Below the pieces are notes generated by a model. That model was not told the DNA's origin, did not search any database, and worked only from the letters and a program-made list of their open reading frames with translations. DNA of 64,000 bases from Pseudanabaenaceae cyanobacterium SKYG29 (GTDB lineage Bacteria > Cyanobacteriota > Cyanobacteriia > Pseudanabaenales > Pseudanabaenaceae): NCBI GenBank assembly GCA_025055675.1, contig JANWWT010000001.1, forward strand, positions 620,001 to 684,000, in the 5' to 3' direction. How positions within the stretch are numbered: the first letter of the stretch is position 1; each line of letters starts with the position of its first letter. The position numbers and the translations under genes are program-made. Below, piece by piece: positions 1 through 64,000 of the stretch.

Positions 1-355
1 TGCTGTAGCGGCATTTAAGTTATTGCTATATTGGCGAGTGTCTGCTGATCTGATCTATGTTGATGCTTCTCACGAAGAAGAGGATGTATATGCAGACTTG
101 TCTAACTACTGGCAGTTGCTCCGATCGGGTGGTGTGCTTCTAGGGGATGATTATCCTGACCCCAGATTCCCTGGAGTATATGCCGCTGTTAATCGCTTTG
201 CTAAGGAGAACAACTTAGAGATACAATCCGAGGGTAATAAGTTTTGGTTTAAGAAACCTGTCAGTGCAGAGGACAAGATTGAGGCTTTGACTAAACGTAT
301 CGCTGAATTAGAGTTAAAGCTAAATCCTGATATTGATTTAAGTTATTTTGCCTAG
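1..355 (+). CDS. Class I SAM-dependent methyltransferase, C-terminal part (5' end outside window)
   Basis: The frame is open from the first bases, so the N-terminus with the SAM-binding glycine loop lies outside the window; about 117 residues remain. The stretch DLIYVDASHEEEDVYADL followed by LLRSGGVLLGDDY resembles strands beta-4 and beta-5 of the Rossmann fold in Methyltransf_24-type methyltransferases. The last 30 residues (EDKIEALTKRIAELELKL) look like a short coiled coil. The stop is 9 bases before the next gene, a TPR glycosyltransferase, so the two are probably co-transcribed and may act on a glycan or protein together; that is inference. The substrate cannot be told from this fragment. 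Confidence 0.7.
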   Translation, partial: AVAAFKLLLYWRVSADLIYVDASHEEEDVYADLSNYWQLLRSGGVLLGDDYPDPRFPGVYAAVNRFAKENNLEIQSEGNKFWFKKPVSAEDKIEALTKRIAELELKLNPDIDLSYFA

Positions 356-364
356 GGAGGGTTT

Positions 365-3067
365 ATGGAAGAGGGGCTAAAACTGATTGCGGAACAGCGT
401 TTACCTGAAGCCTTAGTTTTTTTCCAGGGTCTCATTGCTCAGGATGCTAATAATGCAGAGGCGCACAACTATTTGGGTATGGTCTATGCTTTTTTAGGAG
501 AGATGGAAGCAGCCATCAATTCAATCCGACAGGCAGTTGCTCTCAATCCTAACTACGCTGAAGCTCTGACTAATTTGGGGGTATTGTTGGCTATGACCGA
601 TCGGAAGGAAGAAGCGATCGAGTACTATCAGCAAGCGTTAGGGATCAACAGGGCATTACCAGAAGTGCACAATAATTTGGGAGTTTTACTGCGGGAAAAA
701 GGAGAAATTGAAGAGGCAGTTAAATGTTTTGAACAGGCATTGAGTTCATATCCTAATTATGTGGATGCTCTCAATGGCTTGGGTCTGTGCTTTTCTAATC
801 TAGGCAAACTAGATGATGCCTGTGAGTATTTACGCCGTGCTTTGACTTTAGACCCCGATCGCTTAGAAACTCATCTCAATTTGGGTCTAGTTTTGCGGGA
901 AAAGAAGGAACTGGATGAGGCGTTGGTGATATTGCAAAAGGCGATCGAGATTGATCCCAACAGTCCAGAAGCTCACAACCATTTGGGATTAGTTTACCGT
1001 GATCAAAAGCGCCTACTGAATGCGGAGATAGAATTTCGCCAAGCGATTAGCCTGAATCCTGAATATGCCGAAGCTTATCGCAATTTGGGCGTAGTTCTTT
1101 ATCGGCAGAGTAAGTTGGAGAACAATCGACAGAAGGAAGAAGAGGCAATCTCTTACTTTGAGAAATGCTTGGCACTTGATCCCGACATGCCTGAAGTGCA
1201 TAACAACCTGGGAATTGTCCATAGAGACAAGGGGAATTGGGCAAAAGCGAAAGAGAGTTTTCTCAAAGCCTTGGAACTACGCCCTGGCTATCCTCTCGCT
1301 TGTAAGAATCTGGCAGAAGTTTACGCTAATGAGAAGGACTACGCTAATGCTATTCGCTACTACTCCCTAGCAGTGGATCAGAATCCCAAAGATGTTGATT
1401 CTTTCGTTTGTCTAGCGGGTACCTTACAGAAGGAAGGTAAGTTGGAAGAGGCGGTGACAGTTTGTACTAAAGGCATTGAGCAGAATCCAGAAGCGATCGA
1501 GCTGTACAAATTACAAGCTTCTTTCTTTTTGCAGGGTAATCGGGCGGACAAGGCAGTAGAACTGTTGGAAAAAGCAAAAGAGATTAAACCAGAGGATCGG
1601 AGTGTTAGGGAACTGCTGGGCGGTGCTTTGATCGGGGAGGGTAAGATTCAGCAGGGACGATCGGAGTGGGAAGCGCTATTACGCCAACCCCAATCTAACT
1701 TCAACCTAGAAATTAAGTTGGCGTTTTCTTTACCTATTATTCTAGAATCGATCGAGCAGATTAAATCAGAACGATTACGCTTGGTCAATTCTCTGCGCAG
1801 ACTGACAGAAAGAGGTGCAATCTTCAATGATCCCCTCACGGAGATTGCTACTTCTAACTTTTATCTTGCCTATCACGGGGAAAATGATCGTTCCATCATG
1901 GAAGAGATTGCTCAATTTTTCCTCAAAGCTTGTCCCAAACTAGAGTGGACTGCTCCCCATTGTCGCAGTGTTTCCCTTCCCAAAGAACGCATTCGTCTTG
2001 GAATCTGTTCTAAGCTTTTACGTAGTCATACAATTGGTAGGTTATTTGGCACGATTGTGGAATATCTCGATCGGTCTAAGTTTGAAGTGATTTTAATCCG
2101 TGTGCCTGATAAGAAAGACGAAACGGCAGAAAGATTGATAGCTACAGCCGATCGCACCATTGAGTTAGATTACAACCTCTGGCAAGACAGAGAAACGATC
2201 GGGAATTTGGAGTTGGACATTTTGTTTTATACCGATATTGGGATGGAGCCTTTGACTTACTTTTTAACTTTCTCTCGTCTGGCACCAGTGCAGTGTTTAA
2301 CTTGGGGGCATCCTTCCACCACAGGCTCGAAAATGATGGATTACTTTATTTCCTCTCGTTTCTTTGAAGTGGACAATGCCCAAGACCATTTCACGGAAAA
2401 ACTTATCCGCTTCCGTGACCCCAACACCTGTTACAACCGTCCTGCTATACCCCCAGATACAACTAGAGAAGCTTTGGGACTACCTGCAGAAGGAACTCTT
2501 TATATCTGTCCTCAAAGTCTGTTTAAGATTCATCCCGAATTTGACCCGATCGTGGCAAATATTTTGCGGGGTGATCCCAACGGCAAGGCAATATTCTTGA
2601 GTGGTCTTGCTCCCACCTGGGACATTTTGCTGAGGGAAAGATGGGAAAAGACAATACCTGATGTCCTCGATCGGATTGTTTTTATCAAGGGCTTACCCCA
2701 CGAGAAGTTTCTGCAATTTTTGCGGTTGGGAGATGTCATGCTCGATCCCGTGCACTTTGGCGGTGGCAACACATCCCTGGAAGCTTTTGCTATGGGTACT
2801 CCTGTGGTGACTTTGCCAGGACAGTACACTAAGAGTCGTCTGACTTTAGGTTTTTATCAAAAAATGGAAGTGACTGACTGCATTGCTAGTAGTCCAGAAG
2901 AATATGTCCAAATTGCTCTTAAGTTGGGGACAGACCCCAGTTACAATCAGCAAATCAGGCACAAGATCAATGAACGATCGGGTGTACTTTATGACAATCG
3001 GGATGTGATTAGAGAATATGAAAAGTTCTTTACCACTGCCCTGACTCTGCACCGTGCTAAAAAATAG
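365..3067 (+). CDS. TPR-repeat O-linked GlcNAc transferase, SPINDLY/OGT type
   Basis: A 900-residue protein. Residues 1 to about 450 are successive TPR units with the usual A-x-x-x-L-G and P-x-x-A spacing (EAHNYLGMVYAFLGEMEAA and many like it). From about residue 540 (RIRLGICSKLLRSHTIGRLF) to the end it matches the OGT/SPY C-terminal catalytic fold (GT41), including PVQCLTWGHPSTTGSKMMDY and, near residue 800, GGGNTSLEAFAMGTPVVTLP, the nucleotide-sugar site. The family moves a sugar from a UDP- or GDP-sugar to Ser/Thr of proteins in the cytoplasm; the donor and target here are unknown. ATG is preceded by GGGAGG. Length and domain order are normal for cyanobacterial members. Confidence 0.88.
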   Translation: MEEGLKLIAEQRLPEALVFFQGLIAQDANNAEAHNYLGMVYAFLGEMEAAINSIRQAVALNPNYAEALTNLGVLLAMTDRKEEAIEYYQQALGINRALPEVHNNLGVLLREKGEIEEAVKCFEQALSSYPNYVDALNGLGLCFSNLGKLDDACEYLRRALTLDPDRLETHLNLGLVLREKKELDEALVILQKAIEIDPNSPEAHNHLGLVYRDQKRLLNAEIEFRQAISLNPEYAEAYRNLGVVLYRQSKLENNRQKEEEAISYFEKCLALDPDMPEVHNNLGIVHRDKGNWAKAKESFLKALELRPGYPLACKNLAEVYANEKDYANAIRYYSLAVDQNPKDVDSFVCLAGTLQKEGKLEEAVTVCTKGIEQNPEAIELYKLQASFFLQGNRADKAVELLEKAKEIKPEDRSVRELLGGALIGEGKIQQGRSEWEALLRQPQSNFNLEIKLAFSLPIILESIEQIKSERLRLVNSLRRLTERGAIFNDPLTEIATSNFYLAYHGENDRSIMEEIAQFFLKACPKLEWTAPHCRSVSLPKERIRLGICSKLLRSHTIGRLFGTIVEYLDRSKFEVILIRVPDKKDETAERLIATADRTIELDYNLWQDRETIGNLELDILFYTDIGMEPLTYFLTFSRLAPVQCLTWGHPSTTGSKMMDYFISSRFFEVDNAQDHFTEKLIRFRDPNTCYNRPAIPPDTTREALGLPAEGTLYICPQSLFKIHPEFDPIVANILRGDPNGKAIFLSGLAPTWDILLRERWEKTIPDVLDRIVFIKGLPHEKFLQFLRLGDVMLDPVHFGGGNTSLEAFAMGTPVVTLPGQYTKSRLTLGFYQKMEVTDCIASSPEEYVQIALKLGTDPSYNQQIRHKINERSGVLYDNRDVIREYEKFFTTALTLHRAKK

Positions 3068-3075
3068 AGCATAAT

Positions 3076-3303
3076 CTAAACCCGATCGATCCACTGATAC
3101 AGTTCATCAACCTTACTAAATTCCAGTAATGCTTCTGCTAGTTCTTCTAAGCGATCGATGGGGAGAGATTTAATCTATTCGGAGCGATCGGGGGCGATGC
3201 TACCAAACTTGCGGGAAATAAGTCTCAGCAACAAGTGTGCCCCCCCTTCTTGCCTGCCCTCTTGGTACACCCTAGGTTGCCGTAGATCATCTAATGTAAA
3301 CAT
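3076..3303 (-). pseudogene. Remnant of an Rpn/PD-(D/E)XK family protein, DUF4351 C-terminal end
   Basis: Translated on the minus strand from ATG at 3303, the frame reads VYQEGRQEGGAHLLLRLISR then KFGSIAPDRSE, hits TAG at 3175-3177, and continues in the same frame with SLPIDRLEELAEALLEFS and DELYQWI to a stop at 3076. The QEGRQEG linker followed by RxFG...L..LxxLxEALLxF is the typical C-terminal tail (DUF4351) of cyanobacterial Rpn-family putative transposases/nucleases. The N-terminal nuclease domain is absent and an internal stop is present, so I call it a decayed fragment. AGGAGA-type sequence lies just upstream of the ATG, next to a 24-bp dispersed repeat copy. Confidence 0.7.
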
Positions 3304-3317
3304 CCTCTCTATCTCCT

Positions 3318-3343
3318 CGTTCGGCGAGACTCACGAGCCGCCC
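3318..3343 (-). repeat. Diverged copy of the 24-bp dispersed repeat
   Basis: The sequence around GGCGAGACTCACGAGCCGCC aligns over its length with the unit seen as a perfect triple array at 48034-48104 (GGTGAGACTCGCGAACCGC), with a few substitutions. It lies intergenically, directly upstream of the DUF4351 remnant. Confidence 0.6.
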
Positions 3344-3508
3344 TGCTCAACCGTGGAAATTTGTACAATAAAATTGCCTTAATAAATTACAGTATAACCT
3401 CTGCTTCTGAAAGCGCTCGAATCTCATCACCTCCTCGGCTTTGCAAGTAGTTAAGCGCAACATCCCAAACTCTGGAGAGGTTCATCACTCCAATAAAAGT
3501 GCTGTATG

Positions 3509-4351
3509 TTAGGTATACAAATTTTTCCAAAGTAAAGGAACTGGATCGCTAGTAAAGCATGATAAGCCCGATAGCTCGCAATCTTTACTTTTCTGTAATT
3601 CAATAAAAGCCTCTTGAGTAATTGCACGCAGTCGTATACCAGCCAGACTAGCCAATTTAGTCTTTTCTTTGTACTCTTTATATGAGAAAACTGGTTTGAT
3701 ATGAATAACAACACCATTACAAGCAACTTCCCAGCGATTATTAAATGACCGATGCTGTCTTGCTGTTTTGCGTTGTGCCCTACTGCCTGGTCGGAAAGTT
3801 TCTCCAGAAAAAGCCGCAAAATCAATAATTTTATAATGCCTAAATCTCAAATTTGTATTTTTATCTTTATTTTGTTTAATCCATGCTTTTATCTTTGCTG
3901 TTGTTCCTTTTGAGGAACAGTCAGTCCAATCGTATCTAAGGTGAACACTTGGAGAGCTAGTGGAACTAGGATATTCAATCCCAAAAATAATTAGCCTTCG
4001 CGAGAAAGTTTTCAGAAAATCTTTCAATACAATCTCTGCTGGTACAACAGCTTCGGTTTCAACTTCCCTGTTGTTTAGAGGGGGTCTATACTGTTCAATT
4101 AAACGCCTTTCTACTTCATCAAGAGTCTTTTCATCACACACTTTCCAAGCAATACGCAAAGGAAACTGCCTATCAAACTTTTGAAATTCAAATAAACGGT
4201 GATGATTCCTCCATCTAGAAGAAAGATTTTTAGCTTTCCCCACATAGAGAATTATATTATTTGAATCCATCACAAAATATACAGCTGAGCATGCTGGTAG
4301 TTGTTTTCTATTACTTAAATGTAATGAAGGTAGTTCCAAAGGACCAAACAT
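3509..4351 (-). CDS. GIY-YIG nuclease family protein
   Basis: A 280-residue protein. The N-terminal 100 residues carry the GIY-YIG fold: AVYFVMDSNN (first motif), ILYVGKAKNLSSRWRNHH (second motif with the conserved Arg) and, about 30 residues on, DEVERRLIEQYRPPLNN, supplying the conserved Glu and the terminal P-x-x-N. The C-terminal 180 residues are basic, and I do not recognise them; they may bind DNA. The gene is divergent from the helicase block that starts at 4523, with 171 bases between starts, so it may belong to the same island. A catalytic role as a DNA endonuclease is family knowledge; target and partner are unknown. Confidence 0.8.
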   Translation of the reverse strand: MFGPLELPSLHLSNRKQLPACSAVYFVMDSNNIILYVGKAKNLSSRWRNHHRLFEFQKFDRQFPLRIAWKVCDEKTLDEVERRLIEQYRPPLNNREVETEAVVPAEIVLKDFLKTFSRRLIIFGIEYPSSTSSPSVHLRYDWTDCSSKGTTAKIKAWIKQNKDKNTNLRFRHYKIIDFAAFSGETFRPGSRAQRKTARQHRSFNNRWEVACNGVVIHIKPVFSYKEYKEKTKLASLAGIRLRAITQEAFIELQKSKDCELSGLSCFTSDPVPLLWKNLYT

Positions 4352-4401
4352 AGTCAGGACTATGACAACAAAAAACTAGCAACTAAGTTTGGATGCTGTA
4401 T

Positions 4402-4407
4402 TATAAT
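4402..4407 (+). promoter_or_regulatory. Possible -10 box upstream of the helicase block
   Basis: A perfect TATAAT lies in the AT-rich spacer between the divergent GIY-YIG and SNF2 helicase genes, about 115 bases before the SNF2 start. No good -35 hexamer is visible at the normal 16-18 base spacing, so this is weak. It would leave a long 5' leader. Confidence 0.25.
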
Positions 4408-4522
4408 TGAGTCCAACTGTAGACTACTAGTTTTACTCTGAGGAACTACCTAGAGATGGAACTTCAAATCCCTAAGTCGGCTCTACGTGGTAGCATGACC
4501 ATAAGCAGAATAACAGTTACCA

Positions 4523-7279
4523 ATGCAGGCACCACAACCAGGCTCGATCGTTTGCAGTGGGGAACGTCTCTGGGTAGTAATGCCCAGTGATAATCCTCAA
4601 GTGGTCAAAATACGTCCCCTCAGTGGCACAGATGACGCAAGCACAGGAATTTTTTTGCCCCTGTTGCAAAGGGGTTTAGAATCTCTCACCCCCGCAGGCT
4701 TTCCCCCTCCCAGCCCTGACAGTTTGGGTGACTATTCTCAGCTCCAGTTGCTACTGGAAGCAGCTAAACTCACTCTCCGCAGTGGGGCAGGTCCGTTCCG
4801 CTCTTTCGGCAATTTGTCGGTACAGCCTCGTCCCTACCAGATTGTACCCCTGCTGATGGCTCTGAGGTTAGAGGTAGTGCGCCTGCTCATTGCTGATGAT
4901 GTGGGAATTGGCAAGACGATCGAAGCAGGACTAATTGCCAGAGAACTACTCGATCGACGTGAGGTAAACAGAATAGCGGTACTCTGTCCTCCCCATCTGT
5001 GTGAGCAGTGGCAAAAGGAATTAGCAGAAAAATTTAATATCATGGCAACAGTGATACGATCGGGCACTGCTAGCAAATTGGAGAGGGAAGCCATTGGTCG
5101 ACACATTTTTCAGCACTTCAGACACATTGTAGTTAGTCTGGATTACGCTAAAAACGATCGCCATATTAACAGTTTTATTGTTCATTGTCCTGACTTAGTC
5201 ATAGTAGATGAAGCTCACACCTGTGCTTTGCCTAGTTCTGTGAGTAATACTCAGAAACAACGCTACAATTTGCTACGTAGGGTGGCAGAAGATAGTAACC
5301 GTCATCTGATAATGCTTACTGCTACTCCCCACAGTGGTATTCAATCTTCTTTTCAATCTCTGTTAGAGCTACTGCATCCCGAGTTTGGCAGCTATGATTT
5401 AGAGCAGCTAACTGAGAGTAAAAGGAAAAAACTAGCAAAACATTTCATACAACGGAGGCGGGCTGATGTAAAACAGTGGTTAGGTAACGAAACGCCCTTT
5501 CCAGAGAGAGTTAGTTATGAAAGACCATACAAACTATCAGGAGACTACCTGAAGCTGTTTGAAGATGTGTTTGCCACCGCTGCAGGATTAGTTAAAGACA
5601 TTACTGATGATATGAGCTATGTTCAGAAACGGGGGAGATATTGGTCAGCTTTAGCTCTCATCCGTTGTGTAATGTCTTCTCCCAGGGCAGCGATTGCTTC
5701 TCTCAGCAAAAAGCTGGATTTGACGGAAGAAGACTGTTTGGAAGACCTACTGAGTGGCTACATCTATGACCCTACAGACCGTGAGTACAATCAAGATGAC
5801 CAACCAGCAATTACTACAGACTATCAGAAGCAAAAATTGCTAGGTTTTCTGCAACGAGCAAAGCAGATTACACCCCAAAAGGACGAAAAATTGCAGGAGT
5901 GTATCAGGGTTGTGGAAGAGGTCTTGCAGACAGGTCAAAAACCAATTATTTGGTGTCGTTACATAGCTACCGCAGAATACGTGGCACAACACTTACGCAA
6001 TAAATTTGGTGGTAGGGAGGGGGTAAATGTAGTTGCTATCACAGGGAATCAAGCGGAAGATGAGCGGGAAATAAAATTGGCGGAACTAACTAAATCAGAA
6101 CAGCCAATTCTTGTGGCTACTGATTGCTTGAGTGAAGGAGTAAATCTGCAACAGTACTTTTCCGCAGTAGTCCATTATGACTTGCCTTGGAATCCTAATC
6201 GGTTGGAGCAGAGGGAAGGAAGAATCGATCGTTATGGACAGCCATCGCCTACTGTTTCCTGTTATTTAATTTATGGGACAAACAATCCAGTAGATGGAGC
6301 GGTGCTGAGTGTGTTAGTGCGCAAAGCAGTGCAAATCCATAAAAGTTTAGGTATTACTGTACCAGTTCCTATAGATAGTGCTAGTGTTGCAGAAGCAATT
6401 TTTCAGGCACTATTTGAACATGCTGCACCTACACAGTTAAGCTTGTGGGAAGAAAACACTGCTATTAAAGATTTCCATAGAGATTGGGATAGAGCTACTG
6501 AACGGGAAAAAATTAGCCGTACTCGCTTTGCTCAACACAGTATTCGCCCTGAAGAAATTGCCCAAGAACTAGCAGAATCCGATCGAATTCTAGGCACGGC
6601 TGCTGATGTAGAAAGATTTGTTTGTGTTACTCTATCCCGTTTGCATGCTAGTGCTATCCCCACTACCATAAGTGGTATTCGTTGCTGGCAGTTACCGATC
6701 GTACCTAATTGTCTGCGTCCCTTACTAGGAAGTAGTGCTCCTACTTTGTGTTTTAGTCAGCCCTATCCCCCTGGAACGGAGTATGTAGGTCGTACGCACC
6801 CGATCGTTACCCATTTAGCTCAGTTTGTGTTAGAAAAAGCGATCTCTAATGATACTGATAGTCCTGGGGCGCGTTGTGGACTGACTGTGACAAGGGCAGT
6901 AAATAAACGTACTAATTTATTCGTACTACGCATGAGGTATCTACTCAATCAAACTTTGGCGGAAGAGTGCATAGTAGTAGGGTTTAGGGGTGCAGTAGAT
7001 GACCCCCAATGGTTACCAGAACAGGAAGCAGAATCGCTATTAAAGACTGCCCAGCCTACAGGTGATCGTCCACCCAACATCAAAAGATATGAAATTAGTA
7101 AGTTACTAGAGCAATTAGACAAGTTGTCACCAGAGTTTGAGCGCCTAGCCCGCCAACATGCCCAGAAATTAAGAGAATCTCACGATCGGGTAAGAGCGAT
7201 TACCAGAGAAAGGTGTACAGTAGTAGAACCACAACTACCACCAGATATACTAGGGGTTTATATTTTTCTGCCAGGTTAG
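4523..7279 (+). CDS. SNF2-family helicase, DrmD-like (DISARM-type)
   Basis: A 918-residue superfamily 2 ATPase. QPRPYQIVPLLMALRLEVVR leads into the Walker A segment ADDVGIGKTIEAGLIARELL (about residue 125); Walker B is VDEAHTC (about 228), motif III LTATPHSG (about 269), and the C-terminal helicase lobe has SEGVNLQQY and RLEQREGRIDRYGQ (about 536-570), the SNF2/RapA form of motifs V-VI. The wording of the N-lobe and the long C-terminal extension fit DISARM DrmD-like helicases as I know them. Such enzymes move along DNA using ATP; here it would act on foreign DNA with the methyltransferase and second helicase downstream. First gene of a six-gene same-strand block; 7 bases separate it from the next. 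Confidence 0.8.
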   Translation: MQAPQPGSIVCSGERLWVVMPSDNPQVVKIRPLSGTDDASTGIFLPLLQRGLESLTPAGFPPPSPDSLGDYSQLQLLLEAAKLTLRSGAGPFRSFGNLSVQPRPYQIVPLLMALRLEVVRLLIADDVGIGKTIEAGLIARELLDRREVNRIAVLCPPHLCEQWQKELAEKFNIMATVIRSGTASKLEREAIGRHIFQHFRHIVVSLDYAKNDRHINSFIVHCPDLVIVDEAHTCALPSSVSNTQKQRYNLLRRVAEDSNRHLIMLTATPHSGIQSSFQSLLELLHPEFGSYDLEQLTESKRKKLAKHFIQRRRADVKQWLGNETPFPERVSYERPYKLSGDYLKLFEDVFATAAGLVKDITDDMSYVQKRGRYWSALALIRCVMSSPRAAIASLSKKLDLTEEDCLEDLLSGYIYDPTDREYNQDDQPAITTDYQKQKLLGFLQRAKQITPQKDEKLQECIRVVEEVLQTGQKPIIWCRYIATAEYVAQHLRNKFGGREGVNVVAITGNQAEDEREIKLAELTKSEQPILVATDCLSEGVNLQQYFSAVVHYDLPWNPNRLEQREGRIDRYGQPSPTVSCYLIYGTNNPVDGAVLSVLVRKAVQIHKSLGITVPVPIDSASVAEAIFQALFEHAAPTQLSLWEENTAIKDFHRDWDRATEREKISRTRFAQHSIRPEEIAQELAESDRILGTAADVERFVCVTLSRLHASAIPTTISGIRCWQLPIVPNCLRPLLGSSAPTLCFSQPYPPGTEYVGRTHPIVTHLAQFVLEKAISNDTDSPGARCGLTVTRAVNKRTNLFVLRMRYLLNQTLAEECIVVGFRGAVDDPQWLPEQEAESLLKTAQPTGDRPPNIKRYEISKLLEQLDKLSPEFERLARQHAQKLRESHDRVRAITRERCTVVEPQLPPDILGVYIFLPG

Positions 7280-7286
7280 GGAATGT

Positions 7287-7625
7287 ATGTCTAGCACTGA
7301 GCTAAGCAAATATCTAGCCAACTACCGCCGAGAGGAGCAAGCACTAGAAGAACTGCGCCAGAAAGGAATAGCCACTGCGAAAGTTTGTGCTGAATACCTC
7401 AAGAGTAATTATGGAGTTGATAAAGTAATTTTATTTGGCAGTATGACCAGAAAGATCACTAGAAATTCCGATATTGATCTAGCCGTTAGCAATCTACCTA
7501 GTGACAAGTATTTTGAAGCTCTATCCCGAATTTCGCTAATGAGTGATTTTCCTATAGACTTGGTAGAAATAGAAACCGCTAGACCTCTACTCTTAGAAGA
7601 GATAAAAAAGGGGTGGGAATTATGA
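7287..7625 (+). CDS. MNT-type minimal nucleotidyltransferase (MntA-like)
   Basis: A 112-residue protein of the DNA polymerase beta superfamily. The active-site motif is intact: G51-S52, nine residues, then D62-x-D64 (FGSMTRKITRNSDIDLAV), with a likely third carboxylate at D91 (PIDLVEIE). In MntA-HepT pairs this enzyme adds AMP to a tyrosine of the HEPN partner and so silences it. The next gene is that partner: its ATG at 7622 overlaps this gene's TGA by four bases (ATGA). A nearby ATG at 7283 is out of frame; ATG 7287 is the chosen start. Confidence 0.8.
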   Translation: MSSTELSKYLANYRREEQALEELRQKGIATAKVCAEYLKSNYGVDKVILFGSMTRKITRNSDIDLAVSNLPSDKYFEALSRISLMSDFPIDLVEIETARPLLLEEIKKGWEL

Positions 7626-8104
7626 AGGATTTAAGTATTCTGGTCAGTCAAATTGAAGAAGAGCTACAATTATTACAACGGACCATCAGTCGCATTCAAT
7701 CCCAAGTTAAGAAGGCTAAAACTACTAATGATGAGGACTATTGGCACGCTGTAGCCGCTAATCTAGTGAGTTTCTATACTGGCATGGAAAATATATTTAA
7801 GTTGATTGCTAATAACCTCGATAACTACTTGCCACAGGGAGCAGACTGGCATATTCAATTATTACGGCAAATGCAAACAGGCAATAGCTACCGCCCTGCT
7901 GTAATTCAATCAGAAACATTGCAGTTAATTAGTGAATATCGATCATTCCGCCATGTATTTATGAACAACTATGCTCTGAATCTAGACAGCACTAAACTAG
8001 ACCTGCTCGCACAAAAACTACCCGTAACCTATGATCACTTACACAAGGATATGAAAAGTTTTGCAGAGATTATCCTAAAAATAAATGGAGAACTACAGTC
8101 ATGA
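7622..8104 (+). CDS. HEPN-domain HepT-like protein, partner of the MNT enzyme
   Basis: A 160-residue, mostly helical protein. YRSFRHVFMNNYALNLD (R110 to Y117) occupies the place of the RX4HXY motif of HepT ribonucleases, but the histidine position is Asn (RX4NXY), while the tyrosine that MntA-type enzymes AMPylate is kept. It may therefore be a weak or inactive RNase, or belong to a HepT-like subfamily with a different active site. I start it at ATG 7622, preceded by AAGGGG and overlapping the previous stop, rather than a GTG nine bases upstream. Its own TGA overlaps the ATG of the methyltransferase gene by four bases, so the pair is embedded in the operon. Confidence 0.75.
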   Translation: MKDLSILVSQIEEELQLLQRTISRIQSQVKKAKTTNDEDYWHAVAANLVSFYTGMENIFKLIANNLDNYLPQGADWHIQLLRQMQTGNSYRPAVIQSETLQLISEYRSFRHVFMNNYALNLDSTKLDLLAQKLPVTYDHLHKDMKSFAEIILKINGELQS

Positions 8105-11100
8105 ATAATTCTCCCATCAAAATTGAAGGTAATCTGATTAGTTTGGAGCTAAATGACCTCAGCACAGCCATCTCCCAAAAAGGCGATGAAATTGCCCTGA
8201 CATGGTCGATCGCTAAGGCGCAGTGGCAGAAATTTCAGTACTACCGTCAGCATGCTAAAGAAGACGATACAGGTACAAGCATGACCAGGGAGCAATGGGC
8301 AATTCCGCTGTTGACTAATCTTGGATTTAACCTCAGCTATCAGCGGCAACCAGAAGTTATTGATAATCTCTCTTTTCCTATTTCCCATCTCAGTATGTCT
8401 GCTCCTATCCACATTGTTAGCTATCGTGTGGGATTAGAACAGCGACAGCATAAATTTTCTCCCCATACTCTCCTGCAGGAATACTTAAATCGTAAGGAAG
8501 AATATCTGTGGGGTATAGTGACTAATGGTTTACAGTGGCGGTTATTGCGAGATTCTTCTTTAATGACCAGGCTTACCTACATTGAGTTTGATTTAGAGTC
8601 AATTCTAGATAATGAAAACTACAGAGATTTTCAATATTTTTATCTGCTGTGCCACAGTTCTGTATTCCCTAGTGATGTTAGCAATCCTCATCAATGTAAG
8701 CTAGAGGAGTATCACCAAAAGTCTATTCAGGAAGGACAGAGGGTTAGGGATAGATTAAGGGATGGCGTAGAAAAAGCGATCGTCTGTCTAGCTAATGGTT
8801 TTTTACAGTATCCCAGGAATACGCATTTGCAATCTATGGATGCTAGGCAACTTTATCGCTTGCTTTTGCTATTAATTTATAGACTGTTATTTTTAATGAC
8901 AGCAGAAAGTAGAAATATTTTGCAACTCCAGGATGTGCCCGACGGTCAGCGAGACTCCCGAGCCGAGGAACTGCGGCAAATATATCAGGAATTCTACAGT
9001 ATAGAAAGATTACGTTGTCTTGCCGATCGTTATATTTCTCCTAGGGAAGGTTACACGGACCTGTGGCAAAAACTCTGTGTTACTTTCGCTCTATTCAATG
9101 AGCAGGCACATGGCAGTATGCTGGGATTATCTCCCCTCAACGGTGGTTTGTTTAACTCTCAAGTATTACAAGATTTGGAGACAGCACGTATAGATAACCA
9201 TGATTTACTAACTGCTATTCGTTACTTATCACTTTATGACCATAACAACCGTAAACAAAGGGTAAATTATGCTGCTATTGATGTAGAAGAGCTAGGTAGT
9301 GTTTATGAAAGTTTGTTGGATTTCGCACCTGTTATTGTTTCGTTCGACGAGGCTCCCGAGTCGGAGGTAGGAGGCAAAAAAGAGTTTAGATTTATTCATG
9401 GTACGGAGCGTAAAAGTACAGGTAGTTACTATACTCCGTCAGCTTTGGTAGCTCAGGTAATTAAACACACCTTAGAACCGATCGTGCAAAGTATATTAGC
9501 CAGTGAGGAATCTGGGATAGACTTAGGGAACAGCAGAGGGTTACGGGCGGAAATCTCCCAGAGAGTATCTACACTTTCTGAGAGTAGCTCAGGGATGACT
9601 GAAGGAGTTGGAAACACACCTGATTCTAGCAATGGGAGTGGAACTAGCCCAATCACAAGCGATCGCTCCCCTTCTCAAACAGAGCGAAATAGTAGGGAAG
9701 ATGCTACGCGCACTCATCAGAGCAATACAAGCGAAATTAGACCAGCGTCACTAAAGGATACTCCCCACTCCCACAAGATACAAAAGCTGTTGTCTCTCAA
9801 AATTTGCGATCCTGCCTGTGGCTCAGGACATTTTTTGTTAGCTGCTGCTCGCTACTTGGGTAAGGAAATTGCTAAGTTGGAAACAGGGGAGGATGAACCA
9901 AATCCCTTAATCTTACGGCGTGCTACCCGATCGGTAATTCAACACTGTATTTATGGGGTCGATATAAATCCCTTAGCTGTTGATTTGTGTAAAGTTGCTC
10001 TTTGGATTGAGGGATTTTGCGGCGGCGTTCCTCTCAACTTTCTGGATCATAGAATTAAGTGCGGTAATTCTCTAGTAGGTGTATTTGATTTAGAAGTTCT
10101 TAAGGAAGGTATTCCTGACTCTGCTTACGAAGCTGTTACAGGTGATGATAAGAGTGTAGTAAAATCAATTAAAAAAGATAATAAAAATGAGCGAACTGGT
10201 CAGCTTTCTCTGCTAGAGACGTGGGATTACACAGAAGACCGATCGGAATTTGCTAGAGAATGGCAAGAACTAGGAGAAATTCCCGAAGAAACTGCCGAGG
10301 CAGTGCAACACAAACAAAAGTATTATCAGACCATTCGCAATTCGGATAAATGGTGTAAAGATCGGGCAGCTTGTAATTTGTGGACAGCAGCATTTTTCAC
10401 ACCGCTTACATCAGAAAATAGACATTTAGTGCCTACTACCAAATCTATAGCTAGGGTTTTAGGAAGTATAAACAGCCACGACAATCCCCACTCCCCAATT
10501 ACCCAAAATGCCGACAGGCTTGCCGAAGAACTCAAATTCTTTCACTGGGCATTAGAATTTCCTGAAGTGTTTGAGCAGGGGGGCTTTGATTGCGTCATAG
10601 GTAACCCACCTTGGGAAAGAATTAAACTGCAAGAGAAAGAATTTTTTGCTTCTAGGGATATAGAAATCGCTGAGGCACAAAATAAAGCAGAAAGAGAAAA
10701 ATTGATTAAAACTCTACCAGAAAGAAAACCACAATTGGCGAAAGAATGGGAGAATGCTAAACGGATTGCTGAGAATCAAAGTATTTTTATTCGGGGTTCA
10801 GAACGATTCCCTTTAACCTCTAGGGGAGACATTAACACCTATGCCGTATTTTCTGAACTTGCCCGCAATTTGATTAACCCTCACGGTAGAGCAGGACTGA
10901 TTGTACCTACAGGCATTGCCACTGACGATACTTGTAAATTCTTCTTTGGTAATCTTATCCAGCACAGCCACCTAGTTTGTTTGTTCGATTTTGAGAATAG
11001 AGAAATTTTTCCTGCTGTTCACCGTAGCTATAAGTTTTCAATTCTAGTAACTTCTAAATCTATTTCTCTTGGCTGTTTTGCCTTCTTTCTCACTCAGCCG

Positions 11101-12264
11101 CAACAAATAGAGGCACCAAACCGCACTTTTACTCTTTCTGCTAAAGATATTGCCCTAATGAATCCCAATACTCTGACCTGTCCTGTTTTCCGTACCAAAC
11201 AAGATGCGGAACTCACCAAAAAAATCTATCAGCGAGTACCTGTCTTAGAAAATGAACGGACGGGCGAAAATCCATGGGGTATTTCTTTTATGACAATGTT
11301 TCATATGTCCAATGATAGTCATTTGTTTTTTGGGCGTAAAGAAAACGACTCCCTACTCCCCCTCTATGAAGCTAAACTGTTCCATCAGTACGACCATCGC
11401 TGGGCAACTTACATCAATAACACAGATACCCGTGATCTCACAGAGGCAGAAAAACAAGACCCCAACTACACCATCACGCCCCGCTACTGGGTAAGTCGCA
11501 CCGAAGTAGAAAACCGCCTCGCTGGCAAATGGAATAAACAATGGTTGATAGGTTATAGGCGAATCAGTAACACAACTAACGAAAGAACTTTTATCTCTTG
11601 TATGTTACCGAAAGCTGGATTTGGAGACAATGTATTCTTAATTTTACCTAGTATAGACAATAATATTCTAGTCAGTTGCTTTTATGGATGTCTCAATAGT
11701 CTTCCTCTAGATTTCATTGCTAGGCAAAAAATGGGTGGAACTAACCTCAATTTCTTCATTGTCAAGCAACTTCCTGTACTTCCCCCCACAGCATACACCT
11801 CTACTGATATAGAATGCATTGTTCCCCGTGTTTTTGAGTTGGTCTATACCGCCTATGACCTCAAGCCTTTTGCTGATGACCTGTGGCGTTCTGTTCAATC
11901 GGAGCCAAAACTAGTGCAAGCTCTTTTGCAGCAATGGTCAATGAATCATGCTACTACTATTGAGCTATCTCCATCAGAGCAGGAATTCCCTTTACCCCCC
12001 TTCCGTTGGGACACTGAACGGCGTGCTCTGCTCCGTGCTGAACTGGATGCTTACTATGCCTATCTCTACGGTCTCACCCGTGATGAATTGCGCTACATTC
12101 TCGACCCTGCTGATGTTTATGGGGCAGATTTTCCCAGCGAAACTTTTAGAGTCCTCAAAGAAAAGGAAATTAAACAATATGGTGAATACCGCACTCGTTG
12201 CCTAGTCCTTGAAGCATGGGATAGAATGAACCTCAGCAAACACCAATCTGTAATCGCCAATTAG
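8101..12264 (+). CDS. Large Eco57I/PglX-class DNA N6-adenine methyltransferase, DISARM/BREX-like
   Basis: A 1387-residue protein. Residues 1-400 resemble the N-terminal part of type IIG/PglX-like enzymes. STGSYYTPSALVAQVIKHTL (about 440) is the usual lead-in to the methylase; motif I is CDPACGSGHFLLAAARYLG (about 570), and motif IV is VIGNPPWERIKL (about 835), the NPPW form that indicates adenine-N6 methylation. The C-terminal 400 residues probably recognise the target. The family marks host DNA so that a linked helicase/nuclease machine spares it. Oddities: a Ser/Thr-rich linker of about 80 residues (480-560) splits the lead-in from motif I, and two degenerate 24-bp repeat copies lie in frame (8942-8967, 9340-9367). 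No PD-(D/E)XK motif is obvious. Confidence 0.82.
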   Translation: MNNSPIKIEGNLISLELNDLSTAISQKGDEIALTWSIAKAQWQKFQYYRQHAKEDDTGTSMTREQWAIPLLTNLGFNLSYQRQPEVIDNLSFPISHLSMSAPIHIVSYRVGLEQRQHKFSPHTLLQEYLNRKEEYLWGIVTNGLQWRLLRDSSLMTRLTYIEFDLESILDNENYRDFQYFYLLCHSSVFPSDVSNPHQCKLEEYHQKSIQEGQRVRDRLRDGVEKAIVCLANGFLQYPRNTHLQSMDARQLYRLLLLLIYRLLFLMTAESRNILQLQDVPDGQRDSRAEELRQIYQEFYSIERLRCLADRYISPREGYTDLWQKLCVTFALFNEQAHGSMLGLSPLNGGLFNSQVLQDLETARIDNHDLLTAIRYLSLYDHNNRKQRVNYAAIDVEELGSVYESLLDFAPVIVSFDEAPESEVGGKKEFRFIHGTERKSTGSYYTPSALVAQVIKHTLEPIVQSILASEESGIDLGNSRGLRAEISQRVSTLSESSSGMTEGVGNTPDSSNGSGTSPITSDRSPSQTERNSREDATRTHQSNTSEIRPASLKDTPHSHKIQKLLSLKICDPACGSGHFLLAAARYLGKEIAKLETGEDEPNPLILRRATRSVIQHCIYGVDINPLAVDLCKVALWIEGFCGGVPLNFLDHRIKCGNSLVGVFDLEVLKEGIPDSAYEAVTGDDKSVVKSIKKDNKNERTGQLSLLETWDYTEDRSEFAREWQELGEIPEETAEAVQHKQKYYQTIRNSDKWCKDRAACNLWTAAFFTPLTSENRHLVPTTKSIARVLGSINSHDNPHSPITQNADRLAEELKFFHWALEFPEVFEQGGFDCVIGNPPWERIKLQEKEFFASRDIEIAEAQNKAEREKLIKTLPERKPQLAKEWENAKRIAENQSIFIRGSERFPLTSRGDINTYAVFSELARNLINPHGRAGLIVPTGIATDDTCKFFFGNLIQHSHLVCLFDFENREIFPAVHRSYKFSILVTSKSISLGCFAFFLTQPQQIEAPNRTFTLSAKDIALMNPNTLTCPVFRTKQDAELTKKIYQRVPVLENERTGENPWGISFMTMFHMSNDSHLFFGRKENDSLLPLYEAKLFHQYDHRWATYINNTDTRDLTEAEKQDPNYTITPRYWVSRTEVENRLAGKWNKQWLIGYRRISNTTNERTFISCMLPKAGFGDNVFLILPSIDNNILVSCFYGCLNSLPLDFIARQKMGGTNLNFFIVKQLPVLPPTAYTSTDIECIVPRVFELVYTAYDLKPFADDLWRSVQSEPKLVQALLQQWSMNHATTIELSPSEQEFPLPPFRWDTERRALLRAELDAYYAYLYGLTRDELRYILDPADVYGADFPSETFRVLKEKEIKQYGEYRTRCLVLEAWDRMNLSKHQSVIAN
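8942..8967 (-). repeat. Degenerate 24-bp dispersed repeat inside the methyltransferase gene
   Basis: CAGCGAGACTCCCGAGCCGA aligns with GGTGAGACTCGCGAACCG of the perfect copies. It reads in frame as GQRDSRAE near residue 280 of the methyltransferase. Confidence 0.5.
9340..9367 (-). repeat. Second degenerate 24-bp repeat inside the methyltransferase gene
   Basis: TTCGACGAGGCTCCCGAGTC aligns with TCGGTGAGACTCGCGAAC with several changes. It reads in frame as FDEAPESEV near residue 415. It is the weakest member of the family here. Confidence 0.4.
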
Positions 12265-12272
12265 TTGCTCAT

Positions 12273-12836
12273 ATGATTGCAACTCCCAAATATAACTTTA
12301 TGACGGCAGCAGAGTATCTAGCATGGGAGAAACTGCAAGAGATTCGCTATGAGTATTTAGAGGGACAGGTATATGCTATGACGGGGGGCACAATACCCCA
12401 TAACGATATTACCCTCAACTTAGCTACTGCTCTAAAAACTTTTCTCAAGGGTACAAACTGCAAAGTGCAAATGTCTGATGTCAAGGTGATTCTTTCTGAG
12501 CAAGGACCTTATTTTTACCCTGATGTGGTAGTGAGTTGTGATGAACAAGATCGCCAAGCTAAAGATGGCATTAGGTCACCCAAATTAATTGTTGAGGTTT
12601 TATCTCCTAGTACCTTAGGTTTTGACTATGGGCACAAATTTCGGTACTATCGCCGTTTGCCCAGCTTGCTAGAATATGTGTTAATTGATTCCGAAAGTAT
12701 AAATGTTGATTGTTACCGTAGAATTGATAGGCAATGGCAACTAACCAACTACCCAGAAAGTGGAGAATTATTACATTTTGTTAGTATTGATTGGCAGTAT
12801 TCCCTATCCCTACTCTATGAAAATGTAAAGTTATAG
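12273..12836 (+). CDS. Uma2 family (DUF820) nuclease-fold protein
   Basis: A 187-residue protein with the Uma2 layout: MTAAEYLAWE near the start, YEYLEGQVYAMTGG (the conserved Glu), HNDITLNLATAL, then the PD-(D/E)XK-like core YFYPDVVVSC and SPKLIVEVLSPSTLGFDYGH with K of the late helix (HKFRYYRRLPSLLEYVLID). The family is hugely expanded in cyanobacteria, and its biological role is not settled. It sits 8 bases after the methyltransferase stop and 76 before the DUF1998 helicase, inside the putative defence operon. It could be the nuclease of that system or a passenger; its ubiquity argues for caution. Confidence 0.85.
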   Translation: MIATPKYNFMTAAEYLAWEKLQEIRYEYLEGQVYAMTGGTIPHNDITLNLATALKTFLKGTNCKVQMSDVKVILSEQGPYFYPDVVVSCDEQDRQAKDGIRSPKLIVEVLSPSTLGFDYGHKFRYYRRLPSLLEYVLIDSESINVDCYRRIDRQWQLTNYPESGELLHFVSIDWQYSLSLLYENVKL

Positions 12837-12912
12837 TCATACATTAACATTGACAAATTAGCCCCGATCGCTTATATCTAAAATACAAGAACTGGGCAGA
12901 AGTATATTGACG

Positions 12913-15900
12913 ATGCAAATCCTCAAGCTCTCAGAAATTCTCAACTATCCCCCCAGTGCAGTTAGTGCGATCGGTACCTTAATCCAGAACCGACTTTGCC
13001 AGATTGATGCCACAGGAGTAGAGAGAATTCCCGCAGATGTACTTGCCCTACTTTTCCCGTCATCCCTTTCCGTTGCAGACATTGAATTACTCTTCCTTCC
13101 CGCCACAATCAGCCCTACCCTTAGGGAGCAACTGCAACCCCTAGATACCCAGGCTTCTGCACCCTCTGCCCCTTCCCCCAAGCTAGATATTTTTGAACTA
13201 CGTCAAGCAGTAATTGATAACTATGCTAGTTACATTAAAAGTTTCCTCAAAATTAGAGACAGCAGACTAAAAGAGTTTGTAGAAGCAGAGATAGATAAAG
13301 GTTTTCTCTGGTCACCGCCCCTCATACAACTAAATCCTGCCTATAAAAGAGGTCGTACAGTTTCCCAACTAGTTAGAGATGGTGTACTCCATGCAGATTG
13401 CGATCGGTATTTTCGCAGTAAATACAGCCAGCCTTTCCATTTTTACGAACATCAAGAAAAAGCATTTCTCCTAGCCCAAAAACATCAGCACTTTGTTGTG
13501 ACTACTGGTACCGGCTCTGGTAAAAGCTTGACCTACATTGTTCCTATTATTGATGACCTATCTCGCAATCGTGACTTAAGAGGGGTAAGGGCAATTTTAG
13601 TCTATCCCATGAATGCCCTAATTAATTCACAACTAGAAGAAATTAAAAAATTCTTGAGCAATGTACCTGATAGTCACATCACTGTTGCCCGCTATACAGG
13701 ACAGGAAAGCCTGGCAGAAAAGAATAGACTTCAAAATGAGCCTCCCCATATTCTGCTGACTAACTATGTGATGCTGGAGTTGATGCTCTCCCGTGTACAT
13801 GAGCACAGGCTGGTAACTAGTCCCCATCTTAAATTTCTAATCCTAGATGAATTGCACACTTACAGAGGCAGACAAGGTGCAGATGTAGCTCTGTTAGTGC
13901 GCAAGTTACGCCATCGCAGTAAACAAAACCTGATCTGTATTGGGACTAGTGCCACTATGGCTAGTGAAGGAACGATCGAGGAAAGAAGAAAAGTTGTAGC
14001 AGAAGTGGCAAGTAAATTGTTTGGTGTAGAAGTGCCTGTTAGTAATGTCATAGATGAAACTCTGGTTAAATCAATAAATAGGCCTTCTCCGTCCCAAACA
14101 GAGTTAGTTACTGCTGTTACTGATTGCGCAAAAGAGGTGCCATCCCAAGACTTAGACACTTACAAAAGGCATCCCCTAGTGGCATGGATGGAAGAAAATA
14201 TTGGACTAGAAACGATCGGGGGTAAGTTTATCCGTCGCAAGCCCACTACCTTAGAAATGAGTGCAAAAATACTGGCAGAACAAACAGGATTAGATATATC
14301 TACTTGTGAGTCAGCCTTGCAAAACGTTCTCCTGTGGGGTAGTAAGGTGGGGGGTCTAGCTTTTCGGGTTCATCAGTTTATTTCCCAGGGCGGTAGTGTC
14401 TATGCTACCCTCGAACCTCCCGATCGGCGGGAACTAACCCTAGAAGGAAAATATCGGACTACGAACGATCGATTGCTTTTCCCCCTGGTGTTTTGTCGGG
14501 AATGTGGACAGGAATACTATATGGTGCGGCGAGAAGGTAACGAATGCATCAAGCCTCTATCCGCTGAAGCACTGACAGAGGAAGAAATGACTAGGGATGA
14601 CGTTATTGATGGTTACATTGCCCTCGATCGTCCTCATTTATGGACAGAGGAAGATGAGGAACAATTACCAGACAATTGGTTTACGCAAAGCAAAAAAGGC
14701 CAGCACATTCCTGAAGATATATGGGTAACGCCAGATGGTAAAATTACTCGCCCCTACAGTAGCGATGCTGTGAAGTGTTGGTTTATTGCTAAGCCATTTC
14801 TGCTCTGTCTGGAATGTGGGGTTGTCTATGACAAACGTACGGGAGAATTCAGCAAGTTAGCACGCCTTAGTAGCGAGGGACGCAGTACTGCCACTACTCT
14901 TATTTCTCTTACAGCCATCCGTCAACTCAAAGAACAGACAAAAGCGGGCATACTCCAGCCAGAGGGAGCCAAAATTCTCAGTTTTACTGATAACCGCCAG
15001 GATGCTTCTCTCCAAGCAGGACATTTTAATGATTTCGTCATGACATTTAGATTGCGGGCAGCGCTCCGATCGGCTCTAGCCAAACACGGAGTCCTTAGGC
15101 ATGAAAACATTGTCAATAAAGTAGTAGACGAATTACAGCTACAGCAGGAAGATTATGCTATCACGCCCGCTGAAGGAATAGGAGCAAAGAGAAACCAAGA
15201 AGCCCTGCATCACTACATAGAATACCTGCTCTACGAAGACTTGCGCAGAGGTTGGCGCATAGTACAACCCAACTTGGAACAAGCAGGACTGCTAAGGGTG
15301 GAATACGAAGGCTTAATGGAAATGTGTGCCAATTCTGACTGCTGGGTTAAATACGAACATCCAGTCCTCCTCAAGGCTACTACTGAGCAAAGATACAGAG
15401 TATGTTGCATCTTCCTCGATCGGTTACGTCGTCAGCTAGTGATAGATGCAGCAAACATGCAAGAGCAACAGATTGAGGAGCTAAAACGAAAGGTAAATCA
15501 GGCACTTAAAGAGCCTTGGTGCTTTGATGAAAACACTGAACTCCGATCGGCAGGATGGGCAGCTTTAACGCCAGATAAAAGTAAAAATGTAACAATAAAG
15601 TTGAGTGCGCGTAGTCGTTTGGGGTTGTTTTTACGATCGGCTAGGGCATGGAATTGGCTGGAGGAGCGACTGCCTGAAGATGATTACAACCGCCTGATAC
15701 AAAAACTAATTCAAGCTCTCATTAAGTATGGATACCTGCGTCCTCATCCCCATAATTCTTGGCAGGTACAACTGAAAGTAAACACTCTCCTTTGGCGTGG
15801 TCAAGAAGTCAGTGAGATTGAGCCCGATCCTTTGAACGCTAAATACCTGGATAGCGATCGGGAGCGAAACATTCTTGTTAATTCCTTCTTCCAAAACTTC

Positions 15901-18192
15901 TATAAGACCAATCCTACAGAAATAGCAACAGTGCAGGGCAGAGAGCACACAGGACAGGTCAGCACAGAACAGCGACAGCAAAGGGAAGAGTCATTCCGCA
16001 AGGGACATTTGTCTGCTCTCTTTTGTTCCCCCACGATGGAGTTAGGCATTGACATTGCTGACCTCAGTGTTGTGCACATGCGCAATGTACCCCCCAACCC
16101 AGCCAACTATGCTCAACGGAGTGGTAGAGCGGGTCGAGGTGGTCAAGGAGCACTAGTAGTTACCTACGCTGCTGCCCTCAGTAACCATGATCAATACTTC
16201 TACCGTCGCCAAATCGATATGGTGTTTGGAGCAGTATCTCCGCCCCAGCTGGATTTAAGCAACCCTGACCTAATTATTAGTCATATCCACTCTGTCTGGC
16301 TAGCTTACACAGGGGTGTCTCTAGGGGAGAGCATGGCACAGTTACTTGATTTACAAGACCCTGATTTGCCCATCAGACAAGAAATTTGGTTAAAGCTACA
16401 CCTATCGGAATCAGAACAAAGAAAATGTCTGGCAGAATTGGTGTCCATTTTTCAAGACCAGTTTGCCCAACAGGACTTAAAGCGGCACAAGTTTTTCAAC
16501 GAACAGTGGCTCAGTCATGTCCTAGCTAACTCCCCCAATCAGTTGCATATTGCTTGCGATCGGTGGCGTGAGTTGTATAAAACAGCGATCATGCAAAGAG
16601 ATGCCGCCAGAAAACTGATTGACCAGGTTGGTATTTCCCCGCAGGAGCGTAGAGATGCTGAATTACAGGAGAAAGAGGCTATTACTCAAATTCGACGACT
16701 GACTGGAGAGGTGGAGGGTAACAAGTCAGACCTAGAGTTCTACCCCTACCGTTATTTAGCAGAGGAAGGCTTCCTACCTGGGTTCAATTTCCCCCGTATT
16801 CCCGTGCGGGCTTGTCTTAAATCCCGTGATCAATCTGAGTTTATCAATCGGGGGAAAGTAGTAGCTATCACGGAATTTGCTCCTGATAACATCATTTACC
16901 ACGAAGGTAAACGTTACAAGGTATCTCGTATCCGCCTGCCTTTAGACGGAGTAGAAAAAGCCTACCAAAGAATGGCTGTTTGTCCTAACTGTGGTTATTT
17001 CCATGTCCGAGAAGAGTACGATCGTGATACTTGTATCAACTGTGGGGGGGCACTAAGCCAAACGAGCAGCGAATACGAAACTAAATTACTCAGGGTTTTA
17101 ACAATGACTGCTGTAGAAGCAAAGTCACGGGAGCGGGTCACCTGTGATGAGGAGGAAAGAGCACGGCAAGGCTACTACACCACTACTCACTATCGCTATG
17201 GTCAGGAGAGGAAAGTAGGGCTTGTTCTCAACTCTGGGGGCAAGGAGCTGTTGAGATTGGAGTTTGCCCCTGCTGCCCAAATAATGAGGGTTAACCATGG
17301 AGCAAGGAGGTCAAGGGAGCGAGGATTTAGGATTGACTCCCAAACAGGTGAGGTCTGCACCCAGGAGTCAAAAGCTAGGGCAACGATGCACACGGGTGTC
17401 TACTTGGCTGTGGAAGAAACTTCTAACCTCATGCTGTGCCAGCCCCTACAACTTCCTAAGAAAGAGTCTAATAAGTTTGTTACAACCTTGCAGTACGCTC
17501 TGGAAAGAGCCATACAAAACTATTACAAGTTGGAGTTAGGAGAACTGAGTTCAGAGTTAGTTGGCAGTGGCAACTATGTGTTGTTTTGGGAGGCGGCAGA
17601 GGGTGGAGCAGGTGTATTAGCTCAGCTTATGGATGATTCTCTCAGTATCAGCAAGATTGCCCAGTCCGCTCTAGAAATTTGCCACTTTGTTGATACCAAA
17701 GACATTAAAGATAGCTGTACCTATGCCTGCTACGAATGTTTACTCTCTTACAATAACCAACTGGCTCATCATCTCATCAATCGACACTTGGTGCGGGATT
17801 TTCTCCAGGAGTTGATTAAATCTCATATCCAACTAGTTGCTGATGAAAGTCCTACCGATCGGGAGAAGCACTTTCAAGCCCTGTTACAACAGACCCATCC
17901 TGATTCCGAGTTGGAAAGACAAGTTTTGAGGTATATCTACGATCGGGGGTATCCACTACCAGATTATTGTCAAAAACTTATTCCAGGTGCCTACGTTACG
18001 CCTGACTTTTTGTACGAACAAGAAAGACTCTGCATTTTCTGCGATGGAGCGATTCATGACATGCCAGATCAGACAGAGAAAGATAAGCGAGATCAACTTA
18101 AGCTAGAAGAGGATGGATACACAGTTATCAGACTGCGGTACGATCGGGATTGGCAAACGGTGCTGGACAACTTGTTTGGTCAAGGGGTGTGA
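12913..18192 (+). CDS. YprA/DruE-like DEAD/DEAH helicase with DUF1998 zinc domain and C-terminal nuclease-like tail
   Basis: A 1759-residue superfamily 2 helicase. Walker A is TTGTGSGKSLTYIVP (about residue 195), Walker B ILDELHTYRGRQGADVA (about 311), motif III GTSATMA, and motif VI QRSGRAGRGGQGALVVTYA (about 1067). Zinc clusters follow: CPNCGYFHV...CINCGG (about 1357) and CTYACYECLLSYNNQLAH (about 1600), the DUF1998/MrfA form. The last 80 residues (YVTPDFLYEQERLCIFCDGA, then DKRDQLKLEEDGYTVIRLR) resemble a Vsr/DUF559-type endonuclease fold. Large DUF1998 helicases occur in DISARM (split DrmA/DrmB), Druantia (DruE) and DNA repair (MrfA); this one is closest in layout to DruE/YprA. I chose ATG 12913 over an in-frame TTG six bases upstream. 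Last gene of the block. Confidence 0.82.
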   Translation: MQILKLSEILNYPPSAVSAIGTLIQNRLCQIDATGVERIPADVLALLFPSSLSVADIELLFLPATISPTLREQLQPLDTQASAPSAPSPKLDIFELRQAVIDNYASYIKSFLKIRDSRLKEFVEAEIDKGFLWSPPLIQLNPAYKRGRTVSQLVRDGVLHADCDRYFRSKYSQPFHFYEHQEKAFLLAQKHQHFVVTTGTGSGKSLTYIVPIIDDLSRNRDLRGVRAILVYPMNALINSQLEEIKKFLSNVPDSHITVARYTGQESLAEKNRLQNEPPHILLTNYVMLELMLSRVHEHRLVTSPHLKFLILDELHTYRGRQGADVALLVRKLRHRSKQNLICIGTSATMASEGTIEERRKVVAEVASKLFGVEVPVSNVIDETLVKSINRPSPSQTELVTAVTDCAKEVPSQDLDTYKRHPLVAWMEENIGLETIGGKFIRRKPTTLEMSAKILAEQTGLDISTCESALQNVLLWGSKVGGLAFRVHQFISQGGSVYATLEPPDRRELTLEGKYRTTNDRLLFPLVFCRECGQEYYMVRREGNECIKPLSAEALTEEEMTRDDVIDGYIALDRPHLWTEEDEEQLPDNWFTQSKKGQHIPEDIWVTPDGKITRPYSSDAVKCWFIAKPFLLCLECGVVYDKRTGEFSKLARLSSEGRSTATTLISLTAIRQLKEQTKAGILQPEGAKILSFTDNRQDASLQAGHFNDFVMTFRLRAALRSALAKHGVLRHENIVNKVVDELQLQQEDYAITPAEGIGAKRNQEALHHYIEYLLYEDLRRGWRIVQPNLEQAGLLRVEYEGLMEMCANSDCWVKYEHPVLLKATTEQRYRVCCIFLDRLRRQLVIDAANMQEQQIEELKRKVNQALKEPWCFDENTELRSAGWAALTPDKSKNVTIKLSARSRLGLFLRSARAWNWLEERLPEDDYNRLIQKLIQALIKYGYLRPHPHNSWQVQLKVNTLLWRGQEVSEIEPDPLNAKYLDSDRERNILVNSFFQNFYKTNPTEIATVQGREHTGQVSTEQRQQREESFRKGHLSALFCSPTMELGIDIADLSVVHMRNVPPNPANYAQRSGRAGRGGQGALVVTYAAALSNHDQYFYRRQIDMVFGAVSPPQLDLSNPDLIISHIHSVWLAYTGVSLGESMAQLLDLQDPDLPIRQEIWLKLHLSESEQRKCLAELVSIFQDQFAQQDLKRHKFFNEQWLSHVLANSPNQLHIACDRWRELYKTAIMQRDAARKLIDQVGISPQERRDAELQEKEAITQIRRLTGEVEGNKSDLEFYPYRYLAEEGFLPGFNFPRIPVRACLKSRDQSEFINRGKVVAITEFAPDNIIYHEGKRYKVSRIRLPLDGVEKAYQRMAVCPNCGYFHVREEYDRDTCINCGGALSQTSSEYETKLLRVLTMTAVEAKSRERVTCDEEERARQGYYTTTHYRYGQERKVGLVLNSGGKELLRLEFAPAAQIMRVNHGARRSRERGFRIDSQTGEVCTQESKARATMHTGVYLAVEETSNLMLCQPLQLPKKESNKFVTTLQYALERAIQNYYKLELGELSSELVGSGNYVLFWEAAEGGAGVLAQLMDDSLSISKIAQSALEICHFVDTKDIKDSCTYACYECLLSYNNQLAHHLINRHLVRDFLQELIKSHIQLVADESPTDREKHFQALLQQTHPDSELERQVLRYIYDRGYPLPDYCQKLIPGAYVTPDFLYEQERLCIFCDGAIHDMPDQTEKDKRDQLKLEEDGYTVIRLRYDRDWQTVLDNLFGQGV

Positions 18193-18328
18193 CAAGAGAC
18201 TAGCTAAAACTGCAAGAAGGATGTAAGACAAGACTAGAGTGTAAGTTGTAAACAAGACTGCAAATTTGCTAGATCGATTTAGATGTATACACAGGGGAAC
18301 TAGAGGAATAACATCCTCATGCTTAGTC

Positions 18329-18650
18329 ATGGCTGTCAGACAAGGTAGAAGGCAGCTCCTAGCGCCGAATTGGGGCATCATTACCAATGGTACCCATATC
18401 CAATTATTCAGGAAGCACAGCAAAGTTGTTTTCCCCGCAACAGTCTGCTTGGAATTGACGACAGAAAACGTAGATAAAGTAGTATCTTTGATCAAAGATA
18501 AGATGGATAATACTCCTCGTGCTCTGACTGTCGTAGTTTACCAATAAGACTGTAACAGAGTTAAGAAATTTAGCCAAAGCCAGGGGCATTGCTGATGTTA
18601 GCAGGATGAAAAAAGAGGAGTTAATCAAGTTGCTGCAACAGACTGATTAG
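18329..18650 (+). pseudogene. Decayed ParA-like ATPase with restriction-type N-domain and Rho_N end (internal deletion)
   Basis: The first piece reads GRRQLLAPNWGIITNGTHIQ then LFRKHSKVVFPATVCLELTT and ends PRALTVVVYQ followed by TAA at 18545-18547. In intact cyanobacterial relatives as I remember them, the tract ALTVxVY runs straight into the P-loop NNKGGVGKTT, which is missing here. The second piece, in another frame at 18549-18650, reads TVTELRNLAKARGIADVSRM and KKEELIKLLQQ, a Rho_N-type SAP-like domain. The simplest reading is one gene that lost its ATPase core. It borders the right end of the defence block, and its tail overlaps the end of the convergent GTPase gene by 26 bases. Confidence 0.55.
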
Positions 18651-19698
18651 TTAGGATGTCCTCGATCGTTTTTGTCCAATAACTGGGTAATTCTGGTTCT
18701 AGGTAGGCAGAGAGGTTAGAGCGAATAGTTTCCCACAGCTGGGGAGTCAGGGGTTGCTGAGATGACCAGGCTTGGATTGCTCCTACCAACAGAGCTAAAC
18801 TGTCGAGAACAGCCAGGCGTAACCGATCGGTGTTAAGCAGAAAGTGGTTATCCTCTGCCAGCCAGTACCAGCCCCTTGAGGGCAATATTTGGAGGAGTTG
18901 GTGGGTTTCCTGTCCAGCCAGAGAGCGCCCATAGTAGAGCTGATGGAGTTCTCCTAGAGCAATTGCCAGTAAGCCAGGGATAAAAGGACTGCGGCGGCTC
19001 GTGCTACCAGATTCGGCAATCGATCGGATAGTGGGTGTGACGATACCAACTAGGGTAGACAGGGAAACCTGCTTACGTTTTTGCCGTTCCTGCCAGCGAC
19101 TGCCTAGCAATTTCTCTAGTTCTGCCTTGAGGTCTTCTATACCCCGCAGGTCTAGCTGTACTGACAAGTCCAACTCAGGGTCAAAGCCAAAGGTACAGGT
19201 AGGGAAAATCCGCTCAATCCCCAGCGCCTGCCGCCATTGCTCCATGACCCGATCGAGGACAAAGGGTTGCCATTTGTCGTACTGATCAATTTTGTTGAGG
19301 ACGACCACTACTCTAGGACATAACTCCCGTAGGCGATCGAGATGTTGTCGTTGCCGCCCGTCCGCCGAACCCGCTACTACAAAAATACCAACATCAATAG
19401 GGGGCAGTTGCCAATCAGAGTTGTGGAGATAATCCAAGCCAGGGGTATCAATCAGACAGAGATAGGGATTGAGTTGCCAGCGTTCCAGGGTTTGGGTCAC
19501 GCCCGATTCCGCCCGCACCTTGAAAGGGGAGTTTTTGCGTGCCTTGCCCAGCAGAGCATTGAGTAAAGAACTTTTACCCGTGCTCACCTTGCCCATGACC
19601 AGGAGATGGAGGGGTAGCACTCGGTCGGCAAGGCTCTCGATTCGACCGTTGTTAGTCAATTCATGCCCAGGGGAGAAAAATTGTGGCAAGTCGTTCAT
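18625..19698 (-). CDS. Dynamin/Era-like GTPase of unknown role
   Basis: A 357-residue protein with an N-terminal TRAFAC-class GTPase domain: P-loop GKVSTGKS (residues 36-43), G3 DTPG (84-87) and G4 NKID (135-138). After about residue 190 comes a helical region with a hydrophobic stretch (FIPGLLAIALGELHQLYYG) that may touch the membrane. The long C-terminal half is typical of cyanobacterial GTPases of the YeeP/Era-like group, whose function is not established. Transcribed away from the rhomboid gene with 69 bases between starts. Its stop lies inside the neighbouring decayed Rho_N fragment, so its own end is where the island meets the core genome. Confidence 0.8.
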   Translation of the reverse strand: MNDLPQFFSPGHELTNNGRIESLADRVLPLHLLVMGKVSTGKSSLLNALLGKARKNSPFKVRAESGVTQTLERWQLNPYLCLIDTPGLDYLHNSDWQLPPIDVGIFVVAGSADGRQRQHLDRLRELCPRVVVVLNKIDQYDKWQPFVLDRVMEQWRQALGIERIFPTCTFGFDPELDLSVQLDLRGIEDLKAELEKLLGSRWQERQKRKQVSLSTLVGIVTPTIRSIAESGSTSRRSPFIPGLLAIALGELHQLYYGRSLAGQETHQLLQILPSRGWYWLAEDNHFLLNTDRLRLAVLDSLALLVGAIQAWSSQQPLTPQLWETIRSNLSAYLEPELPSYWTKTIEDILTNQSVAAT

Positions 19699-19767
19699 TC
19701 CTCACATTATAGCGCCCTATTCAGGAAATAATATTAAGATAACCCGATCGGAGCTGCTAGTTGCGCC

Positions 19768-20412
19768 ATGCTTCCCCTTTATGATGACAATCCCACCCGC
19801 ACGACCCCCATCGTAGTCTATACTCTGGTTATTTGCAACGTGGCAATCTTTTTGTATCAGGTTTTTAACCTCAGCAATCAAGTTTTAGCTAGTATGTTTT
19901 TTGATACTTGGGCGGTGGTACCAAAACAACTATTTAGCGCCCCTAACCGCGAATATTTTACTCTAATTAGTTATCAATTTTTGCATGGGGGATGGGGTCA
20001 TATTATCGGCAATATGTGGTATCTGTGGATTTTTGGCAACAATGTGGAAGACTATTTAGGCAAATTCAGGTTTATATTTTTCTATTTAGCCTGTGGCGTG
20101 GTTGCGGCAGTAGTACAGTCCATTTTCTCTGCTAATGTCAACGTGCCGTTAGTGGGGGCAAGTGGTTCCGTATCAGGAGTGATGGGGGCGTACATTACCA
20201 AATACCCTCGTGCTATAGTATTTACTCTTATTCCCCCTATTTTTATTGTTCCTTTACCTGCTGTAATTTTGCTAGGCTTTTGGATATTGGGACAGACAGT
20301 CTATGCCTTCACTGCGCTGCATTCTAATGTGGCATTTATTGCCCATGTCGCTGGCTTTGTTGCAGGGATGGTATTGGTAAGAACGTTCAGTGATGAGGGT
20401 GATGAAGCATGA
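19768..20412 (+). CDS. Rhomboid family intramembrane serine protease
   Basis: A 214-residue polytopic membrane protein with six or so hydrophobic segments. HGGWGHIIGNMWYLWIFG (73-90) is the conserved H-x(8)-N region on TM2, GASGSVSG holds the catalytic S132, and HVAGFVAG the catalytic H193. Rhomboids cut transmembrane substrates within the bilayer; the substrate is unknown. Its TGA overlaps the ATG of the next gene (ABC ATPase) by four bases, so the two are translationally coupled. Confidence 0.92.
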   Translation: MLPLYDDNPTRTTPIVVYTLVICNVAIFLYQVFNLSNQVLASMFFDTWAVVPKQLFSAPNREYFTLISYQFLHGGWGHIIGNMWYLWIFGNNVEDYLGKFRFIFFYLACGVVAAVVQSIFSANVNVPLVGASGSVSGVMGAYITKYPRAIVFTLIPPIFIVPLPAVILLGFWILGQTVYAFTALHSNVAFIAHVAGFVAGMVLVRTFSDEGDEA

Positions 20413-21134
20413 ATGATGCCTTACTCCTTACCGTCAACAATTTGTATGGCGGCTATGTACCAGAAGTGGATATATTACAGGGGGTTTCCCTTTTTGTGCA
20501 ACCAGGGGAATTAGTGACAATTATTGGTGCTAACGGTGCTGGTAAATCCACATTGGCAAGGGCAATATTTGGCTTGATGCGTGTCAGTCAGGGGGAGATT
20601 ACATTTGATGGCAGACCGATCGTGGGCTTACCCCCTGAACAATTGGTGCGATTAGGGATGGGTTATGTGCCACAGGTTGCCAATGTTTTCCCCTCTTTAA
20701 CTATCAATGAAAATTTAGAGATGGGAGCATTTACTAGCAAGCAGGATACAAGGGCAAAGAAGGAAGAAATTTACAGTATATTCCCTACTTTGGCGCGCAA
20801 ACAAAGGCAAAAGGCGGGTACTCTTTCAGGGGGTGAGCGACAGATGTTAGCAATGGGACGGGCACTGATGGTATCCCCCAAACTGCTAATCCTAGATGAA
20901 CCTTCTGCCGCTTTGTCCCCAATTTTGGTCAAGGAGATTTTTCAGTTAATCTTGCGCATTAAGGAACAGGGTACAGCAATTTTACTAGTAGAACAAAATG
21001 CCCGCCAGGCGCTAGCGATTGCCGATCGGGGGTATGTAATGGATAGTGGCAAAGTTGCGTTTACTGATACGGGCAAGGCTCTGTTAGATAATCCCAAAGT
21101 GGTGGAACTCTATCTCGGTTTTAGTGATGACTAA
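20409..21134 (+). CDS. livF: ABC transporter ATPase, LivF type (branched-chain/neutral amino acid or urea)
   Basis: A 241-residue ATPase with Walker A GANGAGKST (40-48), ABC signature TLSGGERQMLAMGRALM, Walker B LLILDEPSAAL and the switch histidine position replaced by the LivF-typical LLVEQNARQAL (Q rather than H nearby). PEQLVRLGMGYVPQVANVFP is the LivF-type Q-loop. In cyanobacteria such subunits serve the N-I neutral amino acid (NatE-like) or urea permease. No permease, LivG or binding protein lies nearby, so the partner subunits are elsewhere. The next gene overlaps its end by 8 bases. Confidence 0.85.
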   Translation: MNDALLLTVNNLYGGYVPEVDILQGVSLFVQPGELVTIIGANGAGKSTLARAIFGLMRVSQGEITFDGRPIVGLPPEQLVRLGMGYVPQVANVFPSLTINENLEMGAFTSKQDTRAKKEEIYSIFPTLARKQRQKAGTLSGGERQMLAMGRALMVSPKLLILDEPSAALSPILVKEIFQLILRIKEQGTAILLVEQNARQALAIADRGYVMDSGKVAFTDTGKALLDNPKVVELYLGFSDD

Positions 21135-21879
21135 GGTAAATTTCTTGATTGTCGGCACCCAAAAGGGAGGTACAACAGCTCTAGCTAAATTTCTCAGCCA
21201 ACATCCTGATATTTGTCTAGCTCCTGTCAAGGAAGTGCATTTCTTTGACTACGATCGCCATTACCATTTAGGCATAGATTACTACCACAGTTTTTTCCCT
21301 AACTACAGGGGGCAAAAGTTAATCGGGGAAGCAACACCAATTTATATGTATTTACCCCACATTGCCCCTCGCATTGCTGAATATAATCCCCAGATGAAAT
21401 TAATTGTTTTGCTGCGAAATCCCATCGATCGGGCCTATTCCCACTACCAAATGGAGTTACAAAGACAGTGGGAAATTTTGCCTTTTGCCGTTGCAATTGC
21501 CCTAGAGCCGCTGCGGCTGTCATTACCGCAAAATTTGGACGCAGAAAAAACAGCTAAACGGGTATGTTCCTATTGCCATCGCGGTTTTTATACTGCCCAA
21601 TTACGGAATTTATATCGCTATTTCCCCAGGGAGCAGGTGTTAGTTTTGTTGCAGGAGGATTTAGCTAACGACCACTCAAGTACCCTAGAAAAAGTCTACG
21701 CCTTCTTAGGTGTGGAAAGTCCTCCCCAACTGCCCCCACCAGACCGAGTTTTAGTCGGCAATTATCAGCCCCTCTCCCCCTGGCTGCGCCAAATTCTCAA
21801 ACAGTATTTTAGAAGGGAGATAGAAAATTTACAGCGCTTACTCGATCGGGACTTAAGCCATTGGCTCAAGAGCGGGTGA
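21127..21879 (+). CDS. Sulfotransferase domain protein
   Basis: A 250-residue protein beginning MTKVNFLIVGTQKGGTTALA; GTQKGGTT (10-17) is the 5'-phosphosulfate loop that binds PAPS, and LIVLLRNPIDRAYSHY is the 3'-phosphate motif. The C-terminal DRDLSHWLK is a usual ending of this family, so the protein looks complete. It transfers sulfate from PAPS to a hydroxyl, often on a sugar or lipid; the acceptor is unknown. I start at ATG 21127, not the adjacent GTG at 21124. The last three codons lie inside the tRNA-Gly gene on the other strand, an unusual overlap. Confidence 0.85.
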   Translation: MTKVNFLIVGTQKGGTTALAKFLSQHPDICLAPVKEVHFFDYDRHYHLGIDYYHSFFPNYRGQKLIGEATPIYMYLPHIAPRIAEYNPQMKLIVLLRNPIDRAYSHYQMELQRQWEILPFAVAIALEPLRLSLPQNLDAEKTAKRVCSYCHRGFYTAQLRNLYRYFPREQVLVLLQEDLANDHSSTLEKVYAFLGVESPPQLPPPDRVLVGNYQPLSPWLRQILKQYFRREIENLQRLLDRDLSHWLKSG

Positions 21880-21942
21880 TGGGACTCGAACCCACGACAT
21901 TCAGCTTGGGAAGCTGACGTTCTACCACTGAACTACACCCGC
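21871..21942 (-). tRNA. tRNA-Gly (anticodon CCC)
   Basis: Read on the minus strand, 72 bases fold as a cloverleaf: acceptor GCGGGTG/CACCCGC with discriminator T, D-arm around TAGTTCAGTGGTAGA, anticodon stem TCAGC/GCTGA with loop TTCCCAA (anticodon CCC), and a T-arm with GTGGGTTCGAGTCCCAT. No CCA is encoded. The 3' acceptor bases overlap the stop codon of the convergent sulfotransferase gene. Confidence 0.95.
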
Positions 21943-21959
21943 AGTAGTCCCCTATTGTA

Positions 21960-22682
21960 CTACACTTCCGCTAAAAATTTGTCGTACTGCTCGCCAATCT
22001 CCTTGACTGCCACTTCAAAGAAGCGTTTGCCGTGTTCTACAGTCGCCAGGGAGGGGTCAGACCCCATACGTCCATCGGGATAGCGTTGGCGAAAGTCCTG
22101 GGGGCTATAGATTTTCACACCCACGTTAGGCAGGGGAGCCAGCTCTGCCTGTTTGATGGCTTCAGGGTAGGCATACATAGTGAGAGCAATTTCGCTGGGC
22201 GTGGCGTGGAAACCTTCCCGATCGCCGTAGAGTTCCTTTGCCAGTTTGCTGACCTCGGGACCAACCCACCAATTGGCAATCTGACAGCGGATGTGGGGTA
22301 AGTCACTGTAGAGTTCACAAAAGGCAGTACGCATAATGTTAATATTGCCGCCATGCCCATTGATAAAGAAAAAGCGCGTAAAGCCATGTCTTGCCAGGGA
22401 GGTGATATAATCCCGCAACACCAGAATTAACGTGGTAGGACGTAGACTAATTGTGCCTGGAAAAGCTGTGTGGTGCTCCGCCATCCCGATCGTGATAGTA
22501 GAACCCACCATGACATCCCGTTGAGCACTGATGCCTTTAGCGATCGTTTCCGCACAGATAAAATCCGTACCAATTAAGCCCGTTGGACCGTGTTGTTCTG
22601 TGGAACCAATGGGAATGATGATACCCTGAGACCGCTGCAGGTAAGCTTCAACTTCTTGCCAAGTGGAAAGATATAGGAGCAT
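21960..22682 (-). CDS. Creatininase family amidohydrolase
   Basis: A 240-residue protein of the creatininase/MftE superfamily: GIIIPIGSTEQHGPTGLIG (metal ligands E and H), then FFINGHGGN and the downstream MGSDPSLATVEHG with the final E-H pair. Members are Zn/Mn amidohydrolases acting on creatinine, formamidopyrimidines or mycofactocin-type peptides; the substrate here is unknown. The open frame extends 80 codons further upstream to 22922, but that part overlaps the divergent TPR gene and does not look like the family, so I start at ATG 22682, which gives the usual length. Confidence 0.85.
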   Translation of the reverse strand: MLLYLSTWQEVEAYLQRSQGIIIPIGSTEQHGPTGLIGTDFICAETIAKGISAQRDVMVGSTITIGMAEHHTAFPGTISLRPTTLILVLRDYITSLARHGFTRFFFINGHGGNINIMRTAFCELYSDLPHIRCQIANWWVGPEVSKLAKELYGDREGFHATPSEIALTMYAYPEAIKQAELAPLPNVGVKIYSPQDFRQRYPDGRMGSDPSLATVEHGKRFFEVAVKEIGEQYDKFLAEV

Positions 22683-22755
22683 AGACACAGTTGCTAGAGT
22701 CAGGGGAATTGTAACATAGGCTAAAATAAACAAGGCGTTTAGGGGGATACCGATC

Positions 22756-23553
22756 GTGGCACAAAGGACAGCGCGGCAGTGGATTATTGCTATCTTTTCT
22801 GTTCTGATTTCCCTGTCTTTTCTGGGTGTATCTGTTGTTCCTCTAGTTATTAGTATTCTGTCACCCCCTGCCCCTAAACCTGCCCCCCAGGAAACCACCC
22901 TTTCACCAGAGGAGAAAATCAAGGTAGAGATTGCTAGCTACGAAAAAGTTTTGGCGAAAGAACCTACGAATCAGTTTGCCCTAGAAAATATTGTGCAATT
23001 GAAAACTCAAATTGGTGACATCAAAGGTACAATTCCCTATCTACAAACCCTAGCCAATACCTACCCCGAACAAACGGTCTATCGCCTAACTCTAGCTCGC
23101 ACCTATCAGCAACTACAAGAGACAGACAAAGCAATTACGGAATATCGCAATGTGTTGGCAATCGAACCCAGTAATCTCAATGCTTTGCAGCAGTTAGTAG
23201 AGACTGAATTATCCCTCAATCGTGTGGACAGCGCCATTGACTTGTTGCAAGCAGCGATCGAAAAATCAGAAGCAGCGAACAAAATCAAACCTAACAGTGC
23301 TGATGTCGCCAGTGTCAAACTATTTTTAGGGGATACCTATCTGCAATTAAAGCGATTCGATGAGGCGGAAGCAACATATCGGTCTGTGAAAGAATCTGAC
23401 CCCAAAGATTTTCGCCCCATACTGGGAGAGGCGTTTATTAAACGGGAATTACAGCAGGAAGAAGAAGCGCAAAAACTGTTTGCCAAGGCAAAAGAAATGG
23501 CACCAGAGCAATTCCACAGCCGTATTGATGAATTAGCTAAACCCGACAAATGA
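22756..23553 (+). CDS. Membrane-anchored TPR protein
   Basis: A 265-residue protein starting at GTG. A transmembrane anchor ([20 protein letters not shown], about 13-32) is followed by a Pro-rich linker and then about four to five TPR units from residue 50 to the end ([37 protein letters not shown] and others). TPRs are protein-binding scaffolds; cyanobacterial proteins of this shape are often thylakoid assembly or transport factors, but nothing here fixes the role. Its TGA overlaps the ATG of radC by four bases. Confidence 0.75.
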
Positions 23554-24263
23554 CTTATTCTCTGCGCATTAAAGACCTAACTGCCGCCGATCGTCCCCGT
23601 GAAAGATTGCTAGCGCAAGGGGTCAGTGCTCTGTCCAACGCTGAATTATTAGCTATTCTCCTGGGGACAGGTTCAGGCAAACTATCTGCTGTTGGGTTGG
23701 GACAGTTAATCTTACAAACGATCGCAAAAGACGAGAAAGCTGATCCCCTCCCCTATTTGCAGAATATTTCTGCTGAAGTTTTGATGCAAATTCCAGGGGT
23801 AGGACCCGCCAAAGCCACAACAATTTTAGCGGCAATTGAATTAGGTAAGCGAGTGTTTTTTAGCCGTCCCCCCGATCGGACAGAGGTGACAGAACCGAGC
23901 ATAGCGGCTAATGCTTTGAGCCATATTCTTATGTGGCAACCCCAGGAAAGATTAGCAGTCTTGTTACTAGACCATCGTAATCGCATTATTGCCCAGAAGC
24001 TAATTACTATCGGTACTGTCAATGAAACGATCGCCCATCCTAGAGACATTTTTGGGGAGGTTTTACGGCAGGGGGCAGTGAAATTAATTTTAGGGCACAA
24101 TCATCCCAGCGGTAATACTGATCCCAGTCCCGAAGATATTAGATTAACCCGTCAATTATTGCAGGCGGCGAAAATTTTGGACATTCCCTTACTCGATCAT
24201 TTAATCCTAGGTAATGGTACATTTACCAGTATGCGCAGTGTGACAAATCTGTGGGAGGAGTGA
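23550..24263 (+). CDS. radC: RadC family JAB-domain protein
   Basis: A 237-residue protein of the full RadC length. The N-terminal half has a helix-hairpin-helix (IPGVGPAKA, 81-89), and the C-terminal half is the JAB/MPN domain with the metal motif [14 protein letters not shown] (H183, H185, D191). Historically named a DNA repair protein, its role is disputed; the metal-binding motif is intact. Coupled to the upstream TPR gene (ATGA) and to the downstream HAD gene (TGATG). Confidence 0.93.
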
Positions 24264-24886
24264 TGCTTAAAAACATTATTTTTGATTTGGGTGGGGTGAT
24301 TTATCAACTGGATTTCCCCCGCTTTAACCACAACCTCCGCGCTCTGCAACGGCAGGCACAGGATACACCCATTTATTCCCGTCTCCATCAACCCCCTGTC
24401 TTTTCTGACTATGAACGGGGCACGATCGATACCCCCACTTTCCGCGCACGGATGCGCACCGAGTTAAATTTAGTCGCCACTGATGCCGAAATTGATCAAG
24501 CTTGGAATTCCCTTCTCGTCGGTGTATTTCCTGACCGTAAACAACTACTCAGTCAACTGAAACCCCACTATAAACTAGCTCTGCTGAGCAATATCAATGA
24601 CCTACATTTAGAGTACGTGCAAAGGGACTGTGGAGAAATTTTTAACTTGTTTGATCACTGCTTTTTCTCCTGTGAGCTGGGTACTAGAAAACCCGAACCG
24701 CAAATTTTTCAAATCGTCCTCGATCGCATGGGATTTCTCCCCCAGGAAACCTTGTTTATTGATGATTCACCCCCTAATGTGGTGGGGGCAGAAAAATTAG
24801 GAATTGTTAGCATTTGTCTCACCGATCCCAATCAGTTATTGGCTATTTTGCAGCAGCACTGTGGTCAGATTTTACTCCCTAGCTGA
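24263..24886 (+). CDS. HAD-superfamily (subfamily IA) phosphatase
   Basis: A 207-residue protein. Motif I is IIFDLGGVIY with nucleophile D8; the +2 position is Gly rather than the general acid Asp, as in the YihX/FDLGGV subgroup. Motif II is LALLSNIND, motif III the lysine in GTRKPEPQIFQ, and motif IV FIDDSPPNVVGAE. It probably removes phosphate from a small metabolite. The start is ATG 24263, preceded by GGGAGGAG and overlapping the radC stop as TGATG. Confidence 0.88.
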   Translation: MLKNIIFDLGGVIYQLDFPRFNHNLRALQRQAQDTPIYSRLHQPPVFSDYERGTIDTPTFRARMRTELNLVATDAEIDQAWNSLLVGVFPDRKQLLSQLKPHYKLALLSNINDLHLEYVQRDCGEIFNLFDHCFFSCELGTRKPEPQIFQIVLDRMGFLPQETLFIDDSPPNVVGAEKLGIVSICLTDPNQLLAILQQHCGQILLPS

Positions 24887-24952
24887 ACAGACTTGTACCG
24901 AAACAGACATTTAGTTCTACAATTTTAGGTGAGGATGTAACCACAAATCTGT

Positions 24953-25546
24953 ATGACCGATCGGATTGCCCAAGTTCAGCGCCAAACGGGAGAAACCTAT
25001 GTTGATGTGACCCTCAATCTCGATGGCACAGGGAAGGCGGAGATTGACACGGGTATTCCTTTTTTAGACCATATGTTGCACCAACTGTCCTCCCATAGTT
25101 TGATCGACTTGAGAATTAAGGCAAAAGGAGACTTGCACATCGATGACCACCATACCAATGAAGATGTGGGTATTACCCTAGGTCAATGTCTCAGTAAGGC
25201 ATTGGGCGATCGGAAAGGCATTCAGCGCTTTGGTCATTTTTTGGCACCCTTGGATGAAGCATTGATTGAAGTGGCATTGGATTTTTCTGGTCGCCCCTAT
25301 TTGGTTTACGGGTTGCAAATTCCCACCGATCGGGTTGGCACCTATGACACGCAATTAGTACGGGAATTCTATCAGGGTTTGGTCAATCACGCCCAAATTA
25401 CCCTCCATCTGCGGCAGTTAGGGGGGATCAATTCCCACCATATTATCGAAGCCTCTTTCAAAGCCTTTGCCCGTGCGCTGCGGATGGCAGTTGCCCTTGA
25501 TCCCAGACGGCTAGGGGAGGTTCCCAGTTCTAAAGGGTTACTCTAG
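24953..25546 (+). CDS. hisB: Imidazoleglycerol-phosphate dehydratase
   Basis: A 197-residue single-domain HisB, the normal length for the monofunctional enzyme. The metal-binding motifs [12 protein letters not shown] and (C-terminal) [17 protein letters not shown] are intact, and [13 protein letters not shown] is the conserved N-terminal segment. It converts imidazole glycerol phosphate to imidazole acetol phosphate, the sixth step of histidine synthesis (two Mn per site). The other his gene in the window, hisG, is about 17 kb away, so the pathway is dispersed, as is common in cyanobacteria. Confidence 0.97.
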
Positions 25547-25755
25547 TGTTTCCAAGAATAGCCAATGGCAAGACTGAGCTAGCTATCAGGACAGAAAAAA
25601 TACAAACAGCTTTATGGAATGCCTAGTTTTGTTTAATCATTGGTCGATACTTGAGGATGCTAGTTTTACAATAGTAGCCCGAAGGCTAGAGTAAATGTAC
25701 AGCTATTTTTCGCTGAGGGTATCAGCACTGAGGAGTTAAGTCAGGGAGGGGAAAT

Positions 25756-26754
25756 ATGTACGCCGTAGTGATGACAGGGATAGGAGAGCCAGAGGTTTTA
25801 CAATACCAGTCTGTGCCCGATCCGATTATTAAATCGCCGACAGAAATGTTGGTAAAGTTAAAAGCAGCAAGTGTGAATCCCATTGATACTAAACTGCGGC
25901 AGCGGGGCAATTTCTATAAACAAATACCAGCAATTTTAGGCTGTGACGGGGCAGGTATTGTGGAAGCCGTAGGTAGTGCTGTCACCAAATTTAAGGTGGG
26001 AGATGCTGTCTATTTTTGCCATGGCGGGCTGGGTAAACACCAGGGCAACTATGCGGAATACACCACGATCGAGGAGGATTTAGCCGCCCTCAAACCTACT
26101 TCTCTCTCTTTTGTAGAAGCTGCAGCAGCTCCCCTAGTCCTAATCACAGCTTGGGAGGCTTTGTACGATCGGGCCCGTTTGGCGGACAACAAGAAAGTCC
26201 TCATCCATGGTGGGGCAGGGGGAGTTGGTCACATGGCAATTCAATTGGCAAAGCACAAGGATGCTATGGTTGCTACTACTGTCAGTTCCCAGGAAAAAGC
26301 AGAATTTTGTCTATCTCTATGTCCAGATGTCTATCCCATTTTTTACAAACAGAGGGATTTCGTGGCAGCAACTATGCAATGGACAAATGGGGAAGGTGTA
26401 GCGGTTGCCTTTGATACGGTGGGGGGCAAGGTACTGGAGCAAACCTTTGCGGCAGTGGAAATCTACGGTGATGTCGTGACGATTTTAGCCCCTGATGCTG
26501 ACACGAACTGGAAGGTAGCAAGGGATAGAAATTTGCGTATTAGTTTAGAGTTGATGTTGACACCTATGCTGCAAGAAAGACGGGATTTACAAAAACGCCA
26601 AGTGCAGATTTTAGAACAAGCCCGATCGTTATTTGACAGTGGTAAGCTTACAGTCAAGGTAGGAGAACAGCTACCCCTCAAGGAGGCGGCACAGGCTCAT
26701 GCTCTTCTGGCTGGGGGTAAGGTAAAGGGTAAAGTAGTGCTAATTCCTAACTAG
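25756..26754 (+). CDS. Zinc-independent quinone oxidoreductase/alcohol dehydrogenase-like MDR protein
   Basis: A 332-residue medium-chain dehydrogenase/reductase. GROES-like N-domain (ILGCDGAGIVEAVGSAVTKF) and Rossmann domain with VLIHGGAGGVGHMAIQLAK, the NADPH-binding AxxGGVG form of the quinone oxidoreductase (zeta-crystallin) branch. Catalytic zinc ligands are not evident. Likely an NADPH-dependent reductase of quinones or enals. AGGGAGGGG precedes ATG. Its end overlaps the convergent cca gene by 8 bases. The 209-base spacer upstream of it holds only a small TAGCC-CGAA-GGCTA hairpin near 25677. Confidence 0.88.
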   Translation: MYAVVMTGIGEPEVLQYQSVPDPIIKSPTEMLVKLKAASVNPIDTKLRQRGNFYKQIPAILGCDGAGIVEAVGSAVTKFKVGDAVYFCHGGLGKHQGNYAEYTTIEEDLAALKPTSLSFVEAAAAPLVLITAWEALYDRARLADNKKVLIHGGAGGVGHMAIQLAKHKDAMVATTVSSQEKAEFCLSLCPDVYPIFYKQRDFVAATMQWTNGEGVAVAFDTVGGKVLEQTFAAVEIYGDVVTILAPDADTNWKVARDRNLRISLELMLTPMLQERRDLQKRQVQILEQARSLFDSGKLTVKVGEQLPLKEAAQAHALLAGGKVKGKVVLIPN

Positions 26755-27970
26755 TGCTTTGCCACCAGGTTTTGGCAAACTCCAGGGCTTGTTCCCGATC
26801 GTTAACTATTTGCAGAATCTGGGCTTCCCGAATAGCGATGAGGAGTTGTCCCAGGCGGGGCCCTGGTTTGATAGCCAGGAATTGTTGTAGGTCGTCCCCA
26901 GTTACCAAAGTAGCAGGGTGGGCAATGGGGTCATGGGGATTTAACCACCGATCGAGCCACAGATCACTGACAGGGATGCCATCAGCTCTAGCAAGGGCAA
27001 ATAGGGCGGGCAACATCTCTCCCACATGGCTAAACAGGTAGTATTGCTCGAGGGGAGAATTTTCCGCCGAGGGGAGCTGGGGCAGGTAGCGCAACAGAGT
27101 AGTAATCCATTTTTGTTCCTGGCGGCTTAAGCCCAAAAAATCCCACATACTGGCACTGGGCACAAGAGCAGCATACTTGAGAGTTAAATTGACTATCGCT
27201 TGGCAAAAATAATTCTGCAGGGGGTAACGCGCCAGAATTTGCCCGATAGTCGGAGCAAGGCGACAAAACCGATCGAGGCGCAATTTAGTTGAGGGCAACC
27301 AGGGGGAGAAAATTTGGTCTTCCAGGCAGGTAAGCAACCAGTCGCTATCGCTCTGCAGTAAGTAGGTCAGTTCCATCCTGATGCGCTCGATCGCTACCTG
27401 GGGTAGAAGAGGGGCTAACTGTTTGATAGTCTGATGCGTCCAGGGTTCGATGGTGAAGTTGAGTTGGGCAGCCTGACGGTAGGCACGCAAAATGCGCAGC
27501 GGATCAGCGGCAATATTTTCCGGCGAGACCATCCTCACTATTTTCTGCTGCAGGTCACCTATGCCATCGTGGGGGTCAATAATTTCCCCAGGACGGTGAA
27601 CAGGTACAGCCATTGCATTCATACAAAAATCCCGCTGGCGGAGGTCGTCTAGTAGAGTTGCCCCTACTTGCTTGGCAAAATCTAGGTTCCCCTGGGGCAA
27701 AACCACACGGGCAATTTCCCGTTCCCGATCGAGGAGGACAAAAGGCGCTTTGTATTTGCGAGCAATCTGTCTAGCTGTGTCGATACTCCCTGCCGGTAGG
27801 ACGAAATCTATATCTACTTTAGGGCGCGGTTCGCGAGTCTCACCGAGCGGCTGTCTCCCCAACAGACAATCGCGCACCCACCCCCCAACACAGTAGGTCT
27901 CCCTAGGTAAGTCCGCAGGGTCGATCGGTAAATTTAGGTTGCCAGTGCCAGGGCTAAAGCTGTCTGCCAA
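26747..27970 (-). CDS. cca: CCA tRNA nucleotidyltransferase with an in-frame repeat insertion
   Basis: A 407-residue class II polymerase-beta-fold enzyme. The head has YCVGGWVRDCLLGR, then the catalytic DIDFVLP, then RREFTIN-like RQRDFCMNAMAV and the neck helix DPLRILRAYRQAAQLNF. Such enzymes add or repair the CCA end of tRNA (or only C or A). Between the VRD motif and the catalytic DxD is [13 protein letters not shown], of which eight residues are encoded by a copy of the 24-bp dispersed repeat. No ATG or GTG is available; I accept the TTG at 27970, which overlaps the end of rfbD by 37 bases. Confidence 0.9.
   Translation of the reverse strand: MADSFSPGTGNLNLPIDPADLPRETYCVGGWVRDCLLGRQPLGETREPRPKVDIDFVLPAGSIDTARQIARKYKAPFVLLDREREIARVVLPQGNLDFAKQVGATLLDDLRQRDFCMNAMAVPVHRPGEIIDPHDGIGDLQQKIVRMVSPENIAADPLRILRAYRQAAQLNFTIEPWTHQTIKQLAPLLPQVAIERIRMELTYLLQSDSDWLLTCLEDQIFSPWLPSTKLRLDRFCRLAPTIGQILARYPLQNYFCQAIVNLTLKYAALVPSASMWDFLGLSRQEQKWITTLLRYLPQLPSAENSPLEQYYLFSHVGEMLPALFALARADGIPVSDLWLDRWLNPHDPIAHPATLVTGDDLQQFLAIKPGPRLGQLLIAIREAQILQIVNDREQALEFAKTWWQSTS
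27826..27852 (+). repeat. 24-bp dispersed repeat, single copy inside cca
   Basis: GCGGTTCGCGAGTCTCACCG plus AGCGG on the plus strand is identical to the unit tandemly repeated at 42938-43009. Read on the minus strand in the cca frame it gives LGETREPR. Confidence 0.9.
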
Positions 27971-28788
27971 GGAGGAAGGTGTACCTGAAACTGCTCCTCT
28001 AAGCTACTACAATCCAACACCGAATAGGCAGGGCGTTGGGCAGGGGTAGGATATTCCGCTGTAGTAATGGGTTCTACAGATGTAACCACTTGCTCCGATC
28101 GCTGCGGGTCAAAGCGCAAAATCGCACAGGCAAAATCATACCAAGTCGTACTACCCTGGCAGGTGAGATGAAAAATACCAGATTGCTCCCTCACCCTGGG
28201 CACGATATGGGCAGTCACTTCTGCAATTACCCGACTCCAGGTAGGCGACCCCACTTGGTCGTTGACAATTCGTAACTGTTGCCGCTCCCGTGCCAGACGC
28301 AGAATCGTCCGCAGAAAATTTTTGCCCCGCATTCCGTATACCCAAGCTGTCCGCAAAATTAAATACTGCCCCCCCACTGCTGCAATTGCCAACTCCCCTG
28401 CCCGCTTGCTTTTGCCATAGGCACCTAGGGGATTCGTAGGATCAGTCGGTTTGTAGGGAACAGAACTATTGCCATCAAACACGTAGTCCGTAGAGTAGTG
28501 GATCAACCAAGCCCCCAAGCGCTGACACTCCTCTGCTAAAATCCCAGGGGCAACTGCATTGATTCTGTGGGCGAGGTCTGGTTCCGTCTCCGCCAAATCT
28601 ACTGCCGTATAGGCAGCGGCATTGATCACACCCTCAGGACGTATTTCCCGCAGGCAGTGGACAATTGTATCAGGGTCTGCCAAGTCCAACTGGGTACGGG
28701 ATGGAGCAATCACCTCTCCCAAGGGTAGGAGGCTGCGCTGTAATTCCCAACCTACCTGACCCGTCACCCCTGTTAAGAGAATTTTCAT
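27934..28788 (-). CDS. rfbD: dTDP-4-dehydrorhamnose reductase
   Basis: A 284-residue short-chain reductase. The N-terminal nucleotide-binding loop is GVTGQVGWE (residues 7-15); STDYVFDG and GAYGKSKRAGE supply the catalytic Ser/Thr and the YxxxK pair. It reduces dTDP-4-dehydrorhamnose with NADPH in the last step of dTDP-rhamnose synthesis for surface polysaccharide. The other rfb genes are not in the window. It follows the YciI gene by 3 bases, within a minus-strand run that starts upstream of desA. Confidence 0.95.
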   Translation of the reverse strand: MKILLTGVTGQVGWELQRSLLPLGEVIAPSRTQLDLADPDTIVHCLREIRPEGVINAAAYTAVDLAETEPDLAHRINAVAPGILAEECQRLGAWLIHYSTDYVFDGNSSVPYKPTDPTNPLGAYGKSKRAGELAIAAVGGQYLILRTAWVYGMRGKNFLRTILRLARERQQLRIVNDQVGSPTWSRVIAEVTAHIVPRVREQSGIFHLTCQGSTTWYDFACAILRFDPQRSEQVVTSVEPITTAEYPTPAQRPAYSVLDCSSLEEQFQVHLPPWQTALALALAT

Positions 28789-28791
28789 TCC

Positions 28792-29061
28792 TCAGATTGC
28801 CTGTATCCACTCGTAGACTTCATAGCTAGTCCAAACTTGGTTTTGCCAGTAGGGGTCAGCCTCAATCAGCGCCCTCGCCTCAGCTTCGTCCTCAGCAAGG
28901 TATACACCGAACACCCGCCGCAAGTCCTGGGTGGGACCGATCGTTTGTAACTTCCCCTGGGTCTGTAAAGATTTTAGGTAATCCAGGTGGGCTTGGCGAA
29001 AAGGAGCGCGCTTTTGTAACACATCCTCGCAGTAAGTACCCCAGAGGACAAACTTCTTCAT
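28792..29061 (-). CDS. YciI family protein
   Basis: An 89-residue ferredoxin-like-fold protein: MKKFVLWGTYCEDVLQKRAP, then HLDYLKSLQTQGKLQTIGPT and ALIEADPYWQNQVWTSYEV. The conserved His-Asp of YciI proteins maps to R/H-A-H-L-D near residue 27. The function of the family is unknown; enzymatic or ligand-binding roles have been suggested. ATG at 29061 overlaps the desA stop by four bases; a longer frame from 29091 would run into desA and lacks family similarity. Confidence 0.85.
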   Translation of the reverse strand: MKKFVLWGTYCEDVLQKRAPFRQAHLDYLKSLQTQGKLQTIGPTQDLRRVFGVYLAEDEAEARALIEADPYWQNQVWTSYEVYEWIQAI

Positions 29062-30104
29062 AGACCTGCCTCCTGAAAGGAGCGATAACATTTGCGGTCA
29101 TCGTGGAGGTGGCAGCGATCGCCAATAGTTTTAAGCAATGCCCAAGAGAAGCGGGTTTTGTAGAGGTATTCTCCCCAATGCTCCTCCAAGGCAGCTTGTG
29201 CTAACCGTAGACGATAGAAGGGGATAGAGGGAGCCAAATGGTGGGGAATATGCCAGTTGATGTCATGGCAAAGGAATTCCACCCACCAGGGGTAGTCGCA
29301 GTGTACAGACCCCATCAATTGCGCTTCCACAGCTGACCACTCTGACCGAGTTTTGAAGGGGATATCTGGCATAGTGTGGTGTACCAAAGTGAACGTACTC
29401 ATCCAGAAGTGGTAGACCAACCAGGGAGCTAGGAAAAACTTGACGACACCCCAGACCCCCGTACTGACCAAGAGAGCAGGGAAGAAGATGAGGGCGTAGA
29501 GGAAGACTAAGTGGGTGGAGAAACGTACCTGTTGCCGTTGCCGCGGGGGGAACTTAACTGCATCAAAATGGACGGCTGCCCAGTGGGCTATGGAACCCAA
29601 CCACCAAAAACGTCCTCGCAACAGCCGGTAGAAAAACTGCATGACCAAGTTGTGACTTTTGTAAATTTCTGTGGTGAAGGGTGCCCAGGCGTTATCTTCT
29701 TCCAGTAAATTAGTGTACTGATGGTGATGGTCATGCTGAAAGCGCCAAGGATAGAAGGGATAGAGTAGGGGCAAGAACAAAAGATGTCCCAGCCAGTCAT
29801 TCACCCAGCGCTGCGCAGAAAACGATCGGTGTCCGCACTCATGCCCTAGGACAAAGAAACCTGTGAGGGCAGTACCTGTAAACACCCACAGAGGCGGCAG
29901 GAGGAACCAAGGGGCAATACTCAAGCCCCCATAACCGATCGCTACAGCAATGACACTGACAAGTACCCCTAGCCAGGCCCGCAGAGGTGAACGCTGGAAA
30001 CACTGGGGGGGCAGGGTTTGCAACACACTCCGCAGGTTTAGGCAGGGTTGAGTTACGCCCGCGGGCAGAACTGGGCGCTGCGCTTCTTCAGTTGTAATGG
30101 TCAT
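29058..30104 (-). CDS. desA: Acyl-lipid delta-12 desaturase
   Basis: A 348-residue membrane desaturase that matches cyanobacterial DesA along its length (TGVWGVVKFFLAPWLVYHFW, LVHHTMPDIPF). The three histidine boxes are HECGH (88-92), HDHHH (124-128) and HIPHH (285-289). Box one has Glu where DesA usually has Asp. DesA introduces the delta-12 double bond into oleoyl glycerolipids of the thylakoid and plasma membranes, with ferredoxin as electron donor, and is important in cold acclimation. It starts 3 bases after a small upstream gene and overlaps the YciI start. Confidence 0.95.
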   Translation of the reverse strand: MTITTEEAQRPVLPAGVTQPCLNLRSVLQTLPPQCFQRSPLRAWLGVLVSVIAVAIGYGGLSIAPWFLLPPLWVFTGTALTGFFVLGHECGHRSFSAQRWVNDWLGHLLFLPLLYPFYPWRFQHDHHHQYTNLLEEDNAWAPFTTEIYKSHNLVMQFFYRLLRGRFWWLGSIAHWAAVHFDAVKFPPRQRQQVRFSTHLVFLYALIFFPALLVSTGVWGVVKFFLAPWLVYHFWMSTFTLVHHTMPDIPFKTRSEWSAVEAQLMGSVHCDYPWWVEFLCHDINWHIPHHLAPSIPFYRLRLAQAALEEHWGEYLYKTRFSWALLKTIGDRCHLHDDRKCYRSFQEAGL

Positions 30105-30107
30105 ATC

Positions 30108-30257
30108 TTATTTAGGAGAGCGGGTTTGGATTTGGCGGTGCAGATGCTCTAAGAGCATGTCTATTTCCAGATGTAGTTGGGCGAGTTTCCGTTCTACTGA
30201 GTCTTGGCGGTCAGATTTAGTTTCTTGGCGACTCACGACCTGAAGATTGGTAGCCAT
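30108..30257 (-). CDS. Small hypothetical protein (49 residues) coupled to desA
   Basis: Reads MATNLQVVSRQETKSDRQDS, then VERKLAQLHLEIDMLLEHLH and a short basic tail. It is amphipathic and probably forms one long helix. The stop lies 3 bases before the desA start, and desA itself has no clear ribosome-binding site, so coupling is plausible. I do not recognise a family. It is supported by position and by the absence of another gene in this spacer, not by homology. Confidence 0.5.
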   Translation of the reverse strand: MATNLQVVSRQETKSDRQDSVERKLAQLHLEIDMLLEHLHRQIQTRSPK

Positions 30258-30337
30258 ACACTGTAAAATCACACCTTGACCATGGTAGCCTATGCTGTCC
30301 CTTCAGGCAAAATATTCTTGCGATAGAAATCAACTAC

Positions 30338-31564
30338 ATGCACCCTCTGCTTGAGACGGCAATTGCCGAACTGCAACCCCTCTTCCACGCCATCGATCGA
30401 CAAACCCAACGCCACTTAGACAGGGTTTTGCAAGCATTCCGCCAGGCACAAGTTGGCAGTCATCATTTCGCCAGTGTGTTAGGCTACGGACACAACGATC
30501 GGGGGCGGGAAATTGTCGATACTGTCTTTGCCACAGTTTTGGGAGCGGAGCGCGCCCTAGTCAGAGTACAAATCGTATCGGGTACCCATGCCATCGCCTG
30601 TTGTCTATTCGGTAACCTCCGCCCTGGGGATGAATTATTAGCCGTGGTGGGTGCACCCTACGACACCCTCGAACCCGTAATTGGCAAGTATCCCAGCCCT
30701 GGCTCTCTGGCAGAATGGCAAATCAAGTACAGGGAACTACCGCTTACTCCCCAGGCAACGATCGATTGGGCTGCCCTTGCCCATGCCATTCGTCCTGAAA
30801 CTAAGATAGTACTGATTCAGCGCTCCTGCGGCTATAGCTGGCGACCAAGTTTGGACTTAGCAGACATCCAGCGCATTGTAGAAGTAGTCAAAAACCAAAA
30901 CCCCCACACTATTTGCTTCGTCGACAATTGCTACGGAGAGTTTGTGTTAGAGCAAGAGCCAACGGCAGTCGGTGCGGATTTAATTGCTGGTTCTCTGATC
31001 AAAAATCCAGGGGGAACGATCGCTCCCACGGGTGGTTACATTGCGGGCAAAGCAGAGTACGTAGAAAAAGCTGCTAACTACCTGACCGCTCCTGGCATTG
31101 GCGCAGAGGGAGGCACCATGCTAGAACAAACCCGCCTCATTTTACAGGGACTATTTCTAGCTCCCCAGATGGTGGGAGAAGCCCTCAAATGTAGCCACTT
31201 AGCAGCAGTGGTATGGGATCGCTTAGGCTATCCTGTCAATCCACCCGCCTTTGCCCCGCGGCGGGACATCATTCAAGCCATCAAACTGGGTACACCAGAA
31301 AAGCTAGTGGAATTTTGCCGCACTGTCCAACGCTATTCCCCCATCGACAGCTACGTTGACCCTGTGCCTGCTCCCATGCCTGGTTATATCAGCGACTTAG
31401 TCATGGCAGGGGGGACATTCATTGATGGCAGTACCCTGGAACTTTCTGCTGATGCTCCTCTCCGTGAACCCTATGTGGTGTTTCTGCAGGGGGGAACTCA
31501 CTGGACTCATATGGCGATCGTCCTAGAGCAACTAATAGAGAAACTAGGAATAAACGCTAGGTAA
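30338..31564 (+). CDS. PLP enzyme of the methionine gamma-lyase / 'aluminium resistance' (YnbB) family
   Basis: A 408-residue fold-type I PLP enzyme. VSGTHAIACCLFGNLRPGDE binds the cofactor phosphate region, CFVDNCYGEFV carries the PLP-pairing Asp, and SLIKNPGGTIAPTGGYIAG (about 227) has the Schiff-base lysine. GYGHNDRGREIVD near residue 48 is characteristic of this family, annotated in many genomes as cystathionine beta-lyase-like or aluminium resistance protein; the physiological substrate is unclear. Divergent from the small gene/desA operon, with 80 bases between starts. Confidence 0.87.
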   Translation: MHPLLETAIAELQPLFHAIDRQTQRHLDRVLQAFRQAQVGSHHFASVLGYGHNDRGREIVDTVFATVLGAERALVRVQIVSGTHAIACCLFGNLRPGDELLAVVGAPYDTLEPVIGKYPSPGSLAEWQIKYRELPLTPQATIDWAALAHAIRPETKIVLIQRSCGYSWRPSLDLADIQRIVEVVKNQNPHTICFVDNCYGEFVLEQEPTAVGADLIAGSLIKNPGGTIAPTGGYIAGKAEYVEKAANYLTAPGIGAEGGTMLEQTRLILQGLFLAPQMVGEALKCSHLAAVVWDRLGYPVNPPAFAPRRDIIQAIKLGTPEKLVEFCRTVQRYSPIDSYVDPVPAPMPGYISDLVMAGGTFIDGSTLELSADAPLREPYVVFLQGGTHWTHMAIVLEQLIEKLGINAR

Positions 31565-32683
31565 AAGACCGATTTCTTTGCGGTCATCGATCGTTGTCCC
31601 CCCACAGATCAGACACTTTAACTCTGTGTATTGCCAGCTGTAGAACACATCCCCATGAATAGCCAGATTGCGCAACAGGCGAATTTTATCTATGGTCGAG
31701 GCTACCGTAGTGGATTGCTTTAGCCATTTACTAGCGGGATGTGCCCAAGTTTCCATAAATTTTTGGAAGTGAGCACGTATGGGTAGGTAGAGATTATTCT
31801 CTTCCTCTGTGATTTTTTTGAGCCTGTAGAGGTTTAGGAAATCTGCTTCGGTAAGTAGTTCTTTTTGTAGAATTTTCTCGTCATAGGTGTACCATTGCTG
31901 ACAAACTAAGCGGGGTAGACTACCCAAAGTTTCTTTCCCCATCCGATTGTTCTCCCGTAGGAAATTAATCACATCCCAATTGCTGTTGTCCTCAACATAG
32001 TGGACAAAGTTTTTCACAACTAATCTGACTAGCCGCTCAGGAATGGCTGATAACCGCATGGCTGCTTCTTTATAATCTCCTAAAATAGAACCAAACCCCC
32101 TAGCTTCTACTTGTTGGCAATGCTTAGCAGCTAAAATAAGGTCCCGTCGATCGATTTCTTGGAGACTTGACCACACAGAGGCGAGACTGGATTTCACTTC
32201 CTCCCCAATGTGGGTATCTGACCCTGTATCCCTACTGCTTATCTGTTGTATTTTTTGTTGCAACTGGGCATTCTCCCTGTGTTTAATCTGTAGTTCTTTT
32301 TCCAGCTGTGCCAAGCGGGATTGCAGTTGCAGGGGTATCTGCTGCTGTTGCTGGGCAAGAACTTGGTTGCGTTCTTCTAAAATAGCGACTTGGGCATTGA
32401 GGTTATTGATCGCTTTGTCTTTCTCGGTCAGTAAATTATTTTTCTCTTGTATTTCCAGGTGTACTACTGCCATTCTAATTAAGTTAAAGAGATGATTATA
32501 TCTCTTCTCCCGCAGGTCAATTACTTCTGTCCGTTTATTCCTGACAATAGTAGCTAGGGGATTACCTTTCTCTACTATTAGTAGTTCTCCCTTGTGATTC
32601 CTAATCCTGAGAATAGGTACGCTCTGATTTTCTAGGCAGTGACAGGCATAACAGCGACGGTTAAACTGAAAAGTTATTGCCAT
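31544..32683 (-). CDS. Coiled-coil protein with terminal Cys motifs and a HEPN-like RNxxxH
   Basis: A 379-residue protein that I cannot assign to a named family. It starts with FQFNRRCYACHCLENQ (a possible metal-binding cluster) and a short beta-rich domain. A strong coiled coil follows (about 85-165, Q/E/L-rich). The helical C-terminal half contains RLLRNLAIHGDVFY, where R338-N339-x3-H343 fits the R-phi-x(3-4)-H motif of HEPN ribonucleases, and then CLICGG plus a short tail. A sensor coil joined to a HEPN-like domain would suit an abortive-infection or RNA-decay role; that is inference. It overlaps the convergent PLP enzyme gene by 21 bases. Confidence 0.65.
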   Translation of the reverse strand: MAITFQFNRRCYACHCLENQSVPILRIRNHKGELLIVEKGNPLATIVRNKRTEVIDLREKRYNHLFNLIRMAVVHLEIQEKNNLLTEKDKAINNLNAQVAILEERNQVLAQQQQQIPLQLQSRLAQLEKELQIKHRENAQLQQKIQQISSRDTGSDTHIGEEVKSSLASVWSSLQEIDRRDLILAAKHCQQVEARGFGSILGDYKEAAMRLSAIPERLVRLVVKNFVHYVEDNSNWDVINFLRENNRMGKETLGSLPRLVCQQWYTYDEKILQKELLTEADFLNLYRLKKITEEENNLYLPIRAHFQKFMETWAHPASKWLKQSTTVASTIDKIRLLRNLAIHGDVFYSWQYTELKCLICGGTTIDDRKEIGLLPSVYS

Positions 32684-32811
32684 GAGCCAACTTTACCCTC
32701 ACTGTTTGAAATTAGCACAACTGATAGGTTATTGGAGTGTATCAAGAAAAGTAAATTGCTGGTGGCACCAGAGGAATTGCGCTAAAATTAAGCTAAGTGC
32801 TACCCAAGTCT

Positions 32812-33519
32812 ATGGCTTACATCCCTGATCCCTCCCTTACCGATCTTGCCCTAGGCATGGTCTCCACCCAGAGCTACCCAGCGATCGTAGGCACAGCGGA
32901 CATGATGTTGAAGTCGGCAGGGGTAGTGCTAGTGGGCTTTGAAAAAATTGGCAGTGGTCACTGTACCGCTATCATCAGAGGCAAGATTGCCGATGTACGT
33001 CTAGCCGTCCAAGCAGGAGCAGAGACAGCGGAGCAGTTTGGGCAGTTAGTTTCCACCTGTATCATTCCCCGACCCTTGCCCAATTTGGAGGTGATTCTCC
33101 CTATCAGCAGTCGGATGGGCAATTTACTCAATCTCTCCTACAGTCTGTTGAAGGGGCAGGCGGTGGGCTTACTGGAAACTAGGGGCTTCCCCGCAATGGT
33201 GGGGGCGGCCGATGTCATGCTGAAAACGGCGGATGTGCACCTAGCAGCCTATGAAACGATCGGGGCAGGTTTGTGTACTGCTATCATTAGGGGCAATGTG
33301 GCGGATGTGGCCTTAGCGATCGAGGCGGGGATGTACGAAGCGGAACGGATTGGTGAATTTCATAGCTTGATGATTGTACCCCGTCCGCTGGATGATATGG
33401 AAATGGTGCTCCCTCTGCACGAATGCTGGCTACAAAAACCAGAACCTGTACGCTTGCCTGTCAAGATCAAGGAAAAAGAACTGGTGGAAATCCCCTCCTA
33501 CAAGGAAGTGGAACTTTGA
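32812..33519 (+). CDS. ccmO: Carboxysome shell protein CcmO (tandem BMC domains)
   Basis: About 235 residues with two bacterial-microcompartment domains. The first has ALGMVSTQSYPAIVGTADMM and IIRGKIADVRLAVQAGA; the second has AVGLLETRGFPAMVGAADVM and IIRGNVADVALAIEAGM. Both end in IxPRPL. Tandem BMC in a beta-cyanobacterial background is CcmO, a shell facet protein that together with CcmK/L/M/N encloses Rubisco; ccmO often lies apart from the main ccm cluster, as here. ATG 32812 gives MAYIPDPSL; an in-frame GTG at 32797 is possible. Its TGA overlaps the TTG start of the next gene. Confidence 0.92.
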   Translation: MAYIPDPSLTDLALGMVSTQSYPAIVGTADMMLKSAGVVLVGFEKIGSGHCTAIIRGKIADVRLAVQAGAETAEQFGQLVSTCIIPRPLPNLEVILPISSRMGNLLNLSYSLLKGQAVGLLETRGFPAMVGAADVMLKTADVHLAAYETIGAGLCTAIIRGNVADVALAIEAGMYEAERIGEFHSLMIVPRPLDDMEMVLPLHECWLQKPEPVRLPVKIKEKELVEIPSYKEVEL

Positions 33520-34115
33520 GAAATGTCTCCCTAGTTCTGCTGCTGCTTTTGGCTGTGGGGCGGCAAGCGGGTGCGCAGGACAGTCCTCTCCTACGGCGCT
33601 GGTTACAGGCTCCCCCCAATCTGTGGGCAGATATTGAGAATTCTCCTAGTTTTCCTACTAAACTGCGTCTACATATCAATAGTAGGGATGACAATTTAGG
33701 CGGCGGCATAGGGGTGGAGGATGTTTTCTTGGGACAGAGCAGCATCACTCTCAGTGGGGGCTATGAACGGGAATCCCCTGACCGCAACTCCTATCATGCC
33801 CATCTGCGCTACTACGTTTTACCCCTTGGTGGCTACATCAATTTAGCGCCCCAACTTGGCTATCGCAGTACTCTCAATACTACTGGTGTAGATGTGGGTA
33901 TTCAAGTGGTTTTTGCTTTGTCTCCCCAAAGCGCTGACCTGCGGTTAGCACAAACTTTCACTACGCCGGGGACTACTACAGAACTTGGTACTACTACTAT
34001 CTCGGCTAGCTATGCCCTCGATCGGCAGTTATTTCTGCACAGTGGCATACAGTGGCGACGTTCCCCCCTATATTCTGATAGTTTGGTGCGCCTTGGCTTG
34101 GAATGGCGACTGTGA
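33516..34115 (+). CDS. Exported beta-rich protein of unknown function
   Basis: I start this 199-residue protein at TTG 33516, which overlaps the ccmO stop as TTGA and has AAGGAAG upstream. This start exposes a clear signal peptide, MRNVSLVLLLLLAVGRQAGA. The mature part (SPSFPTKLRLHINSRDDNLG, SSITLSGGYE, LFLHSGIQWRRSP, LVRLGLEWRL) alternates polar and hydrophobic residues and ends in an aromatic-rich strand, as in small outer-membrane beta-barrels. I do not recognise the family. The coupling to ccmO is positional only. Confidence 0.65.
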   Translation: MRNVSLVLLLLLAVGRQAGAQDSPLLRRWLQAPPNLWADIENSPSFPTKLRLHINSRDDNLGGGIGVEDVFLGQSSITLSGGYERESPDRNSYHAHLRYYVLPLGGYINLAPQLGYRSTLNTTGVDVGIQVVFALSPQSADLRLAQTFTTPGTTTELGTTTISASYALDRQLFLHSGIQWRRSPLYSDSLVRLGLEWRL

Positions 34116-34132
34116 TGATGGCTCAAAAATTG

Positions 34133-34702
34133 TTAATTGGCAGGTTTACTGAGGTAGAGTTTCCATAGCCAGGCTGATAAGATATTTGTAGTGATATGGG
34201 CAACAGTGGCAGTGAGGGTGCTCCCTGTGGTTAGAGTCATTATAGCGAAAATCATGCCTATACAAATTACACAGAAAACGTACAGACAAAAACGGGGTTG
34301 ACTGAGATGTAAGATGCCAAAGATAACACTACTAGTGACAACACCAAACCAGTTTGAACCCAAAGCAGGCAGAAGAATACCCCTAAATAGCATCTCCTCA
34401 CTTAATCCTGGTAAAACACCCAGCCATACTAGGTCTTGGTAGGTTAAAGGGGCTACTACTAGCCAGAATTTTTCGTCCGCACTGTCACGAAACGGTTTAA
34501 TGTAGCGATAAAGCACATAACTGACACCGCTGATACCTAAACCCAAAGCTAGGCCAAGCAAACCCTGGGATAAGCTCAATTGCATCGGTATTAGGGGCAA
34601 GTGCAATAGGAATAGGCAGACCGCCGCAATAGCCCACAAAAATAGGGTCGTAACCGCAATTACACCTAAAACCTGCTCCCGCTCTAATCGCCAGGTATTC
34701 AT
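34133..34702 (-). CDS. CPBP family intramembrane glutamic endopeptidase
   Basis: A 189-residue membrane protein of the Rce1/CAAX-protease-like family. GLSEEMLFRG (E102, E103, R107) is the catalytic EExxR motif, SSVIFGILHLSQPRF contains the second-motif His, and the final TATVAHITTNILSAW contains the HxxxN/B motif. In bacteria these proteases are linked to membrane-protein processing and bacteriocin immunity; the target here is unknown. It lies 3 bases after the kinase gene on the same strand. Confidence 0.9.
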   Translation of the reverse strand: MNTWRLEREQVLGVIAVTTLFLWAIAAVCLFLLHLPLIPMQLSLSQGLLGLALGLGISGVSYVLYRYIKPFRDSADEKFWLVVAPLTYQDLVWLGVLPGLSEEMLFRGILLPALGSNWFGVVTSSVIFGILHLSQPRFCLYVFCVICIGMIFAIMTLTTGSTLTATVAHITTNILSAWLWKLYLSKPAN

Positions 34703-34705
34703 CTC

Positions 34706-35380
34706 CTAACCCCAAATTCCAGTCAGTAAATAAGCAAGCAAGCCACTCCCGATCGGGACAGTTAGATTGTCGCTCCCAGCAGGTGACACTGCCTCGCAAA
34801 TTGTTGCTACTATCGCTACCAGGCATCCAATGGGTAACAACTCCACTGCTATTCCCCTTGCTGTGGCTAAAACAGTAACTGTGACTACAAAACATATTAA
34901 CGCCATCACCCCTGAACCTTCCCAACTTTTATGATTTCCCCAGATTTGGTAAGGATGTTTACCCCATTTTTGTCCTACCAGAGCGGCAATACCGTCTCCC
35001 CAGCTCATTACCAGTACGCCCAAGACAGCGAAAGCGGGTTGTTTAATTGTCCAAAAATAGGCAACTAGAACAGTGATACTGAGAGCATAGAAAAAAACAC
35101 CATAGGTGCGCCTGCCTACGCTGTTAATCACGGGCAAGATGGGCAAGTGATAAGACAGAAAAGTAATAACGCAAAAGGCGACACAGAAGGCTAGACAAAA
35201 CCACAAGGGAAAGTTAAAGTACCACGCCAGGGGTAAAATGTTGCCCGTGCCAATATGCACTACTTTGCGGACTTGCTCCGTTGTACCGATCTTTTGCACG
35301 ATCGCCGCCAAAGAAAAAACACTCGCTAGCCACAGGAGGACAAGTGCCAATTGCCAGAACAAATTGTTGGAAATGGTCAT
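34706..35380 (-). CDS. Diacylglycerol/polyprenol kinase family protein (phytol-kinase-like)
   Basis: A 224-residue polytopic membrane protein. RKVVHIGTGNILPLAWYF and the later VMSWGDGIAALVGQKWGKH with NHKSWEGSGVMA are the conserved CTP-dependent lipid-kinase signatures shared by dolichol kinase and VTE5 phytol kinase. In cyanobacteria a member of this family phosphorylates phytol released from chlorophyll, for reuse in tocopherol and chlorophyll; that specific role is inferred. Divergent from and overlapping by about 30 bases the start proposed for the glycosyltransferase gene. Confidence 0.82.
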   Translation of the reverse strand: MTISNNLFWQLALVLLWLASVFSLAAIVQKIGTTEQVRKVVHIGTGNILPLAWYFNFPLWFCLAFCVAFCVITFLSYHLPILPVINSVGRRTYGVFFYALSITVLVAYFWTIKQPAFAVLGVLVMSWGDGIAALVGQKWGKHPYQIWGNHKSWEGSGVMALICFVVTVTVLATARGIAVELLPIGCLVAIVATICEAVSPAGSDNLTVPIGSGLLAYLLTGIWG

Positions 35381-36967
35381 GGGGAAAACAATAACCTGAG
35401 TAACTATCCTAACGGATGGGTGGTGTTTTGGTTGGGGTGGGGTTTGCTGGTGCGGTTAACGATCGGGGCAATCTTACCAGCGGGTTACGATGAGACCTAT
35501 TACTATCTTTACGTGCACTATCTAGATTGGAGTTACTTTGACCATCCTCTCTTAGTCGCTCTGACAACGGGTTTGGGCACATGGCTTACAGGGGCTGTCA
35601 CTCCTTTCACTATCCGCCTGGGTTCGATCTTGCTCTACACAGGCACATTGTATTTTTTCTACTTGACTGCTAAACGATTGTTTAACCCCCGATCGGCTCT
35701 CTTTTCTTTAGTCTTAGCTACCCTCATACCGTTTTTTACAGTTGGGTTTGGTGTTTTAACTTTACCTGACAGCTCCTTAATGTTTTTTTGGTCTTTGACT
35801 CTTTATCTAGCTAGTTGGGAGTTCTGGCGGGAAGAAATTTATCTGCCTTCTTGGCGGATTTTGTTGATTAGTATAGCGATCGGTTTGGCTTGCTTGGGTA
35901 AATATCATGGCTTTTTATTGGGTTTTGGTCTGGTTTTATTTTGCCTGTTTAGTGATAGGCACCGGCGGGCTTTGTGGTCGAAGTGGACTGTTTTAGGATT
36001 TGTCTTTTTCCTGATCACTATTTCCCCGCTACTGTGGTGGAATTACCAGTGGGATTGGGTGTCTTTTAAGTTTCAATCAGGGCGAGCTGTCCCCGATCGA
36101 TCTTACAGTTTGGTGGATTTATTTGTCACTTTTTTGGTGAGCAATGGCTATTTATTTCCCAGCTTGGGTCTACCTTTGTGGTGGGTAAGTATGGCAAAAC
36201 TGGGACAAGCATGGCTAGGGAAAGTGTCAGAGCAGGAAAAATTAATTCTAGCAGTGAGTGTGCCTGTATTTTTGGGCTTTACCTTGATGGGGGGCTATCG
36301 CCAAATCCTACCTAGTTGGCATATGCCAGGCTTTTTTACGGCAGTAATCCTCCTGGGGGAGTGGGTGAGTATCTGGCACGATCGGTATCCCCACAGGGTG
36401 AGAATTTGGCTGTGGAGTTCAGGCATGGTTATTTTTTCACTCCTCACAGTAGCACTCCTGCACACTAGCTACGGGTTGCTGCAAAAGGGGGGCAAATATG
36501 CCATTGCTGGGGGGTTTTGGGACATTAAACAAGACCCTTCTACGGAATTAGTAGATGTGGTACAAATGCGTCAGGTCTTTCTGCAAGATGCCACGATCCG
36601 CGAGCAACTAAAAACGGTGGATTTTATCTTTTGTAATAACTTCTTTTTAGCAGGGCAGGTAGGCATGGCTCTAGTACCCCAAATTAAACAACCCGTCACT
36701 ACTTTTGCTACTGATTTGCGGGGATTTGCCTTCTGGGAAGACGATCGATCGTGGTTAGGTAAAAACGGTCTTTACATCACTTCCCAACTGTTTGCCGAAG
36801 ATTTAAGTAAGTATGATGGCTATTTCGATCGGATCACTTTTATCAAGGAGTTACCCCTCTATCGCGCTGGTCAGGTGGCACAAACCTTTCTCATCTACCG
36901 CGCAGAACATCTGCGTAAGACCTATCCCCGTCCCTATGGCATTAACCGTGTACCTGCCCAGAATTGA
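35351..36967 (+). CDS. Polytopic glycosyltransferase, GT39/ArnT-like
   Basis: Up to 538 residues with about ten hydrophobic segments. PAGYDETYYYLYVHYLDWSY places the conserved acidic D-E near the end of the first loop, as in PMT/ArnT-type GT39/GT83 enzymes, and YFDHPLLVALTTGLGTWLTG is the following amphipathic segment. These enzymes use polyprenyl-phosphate sugars at the membrane. The start is uncertain: TTG 35351 overlaps the divergent kinase gene, and a GTG near 35420 (VVFWLGWGL) is a reasonable alternative. The C-terminal 170 residues form a soluble domain. It overlaps the convergent SPOUT methyltransferase gene by 34 bases. Confidence 0.78.
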   Translation: MPEQIVGNGHGENNNLSNYPNGWVVFWLGWGLLVRLTIGAILPAGYDETYYYLYVHYLDWSYFDHPLLVALTTGLGTWLTGAVTPFTIRLGSILLYTGTLYFFYLTAKRLFNPRSALFSLVLATLIPFFTVGFGVLTLPDSSLMFFWSLTLYLASWEFWREEIYLPSWRILLISIAIGLACLGKYHGFLLGFGLVLFCLFSDRHRRALWSKWTVLGFVFFLITISPLLWWNYQWDWVSFKFQSGRAVPDRSYSLVDLFVTFLVSNGYLFPSLGLPLWWVSMAKLGQAWLGKVSEQEKLILAVSVPVFLGFTLMGGYRQILPSWHMPGFFTAVILLGEWVSIWHDRYPHRVRIWLWSSGMVIFSLLTVALLHTSYGLLQKGGKYAIAGGFWDIKQDPSTELVDVVQMRQVFLQDATIREQLKTVDFIFCNNFFLAGQVGMALVPQIKQPVTTFATDLRGFAFWEDDRSWLGKNGLYITSQLFAEDLSKYDGYFDRITFIKELPLYRAGQVAQTFLIYRAEHLRKTYPRPYGINRVPAQN

Positions 36968-37731
36968 CGTTTAGCCTCGTATAACAACAACGTAGCGGTC
37001 ATAGCTACATTCAAAGACTCCACCCCCTCTGCCACAGGAATGGAAAGACAAACATCTGCTATCTCCATAACTGCTGCTGATAAACCTTTACCTTCATTCC
37101 CCAACACCAACAAAGAAGGCTGGGAAAAATCATATTCCCAAAATGTCCGCTCGGCTTTTGCCCCTGTTGCCACTACTTTTATCCCCTGTTGTTGCCAGTA
37201 AGCTAGTTCTGCTAGGAAGTTATCCACGGGTTTAATCACCGATCGGAACCATTGTCCCGCCGTTGCCCTGAGGATTTTAGGGTTGGTCAGATCAACGCAG
37301 TTTTTGTCGACAATTATCCCCTCACACCCAGCGGCTTTGCTGCTTCTGATAATTGTGCCCATGTTGCCTGGGTCTTGAATTCCCTCTAGGGCTAATGCCA
37401 GTTTTTTGATCTGCAAGCTGGCAGGGCTGGGCAAAGGAGCACTAGCCACAATCCCATCAGGATGTAAAGTTGTGGCAATAGAACTTAGCACATGGTCTGC
37501 CACCAATTCCATCTGACATTTGTAAGATAAAAGCTGCTGGTATAGGTCAGTCTCCTTGTTTTGCCAGGTCTGGGTATAACACACGATCGTTAAGGGATAA
37601 TTAACAGCGATTGCCTCTTGGATCAGGTGTGTTCCCTCCAACAGCATCTGTCCTTGCCTGTGGCGGTGTTTACTACTTTCCCCCAGTTGGCGCAGTTGTT
37701 TGACTAGGGGATTGTGCACACTGGAAATCAT
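36934..37731 (-). CDS. TrmH/SpoU-family RNA 2'-O-methyltransferase
   Basis: A 265-residue SPOUT enzyme: N-terminal substrate-binding domain (MISSVHNPLVKQLRQLGESS, MLLEGTHLIQEAI), then the knotted domain with ALEGIQDPGNMGTIIRSSKA (motif 1), LLVLGNEGKGLS (motif 2) and IPVAEGVESLNVAMTATLLL (motif 3). It transfers a methyl group from SAM to a ribose 2'-OH in rRNA or tRNA; the exact site cannot be told. Confidence 0.92.
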   Translation of the reverse strand: MISSVHNPLVKQLRQLGESSKHRHRQGQMLLEGTHLIQEAIAVNYPLTIVCYTQTWQNKETDLYQQLLSYKCQMELVADHVLSSIATTLHPDGIVASAPLPSPASLQIKKLALALEGIQDPGNMGTIIRSSKAAGCEGIIVDKNCVDLTNPKILRATAGQWFRSVIKPVDNFLAELAYWQQQGIKVVATGAKAERTFWEYDFSQPSLLVLGNEGKGLSAAVMEIADVCLSIPVAEGVESLNVAMTATLLLYEAKRQFWAGTRLMP

Positions 37732-37748
37732 TACATAGCGCTAAAATT

Positions 37749-38243
37749 ATGCTAAATTTAGGTAAAAGTTTAGCCCAAAAGCCTATCCCTATGCAGTCAG
37801 ACACGGTCGGTAAATCCAAGGCTGGGGTGCCCATTCCTATCTATCGCGAGTTGGCGGCAGAACTGCAAGCAGCACAGGCAAAAATTGTCCAGCTGCAACA
37901 ACAAAACGATCGGTTAACTAGACAAAACCAAGCCCTGCAAGAAGAACTACAGGCTATTCTGAGTGCCCATAACCAAACCCACATGGTTGTTCTGGCTGCC
38001 CAAGACCGTCTTAACTCTCTGTTTCCCCCTCCCCAAACAGGAGAAGAGCAAGAGATTGTTATTGACCCTGAAACGGAAGTTCCCCCTGAAGCAGTGGTAG
38101 CTCAGACTGTTGCTCCGACACCCGTACCTATGACGGAAAGTGTACCCCTCAATCGTACTTGGTTAATTCTGCTAGTGGCGGGGATTTTAATCGTGTCCTT
38201 TGGGGCGGGCTATTTTTTAATTAAGGCAGGACAAAAACGCTGA
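37749..38243 (+). CDS. Coiled-coil protein with C-terminal membrane anchor
   Basis: A 164-residue protein: a short basic start, a coiled coil (AAELQAAQAKIVQLQQQND to about residue 75), a Pro/Glu-rich linker and a single TM helix near the end (WLILLVAGILIVSFGAGYFL). No family recognised. Its TGA overlaps the ATG of the penicillin-binding protein gene (TGATG), so a role in cell-wall synthesis is suggested by coupling only. An in-frame ATG 42 bases downstream is an alternative start. Confidence 0.7.
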   Translation: MLNLGKSLAQKPIPMQSDTVGKSKAGVPIPIYRELAAELQAAQAKIVQLQQQNDRLTRQNQALQEELQAILSAHNQTHMVVLAAQDRLNSLFPPPQTGEEQEIVIDPETEVPPEAVVAQTVAPTPVPMTESVPLNRTWLILLVAGILIVSFGAGYFLIKAGQKR

Positions 38244-40147
38244 TGTTAAAAGACAGTTTACAGGAAGTAGAGCTAGTAGCGCCAGACTTGGGTCAGCTGG
38301 TTCGCCAGACGGTGGGGCGGGTTCTGTTCGGGGGCGCACTGTTGGTCGGCTCAGCCCTGGCGGGGGGAATTGTAGGGTTAGCCCTGAGTTTCCGTGATTT
38401 GCCCGATGTGCGAGTGCTCAAGGTCTATGCCCCTTCTGAGACTTCCTACATCTATGACATCAATGGCGAACTAATTGCTAGGCTACATGGGGACGTCAAC
38501 CGCGAAGTCGTGCCCCTAGAACGTATTTCCCCCCACCTCAAACGGGCAGTACTGGCGATCGAGGACTCCTATTTTTTGCAACATAAAGGCATTGACCCTG
38601 TGGGAATTGCCCGCGCTTTAGTAGTGAATCTGCAGAGCAAAACTACCAAGGAGGGGGGATCGACTCTTACTCAGCAATTAGTTAAGAACCTATTTCTGAC
38701 TAATGAAATTAGTTTAAGTCGTAAACTAGCGGAAGCGGTGCTGGCTTTGCGGGTGGAACAGATATTTGACAAGAATCAAATCCTGGAAATGTACCTCAAT
38801 CAGGTGTACTGGGGGGAAAATACCAACGGTGCTGAAACAGCGGCACAACACTACTTTGGCAAATCGGCAGCCGAACTTACTTTGGCAGAATCAGCTATGA
38901 TGGCAGGCATTATCCAAGCTCCCTCAATTTATAATCCCTTTGCTAACTTCAAATTGGCAAAACAACGACAAGCGATCGTGCTCAACCGTATGCGGGAAAT
39001 CAACTGGATTACGGAGGAGGAATACCAACAGGCAAAGAATGAACCCATCAAGTTAGGTAAAGGGATTTCCTTTGAAGCTAGTCGTGTACCCTATGTTACT
39101 CAAGCAGTAGCAGCGGAATTGGAAGAGCGGTTTGGGCTAGATGCGGTACTGAAGGGGGGGCTGCGGGTGAAAACTACGATCGACCTCAAGTTGCAGCGCA
39201 TAGCGGAGAAGGTTGCCCAAGAGGGGCATGAATCCCTGGTGTATCAGGGGGTGGGGGCAGGGCAGTTGGCGTTGGTAGCGGTGGATACCAGTAATGGTTT
39301 TGTCAAGGCGTTGGTGGGGGGTGTGGGGCCATTTCAGAAAAATCAATTCAATCGAGCGGTACAGGCCCAAAGACAGATGGGGTCTTCCTTTAAGCCCTTT
39401 GTCTATTACTCCGCCTTTGCTACAGGGAACTGGTCCCCTGATTCTGTCATTAATGATTCGCCCATTAGTTTTCCTGACGGTGACGGCTATTACTCTCCCC
39501 AAAATTATGACAACACTTTTGCTGGACCGATGAGCATTCGCCAGGCGGTGGCAGTCTCCCGCAATATCCCTGCTATTTTACTGGGTGAGTATGTAGGGAT
39601 TAAACGAGTGATCGAAGACTGTCGCAAGATGGGCATTACTAGCCCTCTACCCCCTGTAATTTCCCTGCCCTTAGGGTCAGCAGATATAACACCGATCGAG
39701 GCAGCAGGAGCCTATGCCATGTTTGCCAATGGCGGTTACAAAGTGCGCCCGACTCTGATTGCCCAAGTGACAGATAGTAGGGGGAATGTCATTTTAGATA
39801 ACACCAATTTGCCCAAGGAAGTAGCGCTAAACCCCTATGCGGTGGCGATGGTCAATGATGTGTTGCGGGCAGTAGTTACGAGTGGTACAGGGACAGCAGC
39901 GCAACTCTCCGATGGTCGACCTGTAGCGGGTAAAACCGGTACAACTTCTGATTTTCGCGACGCTTGGTTCGTAGGTTACGTGCCGCAGATGGCAGTGGCA
40001 GTTTGGATTGGCAACGATGACTATTCCCCTATGGCTTATGGCACTACTGGTGGTGTGCACGTAGCTCCTATCTGGCGGAGATTTATGGAACAGGCTATGG
40101 CAGGGCAACCCATTAAAAACTTTCCTGACCCCAGTCAAATTAAGTGA
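38243..40147 (+). CDS. Class A penicillin-binding protein 1 (glycosyltransferase/transpeptidase)
   Basis: A 634-residue protein with an N-terminal TM helix (about 28-50), a GT51 domain (IEDSYFLQHKGID, EGGSTLTQQLVKNLFLT, MYLNQVYWGE) and a transpeptidase domain with SxxK at SSFKPF (about 380), SRN (AVSRNIPAI) and KTGTT (about 566). It polymerises lipid II glycan strands and cross-links stem peptides in the periplasm. All catalytic motifs are present. It is in the middle of a coupled trio: the coiled-coil gene overlaps its start, and a 58-residue gene overlaps its stop. Confidence 0.95.
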   Translation: MLKDSLQEVELVAPDLGQLVRQTVGRVLFGGALLVGSALAGGIVGLALSFRDLPDVRVLKVYAPSETSYIYDINGELIARLHGDVNREVVPLERISPHLKRAVLAIEDSYFLQHKGIDPVGIARALVVNLQSKTTKEGGSTLTQQLVKNLFLTNEISLSRKLAEAVLALRVEQIFDKNQILEMYLNQVYWGENTNGAETAAQHYFGKSAAELTLAESAMMAGIIQAPSIYNPFANFKLAKQRQAIVLNRMREINWITEEEYQQAKNEPIKLGKGISFEASRVPYVTQAVAAELEERFGLDAVLKGGLRVKTTIDLKLQRIAEKVAQEGHESLVYQGVGAGQLALVAVDTSNGFVKALVGGVGPFQKNQFNRAVQAQRQMGSSFKPFVYYSAFATGNWSPDSVINDSPISFPDGDGYYSPQNYDNTFAGPMSIRQAVAVSRNIPAILLGEYVGIKRVIEDCRKMGITSPLPPVISLPLGSADITPIEAAGAYAMFANGGYKVRPTLIAQVTDSRGNVILDNTNLPKEVALNPYAVAMVNDVLRAVVTSGTGTAAQLSDGRPVAGKTGTTSDFRDAWFVGYVPQMAVAVWIGNDDYSPMAYGTTGGVHVAPIWRRFMEQAMAGQPIKNFPDPSQIK

Positions 40148-40323
40148 TGGGTACGGTCGTGAAAATTCTCATCCTGTCTTTCCTGCTTAGCGGGGCGATT
40201 AAGTACGGACTACCTCTGATTTTACGCCTAGATCAGCTCTCTCTCCTGGACCGGGATCGGTTAGCTCTACTGCTACTGACAGGCATTCCTGGGTTGTTTC
40301 TATTTTATTTATGGCGGCGTTAG
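40147..40323 (+). CDS. Small membrane protein (58 residues)
   Basis: The ATG overlaps the TGA of the penicillin-binding protein gene (TGATG). The product has two hydrophobic segments (VKILILSFLLSGAIKYGLPL and LALLLLTGIPGLFLFYLW) around a short charged loop, and ends WRR. No family recognised; cyanobacteria often carry a small membrane protein of this kind after a PBP gene, but I cannot confirm that here. Coupling supports that it is translated. Confidence 0.55.
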   Translation: MGTVVKILILSFLLSGAIKYGLPLILRLDQLSLLDRDRLALLLLTGIPGLFLFYLWRR

Positions 40324-40359
40324 ATACAATACTAGTGTAGTCTGACTGGGGAAACAGCT

Positions 40360-41580
40360 ATGCCTTGGTGGAAAAAAGTCCTACTCCATGCGGCTTCCGT
40401 GTTGCTCGGTGTGGTTATGGGGGCATGGGGAGTTCTGGCCAGTATGTCAACTACAACAACGGAGTTAACCCCTCCTGCCAATCAACCAAAGGCTATAGCA
40501 GTGCAAGAAGCTCGATCGCTCCCTTCGGCTCCCACTAATTTGAACTTTATCGCTGATGCGGTTAGCAAAACAGGGGCAGCAGTAGTGCGCATTAATGCTT
40601 CGCGCTTGGTGACCAGTTCTGATCCAGTGCCTGACATCTTCAACGACCCCTTCTTCCGTGACTTTTTTGGTGATACTTTTCCTTTCCCCCGTCAGCCTAG
40701 AGAGAGAGTAGAGCGCGGTACTGGTTCTGGTTTCATTATTGACAAGCAAGGTCTAATTATTACCAATGCCCATGTGGTGGAAGGAGCAACGGATGTCTCG
40801 GTAGTATTGCGGGATGGTCGTCGTCTCAAAGCTAGGGTGTTGGGGAAAGACACCTTGACGGACATTGCGGTAGTGAAAATTGACCCCAAGGAGTTGCCAG
40901 GAGATTTACCTGTAGTGAAGTTGGGTAGTTCTCAGAACCTGCGTCCGGGGGAATGGGCGATCGCTATTGGGAACCCCCTCGGTCTAGACAACACAGTAAC
41001 AGCGGGCATCATTAGTGCCCTGGGGCGGCGCAGCGGTGAAATTGGCGTGGATAAGCGGGTGAATTTCATTCAAACGGATGCTGCCATCAACCCTGGAAAT
41101 TCGGGGGGACCCCTCCTCAATGAACGGGGAGAAGTAATTGGTGTCAATACGGCTATTATTCAAGGGGCGCAGGGTTTGGGGTTTGCTATCCCGATCGAGA
41201 CTGCCCAGAGAATTGCCAAACAGATTATCGAGAAAGGCTCTGTCACTCGCGCTTACTTGGGCATTCAAATGATAACGATCGACCCTGTCATCCGCGACCA
41301 AATCAACAGTGACCCCAATGCTGGTATTCGGGTTGAGGAAACCGAGGGGGTTTTGGTGACAAGGGTGGTGCCTGATTCTCCTGCAGCTAGAGGTGGCATG
41401 CGGGCAGGGGATGTGATTGTCAAGGTGGCTGGTGAAACTGTTAAATCTGCCGATCGGGTGCAACAAATTGTCGAGACCAAGGAAGTAGGGGAAAGAATCC
41501 CGATCGAGGTGCGGCGAGCAGGTCGTACAGAAACACTGACGATCGTGGCTGGTAAGTTCCCTGAACGTTTCCCTAGCTAG
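40360..41580 (+). CDS. HtrA/DegP-type serine protease with PDZ domain
   Basis: A 406-residue S1C protease with an N-terminal membrane anchor or signal (VLLHAASVLLGVVMGAWGVL). The catalytic triad is H138 (TNAHVV), D168 (TDIAVV) and S248 (GNSGGP). One PDZ domain follows (GVLVTRVVPDSPAARGGMRA). It corresponds to the HhoA/HhoB/HtrA group of cyanobacteria, which remove damaged proteins in the periplasm, thylakoid lumen or envelope and matter under light and heat stress; which of the three it is cannot be said. Start ATG 40360; a TACAAT element lies about 30 bases upstream. Confidence 0.94.
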   Translation: MPWWKKVLLHAASVLLGVVMGAWGVLASMSTTTTELTPPANQPKAIAVQEARSLPSAPTNLNFIADAVSKTGAAVVRINASRLVTSSDPVPDIFNDPFFRDFFGDTFPFPRQPRERVERGTGSGFIIDKQGLIITNAHVVEGATDVSVVLRDGRRLKARVLGKDTLTDIAVVKIDPKELPGDLPVVKLGSSQNLRPGEWAIAIGNPLGLDNTVTAGIISALGRRSGEIGVDKRVNFIQTDAAINPGNSGGPLLNERGEVIGVNTAIIQGAQGLGFAIPIETAQRIAKQIIEKGSVTRAYLGIQMITIDPVIRDQINSDPNAGIRVEETEGVLVTRVVPDSPAARGGMRAGDVIVKVAGETVKSADRVQQIVETKEVGERIPIEVRRAGRTETLTIVAGKFPERFPS

Positions 41581-41597
41581 AGTCCTAGTGAGCCTAG

Positions 41598-41655
41598 TCT
41601 AACTATGAATAGCGAACAGCTACACGGAGATCTAACTATGAACAGCTACACGGAG
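41598..41655 (+). repeat. Short tandem duplication at the start of the 2TM gene
   Basis: TCTAACTATGAA plus CAGCTACACGGAG occurs twice in succession, the first copy carrying six extra bases. Each copy has an ATG in the same frame (41605 and 41638), and the GGAG ending the first copy serves as a ribosome-binding site for the second ATG. Confidence 0.75.
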
Positions 41656-42216
41656 TTAGAAGTACAGCAAATTCTGCAAAAGGCACTTCTCCGCAGTCAG
41701 AAGACGGGGGAAAAACTCTCCCGTGCGCAAGTGGAAGAAATTGCTAGGGAATTGGGGGTCTCGCCAGAAGACTTTGCCCTAGCGGAAAAGGAATGGCAAG
41801 AGGAAAAACAACTACAGTCTGACTTGATGGAATTCATCCAGGTGGCGCGGCGCCGTTTCCGTGATGGATTGGTCACCTATGTTGTAGTTAATGCTGTTTT
41901 TCTGAGTCTCAACTTCTTCACTGCTAGGGCTATCACCTGGGCAATTTATCCTCTCCTTATTTGGGGTGTGTTTGTAGCGCTAGAGGGCTGGTCGGTCTTT
42001 GTCACTGATGGGTCAATGTTTGAAAGGAAGTTCCAAGAGTGGTACAAACGAAAACAGCAGGAAAGGATGACTCAAGAGTTGAAGCAGAAGTTGGTAACCA
42101 CGGCTACGGTAATGACGGACAAGGTGGGGAAGACAGTGGTTAGCTTGACCGATCGTTTAACGCAAAAACTGTCCCAAAAAGTTGAACAATGGTTGGATGA
42201 CAAACAGAAACAGTAA
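41638..42216 (+). CDS. 2TM-domain protein
   Basis: A 192-residue protein. The N-terminal 70 residues resemble a SHOCT/short helical module (YTELEVQQILQKALLRSQKT, LSRAQVEEIARELGVSPEDF). Two TM helices follow (LVTYVVVNAVFLSLNFFTAR and TWAIYPLLIWGVFVALEGW), which is the 2TM family pattern; then a charged coiled coil to the end. Function unknown. I prefer ATG 41638, with GGAG at good spacing, over ATG 41605, which was produced by a local duplication. The next gene, hisG, starts 3 bases downstream. Confidence 0.75.
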   Translation: MNSYTELEVQQILQKALLRSQKTGEKLSRAQVEEIARELGVSPEDFALAEKEWQEEKQLQSDLMEFIQVARRRFRDGLVTYVVVNAVFLSLNFFTARAITWAIYPLLIWGVFVALEGWSVFVTDGSMFERKFQEWYKRKQQERMTQELKQKLVTTATVMTDKVGKTVVSLTDRLTQKLSQKVEQWLDDKQKQ

Positions 42217-42219
42217 ATC

Positions 42220-42858
42220 ATGCTGACTTTCGCTATTCCCAAAGGCTCTCTCCTGCAGGACTCTATTCGTCTGTTGCAAACGATCGGTTTGGATTTTTCC
42301 CCGTTTTTGGATGAGTCGAACCGCCTGTTACAGATTACTGATCCCCAGGGCAAAGCCAAGGCGATGTTGGTGCGGGCGCAGGATGTGCCAGTGTATGTGG
42401 AGTATGGAGAAGCTCACCTAGGGATTGCGGGGGAAGATGTGCTGCGAGAGAAAATGCCTAAGGTTGCCCGTCTTTTGGATTTGCAGTTTGGTCACTGTCG
42501 CATGTCCATTGCTGTGCCCCAGAGTAGTCCCTACCGATCGGGTTTGAGTTTGCCCCCCCACAGCCGCATCGCTTCTAAGTCTGTGCGTATCACCCAGGAA
42601 TATTTCGCCAGTATTGACTTGCCTGTAGAAATCATCCCCCTCTACGGCTCAGTGGAGTTAGCGCCAATTACAGGTATGGCAGACGCGATCGTCGATTTGG
42701 TTTCCACAGGACGCACCCTCAGAGAAAATGGCTTGATTGAAATTGAGGTTCTTTTCCACAGTACTGCTCGCTTAATTGCCCATACCCTGAGTTATCGTCT
42801 CGATCGGGAAAACATCAATACCTATGTCGAAAAAATCAGGGAAGTTCTCCCAGCGTGA
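42220..42858 (+). CDS. hisG: ATP phosphoribosyltransferase, short form
   Basis: A 212-residue HisG(S), lacking the C-terminal regulatory domain of the long form. [32 protein letters not shown] and [20 protein letters not shown] are the phosphoribosyl-transferase motifs. It makes phosphoribosyl-ATP, the first step of histidine synthesis. The short form needs HisZ for activity and histidine feedback; hisZ is not in this window. The next gene's start overlaps its end by 35 bases. Confidence 0.95.
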
Positions 42859-44590
42859 GCACAACTCCCTTGCTACAGCTAAACAGAGGAAGACCCTGAG
42901 TGATTACGCCAAGGATGAAATTCTACTGTTTGAACCTGCGGTTCGCGAGTCTCACCGAGCGGCGGTTCGCGAGTCTCACCGAGCGGCGGTTCGCGAGTCT
43001 CACCGAGCGACTGTCCCCTCCCCCGATAGCTTAGCGATCGTCTATGCCTTTCCCAACACCTACAGCGTGGGCATCACTAGCTTGGGCTACCAGATGATCT
43101 GGGCGAGTTTGGCGACCCGATCGGATGTAGCAGTCTATCGCTGGTTTACGGATGTGGCTGATCCCCTGCCCCCTGCCATTGACCTGTGGGGTTTCTCTTT
43201 TAGTTGGGAGTTGGATTTTGTCCATATCCTCAGCGCCCTCAAACAGTTGGGCATCCCCTGGCATAGTCAAGACCGAGACATCTCATGTCCCCTCGTCTTT
43301 GGCGGCGGAGCTGTGTTAACGGCAAATCCCGAACCCTATGCCTCCTGGTTTGATTTCATCCTCCTGGGTGATGGGGAAGAACTAATTCCGGAAATGATAG
43401 CCGCGTTTAAGGAAGTGCGGGGAGCTAGTCGCCAAGCAAAACTGGAACGTCTTGCCCAAGTCCCAGGCATCTACGTGCCCCAGGGCTACCAGGTGGATTA
43501 CCACGATCGGCAGGGCAAGCTAAAAAGTATTACCCCCCTCTCCTCCGCTTTTCCCCCTACCGTAACCAAACGCAGCTATCGCGGTAATGTCCTGTCGGCT
43601 TCCACGGTAGTGACTCCCCACAGCGCCTGGGAAAATATCTACATGGTGGAAGTGGTGCGCAGTTGCCCCGAAATGTGCCGCTTTTGTCTAGCCAGTTACC
43701 TCACCCTCCCTTTTCGCGTTGCCAGCGTGGAAGGCAGTTTGCTCCCAGCGATCGAGCGGGGTTTTGCCGTTACCAACCGTATTGGTCTTCTGGGGGCTTC
43801 CATCACGCAGCATCCAGAATTTGAGCAGGTTTTAGACTACATTGACCAACCCCAATTTGCCGACCTCCGCCTAAGTCTAGCCTCTGTGCGCACTAACACC
43901 CTCACTGTCCGCCTCTGTGAAATTCTCAGTCGCCATGACAGCCGATCGGTCACGATCGCCATAGAAAGCGGGTCAGAACGTCTACGGCAAATCATCAACA
44001 AAAAACTAAGCAATGAGGAAATTAAGCAGGCCGTTGCCAATGCCCAGGCAGGGGGACTCAAAGGGATTAAATTCTACGGTATGGTGGGTGTCCCAGGGGA
44101 AGACATGGCAGATTTAGAAGCAACGATCGGTCTGCTGCGGGAACTGAAAAAAATTGCTCCCCAACTCAAACTCACCCTCGGTTGTAGCACCTTTGTCCCC
44201 AAAGCCCATACCCCTTGGCAGTGGTGCGGTATTGATAGACAGGGCGATAAAAAATTGCAATACCTGCAAAAACACCTGGCTCCCCAGGGCATTGATTTGC
44301 GTCCCGAAAGTTACAAAGACTCCCTGATTCAAGGGTTGCTATCAAGGGGCGACCGGCGCTTGACTCCCCTATTGGAACTGGTGTGGCAATACAGTCAGGG
44401 AGATGTTCCCAGCGATGGTATGTACAAACGTGCCTACAAAGACCTGCAAGCCCAACTCCCCCCCCTTGATTACTACCTCCACGATCGGTGGCAGGAAACA
44501 GACATTTTGCCCTGGCAACATCTACGCACCGCCCTCAGCCCCGAACAACTGCAACGGCATTACCATCAATCTCAAAGCCTGGTAAGTTAG
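42824..44590 (+). CDS. B12-binding/radical-SAM protein (TIGR03960-like) carrying a triple repeat insertion
   Basis: A 588-residue protein. After an N-terminal extension, [20 protein letters not shown] through [19 protein letters not shown] is the cobalamin-binding-like Rossmann domain. The radical-SAM cluster is CPEMCRFC (C-x3-C-x2-C, about 281-288), and [19 protein letters not shown] and [20 protein letters not shown] complete the barrel. Homologues are conserved in cyanobacteria and Firmicutes; the reaction is not established. Residues about 39-62 are three tandem copies of AVRESHRA, encoded by three 24-bp repeats, between the N-terminal helix and the first domain. The start overlaps hisG. 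Confidence 0.88.
42938..43009 (+). repeat. Triple tandem array of the 24-bp dispersed repeat, in frame within a gene
   Basis: Three perfect 24-base copies beginning GCGGTTCGCGAGTCTCACCG at 42938, 42962 and 42986. They encode AVRESHRA three times in the radical-SAM protein. The same unit, inverted, forms the triple array at 48034-48104. Confidence 0.97.
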
Positions 44591-44603
44591 AATACCAACC
44601 TGA

Positions 44604-45611
<1,008 letters not shown>

Positions 45612-45640
45612 CAATTTCTCCAAAGTATTTTCACTTGTCC

Positions 45641-45655
45641 CACCAATCATTGGTG
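45641..45655. other. Perfect short palindrome downstream of hemB
   Basis: CACCAATCATTGGTG is a 7-bp inverted repeat around a single base, 30 bases after the hemB stop. It could be an operator-like site or part of the transcript end; nothing else supports either. Confidence 0.35.
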
Positions 45656-45706
45656 CGCAGGACTTGCTAAACGGGAATTATCCCTAGACAACTGATTTTG
45701 TCACCT

Positions 45707-45730
45707 GGGGGCTGAGCCTGTCGAAGCCCC
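45707..45730. terminator. Hairpin between convergent hemB and psb27, possible bidirectional terminator
   Basis: GGGGCT (45708-45713) pairs with AGCCCC (45725-45730) around GAGCCTGTCGA. It stands between the converging ends of hemB and psb27 and ends 7 bases before the psb27 stop codon. The T-tract is poor (ACTTTAATT), so intrinsic termination is uncertain. The core GAGCCTGTCGAAGCCCC resembles a small mobile palindrome (TTCGACAGGCTCAG) seen in many bacterial genomes. Confidence 0.45.
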
Positions 45731-45737
45731 ACTTTAA

Positions 45738-46199
45738 TTACAACCCCTCTGCTAGAGCACGTTCTGCCCGATCGAGTTCCATAAACACCCGTTCTTTGAC
45801 CTTAGGGGGCAAGGAAGCGCGGCGACTAGTGGTGTTGTTATAGTAGCTTGCCAAGGTATTCAAAGCCGTACGCAGCATAGTAAAAGACTCCAGTCCCTCA
45901 TAGGGGGGACGGCGGTAGCGGGCAGCAAATGCGTTGATTTTGTACTTGGCATCAGTTTGTGCCTCCTTAGTTTCCTGATCCAGAGCCGTGCGCAGACTGA
46001 CCAGTAATCGTTTGACATCCTCTTCGTAGTTGCCTGTCATACCACCTCCCACCAATTCCCGCATTTCTCTGGTAGTCAGGGGTTTGCCTTCATTGCGAGG
46101 CAAGTTACTCAAACTCGCCCATGCCCCCACCGTAGAGCCAAACAAGAACAGCAACAAAAATAAACCTGCCAGGACATAGTTAACCAAAGCCTTTGCCAT
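45738..46199 (-). CDS. psb27: Photosystem II assembly protein Psb27, without a lipobox
   Basis: A 153-residue protein. The mature four-helix domain matches Psb27: MTGNYEEDVKRLLVSLRTAL, INAFAARYRRPPYEGLESFT, MLRTALNTLASYYNNT and ERVFMELDRAERALAEG. Psb27 binds the CP43 lumenal loop in assembling or repairing photosystem II and keeps the Mn cluster from forming early. Cyanobacterial Psb27 is normally a lipoprotein; here the signal peptide (VLAGLFLLLFLFGSTVGAWA) has no Cys and ends in AWA before Ser, a type I signal peptidase site. It also has an extra 25-residue N-terminal segment before the first helix. Confidence 0.9.
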   Translation of the reverse strand: MAKALVNYVLAGLFLLLFLFGSTVGAWASLSNLPRNEGKPLTTREMRELVGGGMTGNYEEDVKRLLVSLRTALDQETKEAQTDAKYKINAFAARYRRPPYEGLESFTMLRTALNTLASYYNNTTSRRASLPPKVKERVFMELDRAERALAEGL

Positions 46200-46522
46200 G
46201 CAAACTCCTCCAAAGTTTTAACAATTGTAACGGCTAGTGCGCCCTCCATCCCCCCCTTGCCGAAGGATTAACTGCCCAAGCACTCAATTAGGATGTCTGC
46301 ATCCTGCCCACCCCTGGCGGACAATATGTCAGGGGATCACAACATTTTGATCCCCAAGGAAAAGTTATCAAACCCAGGCAGGGAGTAGTTTTGCTCTCCG
46401 TGGAAGGGCTAAGGCTGACGAAAAATACCTACCTCTGGTCATTGATCCCCTCCCAGTGTCTAGTCAGAATGGAATTATTCGATCGGCAAGCGATCGGATG
46501 TAGTAATTCAGGGTAAACAGCT
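46200..46522. other. Divergent intergenic region between psb27 and the DUF4912 gene
   Basis: No gene is visible in these 323 bases. The stretch contains an 8-bp inverted repeat, GGGGATCA (46332-46339) with TGATCCCC (46348-46355) around an 8-base loop, and two CGATCG sites near 46480. It must hold the promoters of both flanking genes; I cannot assign boxes with confidence. Confidence 0.5.
46332..46355. promoter_or_regulatory. 8-bp inverted repeat in the psb27/DUF4912 divergent promoter region
   Basis: GGGGATCA and TGATCCCC are perfectly complementary with an 8-base AT-rich loop. It is not followed by a T-tract, so an operator or RNA hairpin is more likely than a terminator. No factor can be named. 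Confidence 0.35.
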
Positions 46523-48025
46523 ATGGCTCAGGAACGCCCGCCCTTGGAGGAGATGACCTTGCGCCAGTTGCGGAAGATAGCGTCTGAGTATGCGATTTCC
46601 CGTTACAGTCGGATGCGGAAGTCCCAACTACTCAAGGCTATTCAAGCAGCTAAGCTTGGTGATCTCGTACGTAAACATGAACCCCAACCTATGGAAGAGA
46701 GAGAGACTGTGGAAGCAAAGAAGTTTGAATTAGGACAAGCAAGCGCAGCAGTGGTGGCAGAGGCAACGGAGCTGGCAATGGTGGACTGGAATCTGGGTGA
46801 CCTCCCCGCAGGCTACGGGGAACCCCGCATTGTCCTATTACCCCGTGACCCCCAATGGGCTTATGCCTACTGGGATATTCCTGACAGTGCCAAGGAAGCC
46901 TGTCGCCGCCAAGGGGGACAACAACTAGCTCTGCGCATCTACGATGTCACAGACATCAACCTAGACTACCAAATGCCCCATACTGTCCAGGAATATGCCT
47001 GTGATGAGATGGCGAGGGAGTGGTATTTACCCATTCCCATGAGCGATCGGAGCTATGTTGTAGAAATTGGCTATCGCACCAATGATGGGCGTTGGCTGAT
47101 GTTAGCCCGCTCGGCTTCTATTCATGTCCCCCCTGTCTATCCCACCGATTGGACAGAAGACTATTTCCTGTCAATTCCCTGGGAACAAACCCTAATTGGA
47201 CGCACCTTCTTTACCCTCATGCCCAAACAGCGGACAGGTGTACGTCCCGCCGAGGCAACAGCAATCATGGAACAAAGGCAACCCGGTTCTATTTTTGGTT
47301 CCATGCAGATGGCAGAGCAGGCTGTTAGTTCCTTTGCTGTACCTGGGTCTGTGCATATGTCTGGGGTGGGCATGGAAAAAGCGGTGCCTGGTTCCGTGCA
47401 ACTGACTGCCAGTGGTGTAGGGTTAGGTGTACCTGGCTCGATGCAATTGTCCATGTCCGGTGTGGGCTTCGAGACCCGTATCCCTGGTTCTGTACATCTA
47501 TCCATGTCTGGTGTGGGCTTCGAAACCCGCCTACCTGGTTCGGTGCAGCTCTCTATGTCAGGCGTGGGCTTGGAAACCTTTGTCCCTGGGTCTGTACAGT
47601 TAACTGCCAGTGGTCTGGGCTTCCTCTCCCTGTCTGGCGTAGGTCTCTACAGTGAATCGGGTGTGGGTTACCTCACTGCCTCTGGTCTAGGGCTGCTGAC
47701 CCTCTCCGGTATCGGTCTATTCTCTGCAGCTGTGCCCCAACGTCCCCGCCAGTTCTGGTTAGTAGCGGATGCGGAACTGATTGTCTACGGCGCGACGGAA
47801 CCTGACGCCACCGTCACGATCGGTGGGCAGCGTATCGAACTGAACCCCGATGGCACTTTCCGTCACCACATGTCTTTCCAAGACGGTGTAATTGACTATC
47901 CAATTTTGGCGGTGGCAGCAGACGGTGTGCAGACCCGATCGATTCATATGCGGTTTGAGCGTCAGACGTTGGAACGCCGTACTAACACTAAGGAAGAGGC
48001 AATTCCAGAGTGGATTCGGGAATAG
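46523..48025 (+). CDS. Rho_N plus DUF4912 protein with a Pro-Gly-Ser-Val / Ser-Gly-Val-Gly repeat region
   Basis: A 500-residue protein. Residues 8-42 are a Rho_N-type helical module (MTLRQLRKIASEYAISRYSR). Residues about 90-235 are DUF4912 (IVLLPRDPQWAYAYWDIPD, SYVVEIGYRTNDGRWLMLAR). Residues about 247-400 are a degenerate repeat of roughly 17-20 residues, PGSVQLSMSGVGFETR and variants, which thins out to SGVGL-type units. The C-terminal 95 residues are beta-rich, with GATEPDATVTIGGQRIELNP, a bacterial Ig-like fold. Function unknown; Rho_N suggests nucleic-acid or protein binding in the cytoplasm. No signal peptide. An inverted 24-bp repeat array follows the stop by 8 bases. Confidence 0.85.
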   Translation: MAQERPPLEEMTLRQLRKIASEYAISRYSRMRKSQLLKAIQAAKLGDLVRKHEPQPMEERETVEAKKFELGQASAAVVAEATELAMVDWNLGDLPAGYGEPRIVLLPRDPQWAYAYWDIPDSAKEACRRQGGQQLALRIYDVTDINLDYQMPHTVQEYACDEMAREWYLPIPMSDRSYVVEIGYRTNDGRWLMLARSASIHVPPVYPTDWTEDYFLSIPWEQTLIGRTFFTLMPKQRTGVRPAEATAIMEQRQPGSIFGSMQMAEQAVSSFAVPGSVHMSGVGMEKAVPGSVQLTASGVGLGVPGSMQLSMSGVGFETRIPGSVHLSMSGVGFETRLPGSVQLSMSGVGLETFVPGSVQLTASGLGFLSLSGVGLYSESGVGYLTASGLGLLTLSGIGLFSAAVPQRPRQFWLVADAELIVYGATEPDATVTIGGQRIELNPDGTFRHHMSFQDGVIDYPILAVAADGVQTRSIHMRFERQTLERRTNTKEEAIPEWIRE

Positions 48026-48033
48026 TACTGAGC

Positions 48034-48104
48034 CGCTCGGTGAGACTCGCGAACCGCCGCTCGGTGAGACTCGCGAACCGCCGCTCGGTGAGACTCGCGA
48101 ACCT
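48034..48104 (-). repeat. Triple tandem array of the 24-bp dispersed repeat, intergenic
   Basis: Three copies beginning CGCTCGGTGAGACTCGCGAA at 48034, 48058 and 48082, the last lacking its final base. This is the inverted orientation of the 42938-43009 array. It stands 8 bases after the DUF4912 stop codon and ahead of a terminator. Confidence 0.97.
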
Positions 48105-48128
48105 CTGTTACAATAAGTCAATACTTTC

Positions 48129-48155
48129 CGCCCCCACGGGCGTTTTTTATTTTTA
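48129..48155 (+). terminator. Rho-independent terminator after the DUF4912 gene
   Basis: CGCCC (48129-48133), loop CCAC, GGGCG (48138-48142), then TTTTTTATTTTT. A GC stem followed directly by a T-tract, 104 bases after the DUF4912 stop, downstream of the repeat array. Confidence 0.8.
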
Positions 48156-48206
48156 AGCCAGAGGGTTATGTAAAATAGACAAGCGACTGAGTTAACAAGT
48201 CTAGTA

Positions 48207-49068
48207 ATGGCTAAGTCAACAGAATGGCACGATCGAATCATACTGGGAGACTGCCAAGATATTCTTAAACAAATGCCTAGCGACTGCGTCAATTTACGTC
48301 AATTTAATAGTAACTTCTCCCCCCTATGCCGATAGTCGTCGCTCTACCTACGGCGGTATAGACCCCGATAACTATGTTGAGTGGTTTTTGCCGATTGCCG
48401 CTGAACTAAAGCGGGTTTTGGTAGAAGATGGCACTTTTATTCTAAACATCAAAGAAAAGGTAGTGGAAGGGGAAAGACATACTTACGTTTTGGAGCTAAT
48501 TTTAGCCTTAAAACGACAAGGGTGGTTATGGACTGAAGAGTTTATTTGGCATAAAAAGAATTGTGCTCCTGGGAAATGGCCCAATCGGTTTCGGGATGCC
48601 TGGGAAAGATGCCTGCAATTTAACAAACAGAAAAAGTTTAAGATGAATCAGGAGGCTGTAATGGTTCCTACAGGAGAATGGGCAAAAAGTAGGCTTAGGC
48701 ATTTGGGGAGTAATGACAGAATAAGATTTAACTCCCAAGTAGGTAGCGGTTTTGGTAAAAATATTGCTAATTGGTTGGGTAGAGAGATGGCTTATCCTAC
48801 TAACGTTTTACATCTAGCTACAGAGTGCGGTAACAAACAACACAGTGCTACTTTTCCCAAAGCATTACCTACATGGTTCATCAAGCTATTTTCTGATGAG
48901 GGGGATTTAGTTTTAGACCCGTTCGTTGGCTCCGGTACGACTTGTGTATGTGCTGCAGAAATGAATCGACATTACATTGGTATTGAAATTAAGGAAGAAT
49001 ACTACAAAATTGCACTGGCTAATCTTAGTTGTTTAACAAGTAACTTTATACAGACTTCTTTAGTATGA
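48207..49068 (+). pseudogene. DNA (probably cytosine-N4) methyltransferase, frameshifted by a 10-bp tandem duplication
   Basis: From ATG 48207 the frame reads MAKSTEWHDRIILGDCQDIL and KQMPSDCVNL, then goes out of frame and stops. CGTCAATTTA occurs twice in a row (48287-48296, 48297-48306). Removing one copy restores NLIVTSPPYADSRRSTYGG and a continuous frame of about 283 residues to the stop at 49068. The restored protein has motif IV TSPPY, typical of N4-cytosine enzymes, and near its end motif I LDPFVGSGTTCVCAAEMNRH (beta-class order). A residual open frame from 48388 lacks the catalytic motif. No cognate endonuclease is recognisable beside it. It may be newly inactivated or reversibly switched. 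Confidence 0.9.
48287..48306 (+). repeat. 10-bp perfect tandem duplication in the methyltransferase gene
   Basis: Two adjacent copies of CGTCAATTTA. A 10-base gain shifts the frame by one, just upstream of the catalytic TSPPY. Confidence 0.98.
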
Positions 49069-49424
49069 CCTGTGTTAATTACGTACCTAGCAAAAAATGT
49101 AGTTAAACCTTTCTATGAAAAAAGAATTCATAGTTTGTCTTCCCTTACTCTGATTTCACTAGCGCGCAAATCAATAAACGTAATCACCTCAGCAGTGTGA
49201 ACCTGTCCATGAATTAAGGATTCTGCCCGACAACACTGCAAAAACTTACACCAGGAAAATATGTCCTTCCCTTGGTGCAAAAAGACAAACTAACCCCATG
49301 CTAGAGCGGAATTTAGAGTCAGCGAACGCTAGAGAAATTTAGTTAAGCAGATTTCAGTTTTCCTCTTTTAACCAATGTTTTTTCTCAGTATCTTTTTCCC
49401 TTTGAGCATGGCTAGACCCTATCT
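49069..49424. other. Gene-free stretch after the broken methyltransferase
   Basis: These 356 bases hold no intact gene. On the minus strand an open stretch ending at 49128 reads GQVHTAEVITFIDLRASEIR and stops after REDKL; upstream it is interrupted and has no good start codon. It looks like the tail of a lost gene, possibly the methyltransferase's former partner, but I cannot identify it. Confidence 0.4.
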
Positions 49425-50126
49425 CTACAAACCATTGCCGAAGGCAGCACGATCGACTAGCCACACCACATTGCCTTTAATCAAACGTGCTGGATATTGA
49501 TTGCTATCACCTACTTTGGCATGAACAGCTTGGAATGCCTTATTTTTGTTAGCACCACTGACTAAAAAGACAATTTGTCTAGCACTGTTGATCACAGGAA
49601 AAGTGAGAGTAAGACGGGGTTGGTTGTCTTTTTTGCCAACAGTTACCCATCGATCCTGTACCTGCAAAGCCTCAGTATGGGGAAACAAAGACGCAGTATG
49701 ACCGTCATCTCCCATACCTAAGATCACAAAATCAAAGACTGGTAAAGCAGGGGGAGTAAGACCAAAGAAAGATTCTAGCTGACTTTGATACTCGCTGGCT
49801 GCCTCTTCTGGATTGGCAAAATGCGTGGGCATAGGATGAATATTCTCAGCCGGGAAACCTACCCGATCGAGCCAGGCTTCCCTCACCATACGTTCATTGC
49901 TCTGGGGATCATCAGGGGGAACATAGCGTTCATCACCCCAAAATATATGCAAGCGTGACGTATCCAGGTCTGCCTTTGCCAGAGATTCATACAGTGGTTT
50001 AGGAGTACTTCCTCCCGCCACCACGAGGGTAAATCTATCTTTGCCTTTCTGTTCGATGGCGCTGAGGAGCAACGATCGTGCCCGTGCCACTATCTCAGAT
50101 ACATCTGCAAGAACCTCTATAGTCAT
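49425..50126 (-). CDS. pgl: 6-phosphogluconolactonase
   Basis: A 233-residue protein of the DevB/Pgl type. LVVAGGSTPKPLYESLA, HIFWGDERYVPPDDPQSNER and VILGMGDDGHTASLFPHT are the family's conserved blocks. It hydrolyses 6-phosphogluconolactone in the oxidative pentose phosphate pathway, which supplies NADPH to cyanobacteria in the dark. The start is ATG 50126; a GTG six bases upstream is less likely. The 200 bases upstream, before the phosphatase gene end, are AT-rich and show no gene. Confidence 0.94.
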   Translation of the reverse strand: MTIEVLADVSEIVARARSLLLSAIEQKGKDRFTLVVAGGSTPKPLYESLAKADLDTSRLHIFWGDERYVPPDDPQSNERMVREAWLDRVGFPAENIHPMPTHFANPEEAASEYQSQLESFFGLTPPALPVFDFVILGMGDDGHTASLFPHTEALQVQDRWVTVGKKDNQPRLTLTFPVINSARQIVFLVSGANKNKAFQAVHAKVGDSNQYPARLIKGNVVWLVDRAAFGNGL

Positions 50127-50351
50127 ACACACTAGACATCAACGACCGGTTATTATGACACAGAATTAAAGCGATGTACACTTTCATCACAAACACCGAC
50201 TTAACATTTCAAGCTATTGTACTTGTCACTTACCAGTATTTTATAGCTTAAGTTTTAGGCAGTAATTTTCTGAAATTGATAAACCTGATGTGTACATTTT
50301 TCTCTAGTTGTACTCAATAGCTCCATCAACTGGCTGCTTTGTTTGCCATCT

Positions 50352-53300
50352 TTAACCATAGTCGCACTTTTGTTTGAATACAATGATGGTAATATCATCT
50401 AAAATTTTGCTATTGCCTATATGAGCTTGAATATCAGCTACAATTCTATCCAAAATTTGCTGACTAGTTTTGCGTCTATGCTTGAGAGCAACCTCACATA
50501 ACCGATCGAGACCATAGAGTTCCCCTGTGGGACTGGCTGCTTCTGTTACTCCATCAGTGAACATAATAACTGCTTCTCCTGCTAATAACTCAGTGGAGTA
50601 ATATTGCAAATAGGGAGAAACATCTGTTTCCAAACCGATCGGGAAGCCTAGGTCAAAGGTATCAACTCTTTCTACACTGCCGTTGTTACGTAAGATAAGC
50701 ACATCCTCGTGTTGCCCTATGATTTCTAGTCTGCCTTCTTGCCACGATACCATAGTAAAAGTTAAAGCCTTGTCAGAATTGATGCGGTCTAAATTTTTGA
50801 GTAGAACAGCGTTCAGGACCGCAATTAGTTGATGGGGGGGCAATCGCAATTCCACCAGGGTAGTCACAATTGCCTGCACCATGAGCATAATTACACCACT
50901 GTCTAGCCCATGCCCCGTAATGTCCCCAATGCTGATATAAACAGTCCGATCGAGGCAAAAGACATCATAGTAATCGCCCCCCACTTCCTCCGCAGGTTGC
51001 ATAAAAGCTACAACATCCACACCCAACAACTTGTGAAGGTCAGTTAGACGAGGTAAAAGCATTTTTTGTAACTGCCGAGCTACGTTCAGCTCCGCGCTCA
51101 TGCGTAAATTTTCTGCTACTAATTGTTGGTTAAGCTTGGCGATTTCGGCGTTAGCTGCCTCTAATTTCTGATACTGTTCCCGCAGTTTATCCTCTATTTC
51201 CACTAAAGCAGTAATATCGCGAAAATACCAAATTTGACCGTAATACTTTTTATTGTTCCCACTAATCGACTGTGCTCGCACATCAAATACTCGATTATCC
51301 GGCAGGGGAAGCTCATCACAATATTCTCCCCTCTCCACATCATAGGCACGCTCGATCGCTTCCCGCAATCCATAGGTTAACTGTGAGCCATTCAACACCT
51401 CATGGATGATTTTACCCTCTAGCTGCTCAGGAGTTAAATTCCACATGTGACAGAATCGCTGGTTAAAAGAAACTATTTTCCCTTGCTCATCCACTGCCAA
51501 AATACCATCTATAGAAGTTTCCTGCTGCGCCCGCAGTAGAGAATTAGCTCGATTAATTGCTTTATTTAATCTCTTAATATCAGAAATATCAAGAATATTA
51601 TATAACAAACAGTGTTCCCCTGCAATCTCCACTATCTCTACAAAAATCTTGCAATTGATTTCCCTACCTTCCCGATCATATATATTTACCTCAATACTCC
51701 TCAGGTAATCATTATCCTCCTGCTCCATCAAGATATGACTAATATCGTAACCAAAGAACCAACCACCGAACTCATCAATATTCTTACCAATTAACTCCTC
51801 CGCTCTGTAGCCCAATAAATTCTCACAACTAGGATTGACATCCAATATGTTTCCATTTGCACAATGGACAATAATAATGGCAGTAGGACAAGCACGGAAA
51901 ATTTTACGGAACTTCTCATGATTACGCTCATTGATTTCCAAGAGTTGATTAAAGGTGTTAGCTAGGTAGGCAATTTCATCATTACCAACCACAGATAACT
52001 TGTGTAGGCTTTCCCTCTCTTTTTGCTGCTTCAGGCTATCCACCATACGCAGTAATCTCAAGGTAACTACTCGCTGGAGAACTAATAGGTTCGCTCCCAA
52101 AGTAATCAAGCCGAAGCTTAAAAAGCCCACTAACAAAGTTCTATCAATTACTGCTTGACCTGTTGCTAGTATCTCTCGCTGCTTTACGATCTTGACTAGA
52201 GCTATAGGTTGTTGTTCCATGTCTTTAAGTAAAGTGTAGCCATAGGTAAATTGATAACTTTGGGGGACTATGACATCCTCATCTCTTGTCAGTAATTTGT
52301 TCAGTACCTCATCTAGGGACTTAATTTTTTTGGCATCAGTAATATGTTGTAAACGTATGTCTAGGTTTTTGCGCTGACCGATACGGTTAATAAACTGTTG
52401 ATCAATTCTCCTGGCTACCACAAAAAAGCCCCTTGGTGTGCCACTTAAATCAGAACGTATAACAGGGTAAGTGGCTATCAGAAAAATCTCATTATTGAGA
52501 CTCAGTAGACCAAAATTACTTCTTTTGGGGTTAGGCTGGGTAAAAGTCAACAAGTGGGGCTTTGCCACCAAGTAGTTCTGGATTTTCTGCTGGAGAGAGT
52601 TATCTACAGCTACACCACCCACAAATTGTCTGTTTAGCCGCAGATACATCACTAGGTCAACATCCAGGCTAGTGAGGGTATCATGCACTAGGTTTGACCT
52701 GCTAAACGCTCGATTTCTATCTTGTACAAATTGATAAGCGTCGTCCCACGCTGCCCAGTCTCCGTAACGGGTGGCAATGTAGTTACTTTCCTCCTTTATA
52801 GTCTTTCTTAGTCGACTCAGTTCTGTCCTTAACTCCCGTTTTTCTAGTTGGGAATAATTGGTGTAGAGAACATTTCTAGCATAGAGGTAAAAGACAACTA
52901 AAAAAGTAATAATGGTGGCACTACTAATCAGGGCAGTTTTGCAGAATAGAGATTGCCCAGTAGGATATTTTTCCACTGATGCCAGGACATTGAAGATGGA
53001 ACCAAAGTAATGTTCCCAAACCTTTATAAGAAGGACATAAGTCATTACTACCAGCAAGGTAAATAGAATTACTCTGGTTGTAGCCCACAGCACCTTGCTG
53101 TAAAGGTAATCAGCTACAAATACGACTATTTCCTGTTGAGAATCATACTGGGAGGAAAAGACAGACCTGAAATAGCCAAATTGATTACCACGGGTAAGAT
53201 TAACTCTCCCCACTCCATCAAAGAGGGGCAGAACTTCCTGCCGTACCGTATAGTAGTTAGACCGATCGGCAGTACAGCTATGCATAATAAGCACAACCCG

Positions 53301-54209
53301 ATCGTTAATCCTGCGCAACCCCTGGACACAATCAACTCCCACATCCCTTGCGAAGCGTTGGAGCAAGTTCACTCTATGTCTGTATTCTTTCTCTGATACA
53401 CCCTCAGGTTTGCTAGTTCTAATGAGATAGTCATCCCCAACAATCTCTGGTATAGCTCGGGCTGCCATAAACAGGGATTCTTCTAACTGTCTCTGTTCTT
53501 CTACATAGATATTAGTAAAGATGGCGAGAAACACTCCTCCTGCTACTAGGGTGGTTGTTACTAGCTGTTGGGACTTTATCCTGATGTTAATACTAAGCAG
53601 GGTATAGACTACTAGGCTAATAACTGTGATCAAAATACTGGTTACTAAGATTTGCCGTAGCCGTCGCTGATAGTCCTTAATTTGAATATCGGCACCCAAG
53701 ACAAAACGCTTCCCCGCCTTGTTTTTGTAGACCTCTAAGTAGCTGAGAAAATCCCCAAATTCATCACTAGCTGCTTCTAAAACTGAGTTTTGATTAGCTG
53801 TGCCTCGGAGCATGGCAACTATTCTGGGGGGGGCTGAACGAAATTCTGCCCAAAATCCTTGACCCCCTACTCTTTGATCAAGGGGTAATGAATCTACTAC
53901 CTCTACTACTTGACCCTCTTGATTGAGGGTATAGGCGTAAATGTAGACGATCTCCCCGATCCCTTGGCGGTAGTTATCCAGGCGGTTGACAATTGTTGCA
54001 TACTCTGCAGGAGTGACGGAGGTAGCATCAGTAATTTTGTCTAAGTAGGACTGACCTAAGATATAGGGCAGGGTTTTAGTGGCTTGGATTAATTTATTAC
54101 TAATGCGCGCTTTGTAGCTGGCAGCCATACGCCAGTAGAAAATACTTGTACCGCCTATCCCGATTGCCAGCAGGGACAGCAAGGCAGTAGTAAATTGGCG
54201 AGGTGACAT
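50352..54209 (-). CDS. Large membrane sensor with CHASE4, HAMP, two PAS and a SpoIIE/PP2C phosphatase domain
   Basis: A 1285-residue protein. The N-terminal half has two related extracytoplasmic modules, each after a TM helix: KLIQATKTLPYILGQSYLDK (about 40) and SLFMAARAIPEIVGDDYLIR (about 245). TM helices follow near 375 and 430, then a CHASE4 domain (RYGDWAAWDDAYQF, about 480), a TM helix (about 690), HAMP (about 715-765), two PAS domains (FRACPTAIIIVHCANGNILD; EQGKIVSFNQRFCHMWNLTP), a coiled coil and the PP2C domain (EEVGGDYYDVF, about 1066; ISIGDITGHGLDSG). SpoIIE-type phosphatases dephosphorylate anti-sigma-antagonist (STAS) proteins; no STAS or RsbW gene is adjacent. It starts immediately after the pterin dehydratase stop. 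Confidence 0.9.
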   Translation of the reverse strand: MSPRQFTTALLSLLAIGIGGTSIFYWRMAASYKARISNKLIQATKTLPYILGQSYLDKITDATSVTPAEYATIVNRLDNYRQGIGEIVYIYAYTLNQEGQVVEVVDSLPLDQRVGGQGFWAEFRSAPPRIVAMLRGTANQNSVLEAASDEFGDFLSYLEVYKNKAGKRFVLGADIQIKDYQRRLRQILVTSILITVISLVVYTLLSINIRIKSQQLVTTTLVAGGVFLAIFTNIYVEEQRQLEESLFMAARAIPEIVGDDYLIRTSKPEGVSEKEYRHRVNLLQRFARDVGVDCVQGLRRINDRVVLIMHSCTADRSNYYTVRQEVLPLFDGVGRVNLTRGNQFGYFRSVFSSQYDSQQEIVVFVADYLYSKVLWATTRVILFTLLVVMTYVLLIKVWEHYFGSIFNVLASVEKYPTGQSLFCKTALISSATIITFLVVFYLYARNVLYTNYSQLEKRELRTELSRLRKTIKEESNYIATRYGDWAAWDDAYQFVQDRNRAFSRSNLVHDTLTSLDVDLVMYLRLNRQFVGGVAVDNSLQQKIQNYLVAKPHLLTFTQPNPKRSNFGLLSLNNEIFLIATYPVIRSDLSGTPRGFFVVARRIDQQFINRIGQRKNLDIRLQHITDAKKIKSLDEVLNKLLTRDEDVIVPQSYQFTYGYTLLKDMEQQPIALVKIVKQREILATGQAVIDRTLLVGFLSFGLITLGANLLVLQRVVTLRLLRMVDSLKQQKERESLHKLSVVGNDEIAYLANTFNQLLEINERNHEKFRKIFRACPTAIIIVHCANGNILDVNPSCENLLGYRAEELIGKNIDEFGGWFFGYDISHILMEQEDNDYLRSIEVNIYDREGREINCKIFVEIVEIAGEHCLLYNILDISDIKRLNKAINRANSLLRAQQETSIDGILAVDEQGKIVSFNQRFCHMWNLTPEQLEGKIIHEVLNGSQLTYGLREAIERAYDVERGEYCDELPLPDNRVFDVRAQSISGNNKKYYGQIWYFRDITALVEIEDKLREQYQKLEAANAEIAKLNQQLVAENLRMSAELNVARQLQKMLLPRLTDLHKLLGVDVVAFMQPAEEVGGDYYDVFCLDRTVYISIGDITGHGLDSGVIMLMVQAIVTTLVELRLPPHQLIAVLNAVLLKNLDRINSDKALTFTMVSWQEGRLEIIGQHEDVLILRNNGSVERVDTFDLGFPIGLETDVSPYLQYYSTELLAGEAVIMFTDGVTEAASPTGELYGLDRLCEVALKHRRKTSQQILDRIVADIQAHIGNSKILDDITIIVFKQKCDYG

Positions 54210-54488
54210 CTATTGGTCAATTTGGCGGGCTAATTCCACATCCTTGTTAGTGATGCCCCCTGCATCGTGGGTAGTGAGATTAATGGTGACGCGGTTGTAA
54301 ACGTTGTACCAATCGGGATGATGGTCCATTTTTTCCGCAATCAGGGCCACCTTGGTCATAAAGGCAAAGGCGGCAACAAAACTGGGAAACTGATAGACCT
54401 TGTGCAGCTTGCCCTCGACTAACTGCCAGCCTGTTAGAGTCGTAAGTGCCTCTTGAATTTCCGCTTCTGTCAGCTTTTGCGTACTCAT
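54210..54488 (-). CDS. Pterin-4a-carbinolamine dehydratase
   Basis: A 92-residue protein of normal length. The active-site signature is [20 protein letters not shown] with the conserved H-H and the later THDAGG. The family dehydrates 4a-hydroxytetrahydropterin; in cyanobacteria its physiological role is uncertain, and it may serve pterin turnover. It lies on the same strand immediately before the sensor phosphatase gene, with no spacer, so the two are probably one operon. Confidence 0.93.
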
Positions 54489-54578
54489 GGCTCTGCCCCG
54501 CTTTCTTTTCCCTCTACATTGTACCCAACTACTAAGCTTTTCCGTTAAGATTTGAATGGTTCTGTAGCAGATTTTGCT

Positions 54579-56222
54579 ATGCAGGTTTTGCCGTCCCGTA
54601 AGTCAATCTGGCGACAATTACAAACCAATGAGATTGCTTCCTGCCAAGAGGCTCTCAGTCTGCTGGTGGATGCTGAGGGGAGGGTAAATATTGATGCCCT
54701 CGACAACGAACTAAATCAGCGCTTCTTTCGCTCCTTTGATGACCGCAGCGTGCTCCCCCCTGTGATCCCCTTGCTGTTATGGCGTAACTGCTATTACCTA
54801 GGCTGCCCCACTAAATTACCTGACCATGAGGTGCGCCTGCTCGCCGATCGGACACTGACAGAGGTAAAAATCATCCCTATTGCTGCCGAGAGCTACAAGG
54901 CGTGGTTTCGCACCCAGAATGTTCCTGACCCCAGCCGTATTACGTCTGCTCCCTTGATTAATCCCCTGACAGGGGAGGTGGAACAGGCGGATATTTCTGA
55001 GGTTACTAATCTCTATCTGTCCCAGGCGGCTGACCAGACGCGACGGATTAATGCCCTCATTTCCGTGGCGTTGCAGAACCGTGCCAGTGATATTCACCTA
55101 GAACCGACACCCCAGGGCTTGCGCGTGCGCTACCGCATTGATGGCATTTTGCGGGATGTCAAGGTCTTGCCTGTGGAGGTGAGCCGTAAGATTATCGTCG
55201 CCCTCAAGGTAATGTGTGATATGGACATTGCCGAAAGTCGGCGCCCCCAGGATGGTCGCATTAATCGGGAATATACCAGTGGGGATAGCATGGCAGCGGG
55301 GTTGGATATGCGGGTGAGTACCCTGCCCTGTGTGGGGGGAGAAAAGGCAGTCATTCGGCTCTTGCCCAGGGAAAATCCTTTCTCCAAGGAAATGCTGGAG
55401 GGTTTGGGCTTCAGCAAACGGACATTGGCAATCTATAAAAGATGGCTCTATCAGCCCCAGGGACTAATCATTATCACGGGTCCCACAGGTTCAGGGAAGA
55501 CTAGCACTCTTTACACGAGTTTGCAGTTGATCGCCAAGGAACAGGTGAATGTGGTAACGGTAGAAGACCCCGTAGAGTATGTGTTGCCCAATATTACTCA
55601 AACCCAGGTGAATGAAGCGGCAGGGATGACTTTTGCAGCGGGGTTAAGGGCAATACTGCGGCAGGACCCTGATATTGTCATGGTGGGGGAGGTGCGCGAC
55701 CCGGAAACGGCAGAAACAGTGGTGAGAGCGGCTTTGACTGGTCACCTAGTATTGACCACTATGCACACTAACGATGCTCCTAGTGCGATTCCCCGCCTGA
55801 AGGATTTGGGCCCAGACCCTGGTTTAATTAGCGATGCCCTGTTGGGGATTGTGGCTCAGCGTTTGGTACGTAAAGTTTGCCCCTATTGTGGGGAACCCTA
55901 CACGCCTACGGCGGAAGAGTTAGACAGGCTGGGGATTCCTGCCGTACCTGAGAATATGCAATGGCGAAAGGGTAAGGGCTGTGATAAGTGTTTTGGTAGT
56001 GGCTTTTTGGGACGAGAAGCGGTGGTGGAAATTGTCGATGTGGATGACCATATCCGTGAGTTAATTTATGAAGGAACTCCTAGTCAACTGATGCGCTATC
56101 TCCGCAAGATTGACTATCCTTCTTTTCGCGTGGCAGCGATCGAGAAGGTCTGCAGAGGGATCACTACCTATGATGAGTTGGTGCGTGTGCTGCCCTATAG
56201 TGCTCTTGCCCGTAAATCTTAG
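54579..56222 (+). CDS. GspE/PilB-type secretion or pilus assembly ATPase
   Basis: A 547-residue AAA-type ATPase. N1-like domain to about residue 130, then [20 protein letters not shown], Walker [17 protein letters not shown], Asp box TVEDPVEY, Walker [21 protein letters not shown] and His box [13 protein letters not shown]. The C-terminal zinc tetracysteine is CPYCG and CDKCFGSG. It powers assembly of type IV pili or a type II-like system. It is shorter than the usual cyanobacterial PilB1, and no pilC/pilT is adjacent, so it may be a second paralogue. Start ATG 54579 (MQVLPSRKS); a TTG at 54552 is possible. Confidence 0.9.
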
Positions 56223-56279
56223 TTTTTCCTTTCGCTCTGGTCAATGGCTGTAGGGGGTACTATGATAGGGTTGTAGCGA

Positions 56280-56768
56280 GTGAAGATAGGTACTTCTCCC
56301 GTGCATTACCCTGCTTTCGGTCCAGAAATTGCCTGCCCCCACTGCCGTCAAACAATCCCGGCTCTGATTTTAACGGATACTTACCTCTGCCCTCGCCATG
56401 GTGCTTTTGAGGTTGACCCCGATCGGCAAGAGTTAGTCCATTTGCAATCAGGGCGGCGCTGGCGGTTGTGGAATGGTGTCTGGTATCGCCAACATACTCA
56501 TCCCGACAGTATTCGGTTTGAGATTCACGAACAGTTGGACTATCTTTACACGCAAGGCTATCGTGCCCTCAAGGTAATCATTGCTCAGCGGTATAAGGAT
56601 TTGTTGATGCCTTTTTTGGAGCGCTTCCCTGACTACAGTACCCCCCGACTGTTTGGCTTGCAGGTGGAGTTTAATGAAGAGGAGGACGAACGGTGGCAAT
56701 GTATCAATTTTGAACTGACTAAGGAACCGGGTATTCCCGTCAGGTATCCTTATTTACATCAGTTGTAG
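56280..56768 (+). CDS. TIGR02652 family cyanobacterial protein
   Basis: A 162-residue protein starting at GTG, restricted to cyanobacteria as far as I know. It has zinc-binding-like CPHCRQTIP and CPRHGAFEVDP near the N-terminus, then WRLWNGVWYRQHTHPDSIRF and a mixed C-terminal domain. Function unknown; conservation suggests a core role. First of a four-gene run (TIGR02652, DUF2839, GIY-YIG, ispD) with spacers of 9 bases or overlaps. Confidence 0.85.
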   Translation: MKIGTSPVHYPAFGPEIACPHCRQTIPALILTDTYLCPRHGAFEVDPDRQELVHLQSGRRWRLWNGVWYRQHTHPDSIRFEIHEQLDYLYTQGYRALKVIIAQRYKDLLMPFLERFPDYSTPRLFGLQVEFNEEEDERWQCINFELTKEPGIPVRYPYLHQL

Positions 56769-56777
56769 GAGGGGTTT

Positions 56778-56999
56778 ATGGGCGATTCTAAACGGCGTAA
56801 GGAAATTTTAGGGGAGAACTACGGCAAACCCCAACCGATCGTGGCTTGGTTGCCCTGGCTGACCAAGGATAGGGCTGATCAGTTTGTCAAAATTACCACT
56901 ACAGGGGCGTGGATTGGCATCGGGGCAATGGTGGTCGTGTGGGTGACGGTGCGCTTCATTGGTCCTAGTTTGGGCTGGTGGACGTTGGTAAACCAATGA
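56778..56999 (+). CDS. DUF2839 family membrane protein
   Basis: A 73-residue cyanobacterial protein: MGDSKRRKEILGENYGKPQ at the start, WLPWLTKDRADQFVKITTTG in the middle and one TM helix (WIGIGAMVVVWVTVRFIGP). Function unknown. GGAGGGG precedes the ATG. Its TGA overlaps the ATG of the next gene by four bases. Confidence 0.88.
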   Translation: MGDSKRRKEILGENYGKPQPIVAWLPWLTKDRADQFVKITTTGAWIGIGAMVVVWVTVRFIGPSLGWWTLVNQ

Positions 57000-57388
57000 T
57001 CGATTACCCCAGCTTGGCTAGTTTACCCCTCTATTCCTATCTAAAGGAAAATGGTCAGATTGACGAAGGGCTAGCAAGGAAAATAGGAGTATATGCTATC
57101 TTCAACGAGGCACAAGACCTTGTCTACGTGGGTGTTTCCCGTGATATTGCTACCAGTTTGAAACAGCACTTGGTCAGACTCACTGATCAATGTCATTTCT
57201 ACAAGGTGTGGACGGCGGATAGTTGGGATGCAGAGGATGAAGTTGTCAAGCATAGAATTATCAGGGGGGTGGCGCGCCGCATGGAAGAAGAGATTATGCA
57301 GAAATTAGTGCAGCGGGGGGTAAAGTTTGAGGTTAAATTCCATCCTAAACGGCGGGAAGAGGGTTTGTTGGATTTGAAGTTATATTGA
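56996..57388 (+). CDS. Cyanobacterial GIY-YIG-domain protein
   Basis: A 130-residue protein with IGVYAIFNEAQDLVYVGVSR (GVY...YVG) and ATSLKQHLVRL, but the conserved Arg of the second motif is not clearly placed, and the catalytic Glu region is altered. Homologues are widespread in cyanobacteria and land-plant chloroplast genomes' nuclear sets, where they may be structural rather than nucleolytic. Start ATG 56996, overlapping the DUF2839 stop; the longer frame from 56978 would run into that gene. Confidence 0.78.
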   Translation: MIDYPSLASLPLYSYLKENGQIDEGLARKIGVYAIFNEAQDLVYVGVSRDIATSLKQHLVRLTDQCHFYKVWTADSWDAEDEVVKHRIIRGVARRMEEEIMQKLVQRGVKFEVKFHPKRREEGLLDLKLY

Positions 57389-57390
57389 GT

Positions 57391-58086
57391 ATGGTAGCTT
57401 GTCATTTTTTAATTCCTGCAGCAGGGATGGGGAAGCGCATGGGTTTAGCGTATAACAAACTTTTGTTTGAGTTGCAGGGAAAAACGATCTTGCAATGGAC
57501 ATTGGCGGCAGCAGAGCAGGCTCGTTCTGTGGTTTGGATTGGGGTAATTGGTCACGAACGCGATCGGTCCGTCATTGCACCCATGTTCGATCGGTTATCT
57601 AAACCCTGTGTGTGGATTGCAGGGGGAGAAACGCGGCAGGATTCAGTGTTTAACGGTCTGCAGGCTTTGCCCCCAGAGGCAGAATATGTGTTGATCCACG
57701 ATGGCGCTAGGTGTTTGATTTCCCCTGAGTTGATTGATCGCTGTGCTGTCAGTTTGCTAGAGCATCCTGCCCTAATCTGTGCTGTACCCGTCAAGGACAC
57801 AATCAAGGTAGTAAAAGATGGACAAATTGTCGCTACCCCCGATCGAGCTTCTCTATGGAGTGCTCAGACACCCCAGGGATTTCATGTGCAGATGATTAAA
57901 AAAGCCCATGCGGCAGCAAGGGAAAATAACTGGGCAGTCACAGATGACAGTGCTTTGGTGGAGAAATTGGGTATAACTGTAACGATCGTGCCAGGGGAGG
58001 AGACAAATATAAAAATCACCACACCCCAGGATTTAGTTTTTGCCGCAACCGTCCTGCAGCAGCGCCAGGGAGAGGGTATGCCATAA
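57391..58086 (+). CDS. ispD: 2-C-methyl-D-erythritol 4-phosphate cytidylyltransferase
   Basis: A 231-residue protein. LIPAAGMGKRMGLAYNKLLF is the CTP-binding N-terminal loop; VLIHDGARCLISPELI and VPVKDTIKV are further IspD signatures, and ATPDRASLWSAQTPQGF binds the product. It forms CDP-methylerythritol in the MEP isoprenoid pathway, which feeds carotenoids and phytol. Start ATG 57391, just after the previous stop. Confidence 0.95.
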   Translation: MVACHFLIPAAGMGKRMGLAYNKLLFELQGKTILQWTLAAAEQARSVVWIGVIGHERDRSVIAPMFDRLSKPCVWIAGGETRQDSVFNGLQALPPEAEYVLIHDGARCLISPELIDRCAVSLLEHPALICAVPVKDTIKVVKDGQIVATPDRASLWSAQTPQGFHVQMIKKAHAAARENNWAVTDDSALVEKLGITVTIVPGEETNIKITTPQDLVFAATVLQQRQGEGMP

Positions 58087-58096
58087 TGAAACTACC

Positions 58097-60502
58097 ATGC
58101 TTGCCAGAGACATTATCAAACTGCAGGAGGCGTTGGAAGTAGAATCCCGCTATGGTTGTCGTAATTTGCGGGGGAAGACTGCTTACTTTGCTGATTTTTT
58201 ATCTAACAGTCTGATTGAACATTTTGCTGACCGCGAACAAGCCCTTAAGTTGGCACGCAACTATCAGCAATATAACTCATTTTCCCTCGCCCAAAGACAG
58301 AATTTGATTGCGGAGACTAAACAGTTTTTGTACGAAATTCGCCGCCAACAATTGACTACTCCCCCTATCAAGGAAAAAGAGAAAACCAGCAAATCTACGA
58401 TCGAGCATCTGACGCTGCAAACAACCCTAGAAGCCTGGCAAGGACCAAGGGGCAAAAGATGGCAGAAATTGGGACTGCAAACGATCGGGGATGTTCTCCA
58501 CTATTACCCCCGTGACCATGTAGACTATGCTAAACAAATTCCCATTAGGGAACTGCAAGAGAATGAGACTGTAACTATCATTGGACAAATTCGGCGGTTT
58601 TCCTGTTTTACTAGTCCCAAAAATCCCCATCTGACAATTATGGAAGTGCTAGTCAGAGATAGCACGGGACAAATCAAATTACAACGCTTTTGGACAGGGA
58701 AACGCTACACCACGCAGGCATGGCAAGGTCAACTACGGAAAATGTACCCGATCGGGGCAACCATAGCAGCGGCAGGGGTAGTGAAAAAGGGGAAATATGG
58801 CTTAAGTTTGGAAGACTTTGAGGTGGAGATTTTAGACCACAGTAATGACCAAATTGAGTCTGAGCGTGTCGGTCGCCTCGTGCCTGTGTACTCTCTGACA
58901 GAGGGCATCACTCCTGCCCAAATTCGTCAATTAGTGATTGAGTGCCTACCGCTAGCTGACCAAATTGTTGACCCCCTGCCACTACAATTGAGGGAGCAAT
59001 ATCAACTTCTATCCCTACAAAATGCCATCAAGTTTATTCATTACCCCCCCGATCGGGAGAAACTGGAATTAGCTATCTATCGCCTCACGTTTGACAAATA
59101 TTTCTTCCGTCGTTTGATTGCTCTCTATCGTCAACAACAGCAGACATCCCCCGCCCTCGTTGCCACAGGTCAACTAATTGCTCAATTCGATAGGATTATT
59201 CCCTTCCCACTGACCAATGCCCAGAAACGGGTTATTCAAGAAATCCACCAAGACCTGCAAAAAACTAAACCGATGAATCGGTTGGTGCAGGGAGATGTCG
59301 GCTCCGGCAAAACGATCGTGGCAGTCTACGCTATTTTGCTGGCGATCGAAACCGGTTGGCAGACGGCCTTAATGGCTCCGACGGAAGTCCTAGTAGAACA
59401 ACATTACCGTAAGATTGTGCCTTGGTTTTCCCAGCTAGCTTTACCAGTGGAGTTGTTGACTAGTTCTACCAAAGCTAGTAAAAGAAAAGAGATTTTACGC
59501 CAACTCAGCACGGGAGAGCTGCCTTTAGTTATTGGTACCCATGCCCTCATCCAGGAAGATGTAGAATTTCAACGGTTGGGCTTAGTCATTATCGATGAAC
59601 AACATCGTTTTGGTACTGACCAACGCCTGAAATTGGTGAAAAAGGGGGAGAGTCCCCATGTTATGATTATGACAGCTACACCTATCCCCCGCACTCTTTA
59701 TCTCACTAACTCCGAAATTGATGTCAGTATCATTGACGAACTCCCCCCAGGCAGAAAACCAATTCAAACTGTCCTCATTCGTCCTAGTCAGCGCCGTTAT
59801 GCCTATGATCTAATTAAAAGGGAAGTAGTGCAAGGCAGACAGTGCTATGTTGTTTTACCCTTGGTAGCCGAATCGGAAAAGTTAGAAGATGTGAAAGCGG
59901 CTGTACAAGAGTGGGAAAGGTTGCAGGAACAAATATTTCCTAATTTTCGTGTCGGTCTTCTCCACGGACAAATGACAGCGGCGGAAAAAGATAAAGCTAT
60001 TACTGATTTCCGTGACCATAAAACGGATATTCTGGTCGCCACAACAGTAGTAGAAGTGGGGGTAGATGTCCCCAATGCCTCAGTGATGTTGATTGAACAT
60101 AGCGATCGGTTTGGTCTGGCTCAGTTACATCAGTTAAGGGGTAGAGTAGGCAGGGGTGCAGACCAGGCTTACTGTCTTTTGTGCACGGATACTAATTCTG
60201 AGGTGGCCCTAGCAAGGTTGCAGGTTTTAGTCCAATCCCAGGACGGTTTTTACATCGCGGAAAGGGATTACGAAATGCGGGGCAAAGGAAAGGACGAAGG
60301 GAAAGAACAGTCTGGTCATTCTGGGTTCACGATCGATGACCGCATTAAAGACTCTACCCTCCGTCAACAGATTTATGTTCGCAGTCGGGAAGCAGCACAA
60401 CTGGTCTTGCAAACAGACCCTACCCTTGCTTCCTTCCCTGCCCTCAAGCAGGCGTTTGCCTACCATTACGATCGGTTGCAGGGGGGAGCCATTTTCACGT
60501 AA
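58097..60502 (+). CDS. recG: ATP-dependent DNA helicase RecG
   Basis: An 801-residue protein with the cyanobacterial N-terminal extension (about 110 residues, [20 protein letters not shown]). The wedge/OB domain covers [16 protein letters not shown] and [12 protein letters not shown]. Helicase motifs: Walker [20 protein letters not shown] in [20 protein letters not shown], and [19 protein letters not shown]. RecG remodels stalled replication forks and Holliday junctions. I start at ATG 58097; the frame extends upstream into ispD without support. Its end overlaps the convergent ndhO by 8 bases. Confidence 0.96.
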
Positions 60503-60710
60503 CTTCTTGTACCTGGTCTTTGCGCAGCCAGATGGGGGGTGTGGGCACCTGTCCAAACAGAATTTGTACGTAATCGCCCCGCAGTTCGATAATTTCCCCA
60601 TCCGTCTCAAAAATATAGCTGGGGAAACGGGGGTCATTTGCCTGCTCTTCCAGACTACCCGCCAACTTTTCCCGCACTGCCCGTACTTTTGTGCCTTTTT
60701 TGATCGCCAT
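60495..60710 (-). CDS. ndhO: NAD(P)H-quinone oxidoreductase subunit O
   Basis: A 71-residue protein matching NdhO over its length: [40 protein letters not shown] and [19 protein letters not shown]. NdhO is a small cyanobacterial/chloroplast-specific subunit of the NDH-1 complex on the thylakoid membrane, which drives cyclic electron flow, respiration and CO2 uptake. Confidence 0.95.
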
Positions 60711-60787
60711 ATGCCATATCTTCCAAATCTCTATTCATTGTATCGACTGCGCAGGCTAAAATGCCTTCAGTTTTCGGCTCTCTTGTT

Positions 60788-61243
60788 ATGCGTCTGCTCT
60801 CCCTCTTGCTGTTTGTCATTATGGTCATCAGTATTGTGTCCTGTGGCGAAACTAGAGTCTCCCAGTGCAACCGCCTCAACCAAGTGGTAAATAAAATCAG
60901 TGCTCTGCCTGCTCCCAAGGATGGACAGGGGTGGATTCAGTTAGCCAGCCAGATGGAAGCGATCGGGGCGGAACTCCGCGGACTAAAGCTGCAAGACCCT
61001 GTACTGGTGGACGGACAACAGAAGTTGGTGGCATTGACTACAGAAGCCGCTCGATCGGCAGCGGAACTAGGACGCGCTATCCAGACGCAAAATAACTCCG
61101 CCCGCAACCAAGCCATCGCTAAAATAGAACAGTTACGCCAAAAAGAAGCACCGATCGTCAATGCCATCAATCAACATTGCAGTAGCCAAGCGCGCACAAC
61201 TTACCCAAGAATCGCAAATTCGCGAAGCCTCTCGATATTGTGA
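60788..61243 (+). CDS. Putative lipoprotein of unknown function
   Basis: A 151-residue protein. The signal peptide MRLLSLLLFVIMVISIVSC ends in a lipobox-like IVSC, so it is probably lipidated. The mature part is helical (CNRLNQVVNKISALP, LVALTTEAARSAAELGRAIQ, NAINQHCSS) with two further Cys. Similar small helical lipoproteins are common in cyanobacteria; no function is known. I start at ATG 60788. Its last 83 bases overlap the start of the aminotransferase gene in another frame, an unusually long overlap, so one of the two boundaries may be wrong. Confidence 0.65.
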   Translation: MRLLSLLLFVIMVISIVSCGETRVSQCNRLNQVVNKISALPAPKDGQGWIQLASQMEAIGAELRGLKLQDPVLVDGQQKLVALTTEAARSAAELGRAIQTQNNSARNQAIAKIEQLRQKEAPIVNAINQHCSSQARTTYPRIANSRSLSIL

Positions 61244-62327
61244 CCAATTTGGTGCGATCAATTTAGCCCAAGGCTTGCCGGACTTTCCTGCCCCTGAAAT
61301 GCTCAAGCAGGCAGCAGTGCAAGCTATCTTAGCTGACCACAATCAATACTGTGATCCCTGGGGTTTAGCAGATTTACGCCAAGCAATCGCCCAGAAAATG
61401 CTCAGAGAACAGCATATAGGGGTTGACCCCGATCGGGAAGTGACAGTCTGCTGTGGCGCAACGGAAGGGTTGAATTTAGCCTTGCTAAGTCTGATTGATC
61501 CAGGCGATCGGGTGTTGTTATTTGAACCGTTTTATGAAAACTATCTACCCAATTTGATTACCTGTGGCGGCATACCTGAGTTTGTATTACTGCAACCACC
61601 CCATTGGCAGATTGATGAGACAATTTTGCAACAGGTCTTCAGCAAAGGTATCAAAGCAGTAATTCTCAACACTCCTGCCAATCCCACGGGTAAAGTATGG
61701 CGCTATGAGGAATTGGAACTCCTGGCGCGCTATTGCCTAGCATACGACGTTTATGTGATTACTGATGAGATTTATGAGTACATCATCTACGACGGCAAAC
61801 ATATTTCCATGATCACTGTGCCAGGCATGCGGGAACGGACAATCCTCGTCGGTGGTTTTTCCAAGACTTTTTGCGTCACAGGTTGGCGGCTCGGTTACAC
61901 AATCGCTTGTCCAGCTCTTACCGCTGCTATGCGCAAACTCCATGACTTCTTGACTATCTGCGCTCCTTCTCCCCTCCAGGTAGCTGCTCTAACCGCTATG
62001 CAATTTGGCTCTGATTATTTTGTCCATCTGGGCAAAGAATACCAACACAAACGGGATTTGCTTTTCCCTGCTCTCACAGAGGTTGGCTTAAGACCCTTCC
62101 TACCCCAGGGGGCTTATTATATTTGGGCGGATGCCACTGCTATTGCTCCTGATGGTGAGAAGGCTGCCCGCTATCTGGCAGAATATGCCCGTATTGCTGC
62201 TGTGCCTGGGAAGTGCTTTTCTAACCCCGATCGGTCGGTAGTTCCCTACATTCGTTTCTGCTTTGCTAAAAAAGACAGTACCTTAGTAACTGCTGTCCAG
62301 AATCTTCTACAGTTAAAAAACAAATGA
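61161..62327 (+). CDS. Class I/II PLP-dependent aminotransferase
   Basis: A 388-residue fold-type I aminotransferase. INLAQGLPDFPAPEMLKQA, VILNTPANPTGKVW (Asn), VITDEIYEYIIYDG (Asp and Tyr that hold PLP) and GGFSKTFCVTGWRLGY (Schiff-base Lys and the Arg-preceding helix); the C-terminal substrate Arg lies in VPYIRFCFA. Closest in style to methionine/kynurenine aminotransferases (YbdL/KAT-like). The exact amino acid cannot be told. Confidence 0.9.
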   Translation: MPSINIAVAKRAQLTQESQIREASRYCDQFGAINLAQGLPDFPAPEMLKQAAVQAILADHNQYCDPWGLADLRQAIAQKMLREQHIGVDPDREVTVCCGATEGLNLALLSLIDPGDRVLLFEPFYENYLPNLITCGGIPEFVLLQPPHWQIDETILQQVFSKGIKAVILNTPANPTGKVWRYEELELLARYCLAYDVYVITDEIYEYIIYDGKHISMITVPGMRERTILVGGFSKTFCVTGWRLGYTIACPALTAAMRKLHDFLTICAPSPLQVAALTAMQFGSDYFVHLGKEYQHKRDLLFPALTEVGLRPFLPQGAYYIWADATAIAPDGEKAARYLAEYARIAAVPGKCFSNPDRSVVPYIRFCFAKKDSTLVTAVQNLLQLKNK

Positions 62328-62379
62328 ACCGATCGAGGGGTTGTCAAGTCTATAACCCTTGTAAGGGGAGGGCTATTTT

Positions 62380-62748
62380 ATGCAGCTAAAGACATGGTTG
62401 TTGGTATTGGCTCTAACAAATCTACTCCCTGTCTTAGCCCAGGGGAAAAACGTCGACTACAACAACAAGACCATTACTTATCAAGGCACTCTGCAACGAC
62501 AGAATAACACCACTATCAAGCAGGGCACAGTCACCAATCCCCAGGGACAAGTTGGCAACTACGATCGACAACGCACTTGTACTAACGACACTTGCACTGG
62601 TACAAACACATTCCAAACCCCCAGAGGCTACATCCGCAAAAAAGATTACACTATTACTTGTCAAGGTGATCAATGTCAGAAAAACAGCCAGATCAATAAC
62701 AGCAGAACCGATCGGATGAGAGCCAGGCAAGTCACTATTAGCCGTTAA
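62380..62748 (+). CDS. Small exported protein of unknown function
   Basis: A 122-residue protein with a signal peptide (MQLKTWLLVLALTNLLPVLA). The mature part is polar and rich in Asn, Thr and Gln, with four Cys arranged as CTNDTC and CQGDQC, probably two disulfide loops in the periplasm. I do not recognise a family. AGGGGAGGG precedes the ATG and is partly enclosed in a small CCCTT/AAGGG hairpin, which might limit translation. Confidence 0.65.
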   Translation: MQLKTWLLVLALTNLLPVLAQGKNVDYNNKTITYQGTLQRQNNTTIKQGTVTNPQGQVGNYDRQRTCTNDTCTGTNTFQTPRGYIRKKDYTITCQGDQCQKNSQINNSRTDRMRARQVTISR

Positions 62749-62787
62749 TGCTATACTGCTATAACCTACGACCAATCAGGGGACTCC

Positions 62788-63291
62788 ATGGCGAACGACA
62801 AAATTTTGGAAGGGATTACCAGTCTGCTGGAATCAGTGGCGACTATCAAGACTGATTTAGCAGGGGTAAAAGCCGAACTGACAGAGGTCAAACAGGACTT
62901 GGCAGGGGTAAAAGCCGAACTGACAGAGGTCAAACAGGACTTGGCAGGGGTAAAAGCCGAACTGACAGAGGTCAAGCAGGATTTGGCAGGGGTAAAAGCC
63001 GAACTGACAGAGGTCAAGCAGGATTTGGCAGGGGTAAAAGCCGAACTGACAGAGGTCAAGCAGGACTTTGCTACGTTCAAGGTAGAGGTTAACACCAGGC
63101 TTGATCATCTCGATCGGGAAGTAGCAACTCTCAGACAAGACTTTCGCGAATTGCGGATCAGCATGGATGCCTACCAAAAAGCAACGGATAGGGTTAATGG
63201 ACTAGTGACAACGATCGTGGCGGGGGCTTCCGCTGTAGTTATTCTTTCGCCCCTCAGCCGTCTGGTAGTTCGCTCCCTGGGGTTAGATTAA
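62788..63291 (+). CDS. Tandem-repeat coiled-coil protein with C-terminal membrane anchor
   Basis: A 167-residue protein. Five 14-residue repeats, DLAGVKAELTEVKQ, occupy residues 23-92; 14 residues make two heptads, so the array extends one continuous coiled coil. Two more heptads follow (DFATFKVEVNTRLDHLDRE), then a hydrophobic helix near the end (GLVTTIVAGASAVVILSPLS). This resembles DUF1640/CCDC90-like anchored coils, but I do not assign a family. The stop overlaps the end of the convergent deaminase gene by four bases. Confidence 0.75.
   Translation: MANDKILEGITSLLESVATIKTDLAGVKAELTEVKQDLAGVKAELTEVKQDLAGVKAELTEVKQDLAGVKAELTEVKQDLAGVKAELTEVKQDFATFKVEVNTRLDHLDREVATLRQDFRELRISMDAYQKATDRVNGLVTTIVAGASAVVILSPLSRLVVRSLGLD
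62854..63063 (+). repeat. Five near-identical 42-bp tandem repeats inside the coiled-coil gene
   Basis: Each unit carries the 20-mer TTGGCAGGGGTAAAAGCCGA or the same with a one-base change, followed by the CTGACAGAGGTC core. Units differ only at two or three silent positions (GAC/GAT, AAA/AAG), which points to recent expansion by slippage or unequal recombination. Confidence 0.97.
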
Positions 63292-64000
63292 GTGTCGATC
63301 CGTTTACCGTTTCTGAGCACCTGACGATCCTGGGGGGGGAAGGAGAGTAACTCAGTATAAGTGCGACTAGCAAACAGCAACAAATCAGCGGGGCTGCCAG
63401 GGGCAATTAAGCCAGGTTCTATACCCATGATGCGGGCGGGGGTAGTCGTGATACAGGGCAGCCAGTAGTGATAGGGATTGTCCAGGTGTCCAATCAGAGT
63501 AGCAATAGCAAAAATTTGCAACAGGTCATGGTCACCGAGGGGATAGAAGGCATCACGGCAATTGTCGTGGGCAATAGCAACAGGAATCCCTGCCTGGTCT
63601 AGTTCGTGAATCAGGGTGATGCCCCGCCAACGCGGAGTACACTTGGGTTGACGGTCCTGCAAATAGAGATTACAGGTAGGTAAAGAAATAATGTTGATGC
63701 CCGCAGCAGCGACCAAGCCGATCGTTTCTCTAACTGTCTCTTCCGCCTGCAGAGCAAGACTGCAACAATGACCACAGCTAACAGGATAAGGAAATTTATG
63801 CCTAAGCACCGCCTCTGCTACTGCTTTTAGACATTGAGAATGGGGATCATTCGTTTCATCTACATGAAAATCCAAAGCTAGCTGTCTGTCCTTGGCTAAA
63901 CTAAAAACCCGATCGAGCTGGGCTACCAAATCAGGATGGGGGTATGCCACTCCTCCTAAAATACCGCCCATCTTGGCAAAAGTGTTGGCAACTTCTTCCC
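63288..64000 (-). CDS. Cytosine-deaminase-like amidohydrolase, C-terminal part (5' end outside window)
   Basis: The frame runs off the end of the window; about 236 residues are visible. LDFHVDETNDPHSQCLKAVA supplies the metal/substrate His and Glu, SCGHCCSLALQ a further metal His, and IAHDNCRDAFYPLGDHDLLQ the catalytic Asp in the form used by CodA-type cytosine deaminases (H-D-N/D). GLIAPGSPADLLLFASRT is the usual C-terminal amidohydrolase signature. It probably deaminates cytosine or a related pyrimidine or triazine; the N-terminal HxH motif is not in view. Confidence 0.8.
   Translation of the reverse strand, partial: EEVANTFAKMGGILGGVAYPHPDLVAQLDRVFSLAKDRQLALDFHVDETNDPHSQCLKAVAEAVLRHKFPYPVSCGHCCSLALQAEETVRETIGLVAAAGINIISLPTCNLYLQDRQPKCTPRWRGITLIHELDQAGIPVAIAHDNCRDAFYPLGDHDLLQIFAIATLIGHLDNPYHYWLPCITTTPARIMGIEPGLIAPGSPADLLLFASRTYTELLSFPPQDRQVLRNGKRIDT

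Follow-up and report, generated by a model that had tools for sequence, protein, structure and literature searches.

Why does an essential tRNA enzyme carry eight additional residues directly in front of its catalytic DxD motif, and does this segment belong to the enzyme or to the DNA? The gene in question is situated at 26747..27970 on the minus strand of the 64,000 nt stretch of DNA analysed here (the window), which is part of a genome of 2,561,926 bases in 18 contigs with a completeness of 97.2%. With a probability of about 0.85, the segment is one copy of a tiny 24-nt element that is dispersed through the genome of this species, where it occurs as whole units at scattered sites and in a fixed register.

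The host gene comprises an intact ORF of 407 aa, the product of which matches PolyA_pol (residues 26-146), an RNA-binding domain (171-227), and tRNA_NucTran2_2 (277-398) in Pfam. Both Pfam and alignment identify the class-II head domain with GG-VRD...DxD, and the solved structural relatives of this cca-type protein are tRNA-processing and CCA-adding enzymes. The interval from DxD to RDF amounts to 55 in this protein as well as in 28 orthologues with a matched motif; L035, whose motif deviates, was left out. The genome also encodes another class-II nucleotidyltransferase (G000:C7:28197-29366), which is 31% identical to the cca-type protein and has an interval of 69. Its top NCBIfam match is the A-adding enzyme, with a score of 156.5 bits, which is below the cut-off of 1440 of this 880-residue model. 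At least two matches were observed in most relatives (57 other genomes searched, with a match in all of them).

A passage of PMC7014341 names the loss of the flexible loop as a hallmark of bacterial CC-adding enzymes, and one of the titles cited by PMC3925840 mentions a CC/A split in Synechocystis. Similar to the bacterial CC-adding enzymes, the protein of the window combines class-II motifs with a short DxD-RRD interval and a separate A-adding-type gene, and the flexible loop between DxD and RRD is absent here too (55 compared to 69 in the A-adding-type paralogue); it differs from these enzymes by the eight repeat-encoded residues right before DxD. Due to the loop spacing, the NCBIfam match, and the literature on the CC/A split, it seems to represent the CC-adding partner in a split pair, the probable A-adding-type counterpart being G000:C7:28197-29366. 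The sequence-only reading of this locus had spoken of a CCA enzyme; for this protein, a CC-adding enzyme is the better assignment. A second nucleotidyltransferase does exist, which comes near to the intact second cca gene that had been named as an objection, but it looks like a partner rather than a spare.

The 24-nt element copy is located at 27827..27850 on the minus strand, where it encodes in frame residues 41-48 (PLGETREP) between GGWVRDCLLGRQ and DID. Its 20-mer core at 27828-27847 has zero mismatches, and this core is matched seven times in the window (in the cca-type gene and at six other places) versus 0 matches in 100 shuffles. The tandem arrays at 42938-43018 and 48032-48103 are built from a unit that matches the full 24 nt without any difference. 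The observation of a repeat copy at this place is confirmed. The placement is ambiguous by approximately 2 nt, and the register given here is that of the other copies. Compared to the coordinates (27826-27852) and the added residues (LGETREPR) given previously, the eight-residue insert itself persists, but its register is shifted by one residue.

An empty counterpart of this site is found in G002, one of two genomes of the same genus (G001 and G002) used for comparison. There, the gene reads GGGGAGACAGCGCC, while the gene of the window shows these flanks separated by 24 nt. The empty site is GACAG^CGCC, and the pairwise alignment with G002 reveals a single segment at the cca-type locus that is present only in the genome under study and is exactly 24 nt long. 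The gene of G001 likewise lacks the insert. In the protein alignment, the spacing from VRD to DxD is identical to that of G002 in 28 out of 29 orthologues (L013-L041, the loci returned from a total of 57 other genomes, each with a match), except for L036 with one additional residue, whereas the gene of the window has eight. No unrelated insert of similar length was found at this position among the 29 orthologues. These observations agree with the earlier statements that the loop from the VRD motif to DxD has received a copy of the repeat, and that other CCA enzymes have only a few residues there. The difference is confirmed as an insertion and not a loss.

In the genome under study, a search with the 20-mer and up to three mismatches identified 20 copies, while a 17-mer with one mismatch had zero matches in the 57 relatives. 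The pattern TCGNYGAGRCTCNCGARYCG, which also covers units of this family with other letters at some positions, yielded 57 matches with two mismatches, compared to 1 match of the reversed control, and 47 compared to 0 with one mismatch; in G002, 6 matches versus 0 were obtained with two mismatches, and the few copies of this genome are located in other genes (an RNase E/G-family gene, a response regulator, and a cobalamin gene). Considering 291 other genomes of the phylum at one mismatch, 280 have no match and 11 have one to three. With a slightly wider pattern, 24 stretches of the genome plus the window were found to contain 45 arrays, namely 37 single, 4 double, and 4 triple ones, which amount to 57 copies and share one 24-nt register; this count includes two-mismatch copies in metH, nadB, and pdhB, which may be chance matches. 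The commonest units are CCGCTCGGTGAGACTCGCGAACCG with 11 copies, and TCGGTCGACGAGGCTCCCGAGGCG and TCGGTCGGCGAGGCTCCCGAGGCG with 7 copies each.

Within the window, a radical SAM protein gene (42824-44590, plus strand) contains close to its N-terminus an in-frame triple tandem array of perfect repeats at 42939..43010 (minus strand; 42938-43018 in the tandem search). A second triple array of perfect repeats is located at 48033..48104 (plus strand; 48032-48103 in the tandem search) with no Pfam-supported gene around. A related 24-nt unit at 19621..19644 (plus strand) is situated in frame near the N-terminus of a Pfam-supported GTPase gene (18625-19698, minus strand), for which G002 provides an exact 24-nt empty site. 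By Pfam and pattern search, two further related units were assigned to an Eco57I-type gene (8101-12264, plus strand), at 8942..8965 and 9340..9363, both on the plus strand. The pattern also detected a related unit outside supported genes at 3317..3340 (plus strand), within a longer duplicated stretch. This stretch of approximately 390 nt occurs twice in the genome with 76% identity, in the window at 3082-3428 and at 1437-1825 of L114 (G000:C1:405000-408100). Since the 24-nt unit is found at the same place in both, only one insertion is required for the two. The tandem repeats at 62804-63113 and 47427-47599 of the window, which code for protein and have periods of 42 and 51 nt, are unrelated to the element.

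The unit was also considered as an RNA gene or hairpin; this was ruled out, as Rfam reported no family besides tRNAs in 18 loci of the genome and the window, and the unit folds no better than shuffles. A viral, phage or plasmid origin was rejected, as neither of two unit patterns had an exact match in viral_contigs; the 72-nt array had no match in plasmids or phages. At 1507-1530 of L128 (G000:C6:57900-61000), one unit copy occupies the loop of an inverted repeat that resembles a terminator (AAAGCCGCCCT ... AGGGCGGGGCTTT).

Of the 45 arrays, 30 are found in Pfam-supported ORFs, distributed over 25 genes, and 15 are outside supported genes. The repeat, previously noticed at one gene only, thus belongs to an element family that is also present in up to 24 other Pfam-supported genes. 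Host genes, named according to Pfam or NCBIfam matches, include dnaA (two sites), dnaN, cysS, murC, murD, pth, prmC, and pdxA, and furthermore a class-II ribonucleotide reductase gene, cheA, the radical SAM protein gene, the Eco57I-type gene, and an IS605-type tnpB; in case of nadB, metH, a rumA-like gene, and pdhB, the name is our reading of the Pfam hits. The arrays inside ORFs occupy all six combinations of strand and phase (10, 5, and 1 on the same strand; 3, 4, and 7 on the opposite strand), which argues that the DNA unit and not the peptide spreads. Selection of the octapeptide itself as a functional tag or linker would fit the location of two thirds of the arrays (30/45) in Pfam-supported ORFs and the predominance of same-strand phase 0 (10/30), but the six combinations specify unrelated peptides, 15 of 45 arrays lie outside supported genes, and relatives manage without the insert in the cca-type gene, so that we regard this explanation as very improbable.

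Thirteen sites were compared with G002, and eight of these differ by whole units. The differences amount to 24 nt for the cca-type gene, the GTPase gene, pdxA, murD (where the aligner split the 24 nt as 23+1), dnaA linker b, and ORF149 of L108 (with the gap set a few bases off and more small gaps nearby), and to 48 nt for dnaN and pda c. The remaining five sites show no clean whole-unit difference, namely dnaA linker a (a variable linker with a difference of 57 nt), the TgpA N-terminus, the pdhB C-terminus, pda a, and pda b. Most empty sites stem from this one sister genome. In case of the GTPase gene, the placement is unambiguous, and therefore this site is without target duplication.

With respect to the target, family-A arrays are found at CAG^C in 7 out of 15 cases against a background of 0.0044 (binomial p 2e-13, with arrays treated as independent), and CAG^C is present in the empty sites of the cca-type gene and pda c. 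This preference is limited to family A and to approximately half of its arrays. The HIP1 sequence (GCGATCGC) was not restored by the joined flanks of any of the 57 copies. HIP1 itself occurs only 3 times in the window (1-64000), its inner CGATCG 188 times.

Taken together, the empty sites, the dispersal across genes, and the occurrence of all six strand and phase combinations characterize the insert as a frame-preserving mini-insertion element at the DNA level rather than a feature of CCA enzymes. An assembly artefact, or a pseudogene backed by another cca gene, might be suspected from the 18 contigs and the second nucleotidyltransferase. This is hardly credible, since the ORF is intact and conserved (dN/dS 0.11 versus G002), the second gene has the longer spacing with the A-adding model as its best match, and at least two such matches occur in most relatives.

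For the movement of the units, two routes were weighed. They could be mobilized like REP or IS200/IS605 DNA by an HUH (Y1) transposase, with single-strand insertion 3' of CAG and no target duplication. The GTPase site without target duplication, the CAG to the left of 7 of the 15 family-A arrays, and an IS605-type tnpB that harbours copies and has further ones next to it are in agreement with such a route. No match to Y1_Tnp (PF01797) was obtained in the genome, however (0/1, at 97.2% completeness), although the same model was positive in 5 of 14 control genomes; moreover, the units fold no better than shuffles, and the CAG left flank is absent from units of the sister family. We therefore consider this route unlikely. 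The tnpB mentioned is located at 1549-2923 of L120 (G000:C2:202300-206800), and one family-A copy is nested in a copy of the other family at L120 2063.

Alternatively, DNA repair could spread the units by template switching or gene conversion into breaks with one or two bases of homology, slippage giving rise to the tandem arrays. The short placement ambiguity at the cca-type gene, the double and triple arrays, and the negative search for a Y1 transposase speak for repair, while the constant unit and register without partial units at all 8 clean sites, where repair filler is expected to vary in length, and the GTPase site without a shared base speak against it. Repair is a doubtful, though not a negligible, explanation. 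Whichever process applies, the unit is presumably moved in trans, by an enzyme or a repair process.

The consequences for the protein may be slight. An AlphaFold2 model from four sequences is weak (mean pLDDT 71.0, pTM 0.51; the other four models 45-52), and in this model residues 41-52 form the sole internal stretch with a pLDDT below 50, between a helix (30-36) and a strand (55-58) that bears the second D of DxD. Foldseek with the model retrieves CCA-adding enzymes with a query TM of up to 0.65. Comparison of the gene with that of G002, with the insert omitted, gave dN 0.10, dS 0.89, and dN/dS 0.11, values which mostly reflect the time before the insertion. With regard to the earlier claim that the repeat is accepted in an essential active-site region, the intact and conserved ORF stands, whereas acceptance as such is a plausible conclusion from this ORF and the weak structure model: the enzyme plausibly tolerates eight extra residues, with a presumably near-neutral effect.

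Several known systems resemble the element in part. PMC4390886 places the insertion of SDR5, one of the small dispersed repeats known from Nostoc/Anabaena (Elhai et al. 2008), between nucleotides 3 and 4 of HIP1, and cyanobacterial small dispersed repeats are also described in PMC2884548. As portrayed there, SDR5 shares with our element the cyanobacterial host, a size of approximately 20-25 nt, the dispersed and also tandem occurrence, the apparent mobility, and the lack of coding capacity. The 45 arrays of the 24-nt unit correspond to it in size and dispersal, but not in the HIP1 target (0/57 copies; empty cca site as given above), a distinction drawn from the description of SDR5. Rickettsia palindromic elements are depicted in passages of PMC2229807 and PMC3733652 as palindromes of 105-146 bp lying in frame in many conserved protein genes. 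In-frame insertion in such genes is also seen here, in the 30 arrays in Pfam-supported ORFs, but instead of a palindromic stem-loop of 105-146 bp the unit is 24 nt long with no fold above shuffles. REP elements, given as 20-40 bp long with many copies per genome in PMC3733652, are comparable in short unit and copy number. In contrast to REP/RAYT systems, the consensus has neither a GTAG or CGTC tag nor a stem-loop above shuffles, PF01797 is without a match in the genome, and the copies are mostly within genes. The element joins the size and habit of small dispersed repeats with the in-frame colonisation of genes known from Rickettsia palindromic elements and fully corresponds to neither. Our literature search found no account of a 24-nt in-frame cyanobacterial repeat; as the 2008 study of small dispersed repeats was outside its reach, absence from print is not claimed.

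For the 24-nt element, we envisage that whole units are added at scattered sites, singly or as tandem arrays of 48 or 72 nt, with no target duplication detectable beyond an ambiguity of one or two bases. Being divisible by three in length and open in most or all reading frames, each unit would add eight residues and leave the gene unbroken, and due to this property copies can persist even in essential genes if they are located in loops or linkers. In case of the CC-adding enzyme, the unit would have landed at CAG^C, where a turn links the VRD helix to the DxD strand, and it is probably carried there as a disordered loop.

The coding copies provide a collection of naturally occurring eight-residue insertions into essential proteins, one of them beside a catalytic motif, and the element bears on the question of how very small repeats without coding capacity spread. 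Since the unit is short, many copies are identical, and empty sites differ by 24 or 48 nt from a sister without them, the insertion reaction could be followed directly. It is tempting to speculate, though no more than tentatively, that this cyanobacterial genus possesses a dedicated, as yet undescribed activity by which 24-nt units are inserted in a fixed register and with no duplication of the target, one family preferring CAG^C, and that the length of exactly eight codons allowed essential genes to be colonised. If so, these units would be among the smallest frame-preserving mobile elements, and the genome would in effect hold the outcome of a naturally performed eight-residue insertion screen that covers dnaA, dnaN, cysS, murD, and the CC-adding enzyme.
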